DNA of 64,000 nt from Rhodothermales bacterium (lineage in GTDB: Bacteria > Bacteroidota > Rhodothermia > Rhodothermales > UBA10348). The notes beneath the pieces are model-generated. The model did not search any database, was not told the origin of the DNA, and was given only the letters and a program-made list of their open reading frames with translations. The stretch is taken from the NCBI GenBank assembly GCA_040221055.1, contig JAVJVN010000014.1, positions 363,001-427,000 on the forward strand, in the 5' to 3' direction. A program made the position numbers and the translations under genes. Shown piece by piece: positions 1 through 64,000 of this stretch. The number at the start of each line of letters is the position of its first letter. The stretch's first letter is position 1.

Positions 1-1556
1 ACTTCCTGGGTTATTCCGCGCCCATTTCCGGTAAAGACCGTACGCCAGCATGGATTCCGGAGCGCCAGTTGCGCGAGCTGTTCCTGCCTCCGTTCCATGA
101 AGCCATGGACGGCGGGCTCCTGACGGTCATGGTGAACTCGTCCGAAATCAACGGCATTCCCGTCCATTCCGACCCGGAAATGCTCACGGACCTGCTTCGC
201 ACCGAGTTGGGATTCGAGGGACTGGCGGTGACGGATTGGGAGGACATCGGCAAGTTGGTCTCGCTGCACAGCGTGGCCGCGACGTACAAGGAGGCCGTGT
301 ACATGAGTGTCCTCGCAGGAATCGACATGGCCATGGTTCCCTATGACTACACCTTCACCGATGCCCTCATCGAACTGGTGCGTGAGGGACGGATTTCCGA
401 GGCGCGGATTGACGAAAGCGTGTACCGGATCCTTTCCGTCAAACAGCGCCTGGGGCTCATGGCGAATCCGCAATCGGAACCCACCATGGCCGGCGACCCG
501 GAAACCCGGGCGGCGAGCCAAGCGGCCAGTCTGGACGCGGCACGCCAGTCCATGACACTGCTCAAGAACAACGGGGTATTGCCTGCGCCTCTCACGGGCA
601 ACATCCTCCTGGCCGGCCCGGCCGCCGAGTACATTCCCATGATGTACGGTTCCTGGACGTACACGTGGCAGGGAAATGATGTCGCCGCCTATCCGGACGA
701 TATCCCCACGTTGCACGATGTACTGGCGGCCCGGGACAGTGCCACGGTGACGCTGGCTCCCTGGGGTGCATCCCATGAGGCGGACCGGCTGCGTGCCTGG
801 GCGTACGGCTCGGATGTGGCAGTGCTCGCGCTCGGGGAAGTGCCTTCCGTCGAGAAGCCGGGAGACATCGAAGACCTCGAATTGCCGGCGGACCAGATCG
901 ACCTGGTCCGGACCGTGGCCGAAACCGGCGTGCCCGTGGTGGTCGTACTCTTCCAGAACCGGCCCCGGATCATCCGGCAGATCGAGCCGATGGTGGATGC
1001 CATCGTGCTGGCGTATCTGCCCGGACCGTTCGGTGCCCAGGCCGTCGTGGAAACCCTGGACGGTACCTGGAATCCGGGAGGGCATCTTCCGTTCACATAT
1101 CCCCGGTTCAGCGGCTCGCTGGTCCCGTACGACCACAAGAATTCCGACCGCAACGATGTGTTCAACGCCTGGAATGCGTTCCAGCCCCAATACCCGTTCG
1201 GTCACGGCTTGAGCTACACTACGTTCGACTACACCGACCTGGAGGTGGACGCGCAGGCCTACAACCGCACGGGCACGATCAAGGTCGGCGTGACCATTAC
1301 GAATACGGGTACACGCGCCGGTCGCGATGCGGCGCTGCTCTTCGTCCGGGATCATGTGGCCTCGGTCACGCCTGCGGTCCGGCGGTTGAAGGCATTCGAA
1401 TCCGTGCATCTCGAGCCGGGTGAGCGCCGCCGCCTGAACTGGACGCTGGACCCATCCGCGCTGTCCTTCATCGGCCGGGATCTTACACCGGTGGTCGAGC
1501 CGGGCGTGTTCTCCATCCATGTCGAGGACCTGGAAGTCCAATTTGAACTGGAATGA
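1..1556 (+). CDS. Beta-glucosidase, glycoside hydrolase family 3 (5' end outside window)
   Basis: The open frame runs in from the left edge (frame begins at base 3), so the N-terminus is missing; an internal Met at 69 is not the start. The first residues read FLGYSAP..GKDRT.AWIPERQLRE, typical of the GH3 barrel. The catalytic nucleophile is probably the Asp of LAVTDW (nt 234-236). The second alpha/beta domain follows (near NN.GVLP at nt 565-585), and the end is a fibronectin III-like domain (VTITNTGTRAGRDAALLFV). GH3 enzymes release terminal beta-linked glucose, which fits the GH16 glucanase directly downstream; the two genes overlap by four bases (ATGA), so they are translationally coupled. 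The exact substrate is inferred from context. Confidence 0.9.
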   Translation, partial: FLGYSAPISGKDRTPAWIPERQLRELFLPPFHEAMDGGLLTVMVNSSEINGIPVHSDPEMLTDLLRTELGFEGLAVTDWEDIGKLVSLHSVAATYKEAVYMSVLAGIDMAMVPYDYTFTDALIELVREGRISEARIDESVYRILSVKQRLGLMANPQSEPTMAGDPETRAASQAASLDAARQSMTLLKNNGVLPAPLTGNILLAGPAAEYIPMMYGSWTYTWQGNDVAAYPDDIPTLHDVLAARDSATVTLAPWGASHEADRLRAWAYGSDVAVLALGEVPSVEKPGDIEDLELPADQIDLVRTVAETGVPVVVVLFQNRPRIIRQIEPMVDAIVLAYLPGPFGAQAVVETLDGTWNPGGHLPFTYPRFSGSLVPYDHKNSDRNDVFNAWNAFQPQYPFGHGLSYTTFDYTDLEVDAQAYNRTGTIKVGVTITNTGTRAGRDAALLFVRDHVASVTPAVRRLKAFESVHLEPGERRRLNWTLDPSALSFIGRDLTPVVEPGVFSIHVEDLEVQFELE

Positions 1557-3412
1557 TGAAACTCCTCGGCATGTTTTTCCTGGGGATGCTGTTCGCAGGC
1601 GTTCCCCACGCTGCGGCCCAACAATGGGAATTGGTATGGTCCGACGAATTCGAGGGCGACGGGCTCGTGGACGCGTCGCTATGGGAATACCAGGTGGGTG
1701 CGTCGGGTTGGGGAAACCGGGAACTGCAATTCTATACGGAGGAACGGTTGGAAAACGTCCGGCGGGAGTCGGGCCGGCTGGTCATTGAGGCCCGACGGGA
1801 AGACTATGAGGGAGCCGCCTACACGTCCGGGCGCATCCGTACGCGGGGGAAGGGGGACTGGTTGTATGGACGGATTGAAGTCCGGGCCAAACTTCCGGCC
1901 GGACTGGGAACGTGGCCGGCCATCTGGATGCTGGCCACGGACAGCGATCATGGGGATGGTGGATGGCCGGATATGGGAGAAATCGACATCATGGAGGCCG
2001 TCGGACACGATCCGGGGAGGACCCATTCGGCCATCCACACGAACGCCCTGAATCACAGCCTGGGGACGAATCCGTTCGCTACCCGCGCGGTACCGACCTC
2101 AACCACTGAATTCCATGACTATGCCATGGAATGGACGCCGAAGCGGATTACCACGTTCGTGGATGGCGTTCCGAACCTGGTTTTCGATCGCAACGGAGCG
2201 GACTGGCGCCGATGGCCGTTCGACCGGCCGTTCCACCTCATCCTGAATATCGCCGTCGGCGGTACATGGGGTGGGGCCCAGGGCGTGGATCCGACCGCCT
2301 TCCCGACCCGGATGGAAATCGAGTACGTCCGGGTGTACGAAGACCTTGCCGGTCCTCCGGAGGTGGGGCTCTTCGGGTTGACCGATCCGGCCGTGGTTCC
2401 GGCCGGGGGCACCCTCGACCTGAACGCCACGGCCACCGATCCCGCATCGACCATTGAAAACCTCACCATCCTGCAGGGCGATGGCGTTCTGGCCGAGGCT
2501 CAAGCAGGAGCCGTTGCCGTATCCCTGGACAACCTGCATCCGGGCTGTTATGAGGTGCGTGCTGTGGCCGAGGATGCCGATGGCTGGACCGGGGAGTCGG
2601 CGCGCATTCCGGTCCAGGTGGGTGATGCCTGTGGTCAGGCCCCCTATTTGATGCGAGCGCACCCCGTGCCGGGTCGGGTCCAGGCGGAATATTACGATCT
2701 CGGTGGACCGGGCGTGGGCTATTCCGACATTTCGTCGATCAATACCGGCGGGACCATCCGGATGTCAGAGGGCGTCGATATCGGTCTGTCCGGCGATGTC
2801 GGGGGCGGTCATGCCATCCAGGATGTCACGCGGCGCGAGTGGGTGGCCTATACGGTCCATGCGGCCGAGGCGGGGTCGTACCGGTTGTCGGCGCGACTGT
2901 CGGCAATGTCCGCCGGGACGCTCGATATCCACGTCAATGGAGCGTCCACCGCCGAGCCCCTGTCATTCCAGGCCACCAACTCTGAGACCCTTTTCCGGAC
3001 CGCCGTGTTGGATTCCGTGTGGCTGGAAGCCGGGACGAACCGCATCCGGATTGGCTTCACGGGCCTGGGAGTGCGATTGAACTGGTTTGAACTCGTTGCC
3101 GCCACGTCAACGTCTGTCGAATCATCCACGGGAGCGCTTCCGGATGGAGGACCCTGGTTGGAATCCGTGTACCCGAATCCGTTCGGGCGAACCTTGCATG
3201 TCGTCATGAGCGGCCGGACCGCCGGTACACTGCGTGCCGAACTGTTCGATACGCTCGGACGGTCGGTATGGGCGGCTGCCGCCGATATCGACCGACAAAC
3301 CGTCAAAATGGATATCCCGGCCCTGCCTGCGGGAGCCTACGTGCTCCGGTTGGAAATGGGCGGGGTCATTCGTGACCAAGTGATTGTTGGAGGGATCAAC
3401 CCTGCATCTTAA
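1553..3412 (+). CDS. Secreted GH16 beta-glucanase (laminarinase-like) with CBM and T9SS sorting domain
   Basis: 619 residues. A signal peptide ends near residue 22 (MMKLLGMFFLGML...AAAQ). The GH16 catalytic domain spans about 25-265 and carries the signature GEIDIME, giving Glu143 as nucleophile and Glu148 as acid/base. An Ig-like stretch (about 270-355) is followed by a CBM6-like beta-sandwich (about 370-520; starts VQAEYYDLGGPGVGYSD, ends RLNWFEL) and a C-terminal T9SS type A sorting domain (about 540-619; YPNPFGRTLHV...LFDTLGRSV...LPAGAYVLRLE). The enzyme should cut internal beta-1,3 or mixed beta-glucan bonds at the cell surface or outside. The start overlaps the GH3 stop by four bases. 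Confidence 0.92.
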   Translation: MMKLLGMFFLGMLFAGVPHAAAQQWELVWSDEFEGDGLVDASLWEYQVGASGWGNRELQFYTEERLENVRRESGRLVIEARREDYEGAAYTSGRIRTRGKGDWLYGRIEVRAKLPAGLGTWPAIWMLATDSDHGDGGWPDMGEIDIMEAVGHDPGRTHSAIHTNALNHSLGTNPFATRAVPTSTTEFHDYAMEWTPKRITTFVDGVPNLVFDRNGADWRRWPFDRPFHLILNIAVGGTWGGAQGVDPTAFPTRMEIEYVRVYEDLAGPPEVGLFGLTDPAVVPAGGTLDLNATATDPASTIENLTILQGDGVLAEAQAGAVAVSLDNLHPGCYEVRAVAEDADGWTGESARIPVQVGDACGQAPYLMRAHPVPGRVQAEYYDLGGPGVGYSDISSINTGGTIRMSEGVDIGLSGDVGGGHAIQDVTRREWVAYTVHAAEAGSYRLSARLSAMSAGTLDIHVNGASTAEPLSFQATNSETLFRTAVLDSVWLEAGTNRIRIGFTGLGVRLNWFELVAATSTSVESSTGALPDGGPWLESVYPNPFGRTLHVVMSGRTAGTLRAELFDTLGRSVWAAAADIDRQTVKMDIPALPAGAYVLRLEMGGVIRDQVIVGGINPAS

Positions 3413-3482
3413 CCATATCTTCATGAAAACCTTTTCATTCACCTGTTCCATCTTGGTAGATTCAGGCTGTGAAATCGTTTTC

Positions 3483-3494
3483 ATGCGATCGCAT
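3483..3494. promoter_or_regulatory. 12-bp perfect palindrome upstream of the T9SS binding-protein gene
   Basis: ATGCGATCGCAT is a perfect palindrome ending 20 bases before the start codon at 3515. It could be an operator, or chance. The 102-bp gap also holds a small hairpin (ATGAAAA-CC-TTTTCAT, 3423-3438) just after the GH16 stop, and a purine-rich ribosome site (AAAGAGG) before the start codon. Confidence 0.3.
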
Positions 3495-3514
3495 CCAATT
3501 CCAAAGAGGTACAT

Positions 3515-5761
3515 ATGTACAAACCTGCTACCATGGGCCGCCTGTCCGCACTGCTGACCCTGTTTGCCCTGTTCCTGATGACTGCGCCCACTACCGTGGC
3601 GCAGGATACCGCAGAACCGCTCGGGGATGATTTCATCCTGTTTTTCGATGGTCCGAATGTGCTCATTCCGACCGTCAATCCGCAGGTTGTGTCCGATCCG
3701 TTGAACCCGGCCAGCGACAACCGCGTCGCCAAATTCAATTACGGCAACTGGTCTGCCGGTGGATTCCAGTGGGGTCGCAATGTAGGCGTCGACATGACGG
3801 CCAACGTATCCGAGAATGCCGGGGAGGGGGACACGTTGTACGTATCGCTGCTCGTGGACCCGGCCAATGCCGGAATGCCGGGCGTGTCATTGACCATTTT
3901 CGACAAGACCGACGACAGCACGGCACGTGACGGCAGCGCGGACCTGCATATGCGTCTGCAGTGGCCCATTCCGGAAGCCCTTCGGGACGGCACGTGGCAT
4001 GATCTGGCCATTCCGCTGCCTCCCACAACCGCCGCCGCATTGAACGCTGCCAAGGACGGCATGGATGTCAACGGTGCTCCCCTTGCCACACCGCTCGATG
4101 ACAATGCCGCCAATTGGTCCTACGGTGGTGCCTGGTCCCTGGGTGGATTCGGCGTATGGGCTCCCGGCGAATGTGTGGATGCCGCCTGTTTCGCCGAATT
4201 CCAGTGGGATGCGGTCCAGGCCTTGACGGTCTTCTTCGACAACAGCTCCGGCGGTGGCCCCATTTACCTGGATAACGTCTACATCGGTGGACCGGGAACG
4301 GACGTTTCTGCGGCTACCGCAGTTCCGGCTCCCATGGCGGGCGTTTCGTTCTCCACGGACGGCGACGAAAACGTTGTTTCCTGGAGCCACAATCCTGAAT
4401 TCGGCGGATACAACGTGTACGTGAGTGAGTCGGCCATCACGTCCGCGTCGCTGCTGGCCGGTGAGGCCACGCTGCTCACGTCGTTGCCGTTCAGCGCGAC
4501 TTCCTTCGAAGCACGGCATTCGTTCGAGGTCCCCCACGGCTCGCTGGCTCCCATGCCGCTGTACTATGCCGTGACCTCCAAGAGCATGTTCGGCGTTGAG
4601 AACACCGACGTGTCTGCGGCCTCGCAGCTGGTGGAGAACGATGAACTGCCCGTGCAGCCGTACATCCTGATGGCCACGGACGATGAAGCCAACGTCATCT
4701 TCGACAATGTGGCCGCTGGCGTCGTTTCCGATGCCGGCTTCCCGGATGTCGCCCCGTTCGTAGTCAACCAGGCACGCTCCCGTGCGGGCGATGCGCCGCT
4801 GCCGACCGACGATGCCGACTTCAGCGCCACCATCAAGGTGACGGCCGACCGGCTCGGATTCATGTATGCCTATGTGGACGTCACGGACGACACGGGCACC
4901 TTCGGTGGTCCGACGACCACGGGCGGGGACACCTGGAATGTGGATTCGTTCGAAATGACCCTCGGCCTGTACGATGTGCGCGACGTTGCTGGCGGCTCCA
5001 TTCTGGGCGGTTCGCCCCACATTGCGTACCAGCGCGGTGCAGCCCCGGACTACCAGTTCCGATTCGCCATCCTGGCCGATGAAGCCGGAAACGTGGTCGG
5101 TACGTCGGTACACTCCGCATCCGATCCGAACAATGGCGGCGGTGTGACCGGCGAAATCCAGGGCGGCGGCGGCGTCGGCGAAATCGTCACCGACGGTTCC
5201 GGCAATGCCATCGGATGGCGTCTGCTGGTCGCCTTCCCGTTCGAGTCCATCATTGACCCTGCAAGCGACGTGCCCTATGTGGTGCCCGAAGGGACGGAGT
5301 TGGATCTCGTGCCGTTCAACATCGCATTCAACGATGCCGATGGTGGCCCGCGTGAGTCCCAGGTACTCTGGACGACGCGTTCGAGCGCCGGCGCATCCTG
5401 GTGGGCCAATCCGTCGACGTGGATGACCACGGCCATCGCCGGTCGTGCACTCGCCACCAATACGGAAGAGCCTGTCTCTGCCGAGCAACCCTTCCAGTTC
5501 GCGTTGGAGCAGAACTATCCCAACCCGTTCAATCCGTCAACCACCATTGCCTTCTCGCTGGCACAAGCTGAGAACGTACGCGTGACCGTGTACAACGTAC
5601 TTGGACAGCGCGTAGCCACTCTGTTGGATGGCAAGGCCATGCCGGCGGGCATGCATGCGGTGGACTTCCAGGCGGGTGCACTGCCCTCGGGAATGTACCT
5701 TTACCGACTGGAAGCGGGTTCACAGTTCGTTCAGACGCGCAGCATGATGTTGCTCAAGTAA
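3515..5761 (+). CDS. Secreted multi-domain carbohydrate-binding protein with T9SS sorting domain
   Basis: 748 residues with a signal peptide (about 1-29, cleavage after VAQ). Residues about 40-250 look like a galactose-binding-type beta-sandwich. About 275-370 resembles a fibronectin III fold (VSWSHNPEFGGYNVYVSES). About 385-630 resembles a CBM9/DOMON-type domain (starting YILMATDDEANVIFDN). The C-terminus is a textbook T9SS type A tag (ALEQNYPNPFNPSTTI...VYNVLGQRVATLLDG...LPSGMYLYRLEAG). No catalytic motif was recognised, so a surface glycan-binding role, possibly standing in for the missing SusD, is an inference. It lies seven bases before the TonB receptor gene. Domain assignments come from reading alone. 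Confidence 0.75.
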   Translation: MYKPATMGRLSALLTLFALFLMTAPTTVAQDTAEPLGDDFILFFDGPNVLIPTVNPQVVSDPLNPASDNRVAKFNYGNWSAGGFQWGRNVGVDMTANVSENAGEGDTLYVSLLVDPANAGMPGVSLTIFDKTDDSTARDGSADLHMRLQWPIPEALRDGTWHDLAIPLPPTTAAALNAAKDGMDVNGAPLATPLDDNAANWSYGGAWSLGGFGVWAPGECVDAACFAEFQWDAVQALTVFFDNSSGGGPIYLDNVYIGGPGTDVSAATAVPAPMAGVSFSTDGDENVVSWSHNPEFGGYNVYVSESAITSASLLAGEATLLTSLPFSATSFEARHSFEVPHGSLAPMPLYYAVTSKSMFGVENTDVSAASQLVENDELPVQPYILMATDDEANVIFDNVAAGVVSDAGFPDVAPFVVNQARSRAGDAPLPTDDADFSATIKVTADRLGFMYAYVDVTDDTGTFGGPTTTGGDTWNVDSFEMTLGLYDVRDVAGGSILGGSPHIAYQRGAAPDYQFRFAILADEAGNVVGTSVHSASDPNNGGGVTGEIQGGGGVGEIVTDGSGNAIGWRLLVAFPFESIIDPASDVPYVVPEGTELDLVPFNIAFNDADGGPRESQVLWTTRSSAGASWWANPSTWMTTAIAGRALATNTEEPVSAEQPFQFALEQNYPNPFNPSTTIAFSLAQAENVRVTVYNVLGQRVATLLDGKAMPAGMHAVDFQAGALPSGMYLYRLEAGSQFVQTRSMMLLK

Positions 5762-5767
5762 TCAACC

Positions 5768-8527
5768 ATGCGATTGTTCATCACGATCCTGTTGTGTGCA
5801 GTAACCGGTGTGGCCGCGGCTTCCGCGGCCGCACCGGGATCTGACGACACCGCCCAATATGGCAAGATCGCCGGCAGGGTCGTGGATGCGGCCACAGGAA
5901 CGCCGTTGCCGGGTGTGAATGTGGTCCTGGCGGGTACACTGCAGGGCACATCCACTGACCTGAACGGAGAGTACAATATCATCCGGATTACACCCGGTAC
6001 GTACGTGGTCCGCGCCACGTACATCGGTTTTGCGACCTCGGTAGTGGAAAACGTGGAGGTGGTCATCGATCAGACCACGCGCGTGGATTTCTCGCTTCAG
6101 GAAGAGATTTTTGAAGGGCAGGAAATCGTCATCACCGCCGAGCGGGGCATTGTGGAGATGGATCGCACCACCACAACCGCCGTCGTGAGTGCCGAACAAT
6201 TGGAAGCGCTTCCCGTGACCGGGATTGCGGATGCCATCAACCTGCAGGCCGGGGTGGTGGATGGACGCTTCCGTGGCGGACGGAGTGGGGAAGTGGCCTA
6301 CCTGGTCAATGGCGTACCCATCAATAATGCATTCAACAACCAGGCCTCGTTCGAAATCGAGCAGAACATGGTTTCCACCCTGCAGGTCATAAGCGGGGTG
6401 TTCAATGCCGAGTACGGTCAGGCCCAGTCCGGGGTCGTGAACGTCGTGACCAAGGATGTGCCCGGGACCTGGACCGGTTCTGTTCTGGCCTATGCCGGCA
6501 CGCTGGTTTCGGACCGGCGACTGGAGTTCGTACAACGGACGACGGGGCCCGGTAATGCGTTGTCTGCCTCCGATTTCGAGCCGGGATTCGTCTCCTATTC
6601 CGAAGCCGCGCCCCTGGACAACGTGAAGGACATTCAGTTCTCCGTGGGCGGTCCGCTTCTTCGCGAGCGGATTGGCATCCAGTTGACCGCCCGCCGATTC
6701 GAGGATCAGGGGTATTTCTACGGTCGGGCGTTGTTCGTTCCGTCCGACTCGTCCACCGGCCTGACGACCGGGCGCGATCCGTCCACATGGCGGATTGAAT
6801 CGAACGGGGATGGCGACCTGGTGTCCATGGGGACCACCGAACGGACCTCCATCAATGCCAGCCTGACGGCGCGGTTGACCACGGCCATCCGGTTCGAATA
6901 CAACATGTTCTTCCAGGATGGGCAATTCTTCCCGTTCAACGAGCAGGCGAAATACGTACCGGGAGGCATAAACACCGGGTACTTCGGCAGCCAGACCCAC
7001 ATTGCGTCACTCCGGTACACGGCTGGCGCGAAGGCGTTCGGCAGCACGTCCTACAGCTACCTGCGCGACAAGTACGACAGCTATCTTTACGAGGACCCGA
7101 CCGACTCCCGGTACCAGTGGCCGCAGAAACGGAATCTGGAAGGCCAGAATGCGTACGACGTGGGTGGAAATGACCTTTTCACCGATGACCAGCTGACGGA
7201 AACGCATACATTGCTGACCGATTTCTCGGGCCAGATCAACAACAACCATCTGGTCAAGGGGGGCATGATGGTCCGGTTGCACAGCCTGGACAACCGCTCC
7301 TTCGGCATAGAGCGGTCGGCCCGGACGAACAATGAACCGCGGATTTCGCCGGACCGCTTCGCGGACAACCGGCTGACGGCCCGTCCCATGGAGTTCTCAG
7401 CCTATCTGCAGGACAAAATGGAGTTCACGGGACTCATTGTGAATGCCGGACTCCGGTTCGATTACTTCAACCCGGATTACGACATCCCGCTGGATTGGCG
7501 TCAGGCGCAGGCCACGTACATTGATGACCCGGCGAACCCCGCCGATTCCCTGCTGAACCGTACGGGCGCTGACGTCAACATGCAGCTCAGTCCTCGGATA
7601 GGCATTGCATTCCCCATCTCGTCCACAGGCGTCATGCGTTTCTCCGCAGGCCTGTTCTTCCAGATTCCCCAGCTGGCCCTGCTCTACACGAACCCCGAAT
7701 ACGAGGTCAATCCGCAAGCCGGATCCACCCAGTTCGGGAACGCGGCCCTCGAGCCCGAGCGGACGCTGGCCTTCGAAGTCGGCCTGCAACAGGGGCTGAC
7801 CGACAACGTGGGACTGGAACTCACCATTTTCTCCAAGGACGTCCGCAACCTGACGGGTCAGGAAATCCTGCGGACCCCGAACGGGGATTTTGCCATCCGG
7901 TGGATGAACCGGGATTACGGCACCATCCGCGGGCTCACGTTCTCGATGTTCGACAAGCCGGGCGGCCGCGTGAGTTGGACGTTCGATTATACCCTGCAAT
8001 TCGCCGAAGGCACGGCCTCCGATCCCGGAGAAGCGTTCGGTCGCCAGCAGTCCGGGTTGGATGCCATCCTGTCGCTGGTCCGGTTGAACTGGGACCGCCG
8101 CCACGTCTTCAACAACACCATCACGGTGGAGCCTATTGAGGGCCTGTCGGTCACCGTGGTGAACCGTCTGCGCAGCGGCGAGCCCTACACGACCACGCGC
8201 GGTTTCGTCCGCTCGTCTGAACCCAACAATGCCGACCGCCCGCTTCAGTTCTGGTCGGACCTTCGTACCTACTGGCGCCCGACGTTCATCCGGTCCGACA
8301 TCCAGTTGTTCGTGCAGGTGAAGAACCTGTTCGACAACGTCGTCGAATATGCCGTGTACTCCACGACCGGTCAGGCCAATGAAGCCCTCGAAAAAGAACT
8401 CTTCCGCCGTACGGGCTCCCAGATCGGTGGTCTGAACTCCCTCGACGAGTTCTATTACCGCCAGGGCTGGTATGCACCGCCGCGTGAAGTGAGCCTCGGA
8501 ATCCAAATGACGTTCTCCAATCAATGA
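5768..8527 (+). CDS. TonB-dependent outer-membrane receptor, CarboxypepD_reg type (SusC/Oar-like)
   Basis: 919 residues. A signal peptide (about 1-21) is followed by a CarboxypepD_reg-like domain (about 35-120; GKIAGRVVDAATGTPLPGVNV...GEYNI..I.PGTYVVRATYIGF), a plug domain (about 135-240; ALPVTGIADAINLQAGVV...GVFNAEYGQAQSGVVNVVTK) and a beta-barrel to the C-terminus. It should import oligosaccharide across the outer membrane using TonB energy. No SusD gene follows. The last four bases overlap the start of the next gene (ATGA). Neighbouring GH3 and GH16 enzymes suggest beta-glucan oligomers as cargo, but the barrel itself does not prove it. Confidence 0.88.
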   Translation: MRLFITILLCAVTGVAAASAAAPGSDDTAQYGKIAGRVVDAATGTPLPGVNVVLAGTLQGTSTDLNGEYNIIRITPGTYVVRATYIGFATSVVENVEVVIDQTTRVDFSLQEEIFEGQEIVITAERGIVEMDRTTTTAVVSAEQLEALPVTGIADAINLQAGVVDGRFRGGRSGEVAYLVNGVPINNAFNNQASFEIEQNMVSTLQVISGVFNAEYGQAQSGVVNVVTKDVPGTWTGSVLAYAGTLVSDRRLEFVQRTTGPGNALSASDFEPGFVSYSEAAPLDNVKDIQFSVGGPLLRERIGIQLTARRFEDQGYFYGRALFVPSDSSTGLTTGRDPSTWRIESNGDGDLVSMGTTERTSINASLTARLTTAIRFEYNMFFQDGQFFPFNEQAKYVPGGINTGYFGSQTHIASLRYTAGAKAFGSTSYSYLRDKYDSYLYEDPTDSRYQWPQKRNLEGQNAYDVGGNDLFTDDQLTETHTLLTDFSGQINNNHLVKGGMMVRLHSLDNRSFGIERSARTNNEPRISPDRFADNRLTARPMEFSAYLQDKMEFTGLIVNAGLRFDYFNPDYDIPLDWRQAQATYIDDPANPADSLLNRTGADVNMQLSPRIGIAFPISSTGVMRFSAGLFFQIPQLALLYTNPEYEVNPQAGSTQFGNAALEPERTLAFEVGLQQGLTDNVGLELTIFSKDVRNLTGQEILRTPNGDFAIRWMNRDYGTIRGLTFSMFDKPGGRVSWTFDYTLQFAEGTASDPGEAFGRQQSGLDAILSLVRLNWDRRHVFNNTITVEPIEGLSVTVVNRLRSGEPYTTTRGFVRSSEPNNADRPLQFWSDLRTYWRPTFIRSDIQLFVQVKNLFDNVVEYAVYSTTGQANEALEKELFRRTGSQIGGLNSLDEFYYRQGWYAPPREVSLGIQMTFSNQ

Positions 8528-11500
8528 AACGGGCTCTCCGATACTTCATTCCGTTCCTGATCCTGGCCGCCTTCGCAACGCACGTGGCCGAGGCCCGGCA
8601 GGATATTCCCAAGGAGAACCGGGGCTCGGAGTTCCTGATTGCCCGCGGCATCCTGGACGGGAATCTGATTGAAACGAACTTCCGCAACCACGGCGAACTG
8701 TCCCGTTGGAACGATCAGCCGTGGGGGGTATGGCCCCGGGGCATCGGGGGACGACACATTGATGGCATCGGCATCATGGCCGCCGGCCGGGTGAACGCCG
8801 AGCGCCAGAAATGGCCGTTCTACGGAGGCAAGCCCGATACGCTCGTGAACCCGGTCATCCTGACGTACCGCGATGCCGGTAAACGACTGGGTCCCACGGG
8901 TGAAATCTGGGGCTGGCTCCCGCTGCGGGGATTCCACAACCCGAATCGCATAAATGCCCTGGGTCAACTCGAGCCCGTTCCGGCCCTGAGTGACGACCCG
9001 ACTTCCTGGCCCTCGTTCTGGCCGGACCGCCTGGACAATCCGGACGATCCCGGTTGGGCCGGTCAATGGAACGGCTTCTTCGGTCGCGATGTCTTCAACG
9101 CGGATCTTGAGAGCTACTACGTCATGGATGACTGGTCGGACCGGGAATACCATGTGTCATCCGTTACCGGGCAGCCATTCAGTCAGTGGGGCGTGTTCTA
9201 TCCCTCTCCGTCCGACTCCACCATCGGTGGAATGGGGCTGCAGAACCAGGTGCGCATTTTCCAGTGGGCCAACATTCTCGCCGAGGATGCCATGTTCATC
9301 CTGTACCGGCTCACGAACCGGTCCGAAACGGATTACCGGTACAATCTGGCCGGCGATCAGGGCATGTTCTTCTCCCAGATCATGGATTATGGACTGGGCA
9401 ATGAAGAAGGTGACGAGACCGCGGCGTTCGATGCCCAGCAGGACGTCACCTTCGGATGGGACCAGGACGGGATCGGTCAGCGCCAGGACGGTACGCTGTA
9501 CGACCTGGGCTATACCGGCTTCGCCTTCCTGGAGAGCCCTTCGCGCGCCGAGGACGGGCTGGACAATGATGAGGACGGCATGTTCGACGAGTCCCGGTTC
9601 AGCGGTCCGGGGCAGCGGATTGTCGGCCAGGATCAGATCCGGCTCGCACTCGCTGCGAATCACGACCTCACTGCATTCGAGGCCAAGTACGGCCCGGTTG
9701 AAGAACGGCCGGCGTTCCGCGCCGGTGTCTGGTGGACCGGGGATGAGAACCTGGATTGGGTCGGGTTCACCGATGACAACGGAAACGGCACACACGAAGA
9801 AGGCGAAGCCATCAACAACGACGTCGGCCGCGACGGAAAGGGACCATTCGACCTGAATTACCCGGGTCCGGATGACGGAGAGGCCGACGGCATCCCCACG
9901 CCGGGCGAGCCCAACTTCGATGAACTGGACGTGGACGAATCGGACATGATCGGCCTGACCGGGTTCGACCTGTCGTCCCGTCCGTTCTACGAGAACGGGG
10001 ACAATCTGCGCGACGATACATGGATGTTCGATCGCATCCTGAACTTTGCCCAGTTCCCGCTCGGCACGCCGGCCGATGCGTTCGAAGCCGATATCGAGCC
10101 CTTCATCCTGTTCGTATCGGGTCCGGTCAACCTGATGGCCGGAGCGACGGACTTCTTCTCCACCGCATGGGTGTTCGGGGAAGACGAGACGGACTTCTTC
10201 AAGAATCGCCGGACGGTCCAGAACATCTACGATGCGGATTACAACTTCGCGCAGGCCCCGTTCATGCCGACGCTTACCGCCATCCCGGGAGACGGGCGGG
10301 TGGTGTTGACGTGGGATACGCTCGCCGTGGCCAGCTTTGACCGGTTCAGTCAGGATTTCGACTTCGAAGGATTCAAGCTCTTCAAGGGTACCGATCCGCT
10401 GCTGTCCGACGCACGCCTGATTACCAATGTGGACGGCACGCCCACGTTCTACCGGCCCATCGGTCAGTGGGACCTCGACAACAACATCGCGGGACCCGTT
10501 CCCGTGTTGGAAGGGGAAGGCGTCTACAACATGGGCAGCAACACGGGGCTTTCATTCTTCTACGTGGACGAGAACGTCACGAACGGGATTACCTACTACT
10601 ACGCACTCGTGGCGTACGACCGGGGGATCCTGGAGGATGGTGAACTCTCCATTGATCCCCAGGAGAACACATTCAACATTTCGGTGGACCTGGCGGGGAA
10701 TGTGCTGGGTGTCTCGCAGAACGCCGCCATCGTCGTGCCGCGATCCCGTCCGGCCGGTCTGGTGGACGGTGCGGTCAACGAGGACCTTTCCAGCGTTACG
10801 GTGGGGGTCGGGTCGGGCTCCATGGATGTTCGTGTGGTGGCGGACGCCGATATCCGGCCCGACTCACCGTACCGCGTCCGATTCTATTCGGAAGATGACG
10901 GCAACGACGCAACGGACCTGTATACCACGACGGCGTACGACATCTATGACGTAGCCACCGGCGAAGTCCGAGTCAAGAAGAGCGCGCTCGTGCCGGTTTC
11001 GCCCATGGTGGACGGATTCGTGGTGGAGATCGAGAATTTTGAGGTGCTGCCCGGTGTGGTCACGTTCAATACCGAACGTACCGGTTACGTCGGCAGCATG
11101 GGGACAGCGTCGGAGCTGCACGACCCCGATCCACGTGTCCTGGACGGTGTCGAGTCCAATTGGATTGCCACCATCCGCCCTGACACCACCGGGTTGTTCT
11201 TCCATTCGCCATCCGACTATGAATTGCAGTGGGTGAACCCGGCCGATTCCACGTATCGTCCGCCACGGTTCGGCATCGGATTCCTGTCCACGCCCATCAA
11301 CGTGTTCTCGGTGAACACCTCGGAAAACGTGCTCACCGAGTTGCTCATCCGCGATACGAACAACAACCGGGAGTTCGACGTGGACGACGTGGCCATCATC
11401 GTCGAACGGGATGGCGTCGTACGCAAGTTCCGTTACCGGGTATCGTTCCACGTGCCGGAAGGCGAAGCATCCGTTCCGCCGCAGCCCGGGACCGTACTCC

Positions 11501-11904
11501 GGATTACGCCGAAAAAGGAATTCCGGACCGGGGACTACTTCCAGTTCACGCTCCGCAAGGCGGTCATTGACACTGACCTTGCCGAGTCGGAATTGGACGA
11601 CATCGCCGTCGTGCCCAATCCGTACGTGGGTGGATCGGCCTTCGAGGTCCGGTCCCAGATTTCCGGCCGGGGCGAGCGGCGATTGCAGTTCATCAACCTG
11701 CCCCAACAGTGCACAATCCGGATTTTCAACCTCCGGGGCGAGCTGGTGGACACCATCGAGCACAACGAAGTGGGAGACAACGGGTCGGCCTTCTGGGACC
11801 TGCGTACGTCCGGCAGTCAGGATGTGGCCTACGGGGTCTACATATTCCATGTGGATGCGCCCGGCATCGGGCAGCACGTGGGTAAATTCGCCATCGTGAA
11901 GTAA
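8524..11904 (+). CDS. Large secreted protein with C-terminal T9SS sorting-type domain, function unknown
   Basis: 1126 residues; signal peptide about 1-26 (LILAAFATHVAEA). The middle contains several Asp/Asn/Gly-rich loops that look like calcium-binding turns (DNDEDGMFDES, DDNGNGTHEEGEAI) and, around 590-720, a fibronectin III-like stretch (DGRVVLTWDTLA...FEGFKLFKGTDPL...GITYYYALVAYDRG). The end is a T9SS-like tag (VVPNPYVGGSAF...IRIFNLRGELVDTIEH). Translation is coupled to the TonB receptor by a four-base overlap, so the two products probably act together at the outer membrane. No enzyme motif was found; a surface accessory role is inferred. Confidence 0.7.
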   Translation: MKRALRYFIPFLILAAFATHVAEARQDIPKENRGSEFLIARGILDGNLIETNFRNHGELSRWNDQPWGVWPRGIGGRHIDGIGIMAAGRVNAERQKWPFYGGKPDTLVNPVILTYRDAGKRLGPTGEIWGWLPLRGFHNPNRINALGQLEPVPALSDDPTSWPSFWPDRLDNPDDPGWAGQWNGFFGRDVFNADLESYYVMDDWSDREYHVSSVTGQPFSQWGVFYPSPSDSTIGGMGLQNQVRIFQWANILAEDAMFILYRLTNRSETDYRYNLAGDQGMFFSQIMDYGLGNEEGDETAAFDAQQDVTFGWDQDGIGQRQDGTLYDLGYTGFAFLESPSRAEDGLDNDEDGMFDESRFSGPGQRIVGQDQIRLALAANHDLTAFEAKYGPVEERPAFRAGVWWTGDENLDWVGFTDDNGNGTHEEGEAINNDVGRDGKGPFDLNYPGPDDGEADGIPTPGEPNFDELDVDESDMIGLTGFDLSSRPFYENGDNLRDDTWMFDRILNFAQFPLGTPADAFEADIEPFILFVSGPVNLMAGATDFFSTAWVFGEDETDFFKNRRTVQNIYDADYNFAQAPFMPTLTAIPGDGRVVLTWDTLAVASFDRFSQDFDFEGFKLFKGTDPLLSDARLITNVDGTPTFYRPIGQWDLDNNIAGPVPVLEGEGVYNMGSNTGLSFFYVDENVTNGITYYYALVAYDRGILEDGELSIDPQENTFNISVDLAGNVLGVSQNAAIVVPRSRPAGLVDGAVNEDLSSVTVGVGSGSMDVRVVADADIRPDSPYRVRFYSEDDGNDATDLYTTTAYDIYDVATGEVRVKKSALVPVSPMVDGFVVEIENFEVLPGVVTFNTERTGYVGSMGTASELHDPDPRVLDGVESNWIATIRPDTTGLFFHSPSDYELQWVNPADSTYRPPRFGIGFLSTPINVFSVNTSENVLTELLIRDTNNNREFDVDDVAIIVERDGVVRKFRYRVSFHVPEGEASVPPQPGTVLRITPKKEFRTGDYFQFTLRKAVIDTDLAESELDDIAVVPNPYVGGSAFEVRSQISGRGERRLQFINLPQQCTIRIFNLRGELVDTIEHNEVGDNGSAFWDLRTSGSQDVAYGVYIFHVDAPGIGQHVGKFAIVK

Positions 11905-11905
11905 C

Positions 11906-12958
11906 ATGCGACAACTCCGGGTCCATCTCTTCCTGATCATCCTGGCCATGGGCACTGGCCTGGCGCCGTCCGGTACCGCAACCGGCCAGAGCCGGGTCGG
12001 CACCACGGCTGCACCGTTCCTTACGCTCGGAACGGGGGCGCGCGGCGCCGCCCTGGGGCATGCGTATACCTCGATTGCAACCGGACCCGATGCCTTGTTC
12101 TGGAACCCTGGCGGCGCCGCGCGCCCCTATCTGGGACAGCACCGGGGTGGAATCTTCTTCACGAACCACCAGTGGGTAGCCGGCATTGACTACAACGCCG
12201 TCGCCCTCACCGTCCCGGTGACCCGTACCGGCGTGTTGGGTCTGAGCATTGCATCGGTCGATTACGGGGACATGGATGTCCGCACGGTGTCGCAGCCGGA
12301 AGGGACCGGCGAGACGTTCTCGGCCGGCGACCTGAGCATCGGCCTGTCGTATGCCATGCCGTTGACGCCGTCCTTCTATTTCGGTGGCACGTCCAAGTAC
12401 ATCCGCCAGTCCATTCGCGACATGCGGGCGCAGACCATGGCCTTCGACGTCGGCTTTGTCCTGGTCACGGACTACCTGAACGGCCTCCAGGTGTCGGCTT
12501 CCATCATGAACTTCGGCGGGAAGATGCAGATGCAGGGCATAAACGCCGAGCTGAACGTGGATCTGGACCCCCGCAACGCGGGCAGTTCGGAGAGCATACC
12601 GGCCCGCATAAAGATGGACCAGTGGGATCTGCCGCTGGCCTTCAAATTCGGTGTGGCGCTCCCGGTCATCAAGGCCGGAGGCGTGGAGCTCGTATTGCTG
12701 GGGGATGCGAACCAGACCAACGACAACAACCTGAATGCCGATCTGGGGGGGCAATTCCAGTATGCCACCCGGATGATGACCTTCAACGCGCGGGCCGGAT
12801 ACCGGGATGCCTTCCTGGACAATGTGGATTCGCACGTGTCGTACGGAGCCGGCCTGGACCTGCAACTCTCCGGTATTCGATTCGGATTTGATTTCGCGTA
12901 CATTCCCTTCGATCTCCTGCAGGATACGCGGATGATCGATTTTCGGGTTTACTTCTGA
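11906..12958 (+). CDS. PorV/PorQ family outer-membrane protein
   Basis: 350 residues with a signal peptide (about 1-29) and then the family opening QSRVGTTAAPFLTLGTGARG..LG.AYT, followed by DALFWNPGGAA, as in PorV/PorQ outer-membrane beta-barrels that serve the type IX secretion system. It starts one base after the stop of the preceding T9SS cargo gene, so it probably helps deliver or anchor proteins made by this locus. The last residues (IDFRVYF) fit a barrel ending in an aromatic. Whether it is the housekeeping PorV or a locus-specific paralogue cannot be told here. Confidence 0.78.
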   Translation: MRQLRVHLFLIILAMGTGLAPSGTATGQSRVGTTAAPFLTLGTGARGAALGHAYTSIATGPDALFWNPGGAARPYLGQHRGGIFFTNHQWVAGIDYNAVALTVPVTRTGVLGLSIASVDYGDMDVRTVSQPEGTGETFSAGDLSIGLSYAMPLTPSFYFGGTSKYIRQSIRDMRAQTMAFDVGFVLVTDYLNGLQVSASIMNFGGKMQMQGINAELNVDLDPRNAGSSESIPARIKMDQWDLPLAFKFGVALPVIKAGGVELVLLGDANQTNDNNLNADLGGQFQYATRMMTFNARAGYRDAFLDNVDSHVSYGAGLDLQLSGIRFGFDFAYIPFDLLQDTRMIDFRVYF

Positions 12959-12978
12959 CCGATACCCGGGGGAAGGGG

Positions 12979-14664
12979 ATGAGGATGTATTTTCGGGCGT
13001 GGCAGATGCCAGCGTCGTTGGCGCTCTTGGTACTTCTGGCCGCGTGTGGCCAGCCGGCGCACGCGCCGGACAAGGATGACCGGCCGTTGGCGCTCGTGGA
13101 TGACACACCCGTCACGGTAACGTGGTTCAACCAGACGTATGTGGACTTCCTTATCCGTACGGGATCGAACGATACCCGCGCGAACCGGCAGGCCCACCTG
13201 GACAACCTCATCGATTCCATCCTCCTGGCGGCCGAGCATGATCGCCAGCAACTGGACGAACAGCCGGATTTCCGGCACTTCCGGGACAGGGTGGAGCAGG
13301 AAGAACTGGGAACACGCTACTTCGAGACGGCACTGCTCGACACCATGTCCGCGCCGACCGAAGCACAGATCCGAAGGACGTTCACGCGCTGGAAATCCCA
13401 GGCCGTGGTCAGTCATCTGTTCTTCCGGACGCTGGAGGAAGCGGAGCAGTCGCATGCGCGGCTGGAATCCGGTGTTGCCTTCCTGGATGAAGCCCAACGT
13501 GTCTACGGCACGATGGCCTACGATTCCCTGGCCGGCTACCTGGGACCCATCCGCTATTTCAACACGGACGATGCCTTCGCCGAAGCGGCATGGTCGCTTG
13601 AGCAGGGCGCGTATTCGGCTCCTGTCCGGTCCCGCTTCGGGTATCACATCATCCGACTCGAGAACCTCATCCGGGAGCCGCTCCTGACCGAGTCCGAATA
13701 CCAGACCCGTCGGGAGGGCATGTCCAGCCAGTATCGGTTGCGCCGACGGCGCCTGGAAGGCGACGAATTCATCATGCAGTTCATGACCGCCCGGAACGTG
13801 GACGTGAATGGTCCCGCCGTATCCGCGTTGTCGGACCTGCTCCGCTCCCTCGACCCTTCGGCACCCGTCCCCGGACTGGAAGAGGGCGCCGACCGGGTCC
13901 GTTCGGCGGATCTGCTGCCGGAAATCGACGAATTCGCCGTGCTCGCCACCTACGAATGGGATGGCGAACGGGAGGCCTTCACGGCGGGCGACTATGCATT
14001 CTGGCTGGACGGACTTCCCTTCACGGAGGCCCGGGACCGGACGGCCGCCTCGGTAGGGCGTGCCATGCGGAATGCTTTGCTGGCCCGAGCCGGTGCCGAG
14101 GCCGGGCTGCGGGATGCAGAATGGCGCAAGGAGGTGGACCGGCGGCTCATGATGGAGGCGGCGCGTCGGATGCGGATGGAATTCCGCAGCCGTCCGGGCG
14201 TCCCGGATACCGCGTTGGTCCAATTGGCGTTCGAGCGACTGGGCTGGCATACGCGACGACAGGCCGATGTCTCCTTCCGTGCCGCTACGTTCACGTCCCC
14301 GAGGGCCGCCGACGAAGCCCGGAGCGCTTTCGCGGAAACAGGTTCCGTAGCGGGTGCCCTCCCTTCCGGTTGGGATGTCGAGCGTTCGGACACCCCTTCC
14401 ACGGAGGTTCCGGAGTGGAATCCGCATGTACTGACCGCGCCGCTGGGCCTTCCTGTGGTCGTGGGACGGGCCTCGGACTGGGCCCTCCTCCTGGTGGAGG
14501 AACGCCGGTTCCGGGACGTCACCTGGCAGGATGACCGGGAGGAAATCGAGCGCCGCTTGGCTCCCTTTGTGCGGGAATACCGGACCATCCAGGCGCTGCG
14601 CGCGTCCACACCCCTCAGCGTCGACTCGACCCTGTTCAACGCGCTTGCCACCGATCCCCGCTGA
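12979..14664 (+). CDS. Parvulin-type peptidyl-prolyl isomerase lipoprotein (SurA/PpiC-like)
   Basis: 561 residues. The N-terminus is a lipoprotein signal with lipobox LLAAC (Cys23). A SurA-like helical N-domain (LDNLIDSILLAAEHDRQ...) precedes one clear parvulin domain around 135-225 (AVVSHLFF..LEEAEQ...GYLGPIRYF....AFAEAAWSLEQGAYSAPVRSRFGYHIIRLE). The rest is a long helical region without a second obvious parvulin domain. Such proteins chaperone outer-membrane and secreted proteins in the periplasm. It follows the PorV-like gene by 20 bases and matches the heavy export traffic of this locus. An alternative ATG lies two codons downstream (12985). Confidence 0.8.
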   Translation: MRMYFRAWQMPASLALLVLLAACGQPAHAPDKDDRPLALVDDTPVTVTWFNQTYVDFLIRTGSNDTRANRQAHLDNLIDSILLAAEHDRQQLDEQPDFRHFRDRVEQEELGTRYFETALLDTMSAPTEAQIRRTFTRWKSQAVVSHLFFRTLEEAEQSHARLESGVAFLDEAQRVYGTMAYDSLAGYLGPIRYFNTDDAFAEAAWSLEQGAYSAPVRSRFGYHIIRLENLIREPLLTESEYQTRREGMSSQYRLRRRRLEGDEFIMQFMTARNVDVNGPAVSALSDLLRSLDPSAPVPGLEEGADRVRSADLLPEIDEFAVLATYEWDGEREAFTAGDYAFWLDGLPFTEARDRTAASVGRAMRNALLARAGAEAGLRDAEWRKEVDRRLMMEAARRMRMEFRSRPGVPDTALVQLAFERLGWHTRRQADVSFRAATFTSPRAADEARSAFAETGSVAGALPSGWDVERSDTPSTEVPEWNPHVLTAPLGLPVVVGRASDWALLLVEERRFRDVTWQDDREEIERRLAPFVREYRTIQALRASTPLSVDSTLFNALATDPR

Positions 14665-14669
14665 GCCCC

Positions 14670-17141
14670 ATGCGAACCTCCCGACACGACCTGCTGGACG
14701 CCTTCGAGGAGCGGGTCGCCCTGCAATACGAGCTCTACAACAGCCTCTTCCTGACCCTTCCATTCGAAACCATCCGGAAGACCGGCGCGCTGCTGCCGCT
14801 GCTGGCGCGGGCCTGCGAGGAGGGCATGGCACACGGACGCCCACCTGCGGACATCCTGGAGGGCTTCCGTGCGGAGCATGCATCCGATGCATCCGATGCC
14901 GAATTCCGGGACATGCTGTTCCGCTTCGTGCAGTACGTGGAGCGCCAGGTGGTGCTGTTCGATGCGTTGGAAGAAGCGGCCTTCGAGCACGTCCATGACC
15001 TGGATGGCGACGGATCCATCGGGCAACTGCTGGACCGGGCCGCGTGGTCCGACGAGACGGCGACCGTCCGTGAACGGTTGGCCGACATGCGCTTGCGGGT
15101 GGTGCTGACGGCGCATCCCACCCAATTCTACCCGGACACCGTGCTCGGTATAATCACCGACCTTGAGGCGGCCATCCGCGCATCGAATGCGAAACGCGTC
15201 GGTACGCTGCTCATGCAGCTCGGGCGGACGCCGTTCATGCGCAAGGAAAAACCCACGCCGCTGGACGAGGCCGAAGGCCTCATCTGGTACCTGGAGCACG
15301 TGTTCTTCCATGCCGTTCCGGACGTGGTGTCCCGCGTGGCCGACCAAGCCGGGCTGGACCGCCCTGACGAACACCTGCCGGAGCTCATCCGGGTCGGATT
15401 CTGGCCCGGAGGGGACCGCGACGGCAATCCGTTCGTGACATCGGAGACCACGCTGCGCGTGGCAGCCCGCCTGCGGGAGGCCATCCTGGGAGCCTACCTG
15501 AGCGAAACCGAACAGCTGCGGCGGCGGATAACGTTTCGTGGCGTAAGCGAGGACGTGCAGCGGGTGGAGGCCCGGTTGCGGGAGGCCCTCACCGGTACAG
15601 CCGGAGCCGGAAACGGGGCGAATATCGGTGCGGAGGACTTCCGGGATGCCCTGCGCGCCATCCGCGATCGCCTCCACGCCGAGCACGACGGCCTGTTCGC
15701 CGAACTCGTGACCGACGTATTGATCCGTGTGGCCTGTTTCGGATTCCATTTCGCGGCCATGGACGTCCGTCAGGATGCCGGCATCCATGCCGAATTGTTG
15801 GAGGCATTGGACAGGGGGGATGCGCCGCCGTCCGATGTGCACGCCGACGTGCTGCCGACACTCGAGGCCATCCGGGACATCCAACGGCGGAACGGGGAGG
15901 TGGCGCTCAACCGATACGTCATCTCGCATGCGACGTCGGCCGCGGACGTCACGAACGTCCTGGAGCTGGCCCACCGGAGCGGCTGGGTGGATCCGGTCGC
16001 GCTGGACGTGATTCCGCTCTTCGAGACCGTTCCGGACCTCGTGGCGGCGCCCGAGGTCATGCGTGCCCTGTTGTCCGACGAAACGTACCGGGCGCACGTC
16101 CGGCAGCGGGGCGACCGGCAAACGGTCATGCTCGGGTTCTCCGACGGTACCAAGGACGGCGGATTCCTGGCGGCGAACTGGTCCATTTTCAAGGCCAAGG
16201 AGGCCATTACGGCGGCTGTGGCCGACTTCGGCGTCACGGTAGCCTTCTTTGACGGTCGCGGCGGACCGCCGGCTCGGGGCGGGGGGAAAACGCACGCCTA
16301 TTATGCCGCCATGGGGGACCGGGTGGCTGGCGATGATATCCAGTTGACCATCCAGGGGCAGACCATTACCTCGAACTTCGGCACCGTGCAGGCGGCGGCC
16401 TACAATCTGGAGCAACTGCTGACGGCGGGACTGGGCCGCGGGATTGGACGGGGCAGCACGCTGTCCGACGCGCAGCGGACCCTTTTGGATACGCTGGCCC
16501 GGGAAAGCCTGGATGCGTACCGGACACTCAAGGAGGACCCGCTCTTCCTGGACTACATGGAGGCGCTCGGGCCACTGTCCCACTATGGCGATACGAACAT
16601 CGGCAGCCGTCCGGCCCGGCGCGGACGCTCGGCCAAACTCACCTTGTCCGATCTGCGGGCCATCCCGTTCGTCGGCACGTGGCATCAGATGAAGCAGAAC
16701 GTCCCCGGGTATTTCGGATTCGGGGCCGCCCTGGCCCGGCATGACCTCGGCGAACTCCGGGAGTTGCACGCATCGAGTGCCTTGTTCCGGGCGCTCGTGG
16801 AGAACAGCATGATGGCACTCTCCAAGTCGTGCTTTCCGCTCACGGCCCAGTGGGGGGATCACCCGGAGTACGGACGCCTGTGGCACGCCATCCACGAGGA
16901 ATACGAGCGGACCCGGAGCCTGCTCTGCGCGGTCGCGGGGCAGGATGACCTGCTGGTGGCCCAACCCGTCGGGCGTCGGTCCATCGCGCTGCGGGAGACC
17001 ATCGTGTTGCCGCTCCTGGTCATCCAGCAGGTAGCGTTGAATGAGGCCCGGGCAGACGCCACGGACGCGGCAGAAGCCTGGAGCGCGTTGGTCACCCGCA
17101 CCATGTACGGCATCATAAACGCCGGGCGGAATTCCGCCTGA
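14670..17141 (+). CDS. ppc: Phosphoenolpyruvate carboxylase
   Basis: 823 residues, somewhat shorter than the E. coli enzyme (883). It converts PEP and bicarbonate to oxaloacetate, refilling the TCA cycle. Both active-site signatures are present: VVLTAHPTQ with catalytic His149, and GFSDGTKDGGFLAANW near 486-501. The glycine-rich loop FDGRGG.PARGGG (about 529-542) and the C-terminal N-A-G end are also as expected (TMYGIINAGRNSA). The gene starts five bases after the parvulin gene, so it may be read through from upstream, although the function is unrelated. Confidence 0.97.
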   Translation: MRTSRHDLLDAFEERVALQYELYNSLFLTLPFETIRKTGALLPLLARACEEGMAHGRPPADILEGFRAEHASDASDAEFRDMLFRFVQYVERQVVLFDALEEAAFEHVHDLDGDGSIGQLLDRAAWSDETATVRERLADMRLRVVLTAHPTQFYPDTVLGIITDLEAAIRASNAKRVGTLLMQLGRTPFMRKEKPTPLDEAEGLIWYLEHVFFHAVPDVVSRVADQAGLDRPDEHLPELIRVGFWPGGDRDGNPFVTSETTLRVAARLREAILGAYLSETEQLRRRITFRGVSEDVQRVEARLREALTGTAGAGNGANIGAEDFRDALRAIRDRLHAEHDGLFAELVTDVLIRVACFGFHFAAMDVRQDAGIHAELLEALDRGDAPPSDVHADVLPTLEAIRDIQRRNGEVALNRYVISHATSAADVTNVLELAHRSGWVDPVALDVIPLFETVPDLVAAPEVMRALLSDETYRAHVRQRGDRQTVMLGFSDGTKDGGFLAANWSIFKAKEAITAAVADFGVTVAFFDGRGGPPARGGGKTHAYYAAMGDRVAGDDIQLTIQGQTITSNFGTVQAAAYNLEQLLTAGLGRGIGRGSTLSDAQRTLLDTLARESLDAYRTLKEDPLFLDYMEALGPLSHYGDTNIGSRPARRGRSAKLTLSDLRAIPFVGTWHQMKQNVPGYFGFGAALARHDLGELRELHASSALFRALVENSMMALSKSCFPLTAQWGDHPEYGRLWHAIHEEYERTRSLLCAVAGQDDLLVAQPVGRRSIALRETIVLPLLVIQQVALNEARADATDAAEAWSALVTRTMYGIINAGRNSA

Positions 17142-17506
17142 GCGCAAGCCCGGGCTGCCTGGAGCGCCGTCTGAAAAAGGGAGCGGTCCCGCACCAAGAA
17201 CCCTATGCAGCCAGACAGGAGGTTCGGGGGGACCGCTGATTGCCAGTTGGGGGAGCCGATACCCAAACGGCAACGCCCGAAGGATATCCACGGCATGTTT
17301 CTGCAGGATTACCAAATGTGGACTTTGTGTGGACAACCACAAAAAATCGGGGATAATCCGGGGGAAACGTTCAGGAAAAACCCTGTTAACGACGCAAGCT
17401 CTTTAAAAACAGTTACTTGAGGTTTACCTGTTTTGCAGGAGTGCCCGGAAACGCGCGAAGAACGTTTTCATGGACCGGCGTGGACAACCTGTGGACAATG
17501 TCCAAA
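17142..17506. other. 365-bp intergenic region between convergent ppc and mreB, with DnaA-box-like sites
   Basis: No gene is visible. The first part holds a structured inverted repeat (17182-17237, listed separately). The second part holds repeated TGTGGACAA-type nonamers at 17328-17336, 17479-17487 (CGTGGACAA) and 17490-17498, each one mismatch or so from the inverted DnaA box TGTGGATAA, plus TGTGGACTT at 17318-17326. Between them lie A-rich runs (17339-17347 and 17402-17410). This could be part of a replication origin or a DnaA-titration site. It lies between gene 3' ends, where promoters are not expected. Confidence 0.45.
17182..17237 (+). terminator. Two-stage hairpin after ppc
   Basis: AGCGGTCCC (17182-17190) pairs perfectly with GGGACCGCT (17229-17237), and inside it GAACC (17198-17202) pairs with GGTTC (17221-17225), leaving an 18-base loop. 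It begins 40 bases after the ppc stop. There is no T-run after it, so it may be a processing or factor-dependent end, or a small structured RNA, rather than a classical intrinsic terminator. Confidence 0.4.
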
Positions 17507-20003
<2,497 letters not shown>

Positions 20004-20061
20004 TATCAGTTCGTCAAACGGGTGGGTGTGTTCGCTGTCTGGGGTACTTATGGTAGGGCTG

Positions 20062-20142
20062 AAATACCCCTGTGAGCAAGGAGATTACAGGGGGTATTTC
20101 TCCACACGTTCCACTTGTTATCAACACGGCCAATGTGGATAA
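20062..20142. promoter_or_regulatory. dnaA upstream region: hairpin and DnaA boxes
   Basis: AAATACCCCTGT (20062-20073) and ACAGGGGGTATTT (20087-20099) form a near-perfect inverted repeat about 60 bases upstream of dnaA. Further out are TTATCAACA (20118-20126, one mismatch to the DnaA box) and TGTGGATAA (20134-20142, an exact DnaA box on the minus strand), facing each other. This suits autoregulation of dnaA and possibly one part of a split origin. Confidence 0.55.
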
Positions 20143-20217
20143 AAACAGAAACGCGCCCTGGAGCCCAGAAGCGCGTTTCGTTGGCAAAAATGCCGAAATA
20201 ACGCAACAGACGGTGAA

Positions 20218-20703
20218 TTATTCTTCGTCCACGCCGAACCCCTTCAGAATCTCCGCAGCGTGATCGTTGGTTTTCGGGCGTTTATACACTTTTACGACCG
20301 TCCCGTCCTCATCGATCAGGAAGGTGGTCCGCTTGGTGCCCATGGAGACCCTTCCGTACAGGTTTTTCTGGCCATATGCACCGTACATGTTCAGCACGGA
20401 TCGGTCCTCATCGGCCAGCAGCGGGAAGGGCAGTTCGTAGCTGTCAGCGAACCGCCGATGGCTCGCCACCGGGTCGTCCGACACCCCCACGATGTGGATG
20501 TCATGCTTCTTGAGCTTCCCGAAATTGTCCCGCAGGTTGCAGGCCTGTTTCGTGCAGCCGGGGGTGTTGTCCCGGGGGTAGAAATAGAGGGCCAGTTTCT
20601 TGCCCTTGTAATCGGCGAGGGAGATGGTCTTGCCATCCTGGGTCGTTCCGGAAAACGCCGGTGCCTTGTCTCCGACGTCCGGCATGGCGGGGGAGTCAGC
20701 CAT
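20218..20703 (-). CDS. bcp: Thioredoxin-dependent peroxiredoxin, Bcp/PrxQ family
   Basis: 161 residues from the chosen ATG at 20703; the frame is open back to 20754, but that extension (PQQIQPNLP...) is not family sequence. The active site is PRDNTPGCTKQACNLRDNF with peroxidatic Cys50 and resolving Cys55 five residues on, the atypical 2-Cys PrxQ pattern. It reduces hydrogen and organic peroxides using thioredoxin, in the cytoplasm. It sits upstream of dnaA in the same orientation, separated by the 214-bp dnaA control region, so it is probably a separate unit. Confidence 0.94.
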   Translation of the reverse strand: MADSPAMPDVGDKAPAFSGTTQDGKTISLADYKGKKLALYFYPRDNTPGCTKQACNLRDNFGKLKKHDIHIVGVSDDPVASHRRFADSYELPFPLLADEDRSVLNMYGAYGQKNLYGRVSMGTKRTTFLIDEDGTVVKVYKRPKTNDHAAEILKGFGVDEE

Positions 20704-20765
20704 GGGTAGATTGGGTTGGATTTGCTGTGGGTGATTCCATGCTACCGGCCACACCGGACCGGGTT

Positions 20766-21482
20766 TCAGAACGGCACGTCAACGGCCTCGGCCAGCCACT
20801 TCACCAACGGCCGACCCCGCTCCATGAGCTGCGCCACGTGCGGCACGACGTCCGGCGCCAGCACCTCGTCATCGGACATGGACCGGAAGGCGACGAAGTC
20901 CTTCCGCTTCAGGTCCTCGATTTCCGGGTGGTCCGGAGCGTATCCCTTGGGCGCGCGCACCAGCGAATCGCCGCCCCAGCGGAAGTTGGTTTCCCCACCG
21001 CCACTGTCCGGCGCTTTGCCTGAGCCCCCGAACACCGCATCCCGCGCCGCATGCCATGCCTCCGGATCGGCATCCATGGCTTCCCGGATGGCGCGCAACG
21101 CCGGGCCGTCCCCGCGCCACAATCCCATACCCACCATGCTCCTTCCGGGCTGGATGTGGAAATAGAACCCGGGCGCGACCCCGTCCTTCCCGCTGGCGTG
21201 CCGGAAACGGATGGCCGCCCACGTCTTGTAGGGCGTCTTGTTCTTCGAGAAGCGCGTATCCCGGTAAATCCGGAACAGCGATCCCCCCGAATCGCTCGGA
21301 ATGGCGTGATAATGCGGGCTCAACCCGGCCACGAGCGGCCCGATGTCCTCAATGAAGCGGAACAGCGGCTGCCGGTACACCGCTTCATACCGCGCCTTGT
21401 TGGCCTGGAACCAGTCCCGGTCGTTGTGGGCTTCCAGGTCGGCCAGAAAATCGAAGAGTTCGGTCGTGATGTACGGGTTCAT
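20766..21482 (-). CDS. DUF2461 family protein
   Basis: 238 residues. The opening FDFLADLEAHNDRDWFQANKARYE and the central SLFRIYRDTRFSKNKTPYKT are the hallmarks of the DUF2461 (TIGR02453) family, widespread in bacteria and of unknown biochemical role. Length is normal and the protein is soluble. It is followed by the peroxiredoxin gene 62 bases away. Its upstream side is the unusual repeat array at 21567-21888, so its promoter may lie in or beside that array. Confidence 0.88.
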   Translation of the reverse strand: MNPYITTELFDFLADLEAHNDRDWFQANKARYEAVYRQPLFRFIEDIGPLVAGLSPHYHAIPSDSGGSLFRIYRDTRFSKNKTPYKTWAAIRFRHASGKDGVAPGFYFHIQPGRSMVGMGLWRGDGPALRAIREAMDADPEAWHAARDAVFGGSGKAPDSGGGETNFRWGGDSLVRAPKGYAPDHPEIEDLKRKDFVAFRSMSDDEVLAPDVVPHVAQLMERGRPLVKWLAEAVDVPF

Positions 21483-22088
21483 GACGGCAAGTTAAGGATC
21501 CGGCTCGCGAGTGGAAGGCTCAGCCTATGAACGTCCTGGACTGTTTGTGCGCCCCACGCCTGATATTGGCGTGAAACGAGGACGAGAATGGAATTATGGG
21601 CCATTTAAGCACGTTCCAGCTGATTGGCCACTGAACAGGGTGGCTGAGACTGGCCCGCAACCGTTACAATCTGGCGTAAAATCCCGGGTACATGGCGTGT
21701 AAGTGCACGAAAGTGGCGCAATTCGCGATGAACCTGGCGCGTAAATTCCAAGGCCGAATTGTGCAGCACACACGTGCGGCCGAAACACCCCGAATTTCGC
21801 GCCACCCATACAGGGTTAGGCGCCAGATTTAGGTAAAAACACGCCAGAATCCATCATATTCGCGCCATTCTTGCACGAATAAGTGCCACATTTCTAACGC
21901 GCTCGCCTGAATATCCGAGATGTTTTGCTCGAAAAAGCGCCATTACGCATTAAAAATGGCATCCGGAAGCGTGCGTGTATTCACGCCACAGTACTTTCGC
22001 GCCAGATCAGACGGAAGGGAAGGTGCGAAGCCCCTCACCGTACACAGACTGTTCCTGCGCCGAACCTCGCCACGTGTCCACATCCGAT
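21483..22088. other. 606-bp gene-free region between the DUF2461 gene and uvrC
   Basis: No open frame here looks like a protein, and no tRNA or known RNA is visible. Most of the region is occupied by the phased TGGCG array described in the next entry. A small inverted repeat, CACGCC-N7-GGCGTG, lies at 21555-21573 at the left border. Both neighbours are transcribed leftwards, so this holds the promoter of the DUF2461 gene and the 3' flank of uvrC. Confidence 0.6.
21567..21888. repeat. Symmetric array of TGGCG motifs at exact 21-bp pitch
   Basis: On the plus strand TGGC(G/C) begins at 21567, 21651, 21672, 21693, 21714 and 21735; the steps are 84, 21, 21, 21 and 21. In the right half the motif is inverted, with CCA ending at 21804, 21825, 21846, 21867 and 21888, all steps 21. 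The two arms mirror each other around 21769.5. The best copies read TGGCGCGTAAATTC (left) and TGGCGCGAAATTC (right, read on the minus strand). Weaker copies fall at half-pitch (for example 21641) and further right (21942, 22004). Unit sequences between motifs are not conserved, so this is not a simple tandem repeat or CRISPR. Exact two-turn spacing suggests a protein or bend repeated on one face of the helix. Confidence 0.75.
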
Positions 22089-23936
22089 TCACCGGGCCGA
22101 ACCGGATTCAAAATAATTGATGATGCGCGCGGCGGCGGCCGGTCCCACCACCTCCGCCAAGGTCCCTTCTCCCGCCTTGCGGATGCGCTCCACCGATCCG
22201 AACGCTTTCATGAGTTTGCGGGCCGTGGCCGGGCCGACGCCCTGGATGTCCTCGAGTTCGGTGTGCAGCGTGGTCATGGTGCGCTGCTTGCGCTGGAAGG
22301 TGACGGCGAAGCGGTGGGCTTCGTTGCGCACGCGCTGGAGCAACTGCAGCGAGGCACTGGCCTTCGGGATGAACCGGCTCTCGGTATCGCCCGGGAAAAA
22401 CACCTCTTCCAGGCGTTTGGCCAGGCCGACGACCGGGAATTTCCCGTAGGCCTCCACGTCCACGAGCGCCTGCACGGAGCTCGACAGCTGCCCCTTGCCT
22501 CCGTCAATGACCACCAGGTCGGGCCAGGGGCCATTCTCCTCTACCATCTTGCCGTACCGGCGCCCCACCACTTCCTTCATGGCCAGGAAGTCGTCGCTTC
22601 GCCCACCGCCCACCGAGCGCACCTTGTACGTCCGGTACTCGCTCTTGCGGGGTTTGCCGTCCACGAATACGACGCACGACGCCACGACGTTCGTGCCGCC
22701 CAGGTGCGAAATGTCGAAGCACTCAATCCGGCGCGGCAGGCGGGGGAGCAGCAGGTCCTGCTTCAACGCCGTCACCGTATGCGGGATCTTGCCCTCGTTC
22801 GCGCGCTGGCGCTGCAGTTTGAACTCCTCCAGGAGCAGCTCGGCGTTCCGGGTCACCATGCGGATGAGGCCGGCCTTGTCGCCCCGCTGCGGCACGTGCA
22901 TGTGCACCTTGCCCTGGCGCCGGGCATTCAGGTAGGCCTCTACCGGTCCCTGGTCTTCAAGCGGCACGGCCAGCAGTACCTCCTCCGGGAAGAACGTGGT
23001 CTCCGTGTAGTAGTGCTCCACGACGGTCTGCAGCAGCGCGGCATCGCTTTCGTCGCCCACCCGGTTCATGTATTTGTTCTGGCGGGCAATCAGCTTGCCC
23101 TCGCGCATCTGCAGGATGGCGGCTGCAGCGAGTCCCGATTCGCGGTCCACGGCCAGCGCGAACAGGTCCCGGTCCACGAAGTCGTTCGACATCACCTTCT
23201 GGCGGTTCGTGTACTTCTCGAGCGCATCGACCCGATCCCGGAGCCGGGCGGCCTCCTCGAACTGCATGGCGGCCGCGGCGGAGCGCATCTCCTCCTTCAG
23301 CATCCCGATCAGGGACTTCGTCTTCCCGTTCAGGAGCTGCTCGATCTGCCGGATGGATACATCGTATTCCTCCGCGGATTCCAGGCCCACGCACGGCCCG
23401 TTGCACTTTTTGATGTGATACTGCAGGCAGACCTCGTACTTGCCGGCGGCAATGGGCTCCGGCGCCAGGTTCAGCGTGCACGTGCGCAGGCGGAAGATGG
23501 AGCGGATGGTATCGAGCATGATCCGCATGGACTTGACGTCCGTATACGGGCCGAAGTATTTCGATCCGTCGCGGATGGTCCGGCGCGTCGGGAATATCCG
23601 CGGGAAGGGCTCGTTCTTGATGCAGATGTACGGATACGTCTTGTCGTCGCGCAGCGTGATGTTGTAGCGCGGGCGGAGATCCTTGATGAGGTTGTTCTCC
23701 AGCAGCAGCGCCTCGACCTCGGTGTCCGTGACAATGACTTCCACGTCGTGGATTTTCGACACCAGGATGCGCAGGCGGCCCTCCCGGTTGCGGCTGTCGT
23801 GGAAGTACGAGTTGACGCGGGCGCGCAGGTTCTTGGCCTTGCCCACGTACAATACGTTGCCGTCCACGTCCTTGTGCTGGTACACACCCGGCCGGGTCGG
23901 AAGGTTGGCAAGCGTCTGTTCGAGATCGGGGTGCAT
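22089..23936 (-). CDS. uvrC: Excinuclease ABC subunit C
   Basis: 615 residues. The N-terminal GIY-YIG nuclease (PGVYQHKDVDGNVLYVGKAKNLRARV) makes the 3' incision. A UVR motif that contacts UvrB lies around 205-240 (SLIGMLKEEMRSAAAAMQFEEAARLRD). The RNase H-like domain that makes the 5' incision has its Asp in ECFDISHLGG (about 403-412). A helix-hairpin-helix tail (IQGVGPATARKLMKAFGSVERI) closes the protein. Function: nucleotide excision repair with UvrA and UvrB. It appears to be a single gene. Confidence 0.97.
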   Translation of the reverse strand: MHPDLEQTLANLPTRPGVYQHKDVDGNVLYVGKAKNLRARVNSYFHDSRNREGRLRILVSKIHDVEVIVTDTEVEALLLENNLIKDLRPRYNITLRDDKTYPYICIKNEPFPRIFPTRRTIRDGSKYFGPYTDVKSMRIMLDTIRSIFRLRTCTLNLAPEPIAAGKYEVCLQYHIKKCNGPCVGLESAEEYDVSIRQIEQLLNGKTKSLIGMLKEEMRSAAAAMQFEEAARLRDRVDALEKYTNRQKVMSNDFVDRDLFALAVDRESGLAAAAILQMREGKLIARQNKYMNRVGDESDAALLQTVVEHYYTETTFFPEEVLLAVPLEDQGPVEAYLNARRQGKVHMHVPQRGDKAGLIRMVTRNAELLLEEFKLQRQRANEGKIPHTVTALKQDLLLPRLPRRIECFDISHLGGTNVVASCVVFVDGKPRKSEYRTYKVRSVGGGRSDDFLAMKEVVGRRYGKMVEENGPWPDLVVIDGGKGQLSSSVQALVDVEAYGKFPVVGLAKRLEEVFFPGDTESRFIPKASASLQLLQRVRNEAHRFAVTFQRKQRTMTTLHTELEDIQGVGPATARKLMKAFGSVERIRKAGEGTLAEVVGPAAAARIINYFESGSAR

Positions 23937-23972
23937 GCAGCGGAAACGAGCAATCCACCCTGAGGTTCGGCG

Positions 23973-24671
23973 CTACAACATGGCCTTCAGCCGCGGCAGG
24001 TGGTCTTCCTCCCCGTAGAGTGCCAGCAACCGTTCGAGCTCTTCGAAGACCAACGGCCAATTCATGGTTTCGCCGCTGCGCTGGATGATTCGATCAATGT
24101 CTACCCAATCCTGGCCGCGTCCCGCGACGGTCTTCGTGATAACGAGGTCTTCAGCCGAGCAGATGCGGAGTGGAACCATCAAACCATAGTTTTGGCTAAC
24201 AGAACGTTCCGTTATTCGCTTCTCGAAAGGAGTATACCCGACGAAAATGTCCACTTCGTAGTTGTTCGGAGTGCGCCCGAAAAATACCCGATGGGTCTGG
24301 AAATCCCTGCTTGCTTCCTCGTCTCGGAAGGCCAGGTGTTTCATCAAGACAGCCAAGACGTCCGTTTCCCGGCCCAACTCGCAATAGACGTTCAGGTCCA
24401 GGTCGGTTGTTTGACGGACTTCGCCCCAGTGTTGTAGCGCGACGCCACCAATGAAACAGAATGCAACGCCATCCTCTGTCAACGCCTGCTGCAGGGCAGC
24501 CGCATCATCGAAAAGGGATATACCTGGTTCGCGAACCATGAACAGGCCGTGCAATCCATGCAGCCACTTTTCATGCGTGCGCTCCTTCAGCGCTTTCCTG
24601 CGCACCTCGTTCGCACGCTCGAAGCCAAGCTTCTTCCGTTCGATTTCTGCTATGAGGGTTGCTTGGTCCAT
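23973..24671 (-). CDS. Nucleotidyltransferase-fold (AbiEii-like) protein, copy 2 of a tandem pair
   Basis: 232 residues from the ATG at 24671, chosen because this start aligns with its paralogue; the frame is open upstream to 24785 but that part overlaps the paralogue. The core FCFIGGVALQHWGEVRQTTDLDLNVY has the GG...DxD layout of the DNA polymerase beta-like nucleotidyltransferase fold seen in AbiEii-type toxins and related proteins. It is a close relative of the gene immediately upstream (stop eight bases before this start), so this is a tandem duplication. No antitoxin gene is adjacent. Whether it transfers nucleotides, and to what, is unknown. Confidence 0.7.
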   Translation of the reverse strand: MDQATLIAEIERKKLGFERANEVRRKALKERTHEKWLHGLHGLFMVREPGISLFDDAAALQQALTEDGVAFCFIGGVALQHWGEVRQTTDLDLNVYCELGRETDVLAVLMKHLAFRDEEASRDFQTHRVFFGRTPNNYEVDIFVGYTPFEKRITERSVSQNYGLMVPLRICSAEDLVITKTVAGRGQDWVDIDRIIQRSGETMNWPLVFEELERLLALYGEEDHLPRLKAML

Positions 24672-24679
24672 TGTTGCCA

Positions 24680-25405
24680 CTAAGATGGATACTCGTCGGC
24701 GACCATCTGTTTGAGTCTTGGCAGGTTTTCGTCCCGGCCCGCCATTTCGAGCAGTGGTGCCAATTCCTGGTAGATCAGATCCCAATCCATCGAGTCCCCG
24801 GAGCGCTGGATGATGCGCTGGATATCGACCCAGTCCTGCCCACGACCGGCCAGGGTCTTCATGACGGTCAGGTCAACAGCCGAGCAGATATGGAGGGGCA
24901 CGCCAACGCCATAGTCATGGTCAACGGCGCGTTCCATCATGCGGCGTTCGTAGGGCGTGAATCCGATGGAAATGTCCACCTGTGTGCCCTTCGGCGTCCG
25001 CCCCAGATACATCCTTCCCAGCAGGAATACATCCCTGGAGTCTTCAATACGGGGATTCAAATACCCATTCAATACAGGCAGGATGTCCGGCTCCGTACCC
25101 AGCTCACAGAAAATGGTCAGGTCGATGTCGGTTGTTTGGCGAATTTCACCCCACAGCTGGAGCGGAACGCCTCCAATGAAGCAGAACTGAATATCATGGG
25201 CTTGGAGTACCTGCTGCAATTCGGCCGCCTCTTCGAACAAATACCCGTTTGGTTCGCGGACATGGAGAATGCTGCGGTGCACACGCGGCAGCGATTCAAG
25301 CCACTGCTCCTGCGTCCGGTTCTTGAGGTCCTGCACGCGCAATTCCTCTGCGCGGCGGTAACCCCACTCCCGGTCGATGTTCTTTTTCAGATACTCGATG
25401 TCCAT
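24680..25405 (-). CDS. Nucleotidyltransferase-fold (AbiEii-like) protein, copy 1 of a tandem pair
   Basis: 241 residues from the ATG at 25405; a further in-frame Met lies at 25435, but alignment with the downstream copy favours 25405 (MDIEYL against MDQATL). Conserved block FCFIGGVPLQLWGEIRQTTDIDLTIF holds the GG motif and the paired metal-binding acids (DID). A second shared block is MKTLAGRGQDWVDIQRIIQRSG. The two copies keep the same key residues, so neither looks dead, but they differ through the body, suggesting different partners or targets. Confidence 0.7.
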   Translation of the reverse strand: MDIEYLKKNIDREWGYRRAEELRVQDLKNRTQEQWLESLPRVHRSILHVREPNGYLFEEAAELQQVLQAHDIQFCFIGGVPLQLWGEIRQTTDIDLTIFCELGTEPDILPVLNGYLNPRIEDSRDVFLLGRMYLGRTPKGTQVDISIGFTPYERRMMERAVDHDYGVGVPLHICSAVDLTVMKTLAGRGQDWVDIQRIIQRSGDSMDWDLIYQELAPLLEMAGRDENLPRLKQMVADEYPS

Positions 25406-25465
25406 GACATCAATATAGACCCATCGGGGATCCACGCATAACCTGCCATGACCGAAGAGAAATCA

Positions 25466-27811
25466 TTACTCCGGCAGGTTCCAGGCCTTCGAGCGGGGAC
25501 TGAGTTCAACGGGCACCCATCCGTCGGGGGTCAGGCGTTCAATGGCCTGCATGTACCCGACCTTGAACGCGTTGTCCAGCGGGGCGGGGTTGTGCCCGAG
25601 TTCCCTGGCCCGCGCCCAGGCCTTGTCATAGCTGTCGTTTGTGCCGACGGAGATGGGGCGCAGTTCTTCGTCCAGGGTGAGGAGTAGAGAGCCCGGCAGC
25701 GAGCGACCTCCTTCCTGAGAAACCAGGGATTCCTGCGAGTGGAAAACGACGGCACTGTCTTCGGACATCGGGCGGATGCCATTGGTTAAGGGGAAGGCAG
25801 TTGGTAACAGTTTGCCGGTTTCGGTAACCGGCAGGCGCAGGTAGGCCTTCTCATGGAGGGTCGGGCCGGGGCCCGGCTGATACGTACCCTGTCCGGGGCC
25901 AAAGCCACCGATGTCGCGCGGATCGAGTACGATGATGACAGCCTGGCGGAACGCATTGTTGGTGCCGCCCAGCAGGAGTTCCATGAACCCATCCCCGTCC
26001 ACGTCGTGGATATTCATGGCATGGATGGCACCCGGGTGGTGGTAGATGTCCAGGACCTCACCGGTCAGCGCATCGGTCTTCACAATGATGGCCGGATAAT
26101 ATTCGTGGAAGGCGGACGAATAGATTTCCACGCGGCCATTCTGGTCCAGATCCGCGGCAATCAAGCCTACGGGTGTCATCCGCCCGTGGATGATGGACAG
26201 GTCCAGGTCATACGGCAGTTCCAGATCGAAGATGGCGTGGCTCCTGACGATCAGGGACCGTCCATCCGTGATGTGAAGGTGGGCCGTCGATCCTGTGTAA
26301 TAGCGCCTCGGCTCGTGCCATATGAATTCCCTGAACCCGTCGCCATCAACGTCGACCAGTGCGGCCGTTTCGTAATTCTGTCCATGCCTGCCGAGATATG
26401 TTTCGGTAGAGTTCAACGTATACCGCATGAGTTCGTCGCCGTAGCGGTTCTCCACGATGTAGCTGCCGTCCTGGTAGCGCCATGACTCGGGGTAGGGGTC
26501 CACGCGGTTTTCGATAACCCACATGGAGGCACCGCCGACGGCGAGCGCGATCGCGGTCAGCACGACGAGGGACTTGTTGCGCCAGAACAGGCGGGCGGCG
26601 TGTGCCGGGCGGCTCCGGACGACTTCCTTCACGATGCGCCGGTCGGCCAGCACATCGCTGGCGTGCAGGATGCCCCGCAGCCCCAGTTTCCGGTTCGGGA
26701 ATTGCCGGCGGAGGTGCTCCACGCGTTCGCGGGCCAGGTGCTGCTGGGCCTCGGGGAGCACGAGGATCCTTACATCGGAGAAAAAGGCGGCGTCCACCTT
26801 CGGCGCCAGCAGGTCGTCCGCCACGGGCAACACGCGGCCGTCACCGTCCACGACTCCGGTGAATGCAATGTCTGTGCTCAGCCGGAATTGCCGACGATCG
26901 TCCGAGAACCGGATGATTTCGCACCAGGCCAGCAGGGTCATGGCCAGTCCGGCGGAGGCGCCCGAATGGGCGCCTCCGCCGGACTCCAGGGCGAACCGGC
27001 CCCGGTACGTGGCGGACAACAATCCCGGGTGGGTTTCCTTCAGGAGACCCCGCGCGGCGCTCAGAGGAGCCGAGAGCATCCGGGCGGAATCGCCGTCGTG
27101 CTCGAACAGCACGTCGAACTCGTCCATGGTCGGTGTGCGACCGGTCACGCGGCAGGCCAGGGTACGGTTGTATCCAAGCCAGAGCGGACCGCCTGCCCCG
27201 ACGTGGGGAACGTCCGCGACGACGGGGAACCGGCAGCGGGTAGACGTGGCGTTGGAGCTGTTGCCAGTCTTTGCGTTCAGGCTCGAGGCACGTCCGCTGC
27301 TCGCGAACCGCTCGTGGTGGAAGGCGGCGATGGTTTCGAAACGGGGAGCACACTGGGGGCGATGGACGCGCAAGAAGTCGGCGACGTCTGACCCTGATTG
27401 CAGGCTGCTGGCGGCAGGCGCGTCGCATCCCACGAGCCGGGCCAACACGTCGGTGGCGCCCACGCGGGCGTACTGGAACACGCACCAGGAGCAGAATTGC
27501 CCGGCGAGGGGCCGCAGGTAGTGCAGCGCATCGGCCGATTTCGAAATCCGCAGCACCACATCGGCGGCGGCCTCCAACAATTCCGGCCGGACCCCGTCCA
27601 GGTCCACCGCATCGCCGACCGGCTCCAGCAGGTCCAGCACCTCATCCATGAACGATTCGGCCTGCCGGGGTTGCGGCAGGTGCCCCAACTCATCGGTCAG
27701 GAACAGCAGGATGCCGACCAGTCGATGGGTTGGGTGGGTGGGGTGGCTCAGGCGGACCTTGAGTCCGTCCAGGGCTTCCTCAACGTCGATGGGTGACTTG
27801 TTGGCGGACAA
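25466..27811 (-). CDS. Lon-type Ser/Lys protease domain joined to a membrane helix and FG-GAP/VCBS-like region
   Basis: 781 residues with an unusual layout. Residues 1-200 are a mostly helical, Cys-containing region I do not recognise. About 205-395 reads as a Lon (S16) proteolytic domain without the ATPase: AHSGASAGLAMTLLAW gives Ser286, and TGVVDGDGRVLPVADDLLAPKVDAAF gives Lys338, in the spacing of the Lon Ser/Lys dyad. A single membrane helix (about 414-433, SLVVLTAIALAVGG) follows. The C-terminal half has calcium-loop repeats DVDGDGFREF, DLDQNGRVEI and DVDGDGFMEL, as in FG-GAP/VCBS propellers. Expected topology: protease in the cytoplasm, sensor-like part outside. The function is not known; signal-triggered proteolysis is an inference. 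Confidence 0.65.
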   Translation of the reverse strand: MSANKSPIDVEEALDGLKVRLSHPTHPTHRLVGILLFLTDELGHLPQPRQAESFMDEVLDLLEPVGDAVDLDGVRPELLEAAADVVLRISKSADALHYLRPLAGQFCSWCVFQYARVGATDVLARLVGCDAPAASSLQSGSDVADFLRVHRPQCAPRFETIAAFHHERFASSGRASSLNAKTGNSSNATSTRCRFPVVADVPHVGAGGPLWLGYNRTLACRVTGRTPTMDEFDVLFEHDGDSARMLSAPLSAARGLLKETHPGLLSATYRGRFALESGGGAHSGASAGLAMTLLAWCEIIRFSDDRRQFRLSTDIAFTGVVDGDGRVLPVADDLLAPKVDAAFFSDVRILVLPEAQQHLARERVEHLRRQFPNRKLGLRGILHASDVLADRRIVKEVVRSRPAHAARLFWRNKSLVVLTAIALAVGGASMWVIENRVDPYPESWRYQDGSYIVENRYGDELMRYTLNSTETYLGRHGQNYETAALVDVDGDGFREFIWHEPRRYYTGSTAHLHITDGRSLIVRSHAIFDLELPYDLDLSIIHGRMTPVGLIAADLDQNGRVEIYSSAFHEYYPAIIVKTDALTGEVLDIYHHPGAIHAMNIHDVDGDGFMELLLGGTNNAFRQAVIIVLDPRDIGGFGPGQGTYQPGPGPTLHEKAYLRLPVTETGKLLPTAFPLTNGIRPMSEDSAVVFHSQESLVSQEGGRSLPGSLLLTLDEELRPISVGTNDSYDKAWARARELGHNPAPLDNAFKVGYMQAIERLTPDGWVPVELSPRSKAWNLPE

Positions 27812-28064
27812 TGGGTGAGGGGGATGGCAGGTTCAGCGGACGAGTTGACTGAAATGAAGTTCGGGTGAAGTATGCGGCTCCTTGCAATCGTTTTCAAGTA
27901 TGCAACTGGACTGCATACGTTGGTTAACGCCGTAAACTTAATAGTGTCATGCACTTATCGGTAGCGCTTCCGGTTTTTTCATAGTCCGTTTTCGTTGTTT
28001 TGGGGGCCTGAGCGCCGTACACTTTGGGCAATTCAGCGCGATTCACGCGCCGTGCAACCACGCC
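27812..28064. promoter_or_regulatory. Divergent control region upstream of the ilv/leu operon
   Basis: The gap separates the Lon-like gene (leftward) from the ilv leader ORF (rightward). It contains a perfect inverted repeat GTATGCA-N7-TGCATAC (27898-27918), with another GTATGC at 27869-27874, a likely operator for a dimeric regulator. An AT-rich stretch (27933-27945) after it could hold the operon promoter, but I could not fix -35/-10 elements with confidence. Confidence 0.4.
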
Positions 28065-28142
28065 ATGCCCGCATTGACCATCATCCTGTCCATCGTACTC
28101 GTACCCGTCGCAGACCTGGGTCTGCTACTGGTCATTACGTAG
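28065..28142 (+). CDS. Branched-chain amino acid leader peptide of the ilv/leu operon
   Basis: A 25-codon ORF (ATG 28065, TAG 28140-28142) begins MPALTIILSIVLVP and ends GLLLVIT. Fifteen of 25 residues are Leu (7), Ile (4) or Val (4), matching the three products of the operon that starts 67 bases downstream. This is the classic layout of ribosome-mediated attenuation: with scarce charged Leu, Ile or Val tRNA the ribosome stalls here and alters downstream RNA folding. No strong Shine-Dalgarno sequence precedes the ATG. The reading is by composition and position; no homologue is claimed. Confidence 0.7.
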   Translation: MPALTIILSIVLVPVADLGLLLVIT

Positions 28143-28149
28143 GCACATC

Positions 28150-28201
28150 GGTCAATCTTCTCTGGGTAACATGCATGGGTGAGGGGGTTGACTGCAACCC
28201 C
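28150..28201 (+). promoter_or_regulatory. Candidate attenuator: mutually exclusive RNA hairpins before ilvD
   Basis: GGGGTTG (28184-28190) pairs with CAACCCC (28195-28201) around a four-base loop, ending eight bases before the ilvD start. The left arm region can instead pair upstream: GTCAA (28151-28155) with TTGAC (28188-28192), extendable by one G-U pair. The two folds exclude each other, as expected of an attenuator. No T-run follows the stable stem, so control might act on translation of ilvD rather than on termination. Confidence 0.45.
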
Positions 28202-28209
28202 TGACCACC

Positions 28210-29916
28210 GTGAACGCCCGACGAAGCGACACCATCAAGCGCGGATACGAACGCGCCCCGCACCGGAGCCTGCTGCGCGCGACTGGCCAGATCCAGTCGG
28301 ACGAGGATTTCGACAAGCCGTTCATCGGCATCTGCAACTCGTACATCGACCTCATTCCGGGGCACGTGCATCTGCAGGCGTTCGGCAAGATCGTGAAGGA
28401 TGCGGTTCGCGCCGCCGGGGGCGTTCCGTTCGAATTCAACACCATCGGCGTTGACGACGGCATTGCCATGGGGCACATGGGGATGCGGTATTCGCTTCCT
28501 TCCCGGGAGCTGATTGCCGACAGCGTCGAGACCGTCGTCGAAGCCCACTGCCTGGACGGCATGGTGTGCATTCCGAACTGCGACAAGATTGTCCCGGGCA
28601 TGCTCATGGGGGCGCTGCGCACCAATGTCCCGACCATTTTCATCTCCGGCGGGCCCATGACGGCCGGGCGCCTGCCGGACGGCCGCAAGATCGACCTCGT
28701 CTCGGTATTCGAGGGCGTCGGCGCGTACAGCCGGGGAGACGTGAACGATCAGGGTCTGGATGACCTGGAGCGCTTCGCGTGTCCCACGTGCGGCTCCTGC
28801 GCCGGTATGTTCACGGCCAACTCCATGAACTGCATCATGGAAGCCCTGGGGCTCGCGCTGCCCGGCAACGGGACCATCCTGGCCACCAATCCGGCCCGCC
28901 ATGAACTGGCGCGTGCGGCGGCCGCCCGCATTGTGGGTCTTGTCGATGCGAACCTGCGCCCGCGCGACATCGTGACGCAGGCCGCGTTCGACGATGCGTT
29001 CGCGCTGGACATGGCCATGGGCGGCTCGACGAACACCATCCTGCATCTGTTGGCGGCGGCCATCGAAGCCGGCATCCCGTACGACCTGGAGCGGATAAAC
29101 GAGATTTCGGCGCGTGTGCCCTACCTGTGCAAGGTCGCCCCGGCGACCCCCGATGTGCACATGGAAGACGTGGATGCGGCAGGGGGGATTCCTGCCGTGC
29201 TCGCCGAACTCGAGCGGGCGCAGCTGTTGAACTCCGACCGGCCGACGGTCACCGGCCACACGTTGCGGTGGGCGGTGGCTGAGGCTGAAAACCGCAATCC
29301 GGACGTCATCCGGCCGGTCGAGCGCGCCTTCCGGCCGACGGGTGGGCTGGCCGTGCTCTTCGGCAACCTGGCGCCCGAAGGATGCGTCATCAAGACCGGC
29401 GCCGTCCCCGACGAACTGCTGGAATTCGAGGGCCCTGCCCGGATCTACGAGTCGCAGCACGATGCCGTGACCGGCATCCTCTCGGGTGCGGTGCAGCCGG
29501 GCGACGTCGTCGTCATCCGCTACGAAGGGCCGCGCGGCGGCCCCGGCATGCCCGAAATGCTCCAGCCCACGGCTGCACTGGCGGGCCTCCGGCTCGACGC
29601 GCAGGTCGCCATGGTCACCGACGGCCGCTTTTCGGGCGGCACGCGCGGGCTGTCCATAGGTCACGTCTCGCCGGAGGCCGCCTCGAGCGGCGAGATCGGG
29701 CTGGTCGAGCCCGGGGACCGTATTCGCATTGACATTCCCCGGCGGCGGATTGACCTCCTGGTATCGGACGCCGATCTCGCCGCCCGCCGCACCCGCCAGG
29801 CCGCCTTCACGCCCCGCATTGCCAGCCGTTGGCTGCAACGCTACGCCCAGTTCGTCACGAGCGCATCCACCGGCGCTGTCCTCACCCTGCCAACCCCGGA
29901 ACCCGTCCATGCCTGA
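28210..29916 (+). CDS. ilvD: Dihydroxy-acid dehydratase
   Basis: 568 residues, GTG start. It dehydrates dihydroxy-isovalerate and dihydroxy-methylvalerate to the keto acids that precede valine and isoleucine. Motifs visible: [16 protein letters not shown], the cluster cysteines in [12 protein letters not shown] and [16 protein letters not shown], and [11 protein letters not shown] near the end. The protein binds an iron-sulfur cluster and Mg. It is first in an eight-gene operon and overlaps ilvB by eight bases. Control is probably through the leader peptide just upstream. Confidence 0.96.
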
Positions 29917-31645
29917 AAAAAATGTCACCGGAGCCGAAATCCTTATCCGCTCGCTCGAGGCCGAAGGCGTCGAATTCGTCTTCGGGCACCCCGGCGGGGC
30001 CGTCATCCAGATCTACGACGAAATGCACCGGCTGCAGCCGAAGTTCGAGCACATCCTGGTGCGGCACGAACAGGGCGGCACGCACGCCGCCGAGGGCTAC
30101 GCCAAGGCCACCGGCAAGGTGGGCACGGTGCTCGTGACTTCCGGGCCGGGCGCCACGAACACCGTCACCGGCATTGCCGATGCGTTCATGGATTCCATCC
30201 CGCTCGTCGTGCTCACCGGCCAGGTGCCCACGAAGCTCATTGGCAACGATGCGTTCCAGGAATGCGACATCATCGGCGTGACGCGAAGCATCACCAAGCA
30301 CTCGTTCCTGGTGCGGGACGTGCGCGAGCTCGCATCCACCATCAAAAAGGCGTACCACATTGCGCGGACCGGTCGCCCCGGCCCCGTCGTGGTCGACCTC
30401 CCGAAGGATGTGATTGCCGCCCGCGCGCCGTTCGAATGGCCCGAGCGGATTTCCCTGCGCGGCTACAGCACCATTACGCGCGGCGAGCAGGGCCAGGTGG
30501 AGAAGGCGGCCCGGATGATGCGCCAGGCAGAGCGCCCGCTCCTGTACGTGGGCGGCGGGACCATCATCTCGAATGCGACCGATGCGCTCACACGGCTGGC
30601 GCGCAAGACGCAGATCCCGGTCACGACCACGCTGCACGGGCTGGGGTCGTTTCCCGAGGATGATCCGCTGTCCGTCGGCATGCTGGGCATGCACGGCACG
30701 TGGTACGCCAACCAGGCCGTCCAGAACTGCGACCTGCTCATTGCCGTCGGCGCCCGCTTCGACGACCGCGTGACGGGCAAGATCGACGCCTGGGCGCCGC
30801 ATGCGAAAATCATCCACATCGACGTGGATCCCGCCTGCATTTCGAAGAACGTCCCGGCCGACTGCCCCATCCTGGGCGACGTCGGGCACGTGCTGGCGCA
30901 GCTCGAGCCGCTGGTTGAATTCCGCAACCGGGCGGACTGGCTGACGCAGATCGAGGCGTGGAAGGCCGAATGCCCCCTGGAATACGTGCACGATGGCGCG
31001 CTTCGCCCGCAGCACATCATCCAGGAACTGCGCCGCAAGACCGGCGGGCACGCCGTAGTGGTGACCGATGTGGGGCAGAATCAGATGTGGTCCGCCCAGT
31101 ATTTCACGTACGCCGAGCCCCGCTCGCACATCACGTCCGGGGGGCTCGGGACCATGGGCTTCTCGCTCCCGGCGGCCATGGGCGCGGCGTTCGGGCTCCG
31201 GAAGGCCGCCGAGAACGCAGCTGAAAATGCCGTCCCCGTCATCTCCATAAACGGAGACGGCGGATTCCTCATGAACATGCAGGAATTGGGCGTGGCTGCG
31301 GCCCACAAGCTGCCGCTCAAGATCGTGGTGCTCAACAACTCGTACCTGGGCATGGTGCGGCAGTGGCAAGAGCTGTTCCACGACGAGCGCTACAGCCACA
31401 CGCATCTGGCGCCCACGAACCCGGATTTCGTGCAGCTGGCCGAGGCCTTCAACTGCGTCGGGCTCCGCTGCACGCGCCCCGACGACGTCACGGCCACGAT
31501 CGATGCGGCCTGGGAGGTCACCGACCGGCCCGTGCTCATGGAATTCCAGGTCATCACCGAAGAAATGGTCTTCCCCATGGTGCCCGCAGGCGCCGCCACC
31601 GACGAAATGATCACCCAGCGATTCAACCCCGAGGAATTCGCATGA
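29909..31645 (+). CDS. ilvB: Acetolactate synthase, large (catalytic) subunit
   Basis: 578 residues from the ATG at 29909 ([13 protein letters not shown]); the frame is open further upstream, but that lies within ilvD. It condenses pyruvate with pyruvate or 2-ketobutyrate using thiamine diphosphate. The catalytic Glu is in [14 protein letters not shown], and the cofactor-binding GDG...N motif is [14 protein letters not shown]...[14 protein letters not shown]. It overlaps ilvD by eight bases and ilvN by four (ATGA), so subunits are made together. Confidence 0.96.
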
Positions 31646-32244
31646 CCACCGCAACGCATCCTTCGGCCTCGGCCCCCTCGCTCACCCCCCAACAACTCTT
31701 CCGCAAACAGGCCGCCGGCGAAGGGCTGAGCCCGGACGAACCCGACGCCGCGCATCGTCACGTCATCGTGGTGACCATGGAGAACACCATCGGCGCGCTG
31801 AACCGCGTGGCCAACCTGTTCTCGGCGCGCGGTTTCAGCCTGGAGAGCGTGAGCGTGGGCATCGCGGAGGGTCAGACCGCGCGGATGACCCTCGTCACGA
31901 CGGGCAACGACCGCATCATCGGGCAAGTCCTCCAGCAACTCAACAACCTCGTGGATACGCTCCACGTGGACGATGTCACGGACGAGGCCTTCGTGGAGCG
32001 CGAGCTCTGCCTGGTGAAGGTCGCCGCCACGCCCGCCGAGCGATCCGCGCTCATGGGCGTCGTGGACATCTTCCGCGGCAACGTCGTGAACATCACCCCG
32101 GACTCCATGACCTTCGAAGTCACGGGGCCACCCACCAAAATCAATGCCTTCATCGGAATGATGCGGGAATACGATGTGCGCGAGGTGGCCCGCAGCGGCC
32201 GGGTCGCCATGCGCCGCCAACTTGTTTTCGAGACACAATCATGA
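31642..32244 (+). CDS. ilvN: Acetolactate synthase, small (regulatory) subunit
   Basis: 200 residues from the ATG at 31642. An N-terminal ACT domain is clear ([30 protein letters not shown]), followed by the second regulatory domain (ELCLVKVAA...[20 protein letters not shown]). It binds valine and tunes the large subunit. About 35 extra residues precede the ACT domain compared with E. coli IlvH. Start and stop overlap both neighbours by four bases. Confidence 0.94.
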
Positions 32245-33239
32245 AGATGCACTACGAAGCCGACCCCACCCTCATCCGCAATCGCACGGTTGCCGTCATC
32301 GGATACGGCAGCCAGGGCCACGCCCATGCGCTGAACCTGCACGAAAGCGGCGTCCGCGTCATCGTGGGCTTGCGCCCGGGCAGTGCGACGGCCGCCGAAG
32401 TCGCCCTGCGCGGCCTGGAGACGGCGACCATCGACGAAGCCGCGGCCGAGGCCGACGTGGTCATGCTGCTCATTCCGGATCAGCACCAGAAGCGGGTCTA
32501 TGAGGCCCACATCCGCCCGCACATGACGCCGGGCAAGGCGCTCGCGTTTGGCCATGGATTCAACATCCACTACGGCCAGATTGAGCCGCCCGAGGGCGTG
32601 GACGTGTTCATGGTGGCGCCCAAGTCGCCCGGACACCTCGTCCGGCGGACGTACGAGGAGGGCCGCGGCGTGCCGTGCCTGGTGGCCGTCGCACAGGATG
32701 CGAGCGGCGAGGCCATGGACCTGGCGCTCTCGTATGCCGATGCCATCGGGGGCACCCGCGCCGGGGTCATCGAGACCAACTTCAGGGATGAGACCGAAAC
32801 CGATCTGTTCGGCGAGCAGGCCGTGCTGTGCGGCGGCACCGAAGGCCTCATCAAGGCCGGGTTTGAAACGCTCACGGAAGCGGGATATCCCGAAGAACTG
32901 GCGTACTTTGAGGTGCTGCACGAAATGAAATTGATCGTGGACCTGTACTACGAAGGCGGACTGGAAGCCATGAACCGGTCCGTCAGCGACACGGCTGAAT
33001 ACGGGGGATACTCCCGCGGCGCGCGCGTGGTGACGCCCGCCGTCAAGCAGGAGATGAAAGCCATCCTCGCCGAAATCCAGTCCGGCGCGTTCGCCCGCGA
33101 ATGGATTGATGAGTGCGAAAAGGGCTGGCCCAACATGAACGGCCTGCGCGAGGCGCACATGAACCACCCCGTCGAGACCGTCGGCAAGAAACTGCGCTCC
33201 ATGATGTCATGGATCCGCTCATCCGTAGCCGTGGACTGA
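32241..33239 (+). CDS. ilvC: Ketol-acid reductoisomerase (class I)
   Basis: 332 residues, the short class I form. The NADP-binding loop is [21 protein letters not shown]; the metal-binding acids lie in [20 protein letters not shown] and further on in [13 protein letters not shown]. It isomerises and reduces acetolactate and acetohydroxybutyrate. It starts within the ilvN stop (ATGA). Confidence 0.96.
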
Positions 33240-34264
33240 TGCCTGATCCTCATATTCACGTGGCCCTCCTCCCTGGCGACGGCATAGGCCCCGAAGTGGC
33301 CCGCGCCGCCCGGGAGGTCCTGGAAGCCGCCGCGCCCGGCCGATTCCGTTTCACCGAGCATCCGTTCGGCGGCGCGGCGATTGACGGGGGCGGTTCACCC
33401 CTTCCCCCGGAAACCCTCGAAGCCTGCCGCGCGGCCGATGCCGTGCTGCTGGGTGCCATCGGGGGACCCCGGTGGGATGCGCTGCCGCGGGCGCATCGAC
33501 CGGAATCGGGCCTCCTGGCCCTGCGCAGTGCGCTCGGGACGTTCGCGAATCTGCGCCCGGTGCCGTTCGGCGCGGATCTGCTCATCGTCCGTGAACTCAC
33601 GGGGGGCATCTACTTCGGTCAGCCCCGGTCCTACGAATCGGGCCGGGCCTACAACACCATGGTCTACGAACGCGACGAAATCGTGCGCATTGCCCACGTG
33701 GCGTTCGAACAGGCGCGCCGGCGGCGCAGCCATGTGACGAGCGTGGACAAGGCGAACGTGCTGGAAGTGTCGCAGCTGTGGCGCGAGGTGGTCACCGAAA
33801 TCGGCGGCCTGTACCCGGACGTGCGCCTGGACCACATGTACGTGGACAACGCGGCCATGCAGATCGTGCAGAACCCGGCGCAGTTCGACGTCATTGTGAC
33901 GGGCAACCTGTTCGGGGACATCCTGTCGGACCTGGCGTCGACGCTCGCCGGATCGCTCGGCACGCTGCCGTCCGCCTGCACAGGCACCAATACGCCCATT
34001 TTCGAACCCGTACACGGAAGCGCTCCCGACCTCGTGGGCACCGGCCGCGCCAACCCCATCGGGGCCATCCTGAGCGGCGCCATGCTCCTGGATGAGCTCG
34101 GGCTCGGCGGTGAGGCCGACGCCGTCCGCCGCGCCGTCCAACAGGCCATCCACGCCGGCACGCGCACCGTTGACCTGGGCGGCACCGCCACGTGCGCCGA
34201 CATGACCGCCGCCATTACGGCCGCCCTCGCCGCACCCGCGGCCACAACCCCGCAGCAGAAATGA
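33239..34264 (+). CDS. leuB: 3-isopropylmalate dehydrogenase
   Basis: 341 residues from the ATG at 33239, which shares a base with the ilvC stop; the longer frame starting at 33113 lies inside ilvC. Motifs: LLPGDGIGPEV at the start, GAIGGPRWD, the substrate loop ELTGGIYFGQPR, and NLFGDILSDLAS...EPVHGSAPDL for Mg and NAD binding. It oxidises and decarboxylates 3-isopropylmalate in leucine synthesis. Confidence 0.95.
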   Translation: MPDPHIHVALLPGDGIGPEVARAAREVLEAAAPGRFRFTEHPFGGAAIDGGGSPLPPETLEACRAADAVLLGAIGGPRWDALPRAHRPESGLLALRSALGTFANLRPVPFGADLLIVRELTGGIYFGQPRSYESGRAYNTMVYERDEIVRIAHVAFEQARRRRSHVTSVDKANVLEVSQLWREVVTEIGGLYPDVRLDHMYVDNAAMQIVQNPAQFDVIVTGNLFGDILSDLASTLAGSLGTLPSACTGTNTPIFEPVHGSAPDLVGTGRANPIGAILSGAMLLDELGLGGEADAVRRAVQQAIHAGTRTVDLGGTATCADMTAAITAALAAPAATTPQQK

Positions 34265-35868
34265 ATCAGATCCTTCTCTTCGACACCACCCTCCGCGACG
34301 GCGAACAGGCCCCCGGGGCCGCCATGAACCTCCCGGAAAAGCTGGAAATCGCACATGCACTCTCGGCGCTCGGCGTGGACATCATTGAGGCCGGCTTTCC
34401 CGTATCGTCCCCCGGCCAGTTCGAGGCCGTGCGCCAGATAGCGAACGAAGTCGCCGACGACACCGTCATCTGCGCCCTGGCCCGCGCCAAGGAGGGCGAC
34501 ATCGCATCGGCGGCGAAGGCGCTCGGCGGTCGCGCAACCTCGCGCATCCACACCTTCATTGCGACCTCCGACATCCACCTGCACAGCAAATTTGCCGATG
34601 CGCGCTACGGCACCACCCTGGACGCCAAGCGCCAGACCGTGCTCCGGATGGCCATCGATGCCGTGCGCCAGGCCCGCGAGCACACGGCCGACGTGGAATT
34701 CAGCGCCGAGGACGCCGGCCGCACGGACGTCGGCTTCCTGCACGAGGTGGTCGCCGCCGTCGTCGAGGCCGGCGCCACTACCATCAACATTCCCGATACC
34801 ACCGGCTACTGCATTCCCGACGAATATGCCGCGCTCATCCGCAGCGTCGTCGACATCGTGCCCGCCCGCGTCGTGGTCTCCACGCATTGCCACGACGACC
34901 TGGGCCTGGCCGTCGCCAACTCCCTGTCCGGCGTGCAGGCCGGGGCCCGCCAGGTGGAATGCACCATCAACGGCATAGGGGAGCGGGCCGGCAACGCCGC
35001 CCTCGAGGAAATCGCCATGGCGCTCGCCGTGCGCGCCGACCATTTCGGCATGCGGACCCGCGTGGACAGCCGCGGGCTGACGGACATGAGCAAGCTCGTA
35101 TCGACCTTCTCGGGATTTCCGGTGCAGCCCAACAAGGCCATCGTGGGGCGCAACGCGTTCTCGCACGAAGCCGGCATCCACCAGGACGGCATGCTGAAGA
35201 ACCGCGACACCTACGAAATCATGCGCGCCGAAGACGTGGGGCAGGTCACGGAATCAATCCGGCTCGGCCGGCATTCAGGCCGCCACGGGCTCTTCAGCCG
35301 CCTTGAAAAAATCGGCGTCCGCGTCCTGGACGACCAGCGCGATACGATCTACCATGCGTTCGTCGAACTCGCCGACCGCAAGAAAGAAATCAACGACATC
35401 GACCTCTACAACCTGGTAAACGAGCATACCACCACCATGTCCACCGCACACTACAAGCTTGAACACCTGGCCGTCTCGGTCGGCACCGACCGCCAGCCTT
35501 CCGCCACGGTCCGCATTGAACACGTCCGTGCCGAGCGCACGGAGGAAAAAACCGCAACGGGGGATGGTCCGATCGATGCGCTCTACCGCGCCATTGACCA
35601 CGCCGTGAACGAAGCCCACGACCTCGTATCGTACAATATCCGGTCCATTTCCGAGGGGGCCGATGCGTTCGGAGAGGTCTCGGTACTCATTTCCATGGGC
35701 GGCCCGTGCTTCACCGGCAAGGCCTCATCCACCGACGTCATCATTGCCTCGGCCGAAGCCTACGTCATGGCCCTCAACTCCATGGCCGCCTACCGCGCCG
35801 ACGAAGAATCCATCCGCTTCGTCAACTCGGGGATCATCAATGCCTTTGATGGCCACGATCCGTCGTAG
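34261..35868 (+). CDS. leuA: 2-isopropylmalate synthase
   Basis: 535 residues from the ATG at 34261, overlapping leuB by four bases. The catalytic opening is LLFDTTLRDGEQAPG, and the metal-binding HxH is in VVSTHCHDDLGLAVANS. The C-terminal LeuA dimerisation/regulatory domain (about 400-535) should bind leucine for feedback inhibition. It commits ketoisovalerate to leucine synthesis. Confidence 0.95.
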   Translation: MNQILLFDTTLRDGEQAPGAAMNLPEKLEIAHALSALGVDIIEAGFPVSSPGQFEAVRQIANEVADDTVICALARAKEGDIASAAKALGGRATSRIHTFIATSDIHLHSKFADARYGTTLDAKRQTVLRMAIDAVRQAREHTADVEFSAEDAGRTDVGFLHEVVAAVVEAGATTINIPDTTGYCIPDEYAALIRSVVDIVPARVVVSTHCHDDLGLAVANSLSGVQAGARQVECTINGIGERAGNAALEEIAMALAVRADHFGMRTRVDSRGLTDMSKLVSTFSGFPVQPNKAIVGRNAFSHEAGIHQDGMLKNRDTYEIMRAEDVGQVTESIRLGRHSGRHGLFSRLEKIGVRVLDDQRDTIYHAFVELADRKKEINDIDLYNLVNEHTTTMSTAHYKLEHLAVSVGTDRQPSATVRIEHVRAERTEEKTATGDGPIDALYRAIDHAVNEAHDLVSYNIRSISEGADAFGEVSVLISMGGPCFTGKASSTDVIIASAEAYVMALNSMAAYRADEESIRFVNSGIINAFDGHDPS

Positions 35869-35924
35869 GCGTGCAGTATCCTGCTTTCCAGCGCTATCCC
35901 ATCCCTAAAAACCTTTTTTGAGCC

Positions 35925-37295
35925 TTGACCCTTACCGAACAAATCCTCGCCGCCCATGCCGGTCGGGAGCGTGTTGCGCCCGGTGACTCCATCTGGGTGG
36001 ATGTGGATACGCTCATGACCCACGACGTCTGCGGGCCGCCCACGTTCGGCATTTTCGAGCGGGAGTTCGGGGCCGATGCGCGCGTTTGGAATCCCGACGG
36101 CGTGGTGGTCCTTCCGGACCACTACATCCACACCGAGGATCCACATGCGCGGCGCAACATCGAGTTGCTCCGCGCCTTTGCGGCCAAGCACGAACTGCCT
36201 CACTACTACGATGTAGGAACCAGCAGGTACAAGGGAGTCTGCCACGTAGCATTGGCAGAGGAGGGGTTCAATCTGCCCGGCACCGTGCTCTTCGGGACCG
36301 ACAGCCATACGTGCACTTCGGGCGCTTTCGGGCTGTTTTCGACGGGCGTGGGCAACACCGATGCCGCGTTCATCCTGGGCACGGGCAAGATCTGGGTCCG
36401 CGTCCCGGAAACCATGCGGTTCGTCTTCGAAGGCGCACTCCCGCCGTGGCTCATGGCCAAGGACCTCATCCTGGCCGTCATCGGCGACATCGGATTCGAG
36501 GGCGGCACCTATCGCGCCCTGGAATTCGACGGCGAGGCCGTCTTCGACCTCTCCATGGAAGAGCGCATGACGCTCACCAACATGGCCATCGAAGCGGGAG
36601 GGAAGAACGGCATTATTGCGGCCGATGCGAAGACCGAGGCCTTCGTCCGCGAACGCACCGACCGGCCCTACACCGTGGTCCGGCCGTCGCCCAACGCCTC
36701 CTACGCCTTCGAAAAGGTGTACGACGTCTCGAAAATGGAGCCCGTCGTCGCCAAGCCCCACCGACCGGACAACAAGGCCACCGTCAGTGAAGTCGCCGGC
36801 ACCCGCCTGGACCGCGCCTACATCGGCAGCTGCACCGGCGGCAAATTCGGCGACTTCGTCGCCGCCGCCGGCATCCTCGGCCACGCCGGGGCGGGCACGT
36901 CCATCAGTCGAACCCTTTCCTCATCAGGTTCGGCTCAAGGTTCATCATCTGAGGGCCGCGTGGCCATAGATACGTTTGTGGTGCCCGCTTCGACCGAAGT
37001 CTCCCGCCGCCTGCGCGAAGAAAGCCACCCCGATTTTCCCGGGAAGTCCCTCTGGCAACTCTTCCTGGATGCCGGATGCAAGATGGGCCACGCCTCCTGC
37101 GGCGCCTGCCTCGGCGGCCCCGTGGACACCTTCGGCCGCACCCACGGCACCGAAGTCGTCATCTCCACCACAAACCGCAACTTCCCCGGCCGCATGGGCT
37201 CCAAAGCCGCCTCCGTCTACCTCGCCTCACCCCTCACCGTCGCCGCCTCCGCCCTCGCCGGCGTCATCACCGACCCACGGGAAGTCCTCGTTTAA
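35925..37295 (+). CDS. leuC: 3-isopropylmalate dehydratase, large subunit
   Basis: 456 residues starting with TTG at 35925. Aconitase-family cluster cysteines are in the GSCTGGKFGDF and HASCGACLGG blocks; GTDSHTCTSGAFG is also present. The protein follows the shorter HacA/archaeal-type large-subunit pattern. A Ser/Gly-rich insertion (about 320-345, SISRTLSSSGSAQGSSSEG) lengthens it between two conserved blocks. It is 56 bases after leuA, the largest gap in the operon. Confidence 0.92.
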   Translation: MTLTEQILAAHAGRERVAPGDSIWVDVDTLMTHDVCGPPTFGIFEREFGADARVWNPDGVVVLPDHYIHTEDPHARRNIELLRAFAAKHELPHYYDVGTSRYKGVCHVALAEEGFNLPGTVLFGTDSHTCTSGAFGLFSTGVGNTDAAFILGTGKIWVRVPETMRFVFEGALPPWLMAKDLILAVIGDIGFEGGTYRALEFDGEAVFDLSMEERMTLTNMAIEAGGKNGIIAADAKTEAFVRERTDRPYTVVRPSPNASYAFEKVYDVSKMEPVVAKPHRPDNKATVSEVAGTRLDRAYIGSCTGGKFGDFVAAAGILGHAGAGTSISRTLSSSGSAQGSSSEGRVAIDTFVVPASTEVSRRLREESHPDFPGKSLWQLFLDAGCKMGHASCGACLGGPVDTFGRTHGTEVVISTTNRNFPGRMGSKAASVYLASPLTVAASALAGVITDPREVLV

Positions 37296-37322
37296 GCGCC
37301 CCATCTGGAAAAGCACAGAATC

Positions 37323-37889
37323 ATGAACCCCATCATAAATGGCCGCGCCTACGTCCTCGGAGACTCCGTCGATACGGACCAAATCATTCCTGCCGCGCAC
37401 CTTGTCTACAGTCTGAGCGAACCCGAAGAACGGCGGATGTACGGCCGGTACGCCCTCAGTGGTGTCCCCGAGGCTCAGGCCGGCCTCCCCAATGGCGGCA
37501 TCCCCTTCACCCAGCCCGACGCCTACACTTCGGACTTCACCATAGTCATCGCGGGCTCCAACTTCGGATGCGGCTCCTCCCGCGAGCACGCCCCCTTCGC
37601 CCTGGCCGAAGCAGGCGTCCAGGCGGTCGTCGCCGACGGATACGCCCGCATCTTCTACCGCAACGCGGTCGATGGCGGCTTCCTCGTGCCCTTCGAAACC
37701 CGCACCCGCCTGGTGGACCTCGTCGAAACCGGCGACGAACTCACCATAGACACCTCTACTGGCACCCTCCACGTTGCCCGCACCGACGAAACCTACCTCC
37801 TCCGGCCCCTCGGCGAAGTCGCCGGAATCATCGCCGCCGGTGGAATCTTCGCCTTCGCCCGCCAAACCGGCATGATCAAGGCTGTTTGA
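37323..37889 (+). CDS. leuD: 3-isopropylmalate dehydratase, small subunit
   Basis: 188 residues. DSVDTDQIIPAAHLVY and the swivel-domain signature GSNFGCGSSREHAPFAL identify the small subunit, which pairs with LeuC to isomerise isopropylmalate. It is the last gene of the ilv/leu operon; a 25-bp palindrome overlaps its stop codon. Confidence 0.94.
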   Translation: MNPIINGRAYVLGDSVDTDQIIPAAHLVYSLSEPEERRMYGRYALSGVPEAQAGLPNGGIPFTQPDAYTSDFTIVIAGSNFGCGSSREHAPFALAEAGVQAVVADGYARIFYRNAVDGGFLVPFETRTRLVDLVETGDELTIDTSTGTLHVARTDETYLLRPLGEVAGIIAAGGIFAFARQTGMIKAV

Positions 37890-37913
37890 AATGTAACCTG
37901 GCAGGTTACATTT
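37889..37913. terminator. 25-bp perfect palindrome at the end of the leu operon
   Basis: Arms AAATGTAACCTG (37889-37900) and CAGGTTACATTT (37902-37913) are exact complements around a single G. As RNA it makes a stem of 10 or so pairs directly after leuD, reading the same in both directions, with T3 at its right end. It is also the last feature before the low-GC defence genes, so it could be an operator or a recombination boundary instead. Confidence 0.5.
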
Positions 37914-38166
37914 AGGAGCGGGCCTTATTTAGCGGTCAGAACTCACCGATTGTCCCTCACGTCAGTCAAATCGACGCAGGAAGTGGGAAGTTTGGTTGCA
38001 CATTGCTTGTACCACCAAAATCATGTATCGTATTGCTCAGTCGAAAAAAATCGCGTTTCGTAGATGTTCTCTCCATTCCGTGGTATACATAGATCGTCTA
38101 TTGTTGTTTGTTGCTCTACTTCCGTGACACCAGTATGTGCAAAATAACACTTAGTAATGAAACATC

Positions 38167-38736
38167 ATGAGCTATCGAAACGGAAATTATACTGCTTTCT
38201 ACGTCAGTGAACCCTTTTCACAGTCTGCACTCGGAGCACACGCCACTAGAGATTTTCAGTCATACAATATGCTTAAAGCGTGGAAAGCCGCAGATCCGTC
38301 TTTCCCATTCATTGATTCACATGAGAAAAACTATAATGTTCGCGATTCGAGCAATTGGGATTTAACTCTGAAGCCGAGAATTCGTGATCGATTGGCGCAG
38401 TCCAAAAATATAGTACTATTTCTGAGTAGCGTAACTAAAAACAGTAGGGCTCTAAGAGAAGAGATAGTGTACGGTGTCGGTACCAAAGGGCTACCTGTTA
38501 TTGTGGTTTATCCGGACTTCAAAGATAAGTCTGAAATAGTCGACTGTAGTACTGGGAATTTTAAAACTAACATAGTTGCTCTTTGGGAAAAGCTGCCTTC
38601 TTTGCGAGATTTAATGAATGAAGTTCCTACACTTCACATACCAAATAAAAAGGCACACATAATAAATGCGCTGTTGGACAAAGACTTTGAGGTCCAAACA
38701 AAACGAGTAGTAGACAAGTATTATTATCCCTGTTAG
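38167..38736 (+). CDS. thsB: Thoeris TIR-domain protein ThsB (type II-like)
   Basis: 189 residues, AT-rich against its surroundings. It is a stand-alone MTH538-type TIR domain: AFYVSEPF at strand A, FIDSHEKNYNVRDSSNWD, LKPRIRDRLAQSKNIVLFLS, then SRALREEIVYGV, which carries the likely catalytic Glu (98 or 99), and LPVIVVYPDF. Such ThsB proteins sense phage and make an NAD-derived signal molecule. The partner gene directly downstream encodes a TM-macro protein, the effector layout of type II Thoeris. The start is an ATG with a 277-bp AT-rich upstream region. Confidence 0.8.
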   Translation: MSYRNGNYTAFYVSEPFSQSALGAHATRDFQSYNMLKAWKAADPSFPFIDSHEKNYNVRDSSNWDLTLKPRIRDRLAQSKNIVLFLSSVTKNSRALREEIVYGVGTKGLPVIVVYPDFKDKSEIVDCSTGNFKTNIVALWEKLPSLRDLMNEVPTLHIPNKKAHIINALLDKDFEVQTKRVVDKYYYPC

Positions 38737-38739
38737 CAC

Positions 38740-39621
38740 GTGTCTAGAATTAGGTCATACGGTCAACGAGCGAAGTATTCCTTCGGGACGCTCCTTAGTT
38801 TAGAATACTGGAGATACGCCCTAGTATCCAAGGAGGGAATCCGTTCAGTATTATTTGTGTACGGTGGGCTTTATCTGTTTATTGAAACGTTGGATTTCTT
38901 CAAAGTCTACACGAGAGATGATTATGGTTCTTACGCATTCTTATTATTTCTATTAGTCGCTATTATCATATCGTTATGGGTAAAACGACCAATAACGTCG
39001 GTAAAAATATCAATTCCTGCGTCCGATTGTATCATCGAGGTTCGCGTCGCAAATATATTCGATGTCAATGGCTCGGTTGTTGTGAGTACTAATACTATGT
39101 TTGAGGCGAATGTCGCAGATGGTGTCATTTCTCCTGAAAGTATACAGGGTCAGTTCACTTCGAAATATTTTTCGGGAAATCAGAGTAAATTAATAAGTCT
39201 TATAAAAGAAGGGCTGCCTCAAGAGCCTAATCACGATGTGTATCCTATGGGTACGACTGTTCGAATAAATACACATGGTAAGACGTTTTACTTGACTGCA
39301 ATGGCTAGTCTTAACGAAAAGGGTAATGCACAATCAACACGCCAGGACTTGTCGAGCGCTCTCGAAGGACTATGGAACTATGTTCGTACGGAAGGTGAGT
39401 TGCAGGAACTAGCAATACCAGTCATGGGCACGGGAAGAGGTAGATTAGGTTTATCAAGGAAGCGCGTGATTGGAATGATAGTAGAATCATTTGTTAAACA
39501 TTCTTATACGGGATTGCTAACTAATAAATTAGTAATATGCATTAGGCCTAGTGATGCTGAAAGGTTTATGACAAACTTGTATGATATCAAAGATTACATG
39601 AACCAGATAGTTCATGCCTGA
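38740..39621 (+). CDS. thsA: Thoeris effector ThsA, TM-macro type
   Basis: 293 residues, GTG start three bases after the thsB stop. Two membrane helices (about 35-54 and 65-82) are followed by a macro-like domain (about 95-290) with conserved MGTTVRINTHGKTFYLTAMA and the ligand loop IPVMGTGRGRLGLSRKR. This fits the ThsA macro family (related to DUF6430), in which the macro domain binds the TIR-made ADP-ribose conjugate and the membrane part kills or stalls the cell. The SIR2/SLOG effector of type I Thoeris is absent. Assignment rests on domain order and the neighbour. Confidence 0.75.
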   Translation: MSRIRSYGQRAKYSFGTLLSLEYWRYALVSKEGIRSVLFVYGGLYLFIETLDFFKVYTRDDYGSYAFLLFLLVAIIISLWVKRPITSVKISIPASDCIIEVRVANIFDVNGSVVVSTNTMFEANVADGVISPESIQGQFTSKYFSGNQSKLISLIKEGLPQEPNHDVYPMGTTVRINTHGKTFYLTAMASLNEKGNAQSTRQDLSSALEGLWNYVRTEGELQELAIPVMGTGRGRLGLSRKRVIGMIVESFVKHSYTGLLTNKLVICIRPSDAERFMTNLYDIKDYMNQIVHA

Positions 39622-39957
39622 GATTCCTGTCTGATTTATGGAAGTCCATTAGTTGATGAAAAATATCATTGAGCTCGATGGATACGGTCAAAACGTTCGA
39701 GTTCAACTGTGGACCCAAAAATAACGTGTAGAATCAATTGAGATCCGTAGTCCAGTATTTACCATTATCCAGAATGATCATTATCATAACGGTATATAAC
39801 ATGGATGCATGATGTAGCGGTTAGAGAATGGATATCGATACTTTCGTTGGTAGTTCTCTGGCTGGTACGTTAAGTAACGACGCACAGCGGTTAGCCTTGC
39901 CTGCCAACACCTTGAATGGTTATCCTATCCGCTTATTAAATCACGGACACTCGCTCA
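39622..39957. other. 336-bp gap between Thoeris and the restriction-modification locus
   Basis: No gene, tRNA or terminator is evident. The first 200 bases are AT-rich and contain the palindrome AATGATCATT (39773-39782). The heptamer GCGGTTA occurs twice (in AGCGGTTAG contexts near 39817 and 39888). The promoter of hsdM presumably lies in the last 100 bases. Confidence 0.4.
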
Positions 39958-41985
39958 ATGAACCACTCTGAAATCGTCTCTTTCCTGTGGGGCGTTGCCG
40001 ATTTGCTCCGTGATCACTTCAAGCGGGGCAAGTATCAGGATGTAATTCTGCCACTCACGGTACTCAGGCGGCTGGATTGTGTGCTGGAGCCTTCAAAGCA
40101 GAAGGTTCTTGAGCGGTACGAGCAGCTCTCCAAGATGGATCTGGAGAACCTGGATCCCCAGCTCAGGAAGGCATCCGGATTTGCTTTCTACAACACGTCC
40201 CGGTTCACCTTCGATCGTCTGCTGGCCGACGCGCCGAATCTCGCGGCCAACCTCCGGCATTACATTGCGGGCTTCAGCCCGAACATGCGCGAGGTCGTCG
40301 AGAAGTTCGATTTCGACAACACGATCTCGAAGCTTGAACAGTCCGGTCTGCTCTTCCTGGTGGTGGAGAAGTTCAATACGGTGGACCTCCACCCCGACCG
40401 GATTGACAACGCCACCATGGGCACGGTTTTCGAGGAACTCATTCGCAAGTTCAACGAGGCCCTGAATGAGAATCCTGGAGAGCACTTTACGCCGAGGGAC
40501 GTGGTGCATCTCATGGCAGATGTCCTGCTGACAGGTGACGAGCAGCGCATCAAAACCAAAGGTCGCGTGGTGACGGTCTATGATCCCTGTTGCGGATCTG
40601 GCGGAATGCTGACCATCACCAAGAACCACATCCAATCCGTCAATTCGACGGCCGATGTCCACGTGTTTGGGCAGGAGGTCAATCCCGAGACGTACGCCAT
40701 CTGCAAGTCCGACTTGTTCATGAAGTCGACGGATGGTCGGGACGGTGAAAATATCCGGTTTGGTTCGACGCTGCGGACGGACGAGCACTCCGGAATGACA
40801 TTCGATTACCTTATTGCCAATCCGCCGTACGGGAAGGATTGGAAGGGTGACAAGCAAGCGGTCGAGGGTGAAGCCGAGCGGGGCATGGCAGGTCGGTTTG
40901 GTCCCGGAACGCCGCGGATATCGGACGGGCAGATGCTGTTTCTGCTGCATCTTGTGCACCATATGAAGCGCGGCGACAGTGGCTCGCGCACGGCCATCAT
41001 CATGAATGGTTCTCCGCTGTTTACGGGCGATGCCGGGAGCGGCGAGAGTGAAATTCGGCGCTACGTCATGGAGGAAGATCTGGTAGAGGCGATAGTCGCC
41101 TTGCCAGAGCAGCTCTTTTACAACACGGGCATCGCCACGTACGTGTGGGTGCTTACGACCCGCAAGACGGCCGAGCGCAAAGGAAAGGTTTTGTTGGTCG
41201 ACGCCACGTCGTTCTGGACGCCCATGCGCAAGAGCTTGGGCGACAAGCGCCGTGAGATTCCGCGCGAAAAGGCAGAAGAAATCACGCGGTTGCTATCTGC
41301 ATTCAAAGAAGGCGAATACTGCCGCGTGTACCCGACGACCCATTTCGGATTCCGAAAAATCACAGTCGAGCGTCCGCTGCGACTCAATTTTCAAGCATCG
41401 GATGATCGGAAAGCCCGAATCCGGGAAGAAAGGACGTTCCAGCGCTTGGCAGAATCCAAAAAGAAAGGGCCAGCAGCAGAAAAGGAGATACTTGAGGGAC
41501 GCCTGATTCAACTGCAAATTGAGGCCGCGCTTCATGATCTGCCGGACACCCTCTTCAAGAGTCGAAAGGCATTTCTCAAGGAATTGAATTCAGCGGCGAA
41601 GCGCCACGACGTGAAGCTCGCGGCTCCCATCAAAAAGGCAATCCTCTCGGCCCTTTCTGAGCAGGACGATACGGCCGACATCTGCCGCGACAAGAATGGC
41701 GACCCCGAACCGGACACCAATCTGCGCGACACGGAAAGCGTGCCGTTGTCTGAAGACGTTCAGGAGTATTTCGAGTGCGAAGTTCTGCCCCACGTCCCAG
41801 ATGCGTGGATTGATGAGTCCAAACGGGACACGCGCGACGGCGATGTCGGCTTGGTGGGCTACGAGATCAACTTCAACCGGTATTTTTACAAATACACGCC
41901 TCCAAGGCCACTGGAGGAGATCGAAGCAGATATCAAGACCATCGAGCGGGAGATACTTGAATTGCTTCGGGAGGTGACGGGATGA
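39958..41985 (+). CDS. hsdM: Type I restriction-modification system, methyltransferase subunit HsdM
   Basis: 675 residues. The N-terminal HsdM helical domain (about 5-150) precedes the N6-adenine methyltransferase: SAM-binding DPCCGSGGM (about 209-217) and catalytic NPPYGKDW (about 288-295). FNRYFYKY near the C-terminus is usual in this subgroup. It methylates adenines in the target sequence chosen by HsdS. It overlaps the next gene by four bases. Base composition is nearer the host than the Thoeris genes. Confidence 0.95.
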   Translation: MNHSEIVSFLWGVADLLRDHFKRGKYQDVILPLTVLRRLDCVLEPSKQKVLERYEQLSKMDLENLDPQLRKASGFAFYNTSRFTFDRLLADAPNLAANLRHYIAGFSPNMREVVEKFDFDNTISKLEQSGLLFLVVEKFNTVDLHPDRIDNATMGTVFEELIRKFNEALNENPGEHFTPRDVVHLMADVLLTGDEQRIKTKGRVVTVYDPCCGSGGMLTITKNHIQSVNSTADVHVFGQEVNPETYAICKSDLFMKSTDGRDGENIRFGSTLRTDEHSGMTFDYLIANPPYGKDWKGDKQAVEGEAERGMAGRFGPGTPRISDGQMLFLLHLVHHMKRGDSGSRTAIIMNGSPLFTGDAGSGESEIRRYVMEEDLVEAIVALPEQLFYNTGIATYVWVLTTRKTAERKGKVLLVDATSFWTPMRKSLGDKRREIPREKAEEITRLLSAFKEGEYCRVYPTTHFGFRKITVERPLRLNFQASDDRKARIREERTFQRLAESKKKGPAAEKEILEGRLIQLQIEAALHDLPDTLFKSRKAFLKELNSAAKRHDVKLAAPIKKAILSALSEQDDTADICRDKNGDPEPDTNLRDTESVPLSEDVQEYFECEVLPHVPDAWIDESKRDTRDGDVGLVGYEINFNRYFYKYTPPRPLEEIEADIKTIEREILELLREVTG

Positions 41986-42899
41986 GCGATATCAAACTGT
42001 TTGCAACCAATGGCGGGAACGTCAGGGAAATACCTGGAACATCCACGGCCCTTGAAAAATCGCTCCAGACCCTCATCGAAAACCATCTTGCGACGTTTCT
42101 ACAGATGCGCTTCGTGGCATCGGAATACTCAACGGGTGTCCGACACGGCGGACGCATTGATACGTTGGCGCTCGACGAAAACGGCTGCCCTGTGATTATT
42201 GAATACAAACGAGCCACGAACGAAAACGTGATCAACCAGGGCCTGTTCTATCTGGATTGGCTCATGGATCACCAGGCCGAATTCGAATTGAAAGTCCAGA
42301 AGGAACTCGGGCAAGAAGCGATGGACTCCGTGGATTGGTCTGCACCACGACTGGTGTGCATTGCCGGCGGATTCACCAAATACGATGAGCACGCGGTCCA
42401 GCAAATGAATCGGAACATTGAGCTCATCCGGTACCGGCGTTTTGGAGACGAACTGCTGGCCTTCGAAATGATAAATGCAGTCACAAGTACAGGTCAGGGC
42501 GTCGATGCCGTTGGGAAATCTCCCAGCTCAACTTCCAGTAAGCCGAAGACGGTGCTCGATAATCTAGCGATGATGGACCAGGAGCGTTCCGACCTGTTCG
42601 ATGCGTTGCGCTCGTATGTCTTTGCTCTCGGAGACGACGTCCAGGAAAAAACACTCAAGCATTACATCGCATTCAAGCGGCTGTCCAACTTCGTCTGCGT
42701 TGGATATTGGCCAACTACGAGGGCGTTGACGATGTGGGTGAAGGTAAACCCAGACACCATTGCGCTTCAGGAAGGTTTCACGCGAGATGTGCGGTCAATC
42801 GGACATTTAGGCACTGGAGACCTCGAAATCACGCTTCGAACCATGTCCGACCTGGAACGTGCGAAGCCCCTCATTGAGAAATCGTACGAGGGGAGCTGA
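41982..42899 (+). CDS. PD-(D/E)XK nuclease-like protein with DUF5655 domain, inside the RM operon
   Basis: 305 residues. Residues about 20-170 have a PD-(D/E)XK-type core: RIDTLALDENGCPVIIEYKRA with Asp60, Glu74 and Lys76, resembling NucS/DUF91-type nucleases. The C-terminal part (about 200-300; LRSYVFALGDDVQEKTLKHYIAFKRLSNFVCVGY) is a DUF5655 domain. It sits between hsdM and hsdS with four-base and one-base overlaps, so it is made in step with the complex. HsdR already supplies a nuclease; this may be an accessory nuclease or modulator. Function is inferred. Confidence 0.72.
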   Translation: MSDIKLFATNGGNVREIPGTSTALEKSLQTLIENHLATFLQMRFVASEYSTGVRHGGRIDTLALDENGCPVIIEYKRATNENVINQGLFYLDWLMDHQAEFELKVQKELGQEAMDSVDWSAPRLVCIAGGFTKYDEHAVQQMNRNIELIRYRRFGDELLAFEMINAVTSTGQGVDAVGKSPSSTSSKPKTVLDNLAMMDQERSDLFDALRSYVFALGDDVQEKTLKHYIAFKRLSNFVCVGYWPTTRALTMWVKVNPDTIALQEGFTRDVRSIGHLGTGDLEITLRTMSDLERAKPLIEKSYEGS

Positions 42900-44206
42900 T
42901 GGCGCTACGTAGCTTGGCTAAATATCCTGAGTACAAGGAGACCGGATTAGAGTGGTTCGGGGAAACACCGGCACACTGGAGTGTCATGCGCACTGATTCC
43001 TTATTCCGCGTAAATAATATCCGGGTGCAAGCGGATGACATGTCAGAATCTGAAGTATTTCATTACTCCATTCCCAATGTTCAGCAAACCGGGACCGGTG
43101 CTGTTGAAGACGGCAATACCGTTGACTCCGACAAAGTGCTGATAAACGGCGTTGCGTTACTCGTATCAAAGCTAAACCCCCGAAAAGGCGTAGTCTGCAA
43201 AGCCGCTCCCAAACCAGGTTTATTGACGGTAGCATCCTCCGAATTCGTTCAATTGGAGGCGCAGGGTGTCGAACTTGACTGGGCGTACAGGCTCTATCAG
43301 TCAGAAAATATTCGGTCATATCTTTCATCAATCGTCCAATCAGCGACAAGAAGTCATCAGAGGGCAGCGCCATCCCAAATAGCCAAGTTATGGATTGTCG
43401 TACCACCTGACTATGAGCAACGCGCCATCGCCTCCTTCCTCGACCGCGAGACGGCCAAGATTGACACACTGATCGCCAAGAAGGAAAAGTTGATCGAGCT
43501 CCTTGTTGAAAAGCGCACGGCGCTCATTACGCAGGCTGTCACGAAGGGACTTGACCCCAACGTTCCAATGAAGGATTCCGGTGTGGAGTGGCTCGGGATG
43601 GTGCCGGAGCATTGGGAGGTGTCAAAGATAAGTTGGCAGTTCCGAACTGGTAGCGGAACGACGCCGTCTGGGGAGCACTGGTATGGAGGTGACGTCCCGT
43701 GGATTACCACAAGTGAGCTTCGGGAAAAAACAGTGAGCGAGACGACTAAATACGTAACGCGCGATGCCGTCAATTGCGTTTCCGGCCTGCGTATTCATCC
43801 CAAAGGAAGCTTGGCTATAGCTATGTATGGAGCAACAATAGGTAGACTAGGTTTCCTGGGTGTGGACGCAGCGGTGAACCAGGCTTGTTGTGTACTCACA
43901 GCAACTGATACGATGAAAGAGAGGTTTACGTATTATTCGTTTCTCGCAGGTCGGTCTTGGATTGTTGCGCAAGCATACGGTGGAGGACAACCCAACCTTG
44001 GGCAAGACTTCATTCGACAGCTAAGAATGCCACACCCTTCAGATCGAGAACAGGAAAATATTACGGCATTTCTCGATCGCGAAACCGCCCGTATCGACAC
44101 GCTTACCGATAAAGTCCACGAAGCCATCGATCGCCTGAAGGAATACCGCACGGCGCTGATTTCAGCAGCAGTGACCGGCAAAATTGACGTGAGGAACGCC
44201 GCATGA
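42899..44206 (+). CDS. hsdS: Type I restriction-modification system, specificity subunit HsdS
   Basis: 435 residues with two target-recognition domains, each introduced by the WLG..PEHW-type motif (LEWFGETPAHWSVM at 17-30 and VEWLGMVPEHWEV near 230) and each followed by a conserved helix (IASFLDRETAKIDTLIAKKEKLIELL; ITAFLDRETARIDTLTDKVHEAI). It sets the bipartite DNA target. Local composition drops within the recognition domains, as often seen from domain swapping. Start overlaps the previous stop by one base, and the stop overlaps hsdR. Confidence 0.94.
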   Translation: MALRSLAKYPEYKETGLEWFGETPAHWSVMRTDSLFRVNNIRVQADDMSESEVFHYSIPNVQQTGTGAVEDGNTVDSDKVLINGVALLVSKLNPRKGVVCKAAPKPGLLTVASSEFVQLEAQGVELDWAYRLYQSENIRSYLSSIVQSATRSHQRAAPSQIAKLWIVVPPDYEQRAIASFLDRETAKIDTLIAKKEKLIELLVEKRTALITQAVTKGLDPNVPMKDSGVEWLGMVPEHWEVSKISWQFRTGSGTTPSGEHWYGGDVPWITTSELREKTVSETTKYVTRDAVNCVSGLRIHPKGSLAIAMYGATIGRLGFLGVDAAVNQACCVLTATDTMKERFTYYSFLAGRSWIVAQAYGGGQPNLGQDFIRQLRMPHPSDREQENITAFLDRETARIDTLTDKVHEAIDRLKEYRTALISAAVTGKIDVRNAA

Positions 44207-47200
44207 CGGTGAGCACCAACGAAGCTGCTTTGGAATCTGCCATTGAGCGGATGTTGGTGCACGGTACGGCACTGGGGGGCACGGTTGGTGAGCCAAGACT
44301 GGAGTACGGTGAATTCGGTTCGCCGGGTGGATTTGAAAAACGCACACAGGCTGATTACGACATCAACCGAAGCCTCATTCAGGATGACCTCATATCTTTT
44401 GTACAGGGAACGCAGCCCAAGGAGTGGGCCAAGTACAAGCAGCATCATGCGGAGTCGGCGCGGACGAAGTTCTGCCAGCGCGTGGCGCGTGAAATCGATC
44501 GGCGTGGAGCAGTCGAAGTGCTCCGGAAGGGAGTTAAGGACACGGGCTGCCACTTCCACTTGGCCTATTTCCCGCCAGCCAGTGCACTGAACGAGGAACT
44601 CCAGAACCTCTACGCGGCGAACATCTTCGCGGTCATCCGCCAGCTGCACTACAGCATCAAGAACAAGAACCACAGCCTGGACCTGGTGCTCTTTCTGAAC
44701 GGCATCCCGTTATTTACGGCCGAGCTCAAGAATGCCATTACCGGTCAGACGGTGAAGGATGCCATGCGGCAGTACCGGGAAGACCGCGATCCCAAGGAAC
44801 CCCTGTTCGCCTTCGGGCGGTGCCTTGGGCACTTTGCGGTCGACACGGACCTTGCCTACGTGACGACGCGTCTGGATGGCGTCAGGACACGTTTCCTGCC
44901 CTTCAATCGCGGCTATGCCCTCGGCGCGGGCAACCCGCCGTCGAAGACCAGTTATTCCACGGCGTATCTGTGGGAATCCATTTGGACCAAGCGAAGCATC
45001 CTGAATCTGATTCGGCATTTCATCCACCGGGTGGAGCTCTTCGATGAGAACGGCAAGAAGACGAAACAGCACGCACTCATCTTCCCCCGGTATCAACAGC
45101 TGGATGCGGTTCGAACGCTGGTAGCCGACGCCAAGAAGCACGGCGCGGGCAAGCGATACCTAATCCAACATTCCGCCGGTTCCGGCAAGTCAAACACGAT
45201 TGCGTGGCTGGCGCATCAGCTGTCTACGCTGCACGGAATAGACGATAAGCGGGTTTTCGACTCCATCATTGTGGTAACCGACCGACGTGTCCTCGACCGG
45301 CAGCTCCAGCAGACCATCCAGCAATTCGAGCAGACGCTGGGCATCGTCCAGAATATCGACAAGACCAGCAGCCAGCTGGGTAAGGCCCTTGAGGACGGGA
45401 AGACCATCATTGTCACGACGCTCCAGAAGTTCGGCGTAATCGTGAATGCGATCGGAGAGTTGAAGGGCAAGCGGTTTGCCGTCATTGTCGACGAGGCGCA
45501 CTCCTCCCAGTCCGGCGAATCGGCCAAGAGCCTGAAGAAGGTGCTTGTGAAGGACGGCATTGCCGAGGAGGAACTGGAGGAAGATGAAGTGGACAACGCC
45601 GTCCTGAAAGAGATAGCCGCGCGCGGACGGCAGGACAACCTGTCTACGTTTGCCTTCACGGCCACGCCGAAGCCCAAGACGCTCGAGCTGTTTGGCGTAC
45701 GGCAGCCTGATGGCCGTTTTTCAGCGTTCCATTTGTACTCCATGAAGCAGGCCATCGAAGAGGGCTTCATTTTGGATGTGCTGAGGAATTACACGACGTA
45801 TACGGCCTACTGGCGTCTTTTGAAGACGGTCGAAGACGATCCTCGCTACGACACGGGGAAGGCAACGTATCTGCTAAAGAACTTTGTGGAGCTGCACGAA
45901 GAAGCCATCCGCCAGAAAGTCGGCATCATGGTGGATCACTACGCGTCCCATGTAAAACATCGAATTGCGGGCAAGGCCAAGGCCATGATTGTGACGCGTT
46001 CCCGGCTTCACGCCGTCCGCTACAAGCTAGCCATCGATGCCTACATCCAGGAGAAAGGCTACAGTTTCAAGACGCTGGTGGCGTTTTCCGATAAGGTGGA
46101 TGACGGTGGAAAGACGTACACCGAGGCCGGAATGAACGGCTTTTCCGATACGCAGACGGCAAAGACGTTCAACCAGGATGCGTACCGCATTATGGTGGTG
46201 GCCAACAAGTTTCAGACCGGGTTTGACCAGCCGCTGCTGCACACCATGTACGTGGACAAGAAGCTGGGAGGGGTGGGGGCCGTCCAGACGCTGTCCCGGT
46301 TGAACCGGACGCATCCGGACAAGGTCGATACCATGGTCATCGACTTCGCGAACGAGGCCGAAGACATCCAGAAGGCGTTTGCGGACTATTTCGAAACGAC
46401 CATTCTGACGGAGGGTACCGATCCGAATCTGATTTACGATGTGGAGGCGCGGCTTGAAGAGCACGGCGTGTATGAGCGCGCCGAAATCGAACAGGTCGCC
46501 GGGTACGTATTCGGGAAGAAACGGGTCGATTCCAGCAAGGTGTATGCGGTGGTCGGCAAGGCGGTAGCGCGGTACAAGATGCTGGAGGACGAAGAGCAGA
46601 AGGCATTCAAGAGCCAGCTGAGCGAGTACATCCGGCTGTACAGTTTCCTGGCGCAGGTCATGCCGTTCAAGGACATCTCCCTGGAGAAGCTTTTCGTGTT
46701 CGCCCGCTTTTTGCGGCCGTTGATTGCCGGTGACAAGGAGGTCTTGCCGGTCGAGGTCACGAGCAACGTGGATATGGGCACGTACCGGCTGCACGAGACG
46801 TTCTCTGGCGCGACGTCCGTAGAGCAGGGGGAAGGCGCGTTGCAGCCGCAGGGGGCGAAGGAGCACCATGTGAGCCCCGCCGCGGATGAGGAACCGTTGT
46901 CGCAGATCATCAAGTTGCTGAATGATCGGTTCGGGCTGAAGTTGGGGCCGGAGCACGAGGAGACGATCGGTAAGGTGTTGACTACGTTAGATGGGGATGC
47001 TTCGCTCGGCACGATCGTTCAGGCGAACACGCGGGACAATGCGAAGCTGTCGTTCGACCACAAGGCGGAGGACGTCCTTCAGGACATTGTGGATACCAAC
47101 TATGAGCTGTACAAGCTCATTACGAACAACGACAAGGCCGGGCGTGTGCTGAAGGACTTCCTGTTTGACCAGTTCGCGTCCAAGCATCGCCGGGCCGCCG

Positions 47201-47646
47201 ATCTGGTCAAAAAGCATGAGTCCAAGACGCTGGAGTTCAAATCAACGCTGCGTTGGGACGTGAAGCTGGGTCAGAACAACCCGAAAGTGGTTACCCACGC
47301 GGTGCTGAAGACGCTGGCAGCGTTCATGAATACGGACGGCGGTGACCTCCTGATTGGTGTCGATGATTCCGGAAAGGTGCTGGGCCTGGACGCCGACGGA
47401 TTCGACAGCGAAGATGCGTTCATGCTCCACCTGACCGAGCAAACCCGCAATGCGCTGGGGGATTTGGCCGCGACGCTGATTGACCCCGCCATGCAAAACG
47501 TCGGAGCACGGCGTGTTTGCCTGGTTTCGTGCAAGCGCAGTTCCGTGCCGATTTACCTCAAGTGGAAGGGCACAGAGAAAGACGAGGAGCGGGGAGACTT
47601 TTACGTTCGGCAGGGGCAGGGGCCGGGGACGGTGTTGTTGCAATGA
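44203..47646 (+). CDS. hsdR: Type I restriction endonuclease HsdR with C-terminal AlbA_2 domain
   Basis: 1147 residues. The N-terminal nuclease has FLNGIPLFTAELKNA (about 165-180). The SF2 motor has Walker A HSAGSGKSNT (about 322), DEAH in VIVDEAHSSQSGE (about 429) and TATPKPKT. The helical C-domain is followed by an added AlbA_2 (Schlafen-type) domain from about 1005 (SKTLEFKSTLRWD...LAAFMNTDGGDLLIGVDDSGKVLGL), ending in FYVRQG.G. It translocates and cuts unmodified DNA. The AlbA_2 tail is not part of the standard HsdR, and the next gene starts with the same domain type. Confidence 0.93.
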   Translation: MTVSTNEAALESAIERMLVHGTALGGTVGEPRLEYGEFGSPGGFEKRTQADYDINRSLIQDDLISFVQGTQPKEWAKYKQHHAESARTKFCQRVAREIDRRGAVEVLRKGVKDTGCHFHLAYFPPASALNEELQNLYAANIFAVIRQLHYSIKNKNHSLDLVLFLNGIPLFTAELKNAITGQTVKDAMRQYREDRDPKEPLFAFGRCLGHFAVDTDLAYVTTRLDGVRTRFLPFNRGYALGAGNPPSKTSYSTAYLWESIWTKRSILNLIRHFIHRVELFDENGKKTKQHALIFPRYQQLDAVRTLVADAKKHGAGKRYLIQHSAGSGKSNTIAWLAHQLSTLHGIDDKRVFDSIIVVTDRRVLDRQLQQTIQQFEQTLGIVQNIDKTSSQLGKALEDGKTIIVTTLQKFGVIVNAIGELKGKRFAVIVDEAHSSQSGESAKSLKKVLVKDGIAEEELEEDEVDNAVLKEIAARGRQDNLSTFAFTATPKPKTLELFGVRQPDGRFSAFHLYSMKQAIEEGFILDVLRNYTTYTAYWRLLKTVEDDPRYDTGKATYLLKNFVELHEEAIRQKVGIMVDHYASHVKHRIAGKAKAMIVTRSRLHAVRYKLAIDAYIQEKGYSFKTLVAFSDKVDDGGKTYTEAGMNGFSDTQTAKTFNQDAYRIMVVANKFQTGFDQPLLHTMYVDKKLGGVGAVQTLSRLNRTHPDKVDTMVIDFANEAEDIQKAFADYFETTILTEGTDPNLIYDVEARLEEHGVYERAEIEQVAGYVFGKKRVDSSKVYAVVGKAVARYKMLEDEEQKAFKSQLSEYIRLYSFLAQVMPFKDISLEKLFVFARFLRPLIAGDKEVLPVEVTSNVDMGTYRLHETFSGATSVEQGEGALQPQGAKEHHVSPAADEEPLSQIIKLLNDRFGLKLGPEHEETIGKVLTTLDGDASLGTIVQANTRDNAKLSFDHKAEDVLQDIVDTNYELYKLITNNDKAGRVLKDFLFDQFASKHRRAADLVKKHESKTLEFKSTLRWDVKLGQNNPKVVTHAVLKTLAAFMNTDGGDLLIGVDDSGKVLGLDADGFDSEDAFMLHLTEQTRNALGDLAATLIDPAMQNVGARRVCLVSCKRSSVPIYLKWKGTEKDEERGDFYVRQGQGPGTVLLQ

Positions 47647-47708
47647 TACACGATCTTGCACCAACTATTTGCGAAGCTCTATACATAGTTGTTGACCAAA
47701 CATAAAAT

Positions 47709-50225
47709 GTGACCATGATAAGCGTACGGGAGTCAATTTATCAGCATATTCAGGCTGAGTCACTTGATGAGAATATTATTAGTGCAATCCAAAATAGAGA
47801 TGGATCATTTGCCATTGAAAGCGCCTTGTGGGATTATAAAGAGTTTATTCCAACTGATGCAGAAGGTATGGCAAGTGTTGCAGATGATATCGTCGCAATG
47901 CATAACACTTACGGTGGGTATTTATTTTTCGGCATTCGAGATGAGAGTGAAAGCAGCCTATTTCAGCTCGTGGGTATTTCGGAAGATCTAGAATTTGTAC
48001 AATTGAAAGATAAGTTGTACGGATGGACAAATCGGCGTCTAGATATTAAGTATAAAAGTTTTATTGTAATTGGGAAAAAAATAGGTGTATTATTTGTGCC
48101 AAAACGTACCCCTTCGGACAAGGTATTGAGTTACAGAAAGGATGGTCCACAGAAAAATGGCAGGCCTATTTTCCGTAGGTCTCAGGTTTCTATTCGGGAA
48201 TCTGACTCCACTGTCCGTGTAGTAAGTCCAGAGCAATGGGAGTTTGTAAATGGGCATAGGCGACTTGACGGTACGAGTAACAATACAAGCACATCCGTTT
48301 TAATTCTTTCGAAGCTGCCGCCGAGAGATTTTATTTGTCAAGAATTTGTAGGCAGAGCAGAGGTGATGTCAAGTCTGTGGCAATGGTACACTGACATGTT
48401 CCGTAATGTTATTGTGCTTTCCGGAGAAGGTGGCATCGGCAAGTCTTCAATTGCATATGAGTTTTTGACTCGTCTGGTGTCTACGGCGTCTGTTGGCCAT
48501 GTTGCTTGGATGACAGCTAAGAATCAACAATTCTGGGCCGAGTCAAATGAATATGTCTCCACGCCTGCCACAGATTACGTTTCGACTGAATCATTCATCG
48601 ATGTATTGTTGACCCAATTGCTTACTCCAGACGAAATAATTACATCTCTTGAGGATGCAGACATATTCGAGAAAACCGATGCTCTTAAGAAGCAGTTGGT
48701 CGATGCTGGGCGGATCGTAGTGTGTGTTGATGATGTTGATTCACTTACTGTCGATGAGCAAATTCTGATAGGGCAGACTATTTCTACCTTATCCGGTGCC
48801 AGTAATGACATTATGTTTATTGTGACAACGCGAAGGGTTCAGCACTTCTCACATTTGTCAAGAATCGTAATTCCTGGTTTTCCGGAGAAGGAGTTCCAGG
48901 ATTATTGCCAATCATTGTGTCAGAAACTTGACATAAGGGAGATAAATGATGATGAGAAACGGCAATTACACTCGGTGTCTAAAGGATCACCTCTTTATGC
49001 CGAGTCGATTCTCCGGCTCGTGCGCCTCGGAAGTACGATGGGCGTCGCTATTCAGAATTGGAAAAGTGACAGCGGTGAAAATGTACGTAAGGCAGCATTG
49101 GGTAAAGAAGTCGCAGAGCTTGGAACCGACGCCAAGAAGGTTCTGCTCGCAACAGCAATATTAGGGTCGTCGTCTAGTTCCGAAATCCGACTGGCTACCG
49201 GTTTTGTCCAGTCCCAGGTTGATGCCGCTATTCAGCAGCTCCAAGCGTTCTATCTGTTCCCAAGTCCTACCTATGTTGACGACGAGCCCCGCTTTACTAT
49301 TGATGATAATGTCGTACGTTTCATCCATGAGAAGGCAGAAATGTATTTCGCAAAGAATATGATCGCTCAGGTTCGGGAAAACGTATCTACAATCGTAAAT
49401 AATGGATCAGGTGGTCCCACTCAAGTTGCCCTTATTGTTAGGCAGGCTCGGTCACACATACAGCAAGAAGAGTACCAGAAAGCCCATGATGCAATATTGT
49501 CAGGGTTGAATAGATATCCGGAAAACCCCAGATTAATTATGACGCGATCGGAGTTGTGGATTTCCGAGTATGATGCTACTCAGGATGGTGAGTTGCTATC
49601 GAGGGCTACGAATGAGCTTGAGAAGCTGACAAGTCAAAGGTATCGGGATGAATTAGTTTGGGAATACCTCTATTTGGCGCGTACAAAGGGTGGTGACAAG
49701 GATTATCTAATGGTTGATCTATTTAGAGATGCATATGAAAATACATCAAATATAAAGTGGGCACGGAAGTACGTTGAGGCGTTAATAGTTAGGTCAAGAT
49801 CAAACCTAGATACGGATGGCTATGCAATCGGGCTACACGATCTCAGAGATGCGGTCATTCTGTTGCAAGATATCCGACCGTCACACAGTGACGTATGGTT
49901 GCAACGTATGATAAATGAAATAGCGATTGTATTCCTTCGTATCGCTAAAGCAAATAGCAAATCAGATCCGACGCACAAACTCGAGGTGTCTCTTGGCCTC
50001 ATAACATTGTTAAATCACACTCCAGACATATTGTCAACAATGTTGTTCTCGGCTGGGGAATTCTTGGATCAAGTACAAGATCAAAATAAGAATCTTAGAA
50101 ATGCGAAGTATGAAATATTGCATTCTGATTTCGAAAGTGTTCTTGATCTTAAGAGAGGTATATTTAATGCTGCGCAGCAGGAGCAATATGCTTCACTAAA
50201 TCAACGGTGGAAGGGAATGAAATAA
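47709..50225 (+). CDS. AlbA_2 (Schlafen-type) domain fused to a STAND NTPase, candidate defence protein
   Basis: 838 residues from GTG at 47709; an ATG two codons later (47715) may be the true start. Residues about 35-165 form an AlbA_2-type domain (LWDYKEFIP, DIVAMHNTYGGYLFFGIRDE, ...IFRRSQVSIRES). The central NTPase begins near 215 (FVGRAEVMSSLWQWY) with P-loop LSGEGGIGKSS (about 238-246) and Walker B IVVCVDDVDSL (about 335). The rest is helical and TPR-like. This sensor-NTPase-repeat layout is that of STAND proteins, many of which are antiphage. GC is clearly lower than in hsdR. The role is inferred from fold and place. Confidence 0.7.
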   Translation: MTMISVRESIYQHIQAESLDENIISAIQNRDGSFAIESALWDYKEFIPTDAEGMASVADDIVAMHNTYGGYLFFGIRDESESSLFQLVGISEDLEFVQLKDKLYGWTNRRLDIKYKSFIVIGKKIGVLFVPKRTPSDKVLSYRKDGPQKNGRPIFRRSQVSIRESDSTVRVVSPEQWEFVNGHRRLDGTSNNTSTSVLILSKLPPRDFICQEFVGRAEVMSSLWQWYTDMFRNVIVLSGEGGIGKSSIAYEFLTRLVSTASVGHVAWMTAKNQQFWAESNEYVSTPATDYVSTESFIDVLLTQLLTPDEIITSLEDADIFEKTDALKKQLVDAGRIVVCVDDVDSLTVDEQILIGQTISTLSGASNDIMFIVTTRRVQHFSHLSRIVIPGFPEKEFQDYCQSLCQKLDIREINDDEKRQLHSVSKGSPLYAESILRLVRLGSTMGVAIQNWKSDSGENVRKAALGKEVAELGTDAKKVLLATAILGSSSSSEIRLATGFVQSQVDAAIQQLQAFYLFPSPTYVDDEPRFTIDDNVVRFIHEKAEMYFAKNMIAQVRENVSTIVNNGSGGPTQVALIVRQARSHIQQEEYQKAHDAILSGLNRYPENPRLIMTRSELWISEYDATQDGELLSRATNELEKLTSQRYRDELVWEYLYLARTKGGDKDYLMVDLFRDAYENTSNIKWARKYVEALIVRSRSNLDTDGYAIGLHDLRDAVILLQDIRPSHSDVWLQRMINEIAIVFLRIAKANSKSDPTHKLEVSLGLITLLNHTPDILSTMLFSAGEFLDQVQDQNKNLRNAKYEILHSDFESVLDLKRGIFNAAQQEQYASLNQRWKGMK

Positions 50226-50935
50226 TAGTATTGAAATATCAGATGAGGAGCGACTATAGGAACGTGATATATCTATATCATGTCAGTAAAAATAATAGAT
50301 GCATTATACTAAATAGTAGTTTCGGTTACTGTGTAGGATATATTGGCCAAGGACACCATTACTACGACGACAGGTGGTCCGTACAACGACAGTTTAAATT
50401 CCAACGGTCTGCTTTCGTACCGGTATTTGGCGACGATCCCGGCCGAATGACATTCACTGTGGCAGCGGACGATCGTGTGGCTCTGGACGCATCGGCGAAT
50501 CGGACTGCGCCAGATCCGATGCCACGCCGCGAGTACATCACCCGGTCAGTGCGTCAGCGACTGCATCAAAGGGGATTTCAAGAGCGCGTCTTGCGCGCGT
50601 ATCGTGAGCATTGCACGATTTGTCGGCTGAAGCACCGGGAATTGCTCGATGCGGCGCACATCATTCCGGACAATGAACCGGACGGCCATCCGGTTGTGAC
50701 GAATGGGCTGGCGCTGTGCAAGATCCATCACGCGGCGTACGACCGCGGTGTGCTGGGGATTTCGCCCGACTACACGGTTGCCATCCGCGAGGACGTGTTG
50801 GTGGAGATTGACGGCCCCATGCTGAAGCACGGCCTGGTCGAAATGCACGGTGTGCGGCTTCTGCTGCCGAGATCACGGGCCGATTGGCCGGATCAGGAGC
50901 GCCTGGAGCGGCGGTTTGTGGCGTTTCGGGGGTGA
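50207..50935 (+). CDS. HNH endonuclease, probably 5'-truncated
   Basis: 242 residues in the open frame, which overlaps the STAND gene by 19 bases. From about residue 66 it matches the bacterial HNH restriction-type family: FVPVFGDDPGRMTFTV, YITRSVRQRLHQRGFQERVL, then the HNH core CTICRLKHRELLDAAHIIPDN and LCKIHHAAYDRGVLGI. Family members usually have a further N-terminal domain of 100-odd residues before this. Here the first 60 or so residues are AT-rich and unfamiliar, and composition jumps to host-like near 50390. I infer that the STAND segment replaced the original 5' end. The HNH residues are intact, so activity is possible. Confidence 0.65.
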   Translation: MEGNEIIVLKYQMRSDYRNVIYLYHVSKNNRCIILNSSFGYCVGYIGQGHHYYDDRWSVQRQFKFQRSAFVPVFGDDPGRMTFTVAADDRVALDASANRTAPDPMPRREYITRSVRQRLHQRGFQERVLRAYREHCTICRLKHRELLDAAHIIPDNEPDGHPVVTNGLALCKIHHAAYDRGVLGISPDYTVAIREDVLVEIDGPMLKHGLVEMHGVRLLLPRSRADWPDQERLERRFVAFRG

Positions 50936-50985
50936 GGTAGCTCAGTTGTCATGGAATCCTTGACAGCTGGTTGCGTTGTCCGGGC
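50905..50985 (+). repeat. Direct repeat B, copy 1
   Basis: About 81 bp covering the last codons of the HNH gene and the start of the following gap. The second copy is at 53779-53860, differing at scattered positions only. The shared part includes the HNH C-terminal codons (ERRFVAF). Confidence 0.8.
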
Positions 50986-51069
50986 AGCGCTATCGGAACC
51001 GGCTATCCCGATTCAGGTTTTAGTGGATATAGCGTTTATTAACCATGCGGCATTTGTCTCCACCCATCC

Positions 51070-51513
51070 ATGGATCAGAACGGACTCAGACCATCCGACT
51101 TCAGCCCCGACGTGCTGGACAAGTTGGCCGCCGTGCTCGCAGAGCCCGACCACGTTGCCCTCGTAGATGACAAGGGTCGAAAAGTTGAACTGCCTGCAGC
51201 ACTGGCAGGCTTTCTGCTGCGGATGGCCCGGCTACTGGAGGAGCGCAGAACGCTGGTTCTCATCCCGGAAGACGAGGAGTACACCACGCAGGCGGCAGCG
51301 AATTTCCTGGGTGTTTCAAGGCAGCATCTCGTTGGACTGCTTGAATCGGGACAAATACCGTTTCACAAGGTGGGCACACACCGCCGGGTTGTGTTTCGCG
51401 ATTTGTTGGCGTTCCAGAAAAACCGTGACAGGGCGCGCCGGTCTGCGCTTGACCAGCTTGCAAAATCCGTTGACGAAGCCGGGCTGTATGATGCCTCATT
51501 TAAGGCGGACTGA
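51070..51513 (+). CDS. Excisionase-type HTH antitoxin-like protein (orphan)
   Basis: 147 residues. Residues about 75-120 form an excisionase/HTH_17 DNA-binding domain (YTTQAAANFLGVSRQHLVGLLESGQIPFHKVGTHRRVVFRDLL). The N-terminal half (VALVDDKGRKVELPAALAGFLLRMARLLEERR) is the companion region seen in antitoxins usually paired with PIN-domain toxins. No PIN gene follows; the next bases are repeat A and the end of an oppositely oriented gene. The toxin has either been lost or is elsewhere. Confidence 0.7.
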   Translation: MDQNGLRPSDFSPDVLDKLAAVLAEPDHVALVDDKGRKVELPAALAGFLLRMARLLEERRTLVLIPEDEEYTTQAAANFLGVSRQHLVGLLESGQIPFHKVGTHRRVVFRDLLAFQKNRDRARRSALDQLAKSVDEAGLYDASFKAD

Positions 51514-51540
51514 AGATCTGGAGGATGTCCCGGTAAGGCC

Positions 51541-51606
51541 TGTGCACTCGACGATCTGGCGGGATCTCGAGACCTCCTACGCTACATCCATGCAAGGTCT
51601 TGCCCG
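51541..51606 (+). repeat. Direct repeat A, copy 1
   Basis: 66 bp matching 53681-53746 with seven mismatches and a 36-bp identical core (51559-51594). With the second copy it brackets the multicopper oxidase gene and an IS relic. Confidence 0.85.
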
Positions 51607-51712
51607 TATGACTGCATCAGTGGGGATTCCTGGGGCGTCTGCAGCGCCTGTCGATGATCTGGCTTGCTGAATGTCGTTTCTGTCGCATGATGCTCTCTGT
51701 TTAGCGCCAACC

Positions 51713-53434
51713 CTACTTTCGGATATGAACAGGATGCGTTACCGCAGTACCATCAACGTCCAGTTGAATGAGATACGTTCCCGATGGAACGTTGTCAGCC
51801 TTCCAAATCGACTCATTCGGACCTGCGTCCCTGGACCCATCGAATAGCATGACCACTTCGCGCCCCAGCGTATCGTAAATGGTAATTCGCACATTGGACC
51901 TTTTCTCAAGCGAATAGGATATGGTGGTCCAGCCCACAAACGGATTTGGGTAGATGGAGACCGTAAAATCGCCGTTGGGTAGCTGGGATGGTTCGATAAA
52001 CGTTGCACTCGGGTCCAGAACGATGAACTGACCCATCATGCCTCCGTCTTCATGCCCAAGGAAATGGCAGTGGTACATATACGGCGTATCGGGGTCCGCA
52101 AAATCCTCAAATTTGGTAATAAACCGTACTGTTTCTCTTGGATAGACCAATACCACGTCCTTCCAACCGCGCTCGTTCAGCTCTGGGCTTACCCCATTCC
52201 GGTCCAGAATTTGAAATTGAACGTCGTGGATATGGAATGGATGAGGCACGGGTGTTTCATTGGAGACATACCATATTTCAGTGTCTCCGAGGGTCACGAC
52301 TTCGTTGATCACATTGAGATCCATCGCTACACCATTGATAATCTGCTGTCCTCGAATTCCAGGCCGTTGGCCTAAAATCATTTGGCGAGTTCGATTTGCA
52401 GCGGACTCTGGTATCGATTCAATTTCAACCAAAGTGGCAGGGATCGACGAAATCGCGGTTGATCCTGCAATTCGGATCTGCATAATTGAAAAATTGGTTC
52501 CATCGATGATTCCAGGCTGAGGCGGCGGCCCGCCAAGTGCCTCAGCATTTCCGCCTGGTTCTGCTCGGATCAATTCGGAAGAATAGCTCATCAACGTTTT
52601 CGTTTGACCTGCTTTTCCGCTTAAATCCAGCAACACTTCAGCTCGCTCTCCGGGAGCCAATTTCAACCTGTTCATGGCAACAGGTGCATTCAGCAATCCT
52701 CCATCCGAACCTATTTGCCAAAAGGAACTGCCGTCGTCCAGCCCCAATTGATAGACTCTGGCATTCGACCCATTAAGTATTCTGAATCGGACCACACCGG
52801 CGCCAACTTCGACAAAAGGCCTGACCGTACCGTTGACGATGATCGTGTTTCCAGATGCCCCAACCCCACCGCCATCAAATACAAGCTGTCCTTGTGGATC
52901 AAAATCTCGATCTTGAATGATCACTGGAATATCATCAACCCCATAATCGCGAGGCAATGCAAGTAGCGCTTCAACTGGATCTCGCACAATGATCATCCCG
53001 GCTAATCCGCGATAAACGTGCTCATCTGTTTTGTGATGTAGATGTGGGTGGTACCAGAACGTGGTTGCACGGTCCATCACTTCGAATGAAGGTCTCCACG
53101 TGGTGCCATCGGCTATAACGGTGTGTGGTCCACCGTCGTTTTTGGGTGACACGTGCATTCCGTGCCAGTGGACCGTGGTTGGTTCTCCGATCTGATTCGT
53201 CACATTGAGCTCAACAAAGTCGCCCTTGTTGAAAATCAGAGTCGGCCCCAAAAAACTTCCATTGAAGGCCAGTGTTTGGGTCAGTTTGCCTGGCGAAAAC
53301 TCATGGGATCCAGGCGCCATATTCAGATTGAATGTGGTGCCGGACAATGTCTCCGGAATAAAAAGTCTGTTGGTTTGCGCCTGTACGACAGATGTTACCA
53401 GGAGCAAGATGAGAGCGAATAATCGAAAGAGCAT
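51713..53434 (-). CDS. Secreted multicopper oxidase with T9SS sorting domain
   Basis: 573 residues from the ATG at 53434 (a TTG nine codons upstream at 53461 is also in frame). Signal peptide MLFRLFALILLLVTSVVQAQ. Copper-binding blocks are complete: TVHWHGMHV, FWYHPHLHHKT, PHPFHIHDVQF and YHCHFLGHEDGGMMG (type 1 His-Cys-His with Met axial ligand). The C-terminal 80 residues are a T9SS tag (VSIYPNPFVGWTTISYSL...IYDTLGREVVMLFDG...VPSGTYLIQL). It should oxidise metal ions or phenolic substrates outside the cell. GC is well below its neighbours, and it lies between direct repeats A, so it looks acquired. Confidence 0.9.
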   Translation of the reverse strand: MLFRLFALILLLVTSVVQAQTNRLFIPETLSGTTFNLNMAPGSHEFSPGKLTQTLAFNGSFLGPTLIFNKGDFVELNVTNQIGEPTTVHWHGMHVSPKNDGGPHTVIADGTTWRPSFEVMDRATTFWYHPHLHHKTDEHVYRGLAGMIIVRDPVEALLALPRDYGVDDIPVIIQDRDFDPQGQLVFDGGGVGASGNTIIVNGTVRPFVEVGAGVVRFRILNGSNARVYQLGLDDGSSFWQIGSDGGLLNAPVAMNRLKLAPGERAEVLLDLSGKAGQTKTLMSYSSELIRAEPGGNAEALGGPPPQPGIIDGTNFSIMQIRIAGSTAISSIPATLVEIESIPESAANRTRQMILGQRPGIRGQQIINGVAMDLNVINEVVTLGDTEIWYVSNETPVPHPFHIHDVQFQILDRNGVSPELNERGWKDVVLVYPRETVRFITKFEDFADPDTPYMYHCHFLGHEDGGMMGQFIVLDPSATFIEPSQLPNGDFTVSIYPNPFVGWTTISYSLEKRSNVRITIYDTLGREVVMLFDGSRDAGPNESIWKADNVPSGTYLIQLDVDGTAVTHPVHIRK

Positions 53435-53551
53435 TCCGGCACCAGACTTTTTATTTGACAACCATCCCGGGCAAATAGTACAGGTAGGTTACGCGCGCTT
53501 GACAACGAGTAGACGAACCCGTGTGGCTTGCTGCCCAAGCTACGCAATTTG

Positions 53552-53640
53552 AGCCCTTCTTCCTTCGAGCACGCGCGACTTTGAGACACTCGGTACTCGT
53601 CGATCAGGTGCTGAGCCAAAAAGCGCCGCTGTGGTGGCCT
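53552..53640 (-). pseudogene. Fragment resembling the N-terminus of an IS3-family OrfB transposase
   Basis: On the minus strand the frame reads PPQRRFLAQHLIDEYRVSQSR followed by AC, close to the RR.AV.HL...Y.VSERRAC start region of IS3 OrfB; after that the similarity stops. No inverted repeats or catalytic DDE remain. It lies between the oxidase and repeat A copy 2 and suggests a past insertion sequence. Confidence 0.4.
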
Positions 53641-53680
53641 TAGAGCTTTTTATCGGCTGTTGAGAATCGCCGTAACGTCC

Positions 53681-53746
53681 TGCGCAATCGACAATCCAGC
53701 GGGATCTCGAGACCTCCTACGCTACATCCATGCAGGGTATTGCCCA
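53681..53746 (+). repeat. Direct repeat A, copy 2
   Basis: Second copy of the 66-bp element at 51541-51606, same orientation. It ends 32 bases before repeat B copy 2. The surrounding gap (53462-53911) otherwise holds only the IS fragment. Confidence 0.85.
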
Positions 53747-53778
53747 TATCGACGCCGCGTCGTGGAAAAAAAGCGCGG

Positions 53779-53860
53779 GGAGCGGCGGTTTGTGGCGTTT
53801 TGGGGGTGAGACAGCTCAGTTGTGAAGGATTCCCTGACAGCTGGTTACGTTTTCCCGGGC
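53779..53860 (+). repeat. Direct repeat B, copy 2, with relic of an HNH gene 3' end
   Basis: About 82 bp matching 50905-50985. In frame it reads ERRFVAFWG and a stop, the tail of the HNH nuclease gene, but nothing of the rest of that gene precedes it. It is therefore a detached gene end. Confidence 0.75.
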
Positions 53861-53911
53861 ACCGGGTCTTCATCTTTCACAGGAGGTAGTGGAAGTAAGG
53901 GGGAGACTGGC

Positions 53912-54774
53912 GTGACATCCATCATCGAAGAAGAGGACGGGTTCTGGAAGGAGGTCTTGGACGTTATCATCGAGGAGTTCGTCGGGCTGTTCTTTCCAGA
54001 CGCTCCTGATGGTTCACGTTGAGGTGCAGAGTCAGCCCGATCCGGACTTTGCACAACGCATGTGGGTGTACTATTACAGGCTCTTTGACCGATATGGACC
54101 CAATATCCGCAGTTTGGCGCTTCTCGCGGACGATGTAGCTGCTTGGCGGCCGAGTGCGTTTCGTGTCGAACGGCAGGGGTGTTTGCTGCACTTTGAGTTT
54201 CCGATCGTGAAACTGCTTGACTTCCGCGATCGTGAAGCGGAACTGCGTGCAAGCTCGAGCCCATTCGCGCTTTTGATCCTGGCCATTCTCAAGGCACAGG
54301 AGATGGCCGCGGATTCGGACGAACGTATCCTGAGACGCAGCCGCTGGAAAAGTCAGGTCCTTCGAAGTTTATATGAACGGGGATGGTCCGGCCTGAAAGT
54401 GCGGCATCTTATTCGGTTCCTGGACTGGGTCGTGCGGCTCCCTGAGGAAATTGAAGATCAGGGTGCACGTAGAACTGACCAAAACGGAAGAGGCAAAACA
54501 CATGGCTTACATCACAAGCTTCGAGCCTTACGGCATGCGGAAGGGCATGGAAAAAGGGATGGAAAAGGGCATGGAGAAAGGCGCCTTGACCAATGCCCGG
54601 GAGAACGTGCTCGACGTGCTCGAAATCCGTTTCGGGGTTGTGCCTAATGAAGTTCGGAATGCAGTCCAGTTGGTAAACGACCTGGATGTGTGCAAAAAGC
54701 TGCACCAAGACGCCATTCGGGCGACCTCCATGAACGATTTCGTGTCGGAATCGCTGAAAAATCCGGGACGTTGA
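53912..54774 (+). pseudogene. Rpn/PD-(D/E)XK nuclease family (transposase-like) gene, broken
   Basis: Three frames together read as one Rpn-family protein. Frame 1 (53912-54022) gives DGFWKEVLDVIIEEFVGLFF and then DAP. Frame 2 (54009-54465) gives VHVEVQSQPDPDFAQRMWVYY, RLFDRYG and onward to RLPEEIEDQ. Frame 3 (to 54774) gives AKHMAYITSFEPYGMRKGME with KGMEKGMEK repeats and ENVLDVLEIRFGVVP. At the first junction about 50 residues are missing, including expected catalytic acids. At the second an extra G in a G-run (about 54463-54465) shifts the frame. Two lesions make it inactive. Confidence 0.75.
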
Positions 54775-54817
54775 TCACCCGGCCGTAGTCTTCTCTACAG
54801 TGCCCAACCTGCAAGCC

Positions 54818-54855
54818 AAATACTAATTTGACACGGATTAGTATTTGATTAGTAC
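54818..54855. promoter_or_regulatory. ATTAGTA inverted and direct repeats
   Basis: AAATACTAAT (54818-54827) and ATTAGTATTT (54837-54846) are exact 10-bp inverted arms, and GATTAGTAC (54847-54855) repeats the right half 11 bases on. The site is between the Rpn pseudogene and the 3' end of the hybrid regulator. It may be an operator left from the lost gene, or a weak terminator. Confidence 0.35.
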
Positions 54856-54901
54856 TTGGGCCCGATTCCGGATCATGCTCGACGCTCCATCGAGCGAAAA
54901 A

Positions 54902-57900
54902 CTACACCACCTCCTGCCACTGGGAGGGGGGGACGCCGTACTGGTCCTTGAATGCTTTCCGGAATCCGGATTCGCTTTTGAATCCGACGGCGTATCCGAT
55001 TTCCTTCAGCGACTTGAGGCCCTCGTGGAGCAGGCGCACGGCTTCGTCCAGGCGTTTCTGACGGACCAGGTCGGCCGGCGTCGTTCCGGTAATGGCTTCC
55101 AGTTTGCGACGGAATTGGCGGGTGCTGAGGTTCATTTCCGCCGCCAGGTCCTCGACATTGAAACCCGGATCGTCCAGGGAAGCGGAGATGGCTTGCAGCG
55201 TGGAATCCAGGAAATCCCGGTCCAGGCGCGACAGCGATGCATGGTATCCGTCGTCCGCCGGCGGGCCCAGTAACGCGTTCTGCAGGCGTCTCCTGTTCTG
55301 GAGCAGACTGTTTATGTAGGCGTGCAGTTCGCGCGTTTCAAAAGGCTTGGTCAGGTACACGTCGGCGCCCAGCTCCAGCCCGTGGGATCGTGACTCGATA
55401 TCGGTCCGGGCGGTGAGCATGATGATCGGGATGTGGGAGGTCGACAGGGTGCTCTTCAGGATTTCGCAGAGTTCGGTGCCGCTCATCTCCGGCATCATCA
55501 CATCCGTGATGACGAGGTCGGGAATGACCTCCTGGCACACGGCGAGGGCCTCCCGGCCGTCCGATGCGCGCAACACGTTGTAGTCCTGGACGAGACTGGT
55601 GGCCAGGAAGTCCCTCAGGTCGGCATGGTCTTCCGCAATGAGGAGCGTGGGTCGCTCGTGAGCCGGACCGGTGAGTGTGTCTGCGCCTGATTCCGGATTG
55701 ACGTGCGTCTCCGTGCTCGATGCCGGACCGGGCGAAGCGTGGGTGGACACCGCCGGAAGGGTAATCGAGAACGTGGAGCCGACGCCGACGCGGCTTTCCA
55801 CCCGAATCCGCCCGCCGTGCATTTCAACGACTTCCCGGCACAGCGACAGTCCGATTCCCGATCCTTTGGCCTCTTCCTGGTTCTGTCCGCGGAAAAACCG
55901 ATCGAAAATGTTCGGAAGGTCCGATTCCGGAATGCCACGGCCGGTGTCTTCAACCGTCAGTTCGATTTCCCGATCCGTGGGTTCGCCCAGACGAACCCGG
56001 ATGCGTCCGCCGGAGGGCGTGAATTTCAGGGCATTGCCAATGAGGTTCACCAGCACGTGCTCCATCCGGGGGCGGTCAAAGGTCCAGTAAATGGCTTCGG
56101 ACGGCGTTTCGACGTCCAGCGAGACGCCTTTTTCGAGGGCGGCGGCTCCGTAGATGGCAGCAATCTGCTGCACGAAGGCCGTGATGTCGTTCATGCGGGC
56201 GTTCAACTGGAAGGAGCCGGATTCAAGCGCGGTGAGGTCCAGGATTTCGCTCACGAGTGACGTCAGCCGGTCCACGTTCCGGTCAACAACGACCAGTTGA
56301 CGCTGCCATTCGTCGTCGGCTCCACTCCGGGCGCGGTCCAGCAGATGGGAGATCGGGCCCTTTATCAAGGTCAGCGGCGTTCGCAACTCGTGGCTGATGT
56401 TGCTGAAGAAGCGACGCTTCAGTTCGTCCAGTTCCGTCAGGCGAAGCGCCTGATGCGCAATGGTTTCCGTCCGCTCCTGGACCTGTCGTTCCAGCTGCTC
56501 ATTCCGGCGTTTGATCAACGCAATGCGACCCCACACCAGGAGGATGCCCGAAGACGTGCCCAGTCCCAGCAACACCAGTATGAACCAGAAGGACTCCGTG
56601 AACGCCGCCTCCCGATCAATCCACAGGGAGGTCACGTCGGTGCTCCACCGCCCGGAAATACCGGCCTGCAGGTCCAGGCGCCGGGTACCCGGGGGGACAT
56701 TGCCCAGGGGCAGCAGCGGATCGGTACCCAGCAATTGCCAGTCCTGTACCCCGTCCGAGAACCGGTACCGGTACGACACCTCTTCCGAGCCGGTGAAATA
56801 CGGCGCACTGAACTGGATGCTGAGCGACCGCTGATCGGCGTCGAGCGCGACGCGACCGTCCGGGTCGTCCAGCGGTTGCCCGTTTGCGGTAATGGAGAGC
56901 AGCGTGACACGCGGTGGCACCGGGTGTTCCACGAGGGTGGGATCGACGATGGCAACACCACGTTGCGTCGGAAAATGGATCCTGCCGTCCGAGCCCAGGA
57001 ATCCGGCCGACTGGATGCCACCGTTTCCCTCGCGGCTGCGCATTCCTGCGGCATCGTCAATCAGCGTGGCCAATACACCCGGCTGGTCACCCCGCACGAC
57101 GGCGCGGACATCGTCGGGGTCCAGCCGGTAGATGCCTTGATTCGAGTTGATCCAGATCATGCCCTCCCGGTCGCGAACCATGGCGTGTACGCTGTTGTCG
57201 GGCAGACCTTTGGACAAGCCGATGACCGCGACGCCGCCTGAAGTGATGACAATCAGCCCGACATCCTCACTCCCGACCCACACTTCGCCCGCTTCGAACG
57301 GAAGGATGGACCGGATGTTGTTGCTCGGGAAACCAGCCGCTTCATCCCGGAAAACGAGCGAATCGGCGTGAAGCCGTCCGAGCCCCTGGCCGAACGTGCC
57401 GAACAGCAACGTGCCCTCAGGGGTCTCGGCTATGTATCGTACCCACACGGTTCGGTCTTTCGCGACGGGGACGCGCCTGAACGCGTCGTCCAATTCGCCC
57501 CGGACCCAGAGTCCGCTCTGCGTTCCGATCCATAGCCGATTCCGGTCGTCAAAATAAATGGCCCGCACGGCCGGGTCCATGCCAGGCGGGTTTTCCGCAA
57601 TGCACGCGCTGGCCTCCATGCGACACAGCCCTGTCCCTCCGAGCCACACGGTGCCATCCGGATCCCGTCCGGCAGACCACGGGGTAGGGGCCGGAATCCG
57701 GTCCGTAACGCGCCCCTCGACAACGCGGACGAAGGAACTGGCATCGAGCAGGCCGGCCCAGAGGCCGCCATCGGCATCCTCCATGAGCGCGTACGCATTC
57801 TCGCCCGGCAAGCCCTCGGGGATACCGAGCGTGGTCACCGCAGAGGACCGGATGAGGAAGAGTCCCAGCTTGTTGTGCGCTACCCAGATTCCTCCCGACC

Positions 57901-58960
57901 GGCTGGCGTGCAGCTGGTTGATGGTGCCGCTCGACGCCAGGACGAGACGGTCGTTCCTGTACACGTTGCCGTCAATGGCGTGCCAGAGATCGCCTCTGGT
58001 GTCCATGACAGGCGCTGTGCGATAAGCGCCCGGACCGTATGGAGGAGGTGCAGTCTGTGGGAAGAGGGGCACCAGTCCGGTGGCATCCAGACGCCTCCAG
58101 CCCCGGCTCGTGACGAAAACCATCTGTCCATCGAGTTCCAGCGCCGACCATGAATCGACGGCCATGCCGGGCGCGTCGGCGTGGTACAGGGCCGTGATCC
58201 GGTCTCCTTCCTTTCGCGCGACGCCCTCCTGAGTCAAGAGATACAGGGCATTGCCTGACGGCTGGAGTCCGCGGATGTCCCTGTCTGGAAGACCATCCTC
58301 TTCGGTGTAACGGGCAACCATGCCGGTGTCTGACCACGCGATCAGGCCATCCACGCCGGCAATCCAGAGCGTTCCATCTTCCGCACGGAATCCTCCGTAG
58401 GCATCGCGTGGCAGGTCGGTCCTGAGCACGCCGGTACCGTCGGGCGCCATATCCAGCGTTCCACTGTCCGTGAAAATCCATGCGTTCCCGTTGGAGGTGC
58501 GCAGGTACCCGGTCCCCGATGTGAAACCGAATTTCCGGGACAGGTCGGTGAACGCGCGGCCGTCGAACAGGATGACCTCCCGCGATTCGGTGAACAGAAG
58601 ATAGCCGATTCCCTCCAGCCGGGAGATGGAGATGAGGCGATTGCTTGGAAGGTCAGGATGACTGCTCTTGTCGAACAGCGCCACGGATCGTCCATCGAAA
58701 CGCACCAGGCCTCCCAGGGAGGTGACCCACAGGAAGCCGTCATCGTCCTGATACATACCGGTCACACCGGAGACAGGAAATCCATCGTTGGCTGTCCACT
58801 GGCGGAAGACGAAATCCGGGTGGATGGACCAGGCGGAAGGGTCGGTCTGACCACGGGCCATCGTACTGCAGGTTACGGCCAATAGCAGCGCGGAAACCAG
58901 CGGAAGGCAGCGCCGGGCGGCGCTGGATATGCGGCAGGGTTGGAGTCGACCTGACAGCAT
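54902..58960 (-). CDS. Hybrid two-component regulator (propeller sensor, histidine kinase, receiver, AraC)
   Basis: 1352 residues, all parts of a one-protein phosphorelay. Signal segment about 1-38; two-component propeller repeats to about 690 (ASRSGGIWVAHNKLGLFLI, EDADGGLWAGLLD, DRNRLWIGTQSGLWV); Y_Y_Y domain about 730-785; membrane helix about 791-810; HisKA with FFSNISHELRTP (His857); HATPase with NLIGNALKFTPSGG and GSGIGLSL; receiver from about 1105 with phospho-acceptor Asp1153 (LVITDVMMPEMSG); AraC DNA-binding domain about 1255-1352. Proteins of this type usually sense sugars and switch on polysaccharide genes. A direct-repeat site in its divergent promoter region is a likely target. 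Confidence 0.94.
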   Translation of the reverse strand: MLSGRLQPCRISSAARRCLPLVSALLLAVTCSTMARGQTDPSAWSIHPDFVFRQWTANDGFPVSGVTGMYQDDDGFLWVTSLGGLVRFDGRSVALFDKSSHPDLPSNRLISISRLEGIGYLLFTESREVILFDGRAFTDLSRKFGFTSGTGYLRTSNGNAWIFTDSGTLDMAPDGTGVLRTDLPRDAYGGFRAEDGTLWIAGVDGLIAWSDTGMVARYTEEDGLPDRDIRGLQPSGNALYLLTQEGVARKEGDRITALYHADAPGMAVDSWSALELDGQMVFVTSRGWRRLDATGLVPLFPQTAPPPYGPGAYRTAPVMDTRGDLWHAIDGNVYRNDRLVLASSGTINQLHASRSGGIWVAHNKLGLFLIRSSAVTTLGIPEGLPGENAYALMEDADGGLWAGLLDASSFVRVVEGRVTDRIPAPTPWSAGRDPDGTVWLGGTGLCRMEASACIAENPPGMDPAVRAIYFDDRNRLWIGTQSGLWVRGELDDAFRRVPVAKDRTVWVRYIAETPEGTLLFGTFGQGLGRLHADSLVFRDEAAGFPSNNIRSILPFEAGEVWVGSEDVGLIVITSGGVAVIGLSKGLPDNSVHAMVRDREGMIWINSNQGIYRLDPDDVRAVVRGDQPGVLATLIDDAAGMRSREGNGGIQSAGFLGSDGRIHFPTQRGVAIVDPTLVEHPVPPRVTLLSITANGQPLDDPDGRVALDADQRSLSIQFSAPYFTGSEEVSYRYRFSDGVQDWQLLGTDPLLPLGNVPPGTRRLDLQAGISGRWSTDVTSLWIDREAAFTESFWFILVLLGLGTSSGILLVWGRIALIKRRNEQLERQVQERTETIAHQALRLTELDELKRRFFSNISHELRTPLTLIKGPISHLLDRARSGADDEWQRQLVVVDRNVDRLTSLVSEILDLTALESGSFQLNARMNDITAFVQQIAAIYGAAALEKGVSLDVETPSEAIYWTFDRPRMEHVLVNLIGNALKFTPSGGRIRVRLGEPTDREIELTVEDTGRGIPESDLPNIFDRFFRGQNQEEAKGSGIGLSLCREVVEMHGGRIRVESRVGVGSTFSITLPAVSTHASPGPASSTETHVNPESGADTLTGPAHERPTLLIAEDHADLRDFLATSLVQDYNVLRASDGREALAVCQEVIPDLVITDVMMPEMSGTELCEILKSTLSTSHIPIIMLTARTDIESRSHGLELGADVYLTKPFETRELHAYINSLLQNRRRLQNALLGPPADDGYHASLSRLDRDFLDSTLQAISASLDDPGFNVEDLAAEMNLSTRQFRRKLEAITGTTPADLVRQKRLDEAVRLLHEGLKSLKEIGYAVGFKSESGFRKAFKDQYGVPPSQWQEVV

Positions 58961-59019
58961 GGAGACGGGGTGAGCAGGAGGGGGGACGGCTACCCTCAGA
59001 GTACGAAAGAATCCCGAAT

Positions 59020-59057
59020 TGTCCGGTCTGTAGCGGAGGATGTCCGGTCCGTGGCGG
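59020..59057 (+). promoter_or_regulatory. 21-bp-pitch direct repeats between the hybrid regulator and the TSP3 lipoprotein
   Basis: TGTCCGGTCTGTAGCGG (59020-59036) and TGTCCGGTCCGTGGCGG (59041-59057) agree at 15 of 17 bases and start 21 bp apart, two helix turns. AraC-type regulators often bind such pairs. The site is 60 bases upstream of the regulator gene and 65 before the lipoprotein gene, so it could serve both. Confidence 0.55.
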
Positions 59058-59122
59058 TGCGATGTTGCTAGACTGGAAGTGAACCGCCGTTCCTCATTGC
59101 TCTAATCCCAAATCACGATACC

Positions 59123-59956
59123 ATGAACCCCTCACGCTCCATATTCGCGGCGCTGTTTGCCGCACTTTTTCTGGTTGGTTGCTCGGAAGACTCCACGCTG
59201 ACGTCGCCGGAACATCCGGATACCTCCATAGCTCTTGAAAACCAGGTCCTGCTGTCAAAGAAGGGTCAGAAGTACGACGTTTGCCATGTTGATCAAGACA
59301 CGGGCGCCGTCACCTTGATCTCTGTCGGTTCACAGAACGCCGCGGAGAAACATATCCAGAACCATGGCGATGGTGTGCCAGGCGCTGGCTACACGGCATT
59401 GTGCGAGCCGGATGCGGATTCCGATGGCGTGTCCGACGCGAACGATGCATTCCCGAACGATCCGACCGAGACCGCTGACTCGGACGGTGACGGACTCGGC
59501 GACAACTATGAAACCGCCAACGGTCTGGACCCCAACAATCCCGACTCCGACGGCGACGGAATTCCGGACGGCTTGGATGAGTACCCAACGGACCCGACCA
59601 ATGGCCAGGGAGACGGGGGCTGTCCGATCGCACCGGAAGACGTGCAGCGCGTGAATGGCAACGGCCCGATTCCCGTTTTCGACTACACGGAGAACGGCAT
59701 CACGTTGAGCTACGGACCACTCGGAACGGGCTACGGCTTGGTGTCTTCACCGTTCGTATACACAGGATCTGACCCGAACTTCGTCGGCAAGACCGTCTAC
59801 TACCGGGCAACCACAGGAGACTACGTCTTCCAGGCGGAGTACGGCTGCGAAATTCTTGGATACAACCCCAACTTCGAGTACGTCCCCGGCACTCCTCCTC
59901 CCTACGACAGACTGATGGATGTGTACACGTCCGGCTACCTCTTCGAAGTGAACTGA
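59123..59956 (+). CDS. Lipoprotein with thrombospondin type 3 calcium-binding repeats
   Basis: 277 residues. Lipoprotein signal with Cys20 (LFLVGCSED). Residues about 97-170 are Asp-rich TSP3-type repeats ([45 protein letters not shown]) that bind calcium. The rest (about 175-277) is an unrecognised domain with two Cys. It is probably on the outer membrane surface. It is divergent from the hybrid regulator and shares the 59020-59057 repeat, so it may be under its control. Confidence 0.75.
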
Positions 59957-59980
59957 TCCGGGCGGACAGACGATCATGAC

Positions 59981-60010
59981 GTAGGCGCGGGCCCTCGGGC
60001 CCGCGCCTAC
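59981..60010. terminator. Bidirectional terminator hairpin
   Basis: Exact 14-bp arms (59981-59994 and 59997-60010) around TC, very GC-rich, lie between two converging genes. The right arm contains the stop codon of the TonB receptor gene on the minus strand. It should stop transcription from both sides. Confidence 0.8.
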
Positions 60011-62160
60011 AAATCCACGATCACACCACCGTTGGCAATGAATCCGTCGGTGGGGCCCCAGATGGGCGGGAAGGTGGGGTTTGTGCGGAGGCCCGTCACG
60101 AGGGGCGATGTGCGGCTTTGACGCGCATCCAGCAGGTTCTCGAGGTTGAGGAAGGCGCGAACCGCGCCGAAGCGCCACTGGGTCATGATCCCCGTAATCA
60201 GGTACCCCGGGGCCGATCCTCCGTCCGGGAGGGGCTGCCGGCCGGTGTAGTAGGCCTCCAGGCCCACGCGGCCCCGTCCGTGCTGCTCCCACACGAGGAC
60301 GGTGTACGTCCGGTGCTGCGCCGTGAGCGGAAGGGCGGTTTTCTGTCCCTGTCCGCGGGTTTCTTCTTCGGCCACCAGATACACGTACCCCAGGAACAGC
60401 TTCAGGTCGCCGCGCGATATCCGGGCCGTGGATTCCGATCCGCGCACCACGACGGCTCCGTCGCCCAGCGATGCCGCGTGGTTCACGCGCGTCACGTACA
60501 CGGCCTGGTTCAGCGACAGCGCAAACGGACCGATGACCGCGCCGTAGTTCACGTCCACGTTGGCGCCCACCGAGCGTTCGGCATCCAGGCTGTCCGCCAC
60601 GGGACGGACGCCCCGGAACGATCGCGCCTCGGCCTCTTCCACGAAGGGCGTCGGCGCCTTGTAGCCGAGTCCGCCGCCCACGCGCGCCGCAAGCCCGCTG
60701 TCGTGCTTGAACAGCAGCGCGGCCCGTGGCAGCAGGAAGGCCCCGAATGCATTGTGGAGGTCCAGACGCAGACCGCTCTCGAGGGCAACCCGGCGCCCGA
60801 GGCTCCAGGTATCCTGGCCGAAGACGCCCACCGAGCCGTACGCGTAGTCGAGCGGCTCCGCCTCGCCGTCGCTCTGCGTGAAGGCATCCGTGCGCAGGTC
60901 TACGCCGCCCACCCATTCGTGCGCGCCGCGCTCGCCATGGGCCGAAGCCTCGGTGTAGCTGGCCAGCTGGCGGCCGGCAAACCGGAATCCGGGCACCGCG
61001 ACGGATCGCCCGAAAACGCTGCCACTGGAACGGAGCGTGAGTCCTACGCCACTCGGCAGCGGACGCTCGTATCCCGTGGCCACGGACACCCGCCCGGAGC
61101 GGTTGTGCTCGGTGAATCCCGCCCCGTCCGCGCGGACCGCCGCCATGTCGCCGCCCTCGCGGTCCTCCAGGGTCGTGGATACACGGAGCGTGAGCGTTCC
61201 CTCGCCGTACCGGTACCACGTGGGCGATACGGTGAGACGGCGCGTGGACGGCAGATTCGTAAAATCGTCCTGTTCCGCATCGTAGGCCTTCTGGAAATTG
61301 GCCGATGCGAGCAGCGTGTAGCCTGTGCGCGCATCTCTTTCAGCCAGGTACAGCGCCGCATCGAGCCCGCCGGCCGTGGTCGTGTTCACCAGCAGGGAGC
61401 GTTCGCCGGCTTCCGTGGGCCGCTTGGATACCAGTTGCACGAGACCGGCAATGGCGTCGCCGCCGTACAGCGTGGAGGCGGGGCCTTTGATGACTTCCAC
61501 CTGGGCCAGGTCCAGCGGTGGAATCTGCAACAGCGAGAGGCCGCCGGCCAGGCCGCCGTAAAGCGGGAAGCCGTCCCGCAGCAGTTGGGTATATTCACCG
61601 CCGAGCCCCTGTATCCGGAACGAGGCTGACGCCGACACCGCGGACGTCTGCTGGACCACGATTCCCGGCGACTCGTTGAGCAGCATGGAGATGCCGGACG
61701 GATCCATGGCAATTTTTTCCTCGATTTCCTCGCCGCCAATGACCTCCACGCGCGTCGGGATGTTGGCAATCGTGCGACCCGACCGAACGGCCGTGACCGT
61801 GGTTTCGCCCAGTTCGATTTCCTGTTCTTCAAGGAGCACGTCGATGACTTCCTGCTCGCGCGGGAAGGTGAGCTCCATACGATGCGCGCGGTATCCGATG
61901 AAGGTGAAGGCGACCGTGTACGTGCCGTCCGGAATGGACGAAATGCTTATGCGGCCGTCGGTGTCCGTCACGCCGCCGATTTCCGTGCCTTCCACGAGCA
62001 CGTTCACGCCCGGGATGGGCTCGCGCTCGTGCCCGTCCAGCACACGGGCTTCGAGGATGTTCTGGGCGGCTCCGGGGCGGCTGATGAACGCGAGCAGGAG
62101 AGCGAGTACACTCACGACACGGATGGCGAGTCGGTGTTGGCCCTGAAAACGGACGGACAT
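60007..62160 (-). CDS. TonB-dependent outer-membrane receptor (siderophore/cobalamin type)
   Basis: 717 residues. Signal peptide to about 32, CarboxypepD_reg-like domain about 35-115 (ILEARVLDGHEREPIPGVNV...GTYTVAFTFIGYRAH), then a plug with PTRVEVIGGEEIEEK, LLNESPGIVVQQTSAVS and the strong VEVIKGPASTLYGGDAIAGLV, and a barrel to the C-terminus. The size and plug resemble BtuB/FepA-type receptors for metal chelates or vitamins rather than the large SusC type. No partner binding-protein or permease gene is adjacent, so the substrate is open. Confidence 0.88.
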   Translation of the reverse strand: MSVRFQGQHRLAIRVVSVLALLLAFISRPGAAQNILEARVLDGHEREPIPGVNVLVEGTEIGGVTDTDGRISISSIPDGTYTVAFTFIGYRAHRMELTFPREQEVIDVLLEEQEIELGETTVTAVRSGRTIANIPTRVEVIGGEEIEEKIAMDPSGISMLLNESPGIVVQQTSAVSASASFRIQGLGGEYTQLLRDGFPLYGGLAGGLSLLQIPPLDLAQVEVIKGPASTLYGGDAIAGLVQLVSKRPTEAGERSLLVNTTTAGGLDAALYLAERDARTGYTLLASANFQKAYDAEQDDFTNLPSTRRLTVSPTWYRYGEGTLTLRVSTTLEDREGGDMAAVRADGAGFTEHNRSGRVSVATGYERPLPSGVGLTLRSSGSVFGRSVAVPGFRFAGRQLASYTEASAHGERGAHEWVGGVDLRTDAFTQSDGEAEPLDYAYGSVGVFGQDTWSLGRRVALESGLRLDLHNAFGAFLLPRAALLFKHDSGLAARVGGGLGYKAPTPFVEEAEARSFRGVRPVADSLDAERSVGANVDVNYGAVIGPFALSLNQAVYVTRVNHAASLGDGAVVVRGSESTARISRGDLKLFLGYVYLVAEEETRGQGQKTALPLTAQHRTYTVLVWEQHGRGRVGLEAYYTGRQPLPDGGSAPGYLITGIMTQWRFGAVRAFLNLENLLDARQSRTSPLVTGLRTNPTFPPIWGPTDGFIANGGVIVDL

Positions 62161-62277
62161 GGTATCGGAAGGACAGGGTCAGTTGCAACGGCGCGGCCCG
62201 TCTGTACCGTGAGTTCCGTTCTTGGTTCTGGCCGTTGGCGTTCCGGTGAACTTTCGGGCGGACTGGAAGTATTAAAC

Positions 62278-62309
62278 GCCAAAAGGCATAAATAATATTG
62301 CCAAATGGC
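62278..62309 (+). promoter_or_regulatory. Autoregulatory operator pair of the Xre/RES module
   Basis: GCCAAAAGGC (62278-62287) and GCCAAATGGC (62300-62309) are near-identical GCC-N4-GGC palindromes, 22 bp apart. The second covers the antitoxin start codon (62305). Their place suits repression by the antitoxin. Confidence 0.6.
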
Positions 62310-62703
62310 CGAATCGTACAACTATCTGGACTGGGATCTGCCCACGGCTGCCCGCAAGGTGGCAGAGGGGCTTCCCACGTATGCGTTGGAGCGGGTTCGG
62401 GAGAGGCTGAGTGTATCCAGAAAAGAGTTTTCGGATATCATCCAGATATCCGAGCGAACGTTGTCGCGCCGGGCGAAGGAGCGCGCGTTGCCGGTCGATG
62501 AGTCGGAACGGGTCTACCGGTTGTCCCGGCTCATGGAGCTTGCTGCGCGCGTACTGGGTAGCGAAGACGATGCGCGGGACTGGATGAAGGAGTCGAATTT
62601 CGCACTCGGGGGAGCCATCCCGCTGGAATATGTGCGAACAGAACCCGGAGCGGAGCTTGTGGAGCAGATTCTGGGGCGCATAGAACACGGCATCCCCGTC
62701 TGA
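62305..62703 (+). CDS. Xre/MbcA/ParS-type antitoxin
   Basis: 132 residues. The N-terminal helix-turn-helix (about 30-58; RLSVSRKEFSDIIQISERTLSRR) and C-terminal toxin-binding DUF2384 domain (about 60-130; RLSRLMELAARVLGSEDDARDWM, PLEYVRTEPGAELVEQILGRIEHG) are those of antitoxins paired with RES toxins. It neutralises the toxin encoded directly downstream and probably represses its own promoter through the GCC-N4-GGC sites. Confidence 0.9.
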   Translation: MAESYNYLDWDLPTAARKVAEGLPTYALERVRERLSVSRKEFSDIIQISERTLSRRAKERALPVDESERVYRLSRLMELAARVLGSEDDARDWMKESNFALGGAIPLEYVRTEPGAELVEQILGRIEHGIPV

Positions 62704-63162
62704 TTGCGGATTACGGCCTGGCGCATATCGCATGCCCGTTTTGCGGACTCCATGTTTTCCGGGGTCGGCGCGGAGGCGGTGGGCGGGCGGTTCAACAGCC
62801 CGGGACGGCGCGCGGTATATGCCGCCGGATCCTTGTCTCTGGGTATCCTTGAGTTGGTCGTACAAGGCAATGCGCGACACAGGCTGCACGGGTTGGTTTG
62901 CGCATCGGTTTCTTTTGATGAGCGATTTCTGCACTGCCTGGAGATTCGAGATTTGCCCGCGGGCTGGAATTCGCGGCCGGCATCATCCGTCTCGCAGTGT
63001 ATTGGAGACGCTTGGCTCGACAGCCAGGAGTCATTGGTCATGCGCGTACCGAGTGTCGTGGTGCCAGGGGAGTACAATTACCTGATAAATCCGGGTCATC
63101 CAGGCGTCGGCGCGCTGAAGGTGGGGGAGCTGCGGCCGGTGGACCTTGACCCGAGGCTATAA
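62704..63162 (+). CDS. RES-domain toxin
   Basis: 152 residues, TTG start touching the antitoxin stop. The family pattern is clear: an Arg early (TAWRISHARFADSMFSG), GAEAVGGRFNSPGRRAVYAAGSLSLGILE, and a late Asn (PGEYNYLINPGHP). RES toxins break down NAD. Key residues seem intact, so the pair should be functional. Confidence 0.9.
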   Translation: MRITAWRISHARFADSMFSGVGAEAVGGRFNSPGRRAVYAAGSLSLGILELVVQGNARHRLHGLVCASVSFDERFLHCLEIRDLPAGWNSRPASSVSQCIGDAWLDSQESLVMRVPSVVVPGEYNYLINPGHPGVGALKVGELRPVDLDPRL

Positions 63163-63164
63163 TC

Positions 63165-63298
63165 ATGGCATACGACGAAGGACTGGCTGAACGGCTCCGG
63201 GATCAATTCCGCGGACAGGCAGGCATCGAGGAGTAGATGACCTCGCCTACTGGGTTGGCGTATGTCAGGAGTTTGTGGATACGCTGCCGTCGCGGTGA
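63165..63298 (+). pseudogene. Relic of a TfoX N-terminal-domain gene, internally deleted
   Basis: An ORF of 23 codons reads MAYDEGLAERLRDQF..., the usual start of short TfoX-like proteins, then stops at 63234. Right after it another frame reads DLAYWVGVCQEFVDTLPSR and stops at 63298, the usual end. The middle, about 60-70 residues, is gone. It begins three bases after the RES gene. Confidence 0.6.
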
Positions 63299-63305
63299 CG
63301 ACGTA

Positions 63306-63338
63306 ACTAACACTTGTGTTACTAACAAAAATGTTAGT
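63306..63338 (+). promoter_or_regulatory. ACTAACA inverted repeats before the ATPase gene
   Basis: ACTAACAC-TT-GTGTTA is followed by ACTAACA-N4-TGTTAGT, two adjoining inverted repeats with the same half-site, ending 12 bases before the GTG start at 63350. This is a probable operator overlapping the promoter. Confidence 0.5.
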
Positions 63339-63349
63339 ATATTGCGCAA

Positions 63350-64000
63350 GTGGCCGGAACGACGAAAATAGCGACAGACAGGCTGCCCCCGCGCAAGCCG
63401 GATGATCTGCTGGACAGGGACCGGGAGTGGATGCGTCTCTCAGACGAGGTCCTGGCACCCGGTCCGGGACTGATTCTCGTCTTGGGGCGCCGGCGCGCCG
63501 GCAAAAGCTTCCTTTTGACACGGTTTGCACACGCCGCGGGCGGTTTTTATTACCAGGCGACGCGCAAGTCGGACCAGGAACAGCTCAAGACGCTGTCCCA
63601 GCGGCTCGCTGATCATTTTGACGACGCTTCGCTCAAGCACACGGTGTTTCCGGACTGGGATTCGCTGCTTGGATGGCTTCGTCAGAAGGTTGCCAACGAG
63701 CCGTTTACGCTCGTTCTGGACGAGTTTCCGTATCTCGCCGACGCATCCCCTGCGCTGACATCCATCCTGCAGAGCTGGTGGGATCATGACTTGACCGATT
63801 CCCGCATCACCCTCATCCTGAGCGGAAGTCACGTATCGGCCATGAAAAAGCTGGTGGACGTTGACCAGCCGCTCTATGGGCGCCGGACCGCCCGGCTGGA
63901 CATTCGCCCGTTTGATTTTCATGATGCGGCGCGGTTCGTGCCCGATTGGTCACCGCGGGACAAGCTTCGTCTATACGGCATTTTTGGCGGTATGCCCGGG
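63350..64000 (+). CDS. Archaeal-type ATPase (AAA, DUF234-associated family), 3' end outside window
   Basis: The frame is open from a GTG at 63350 to the window edge, 217 codons. Walker A is LVLGRRRAGKSFLL (about 44-57), Walker B is LVLDEFPYLAD (about 122-132), and the sensor region LILSGSHVSAMKKL follows, then PLYGRRTARLDIRPFDFHDAARF and IFGGMPG. This is the archaeal ATPase family (PF01637), common in archaea and in Bacteroidota and usually of unknown role. The C-terminal part is not visible. The upstream inverted repeats suggest tight control. Confidence 0.85.
   Translation, partial: MAGTTKIATDRLPPRKPDDLLDRDREWMRLSDEVLAPGPGLILVLGRRRAGKSFLLTRFAHAAGGFYYQATRKSDQEQLKTLSQRLADHFDDASLKHTVFPDWDSLLGWLRQKVANEPFTLVLDEFPYLADASPALTSILQSWWDHDLTDSRITLILSGSHVSAMKKLVDVDQPLYGRRTARLDIRPFDFHDAARFVPDWSPRDKLRLYGIFGGMPG

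Follow-up and report, generated by a model that had tools for sequence, protein, structure and literature searches.

Paired, helically phased arrays form a dispersed family of noncoding chromosomal elements in a Rhodothermales bacterium and its relatives

The element between uvrC and a DUF2461 gene

The window analysed here is a 64-kb stretch (64,000 nucleotides) of contig C14 of a Rhodothermales genome (G000). Two neighbouring minus-strand genes, one encoding a DUF2461 protein (20766-21482) and the other uvrC (22089-23936), both with confirmed family assignments, are separated by 606 bp from the uvrC stop to the DUF2461 start. This gap houses the element, which is noncoding, with 3-7 stops in each of the frames, as the first-pass annotation had proposed. 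Elsewhere in the window, two adjacent, overlapping minus-strand ORFs (23973-24785 and 24680-25435) appear by eye to be paralogues (motif FCFIGGV.LQ.WGE.RQTTD) and are possibly nucleotidyltransferase-like. Between about 38000 and 54000 the GC content is lower (down to 40%) than in the rest of the window, and this stretch is possibly an acquired island.

The element consists of two halves, each with an outer site, then a gap and then five core sites. On the left, the outer site TGGCGTGAAA (21567..21576, plus strand) is followed by the outer gap (21577..21650) and an array of five TGGCSYR sites (21651..21741, plus strand) starting at 21651, 21672, 21693, 21714 and 21735. Past the centre (21742..21797), which differs between copies and is unphased, comes the right array of five inverted sites (21798..21888, minus strand), with the T of each at 21804, 21825, 21846, 21867 and 21888. 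The right outer gap (21889..21994) carries A/T runs and partial sites at 21942 and 21988, and leads to the right outer site TGGCGCGAAA (21995..22004, minus strand, T at 22004). The exact 21-bp spacing and mirrored arrangement of five TGGC and five inverted GCCA sites, described by the first-pass annotation, are borne out by these positions and by the null model given below. The sixth forward copy that it reported four units out, at 21567, is the left outer site and lies exactly 84 bp (8.0 turns of 10.5 bp) outside the left array; its right counterpart stands 116 bp, or 11.05 turns, beyond the right array. The true extent of the element is therefore from outer site to outer site, about 438 bp, which is larger than the two arrays alone. 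Copies at half pitch were also mentioned; these are present but minor. TGGC also starts at 21625 and at 21641, the latter 10 bp before the array, and the additional GCCA ends fall at 21942, 21988 and 22004.

An array of this kind is not expected by chance. In 100 windows of 64 kb simulated with a Markov-1 model, the longest run of sites at 21-bp spacing was one (once), two (96 times) or three (three times), and a mirrored arrangement of three plus three was found in none. The only runs of at least three in the real window are the five and five of the element. A chance origin is rejected on this ground. The filler between sites is unrepeated, which, in line with the first-pass annotation, rules out a CRISPR locus or a tandem duplication.

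An 11-bp palindrome, AGGCTCAGCCT (21516..21526), is near the left edge of the region that alignment shows to be common to the copies on C14, C15 and C21 (see below). It is the sole match in the window, where 0.02 would be expected. A degenerate counterpart, AGACTGTTCCT (22046..22056), marks the right edge and is intact in the C15 and C21 copies of the alignment. The meaning of palindromes of the type AGGCTNAGCCT as element termini is uncertain, because their genome-wide frequency is about that of a reversed control. The middle base of AGGCTSAGCCT is always C or G (12/12 in G000, 16/16 in the congener G003); the sequence sometimes occurs as a pair about 150 bp apart, and it edges three of the four G000 elements.

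A dispersed family of elements

The feature in the window belongs to a family of noncoding elements that are scattered through the chromosome. A first search for four TGGC at 21-bp spacing in 41 relatives gave further arrays in the genome of the window and in others. From 18 arms, eight of them from G000, a sequence-only model (R1) was built, which at E-values up to 0.1 recovers in G000 exactly those eight arms, that is, four elements on four contigs: C14 (the window), C15, C18 and C21. The left and right arrays of the window match with E = 8e-14 and E = 1.7e-14, values that are not independent of the model, which was built with both of these arms. At E = 0.0005, R1 matches occur in 9 of the 27 family genomes. 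The congener G003 has five compact elements and one with halves about 7 kb apart, and in the congener G001 two elements are paired while one half (G001:C87) apparently stands alone. In a sister genus (g5) the same plan is seen with a spacing of 20 bp and an occasional 21, commonly in the order 20, 20, 21, 20 from the outside in, and its outer distances are asymmetric (in most cases 62 bp for one half and 115 bp for the other). The sister genus presumably belongs in or near Rhodothermales. The 21-bp phase anticipated for relatives thus holds for the genus of the window (g1), whereas the sister genus uses about 20.25 bp instead. Relatives do lack the phasing at the uvrC-DUF2461 locus, but not genome-wide, since they carry the same phasing elsewhere.

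Some arrays of similar appearance are coding. Those in a ribulokinase-like gene (G017 and G020) and an AsmA-like gene (G003) are in-frame protein repeats and were excluded from the family. Such seven-residue repeats (xGAxxxx-like) yield 21-bp TGGCG arrays at L061:4390-4803 (G020:C314), L060:5880-6026 (G017:C95) and L058:1539-1644 (G003:C102), and in G020 they occur in both orientations. Annotated phage and plasmid collections contain no similar DNA. Viral contigs gave at least 120 pattern matches, with no convincing element among the matches listed; the two best mirrored candidates are repetitive, coding-type sequence. In a pattern scan of 84,980 species, the architecture is seen, among the 119 stretches listed, only in what look like the sister-genus genomes described above. 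An inverted array from a Prevotellaceae bin was set apart as different, being strongly repetitive: at L318:605-863 a near-perfect 21-bp tandem array (TTTGGCGYAAACCTACGCATC) is followed by a roughly inverted array of the type AAGCCAAAGGTACGCACTTTT. Several Halobacillus records (L233, L242, L255, L258, L271 and others) show, among the matches listed, TGGCGCR runs at 20-21 bp, with mirroring unlike that of the family.

Iteron origins and plasmid partition arrays also have direct repeats of about 20 bp in helical register, a likeness that the family shares. This iteron-like layout, together with dnaA about 1.5 kb away, speaks for the earlier proposal that the window element may be a replication origin or a partition centromere. 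The proposal is not supported by the comparison and is very improbable: the genome of the window holds four copies on four contigs, the uvrC-DUF2461 locus is empty in three congeners, and other genomes hold several elements at unrelated loci. Unlike iteron or partition arrays, the elements are inverted pairs and dispersed in multiple copies, and none of the 27 family genomes encodes a Rep_3 initiator, in a search whose controls were positive.

Helical phasing and predicted curvature

A profile of 92 units shows a strong TGGCGCG, with A/T favoured two bases further on and the filler near zero bits. There are usually five core sites per half, two helical turns apart, and a single outer site with the consensus TGGCGCGAWW. 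From outer site to array, the distances fall close to integer multiples of 10.5 bp. The Rayleigh R is 0.93 for the genus of the window (n=19 halves; equalled by 0/20,000 nulls) and 0.86 for the eight distinct outer distances of the sister genus (p = 8e-4), although copies share ancestry within genera, so that the counts, here and below, overstate independence and the effective samples are smaller. The two genera agree separately on the phasing. The left outer gaps of the C14 and C15 elements are homologous and give distances of 84 vs 126 bp; they differ by indels of 31 and 11 bp, or about three turns and about one.

The composition of the outer gaps has the same period. A/T content varies at 10.25-10.5 bp with an amplitude of 9.5 in the genus of the window and 8.7 in the sister genus, vs 0.91 and 0.89, respectively, in shuffled controls (s.d. 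about 0.47). This phasing starts at the outer site, passes through the array and ends at the last core site; in the centre and beyond the element the signal is close to background. Individually it is significant at the 0.05 level in 35 of 40 halves, including the left gap of the window (p = 0.038); the right gap of the window (p = 0.167) is not significant on its own. The length of the centre is roughly helical in the genus of the window but not in the sister genus, and for this reason phasing across the centre is not claimed. This, and the apparently solo half G001:C87, weaken the case for pairing of the two halves.

Predicted curvature, the calculation of which had been recommended, lies above the mean of shuffled sequences in every one of the 18 halves examined, with a mean z of 2.6 and a stronger value in the right half of the window element (z = 3.3); these z-scores, obtained with a wedge table, are indicative only.

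If the mirrored arrays were transcribed, they might instead fold into a long hairpin and act as RNA. The array does fold better than shuffled sequences (z -3.2), but many cognate site pairs are left unpaired in the predicted fold, the fillers do not pair, and the window contains no Rfam match at gathering thresholds. The 10.25-10.5 bp period and the phased A/T content are, moreover, features of double-stranded DNA, and an RNA element is the least credible of the readings considered.

Genomic neighbourhood and conservation in place

Across the elements there is no common neighbour gene or orientation, and convergent, tandem and divergent flanking genes all occur. Neighbouring genes on one side are common to G000:C18 and G003:C96, and likewise to G003:C99 and G001:C22. 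A local regulatory role, in which an element serves the genes beside it as operator, silencer or insulator, might be read into the frequent position of elements between convergent genes, the proximity of several to polysaccharide genes, and the copy that two species have upstream of a NusG-like gene. As the adjacent genes are unrelated and their orientations of all three kinds, and as the window element has no promoter or terminator signal, local regulation is improbable.

In three species (G007, G017 and G020; loci L075, L084 and L085) an element is present at an orthologous locus, within matching flanks that are 71-75% identical. In a comparison that covers this one locus, three species and one half (the 62-bp side), the sites are 85% identical between species and the filler 47-53%, and for non-cognate units the values are 75% and 31%. 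Judged from this comparison, which shows the sites held as the filler drifts, at least one element appears to be kept by selection. Together with the simulated runs, the phased distances and the phased A/T content, the contrast between site and filler supports the suggestion of the first-pass annotation that placement on one helical face is selected.

The main rival reading is that each element is a left and a right end of a DNA transposon brought together, with a layout as in Mu or Tn7-like elements or with an unrecognised transposase, and that the copies are mini-elements free of cargo. The outer site would then be where the transposase binds at the terminus, with internal sites making up the core array. 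Dispersed homologous copies are what such a history would leave, and the window copy sits between genes that, in three congeners lacking the element, either overlap by 4 bp (two congeners) or are 30 bp apart (the third). The left and right sides are asymmetric (in the sister genus, mostly 62 vs 115 bp), as are the ends of Tn7-like and Mu elements, whose TnsB or MuA sites likewise comprise an outer terminal site and, at each end, several helically phased direct repeats, with the two ends in inverted orientation (PMC10201428). Tn7-like ends are known to require that their TnsB sites be helically spaced (PMC10201428), and the family does have multiple helically spaced sites of the same orientation in each half, inverted between halves.

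One copy, G003:C99 (L064:3150-10005), has about 7 kb of genes between its inverted halves, encoding a PIN-domain protein, a DUF4143 AAA protein, a DUF4926 protein and two similar small ORFs. This interior is possibly cargo, or an island inserted into the centre of an element. No transposase was found in it, only a sub-threshold match to a resolvase HTH. An rve integrase domain is found in the carriers G000, G003, G007, G017 and G020 but not in the carriers G001 and G013. Similarity between copies continues about 50 bp past the outer sites, with no target duplication seen by eye in the compared copies, and the sites are conserved in place at the orthologous locus, which is unexpected of a dead insert. 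Unlike Tn7 or Mu ends, the family also has five core sites per half in a fixed register. On balance transposon ends are an unlikely explanation; an origin of the copies by transposition followed by later retention would reconcile the mobile-like features with the conserved sites.

Candidate proteins and related systems

Known wrapping proteins offer partial parallels. Neither histone-fold proteins (PF00808; archaeal controls positive) nor RemA (PF04025; controls positive) are present in any of the 27 family genomes. Lrp-type proteins occur in 25 of the 27, with or without elements, and are not discriminating, because element-free genomes have them as well. Wrapping of DNA around a protein ring has been proposed for RemA (PMC8481266), and the family resembles the sites of RemA and of Lrp/AsnC octamers in its A/T-rich contacts, which are weakly conserved and recur once every turn through 100-160 bp (PMC8481266). 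It differs from them in its strong TGGCGCG every two turns and its inverted pair of halves. Another comparison is with the intergenic heptamer direct repeats of the TAACTGA type, which are mostly intergenic and dispersed in some Bacteroidetes and others, and have been proposed to act in translational regulation (PMC4679880). The family shares with these the heptamer direct repeats, mostly intergenic position and dispersal, but has spaced arrays, mirrored halves and helical phasing.

Proposed role in chromosome architecture

The reading that we favour, with a little more confidence than doubt, is that the family represents paired, helically phased platforms for a cooperative DNA-bending or wrapping protein; the bent or wrapped platform raised in the first-pass annotation is supported in this form, with the protein itself inferred. 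On one face of the DNA, a sequence-specific protein would occupy the non-palindromic sites in head-to-tail order, and the phased A/T steps would allow the DNA to bend around or wrap it for about 150-260 bp in each half. Across the unconstrained centre the halves may come together or pair, forming one nucleoprotein complex. Copies may have spread by duplication or transposition and would now be kept in place. Because neighbour genes and their orientations vary, a role at the level of the chromosome (loop anchor, domain boundary or architectural site) is more likely than control of single genes.

The element type looks like one that has not been described before. We suggest, more tentatively and at somewhat less than an even chance, that it constitutes a new class of chromosomal architectural element: paired inverted units of phased wrapping, with one boundary site and, as a rule, five core sites apiece, selected in place. 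A lineage-specific protein would read them, its geometry setting the register of the genus (21 vs about 20.25 bp). The novelty concerns the DNA element, and would lessen if a transposase owns it; even then, the copies would expose an unrecognised transposase system. If the architectural reading is true, the genomes of some bacteria specify nucleosome-like or loop-forming DNA units, which begin and end sharply and follow a helical code that can be measured. These would give a direct handle on how chromosomes are shaped at chosen places and a clean route to the protein, and the genus-specific register would be a natural experiment in the co-evolution of protein geometry and DNA.
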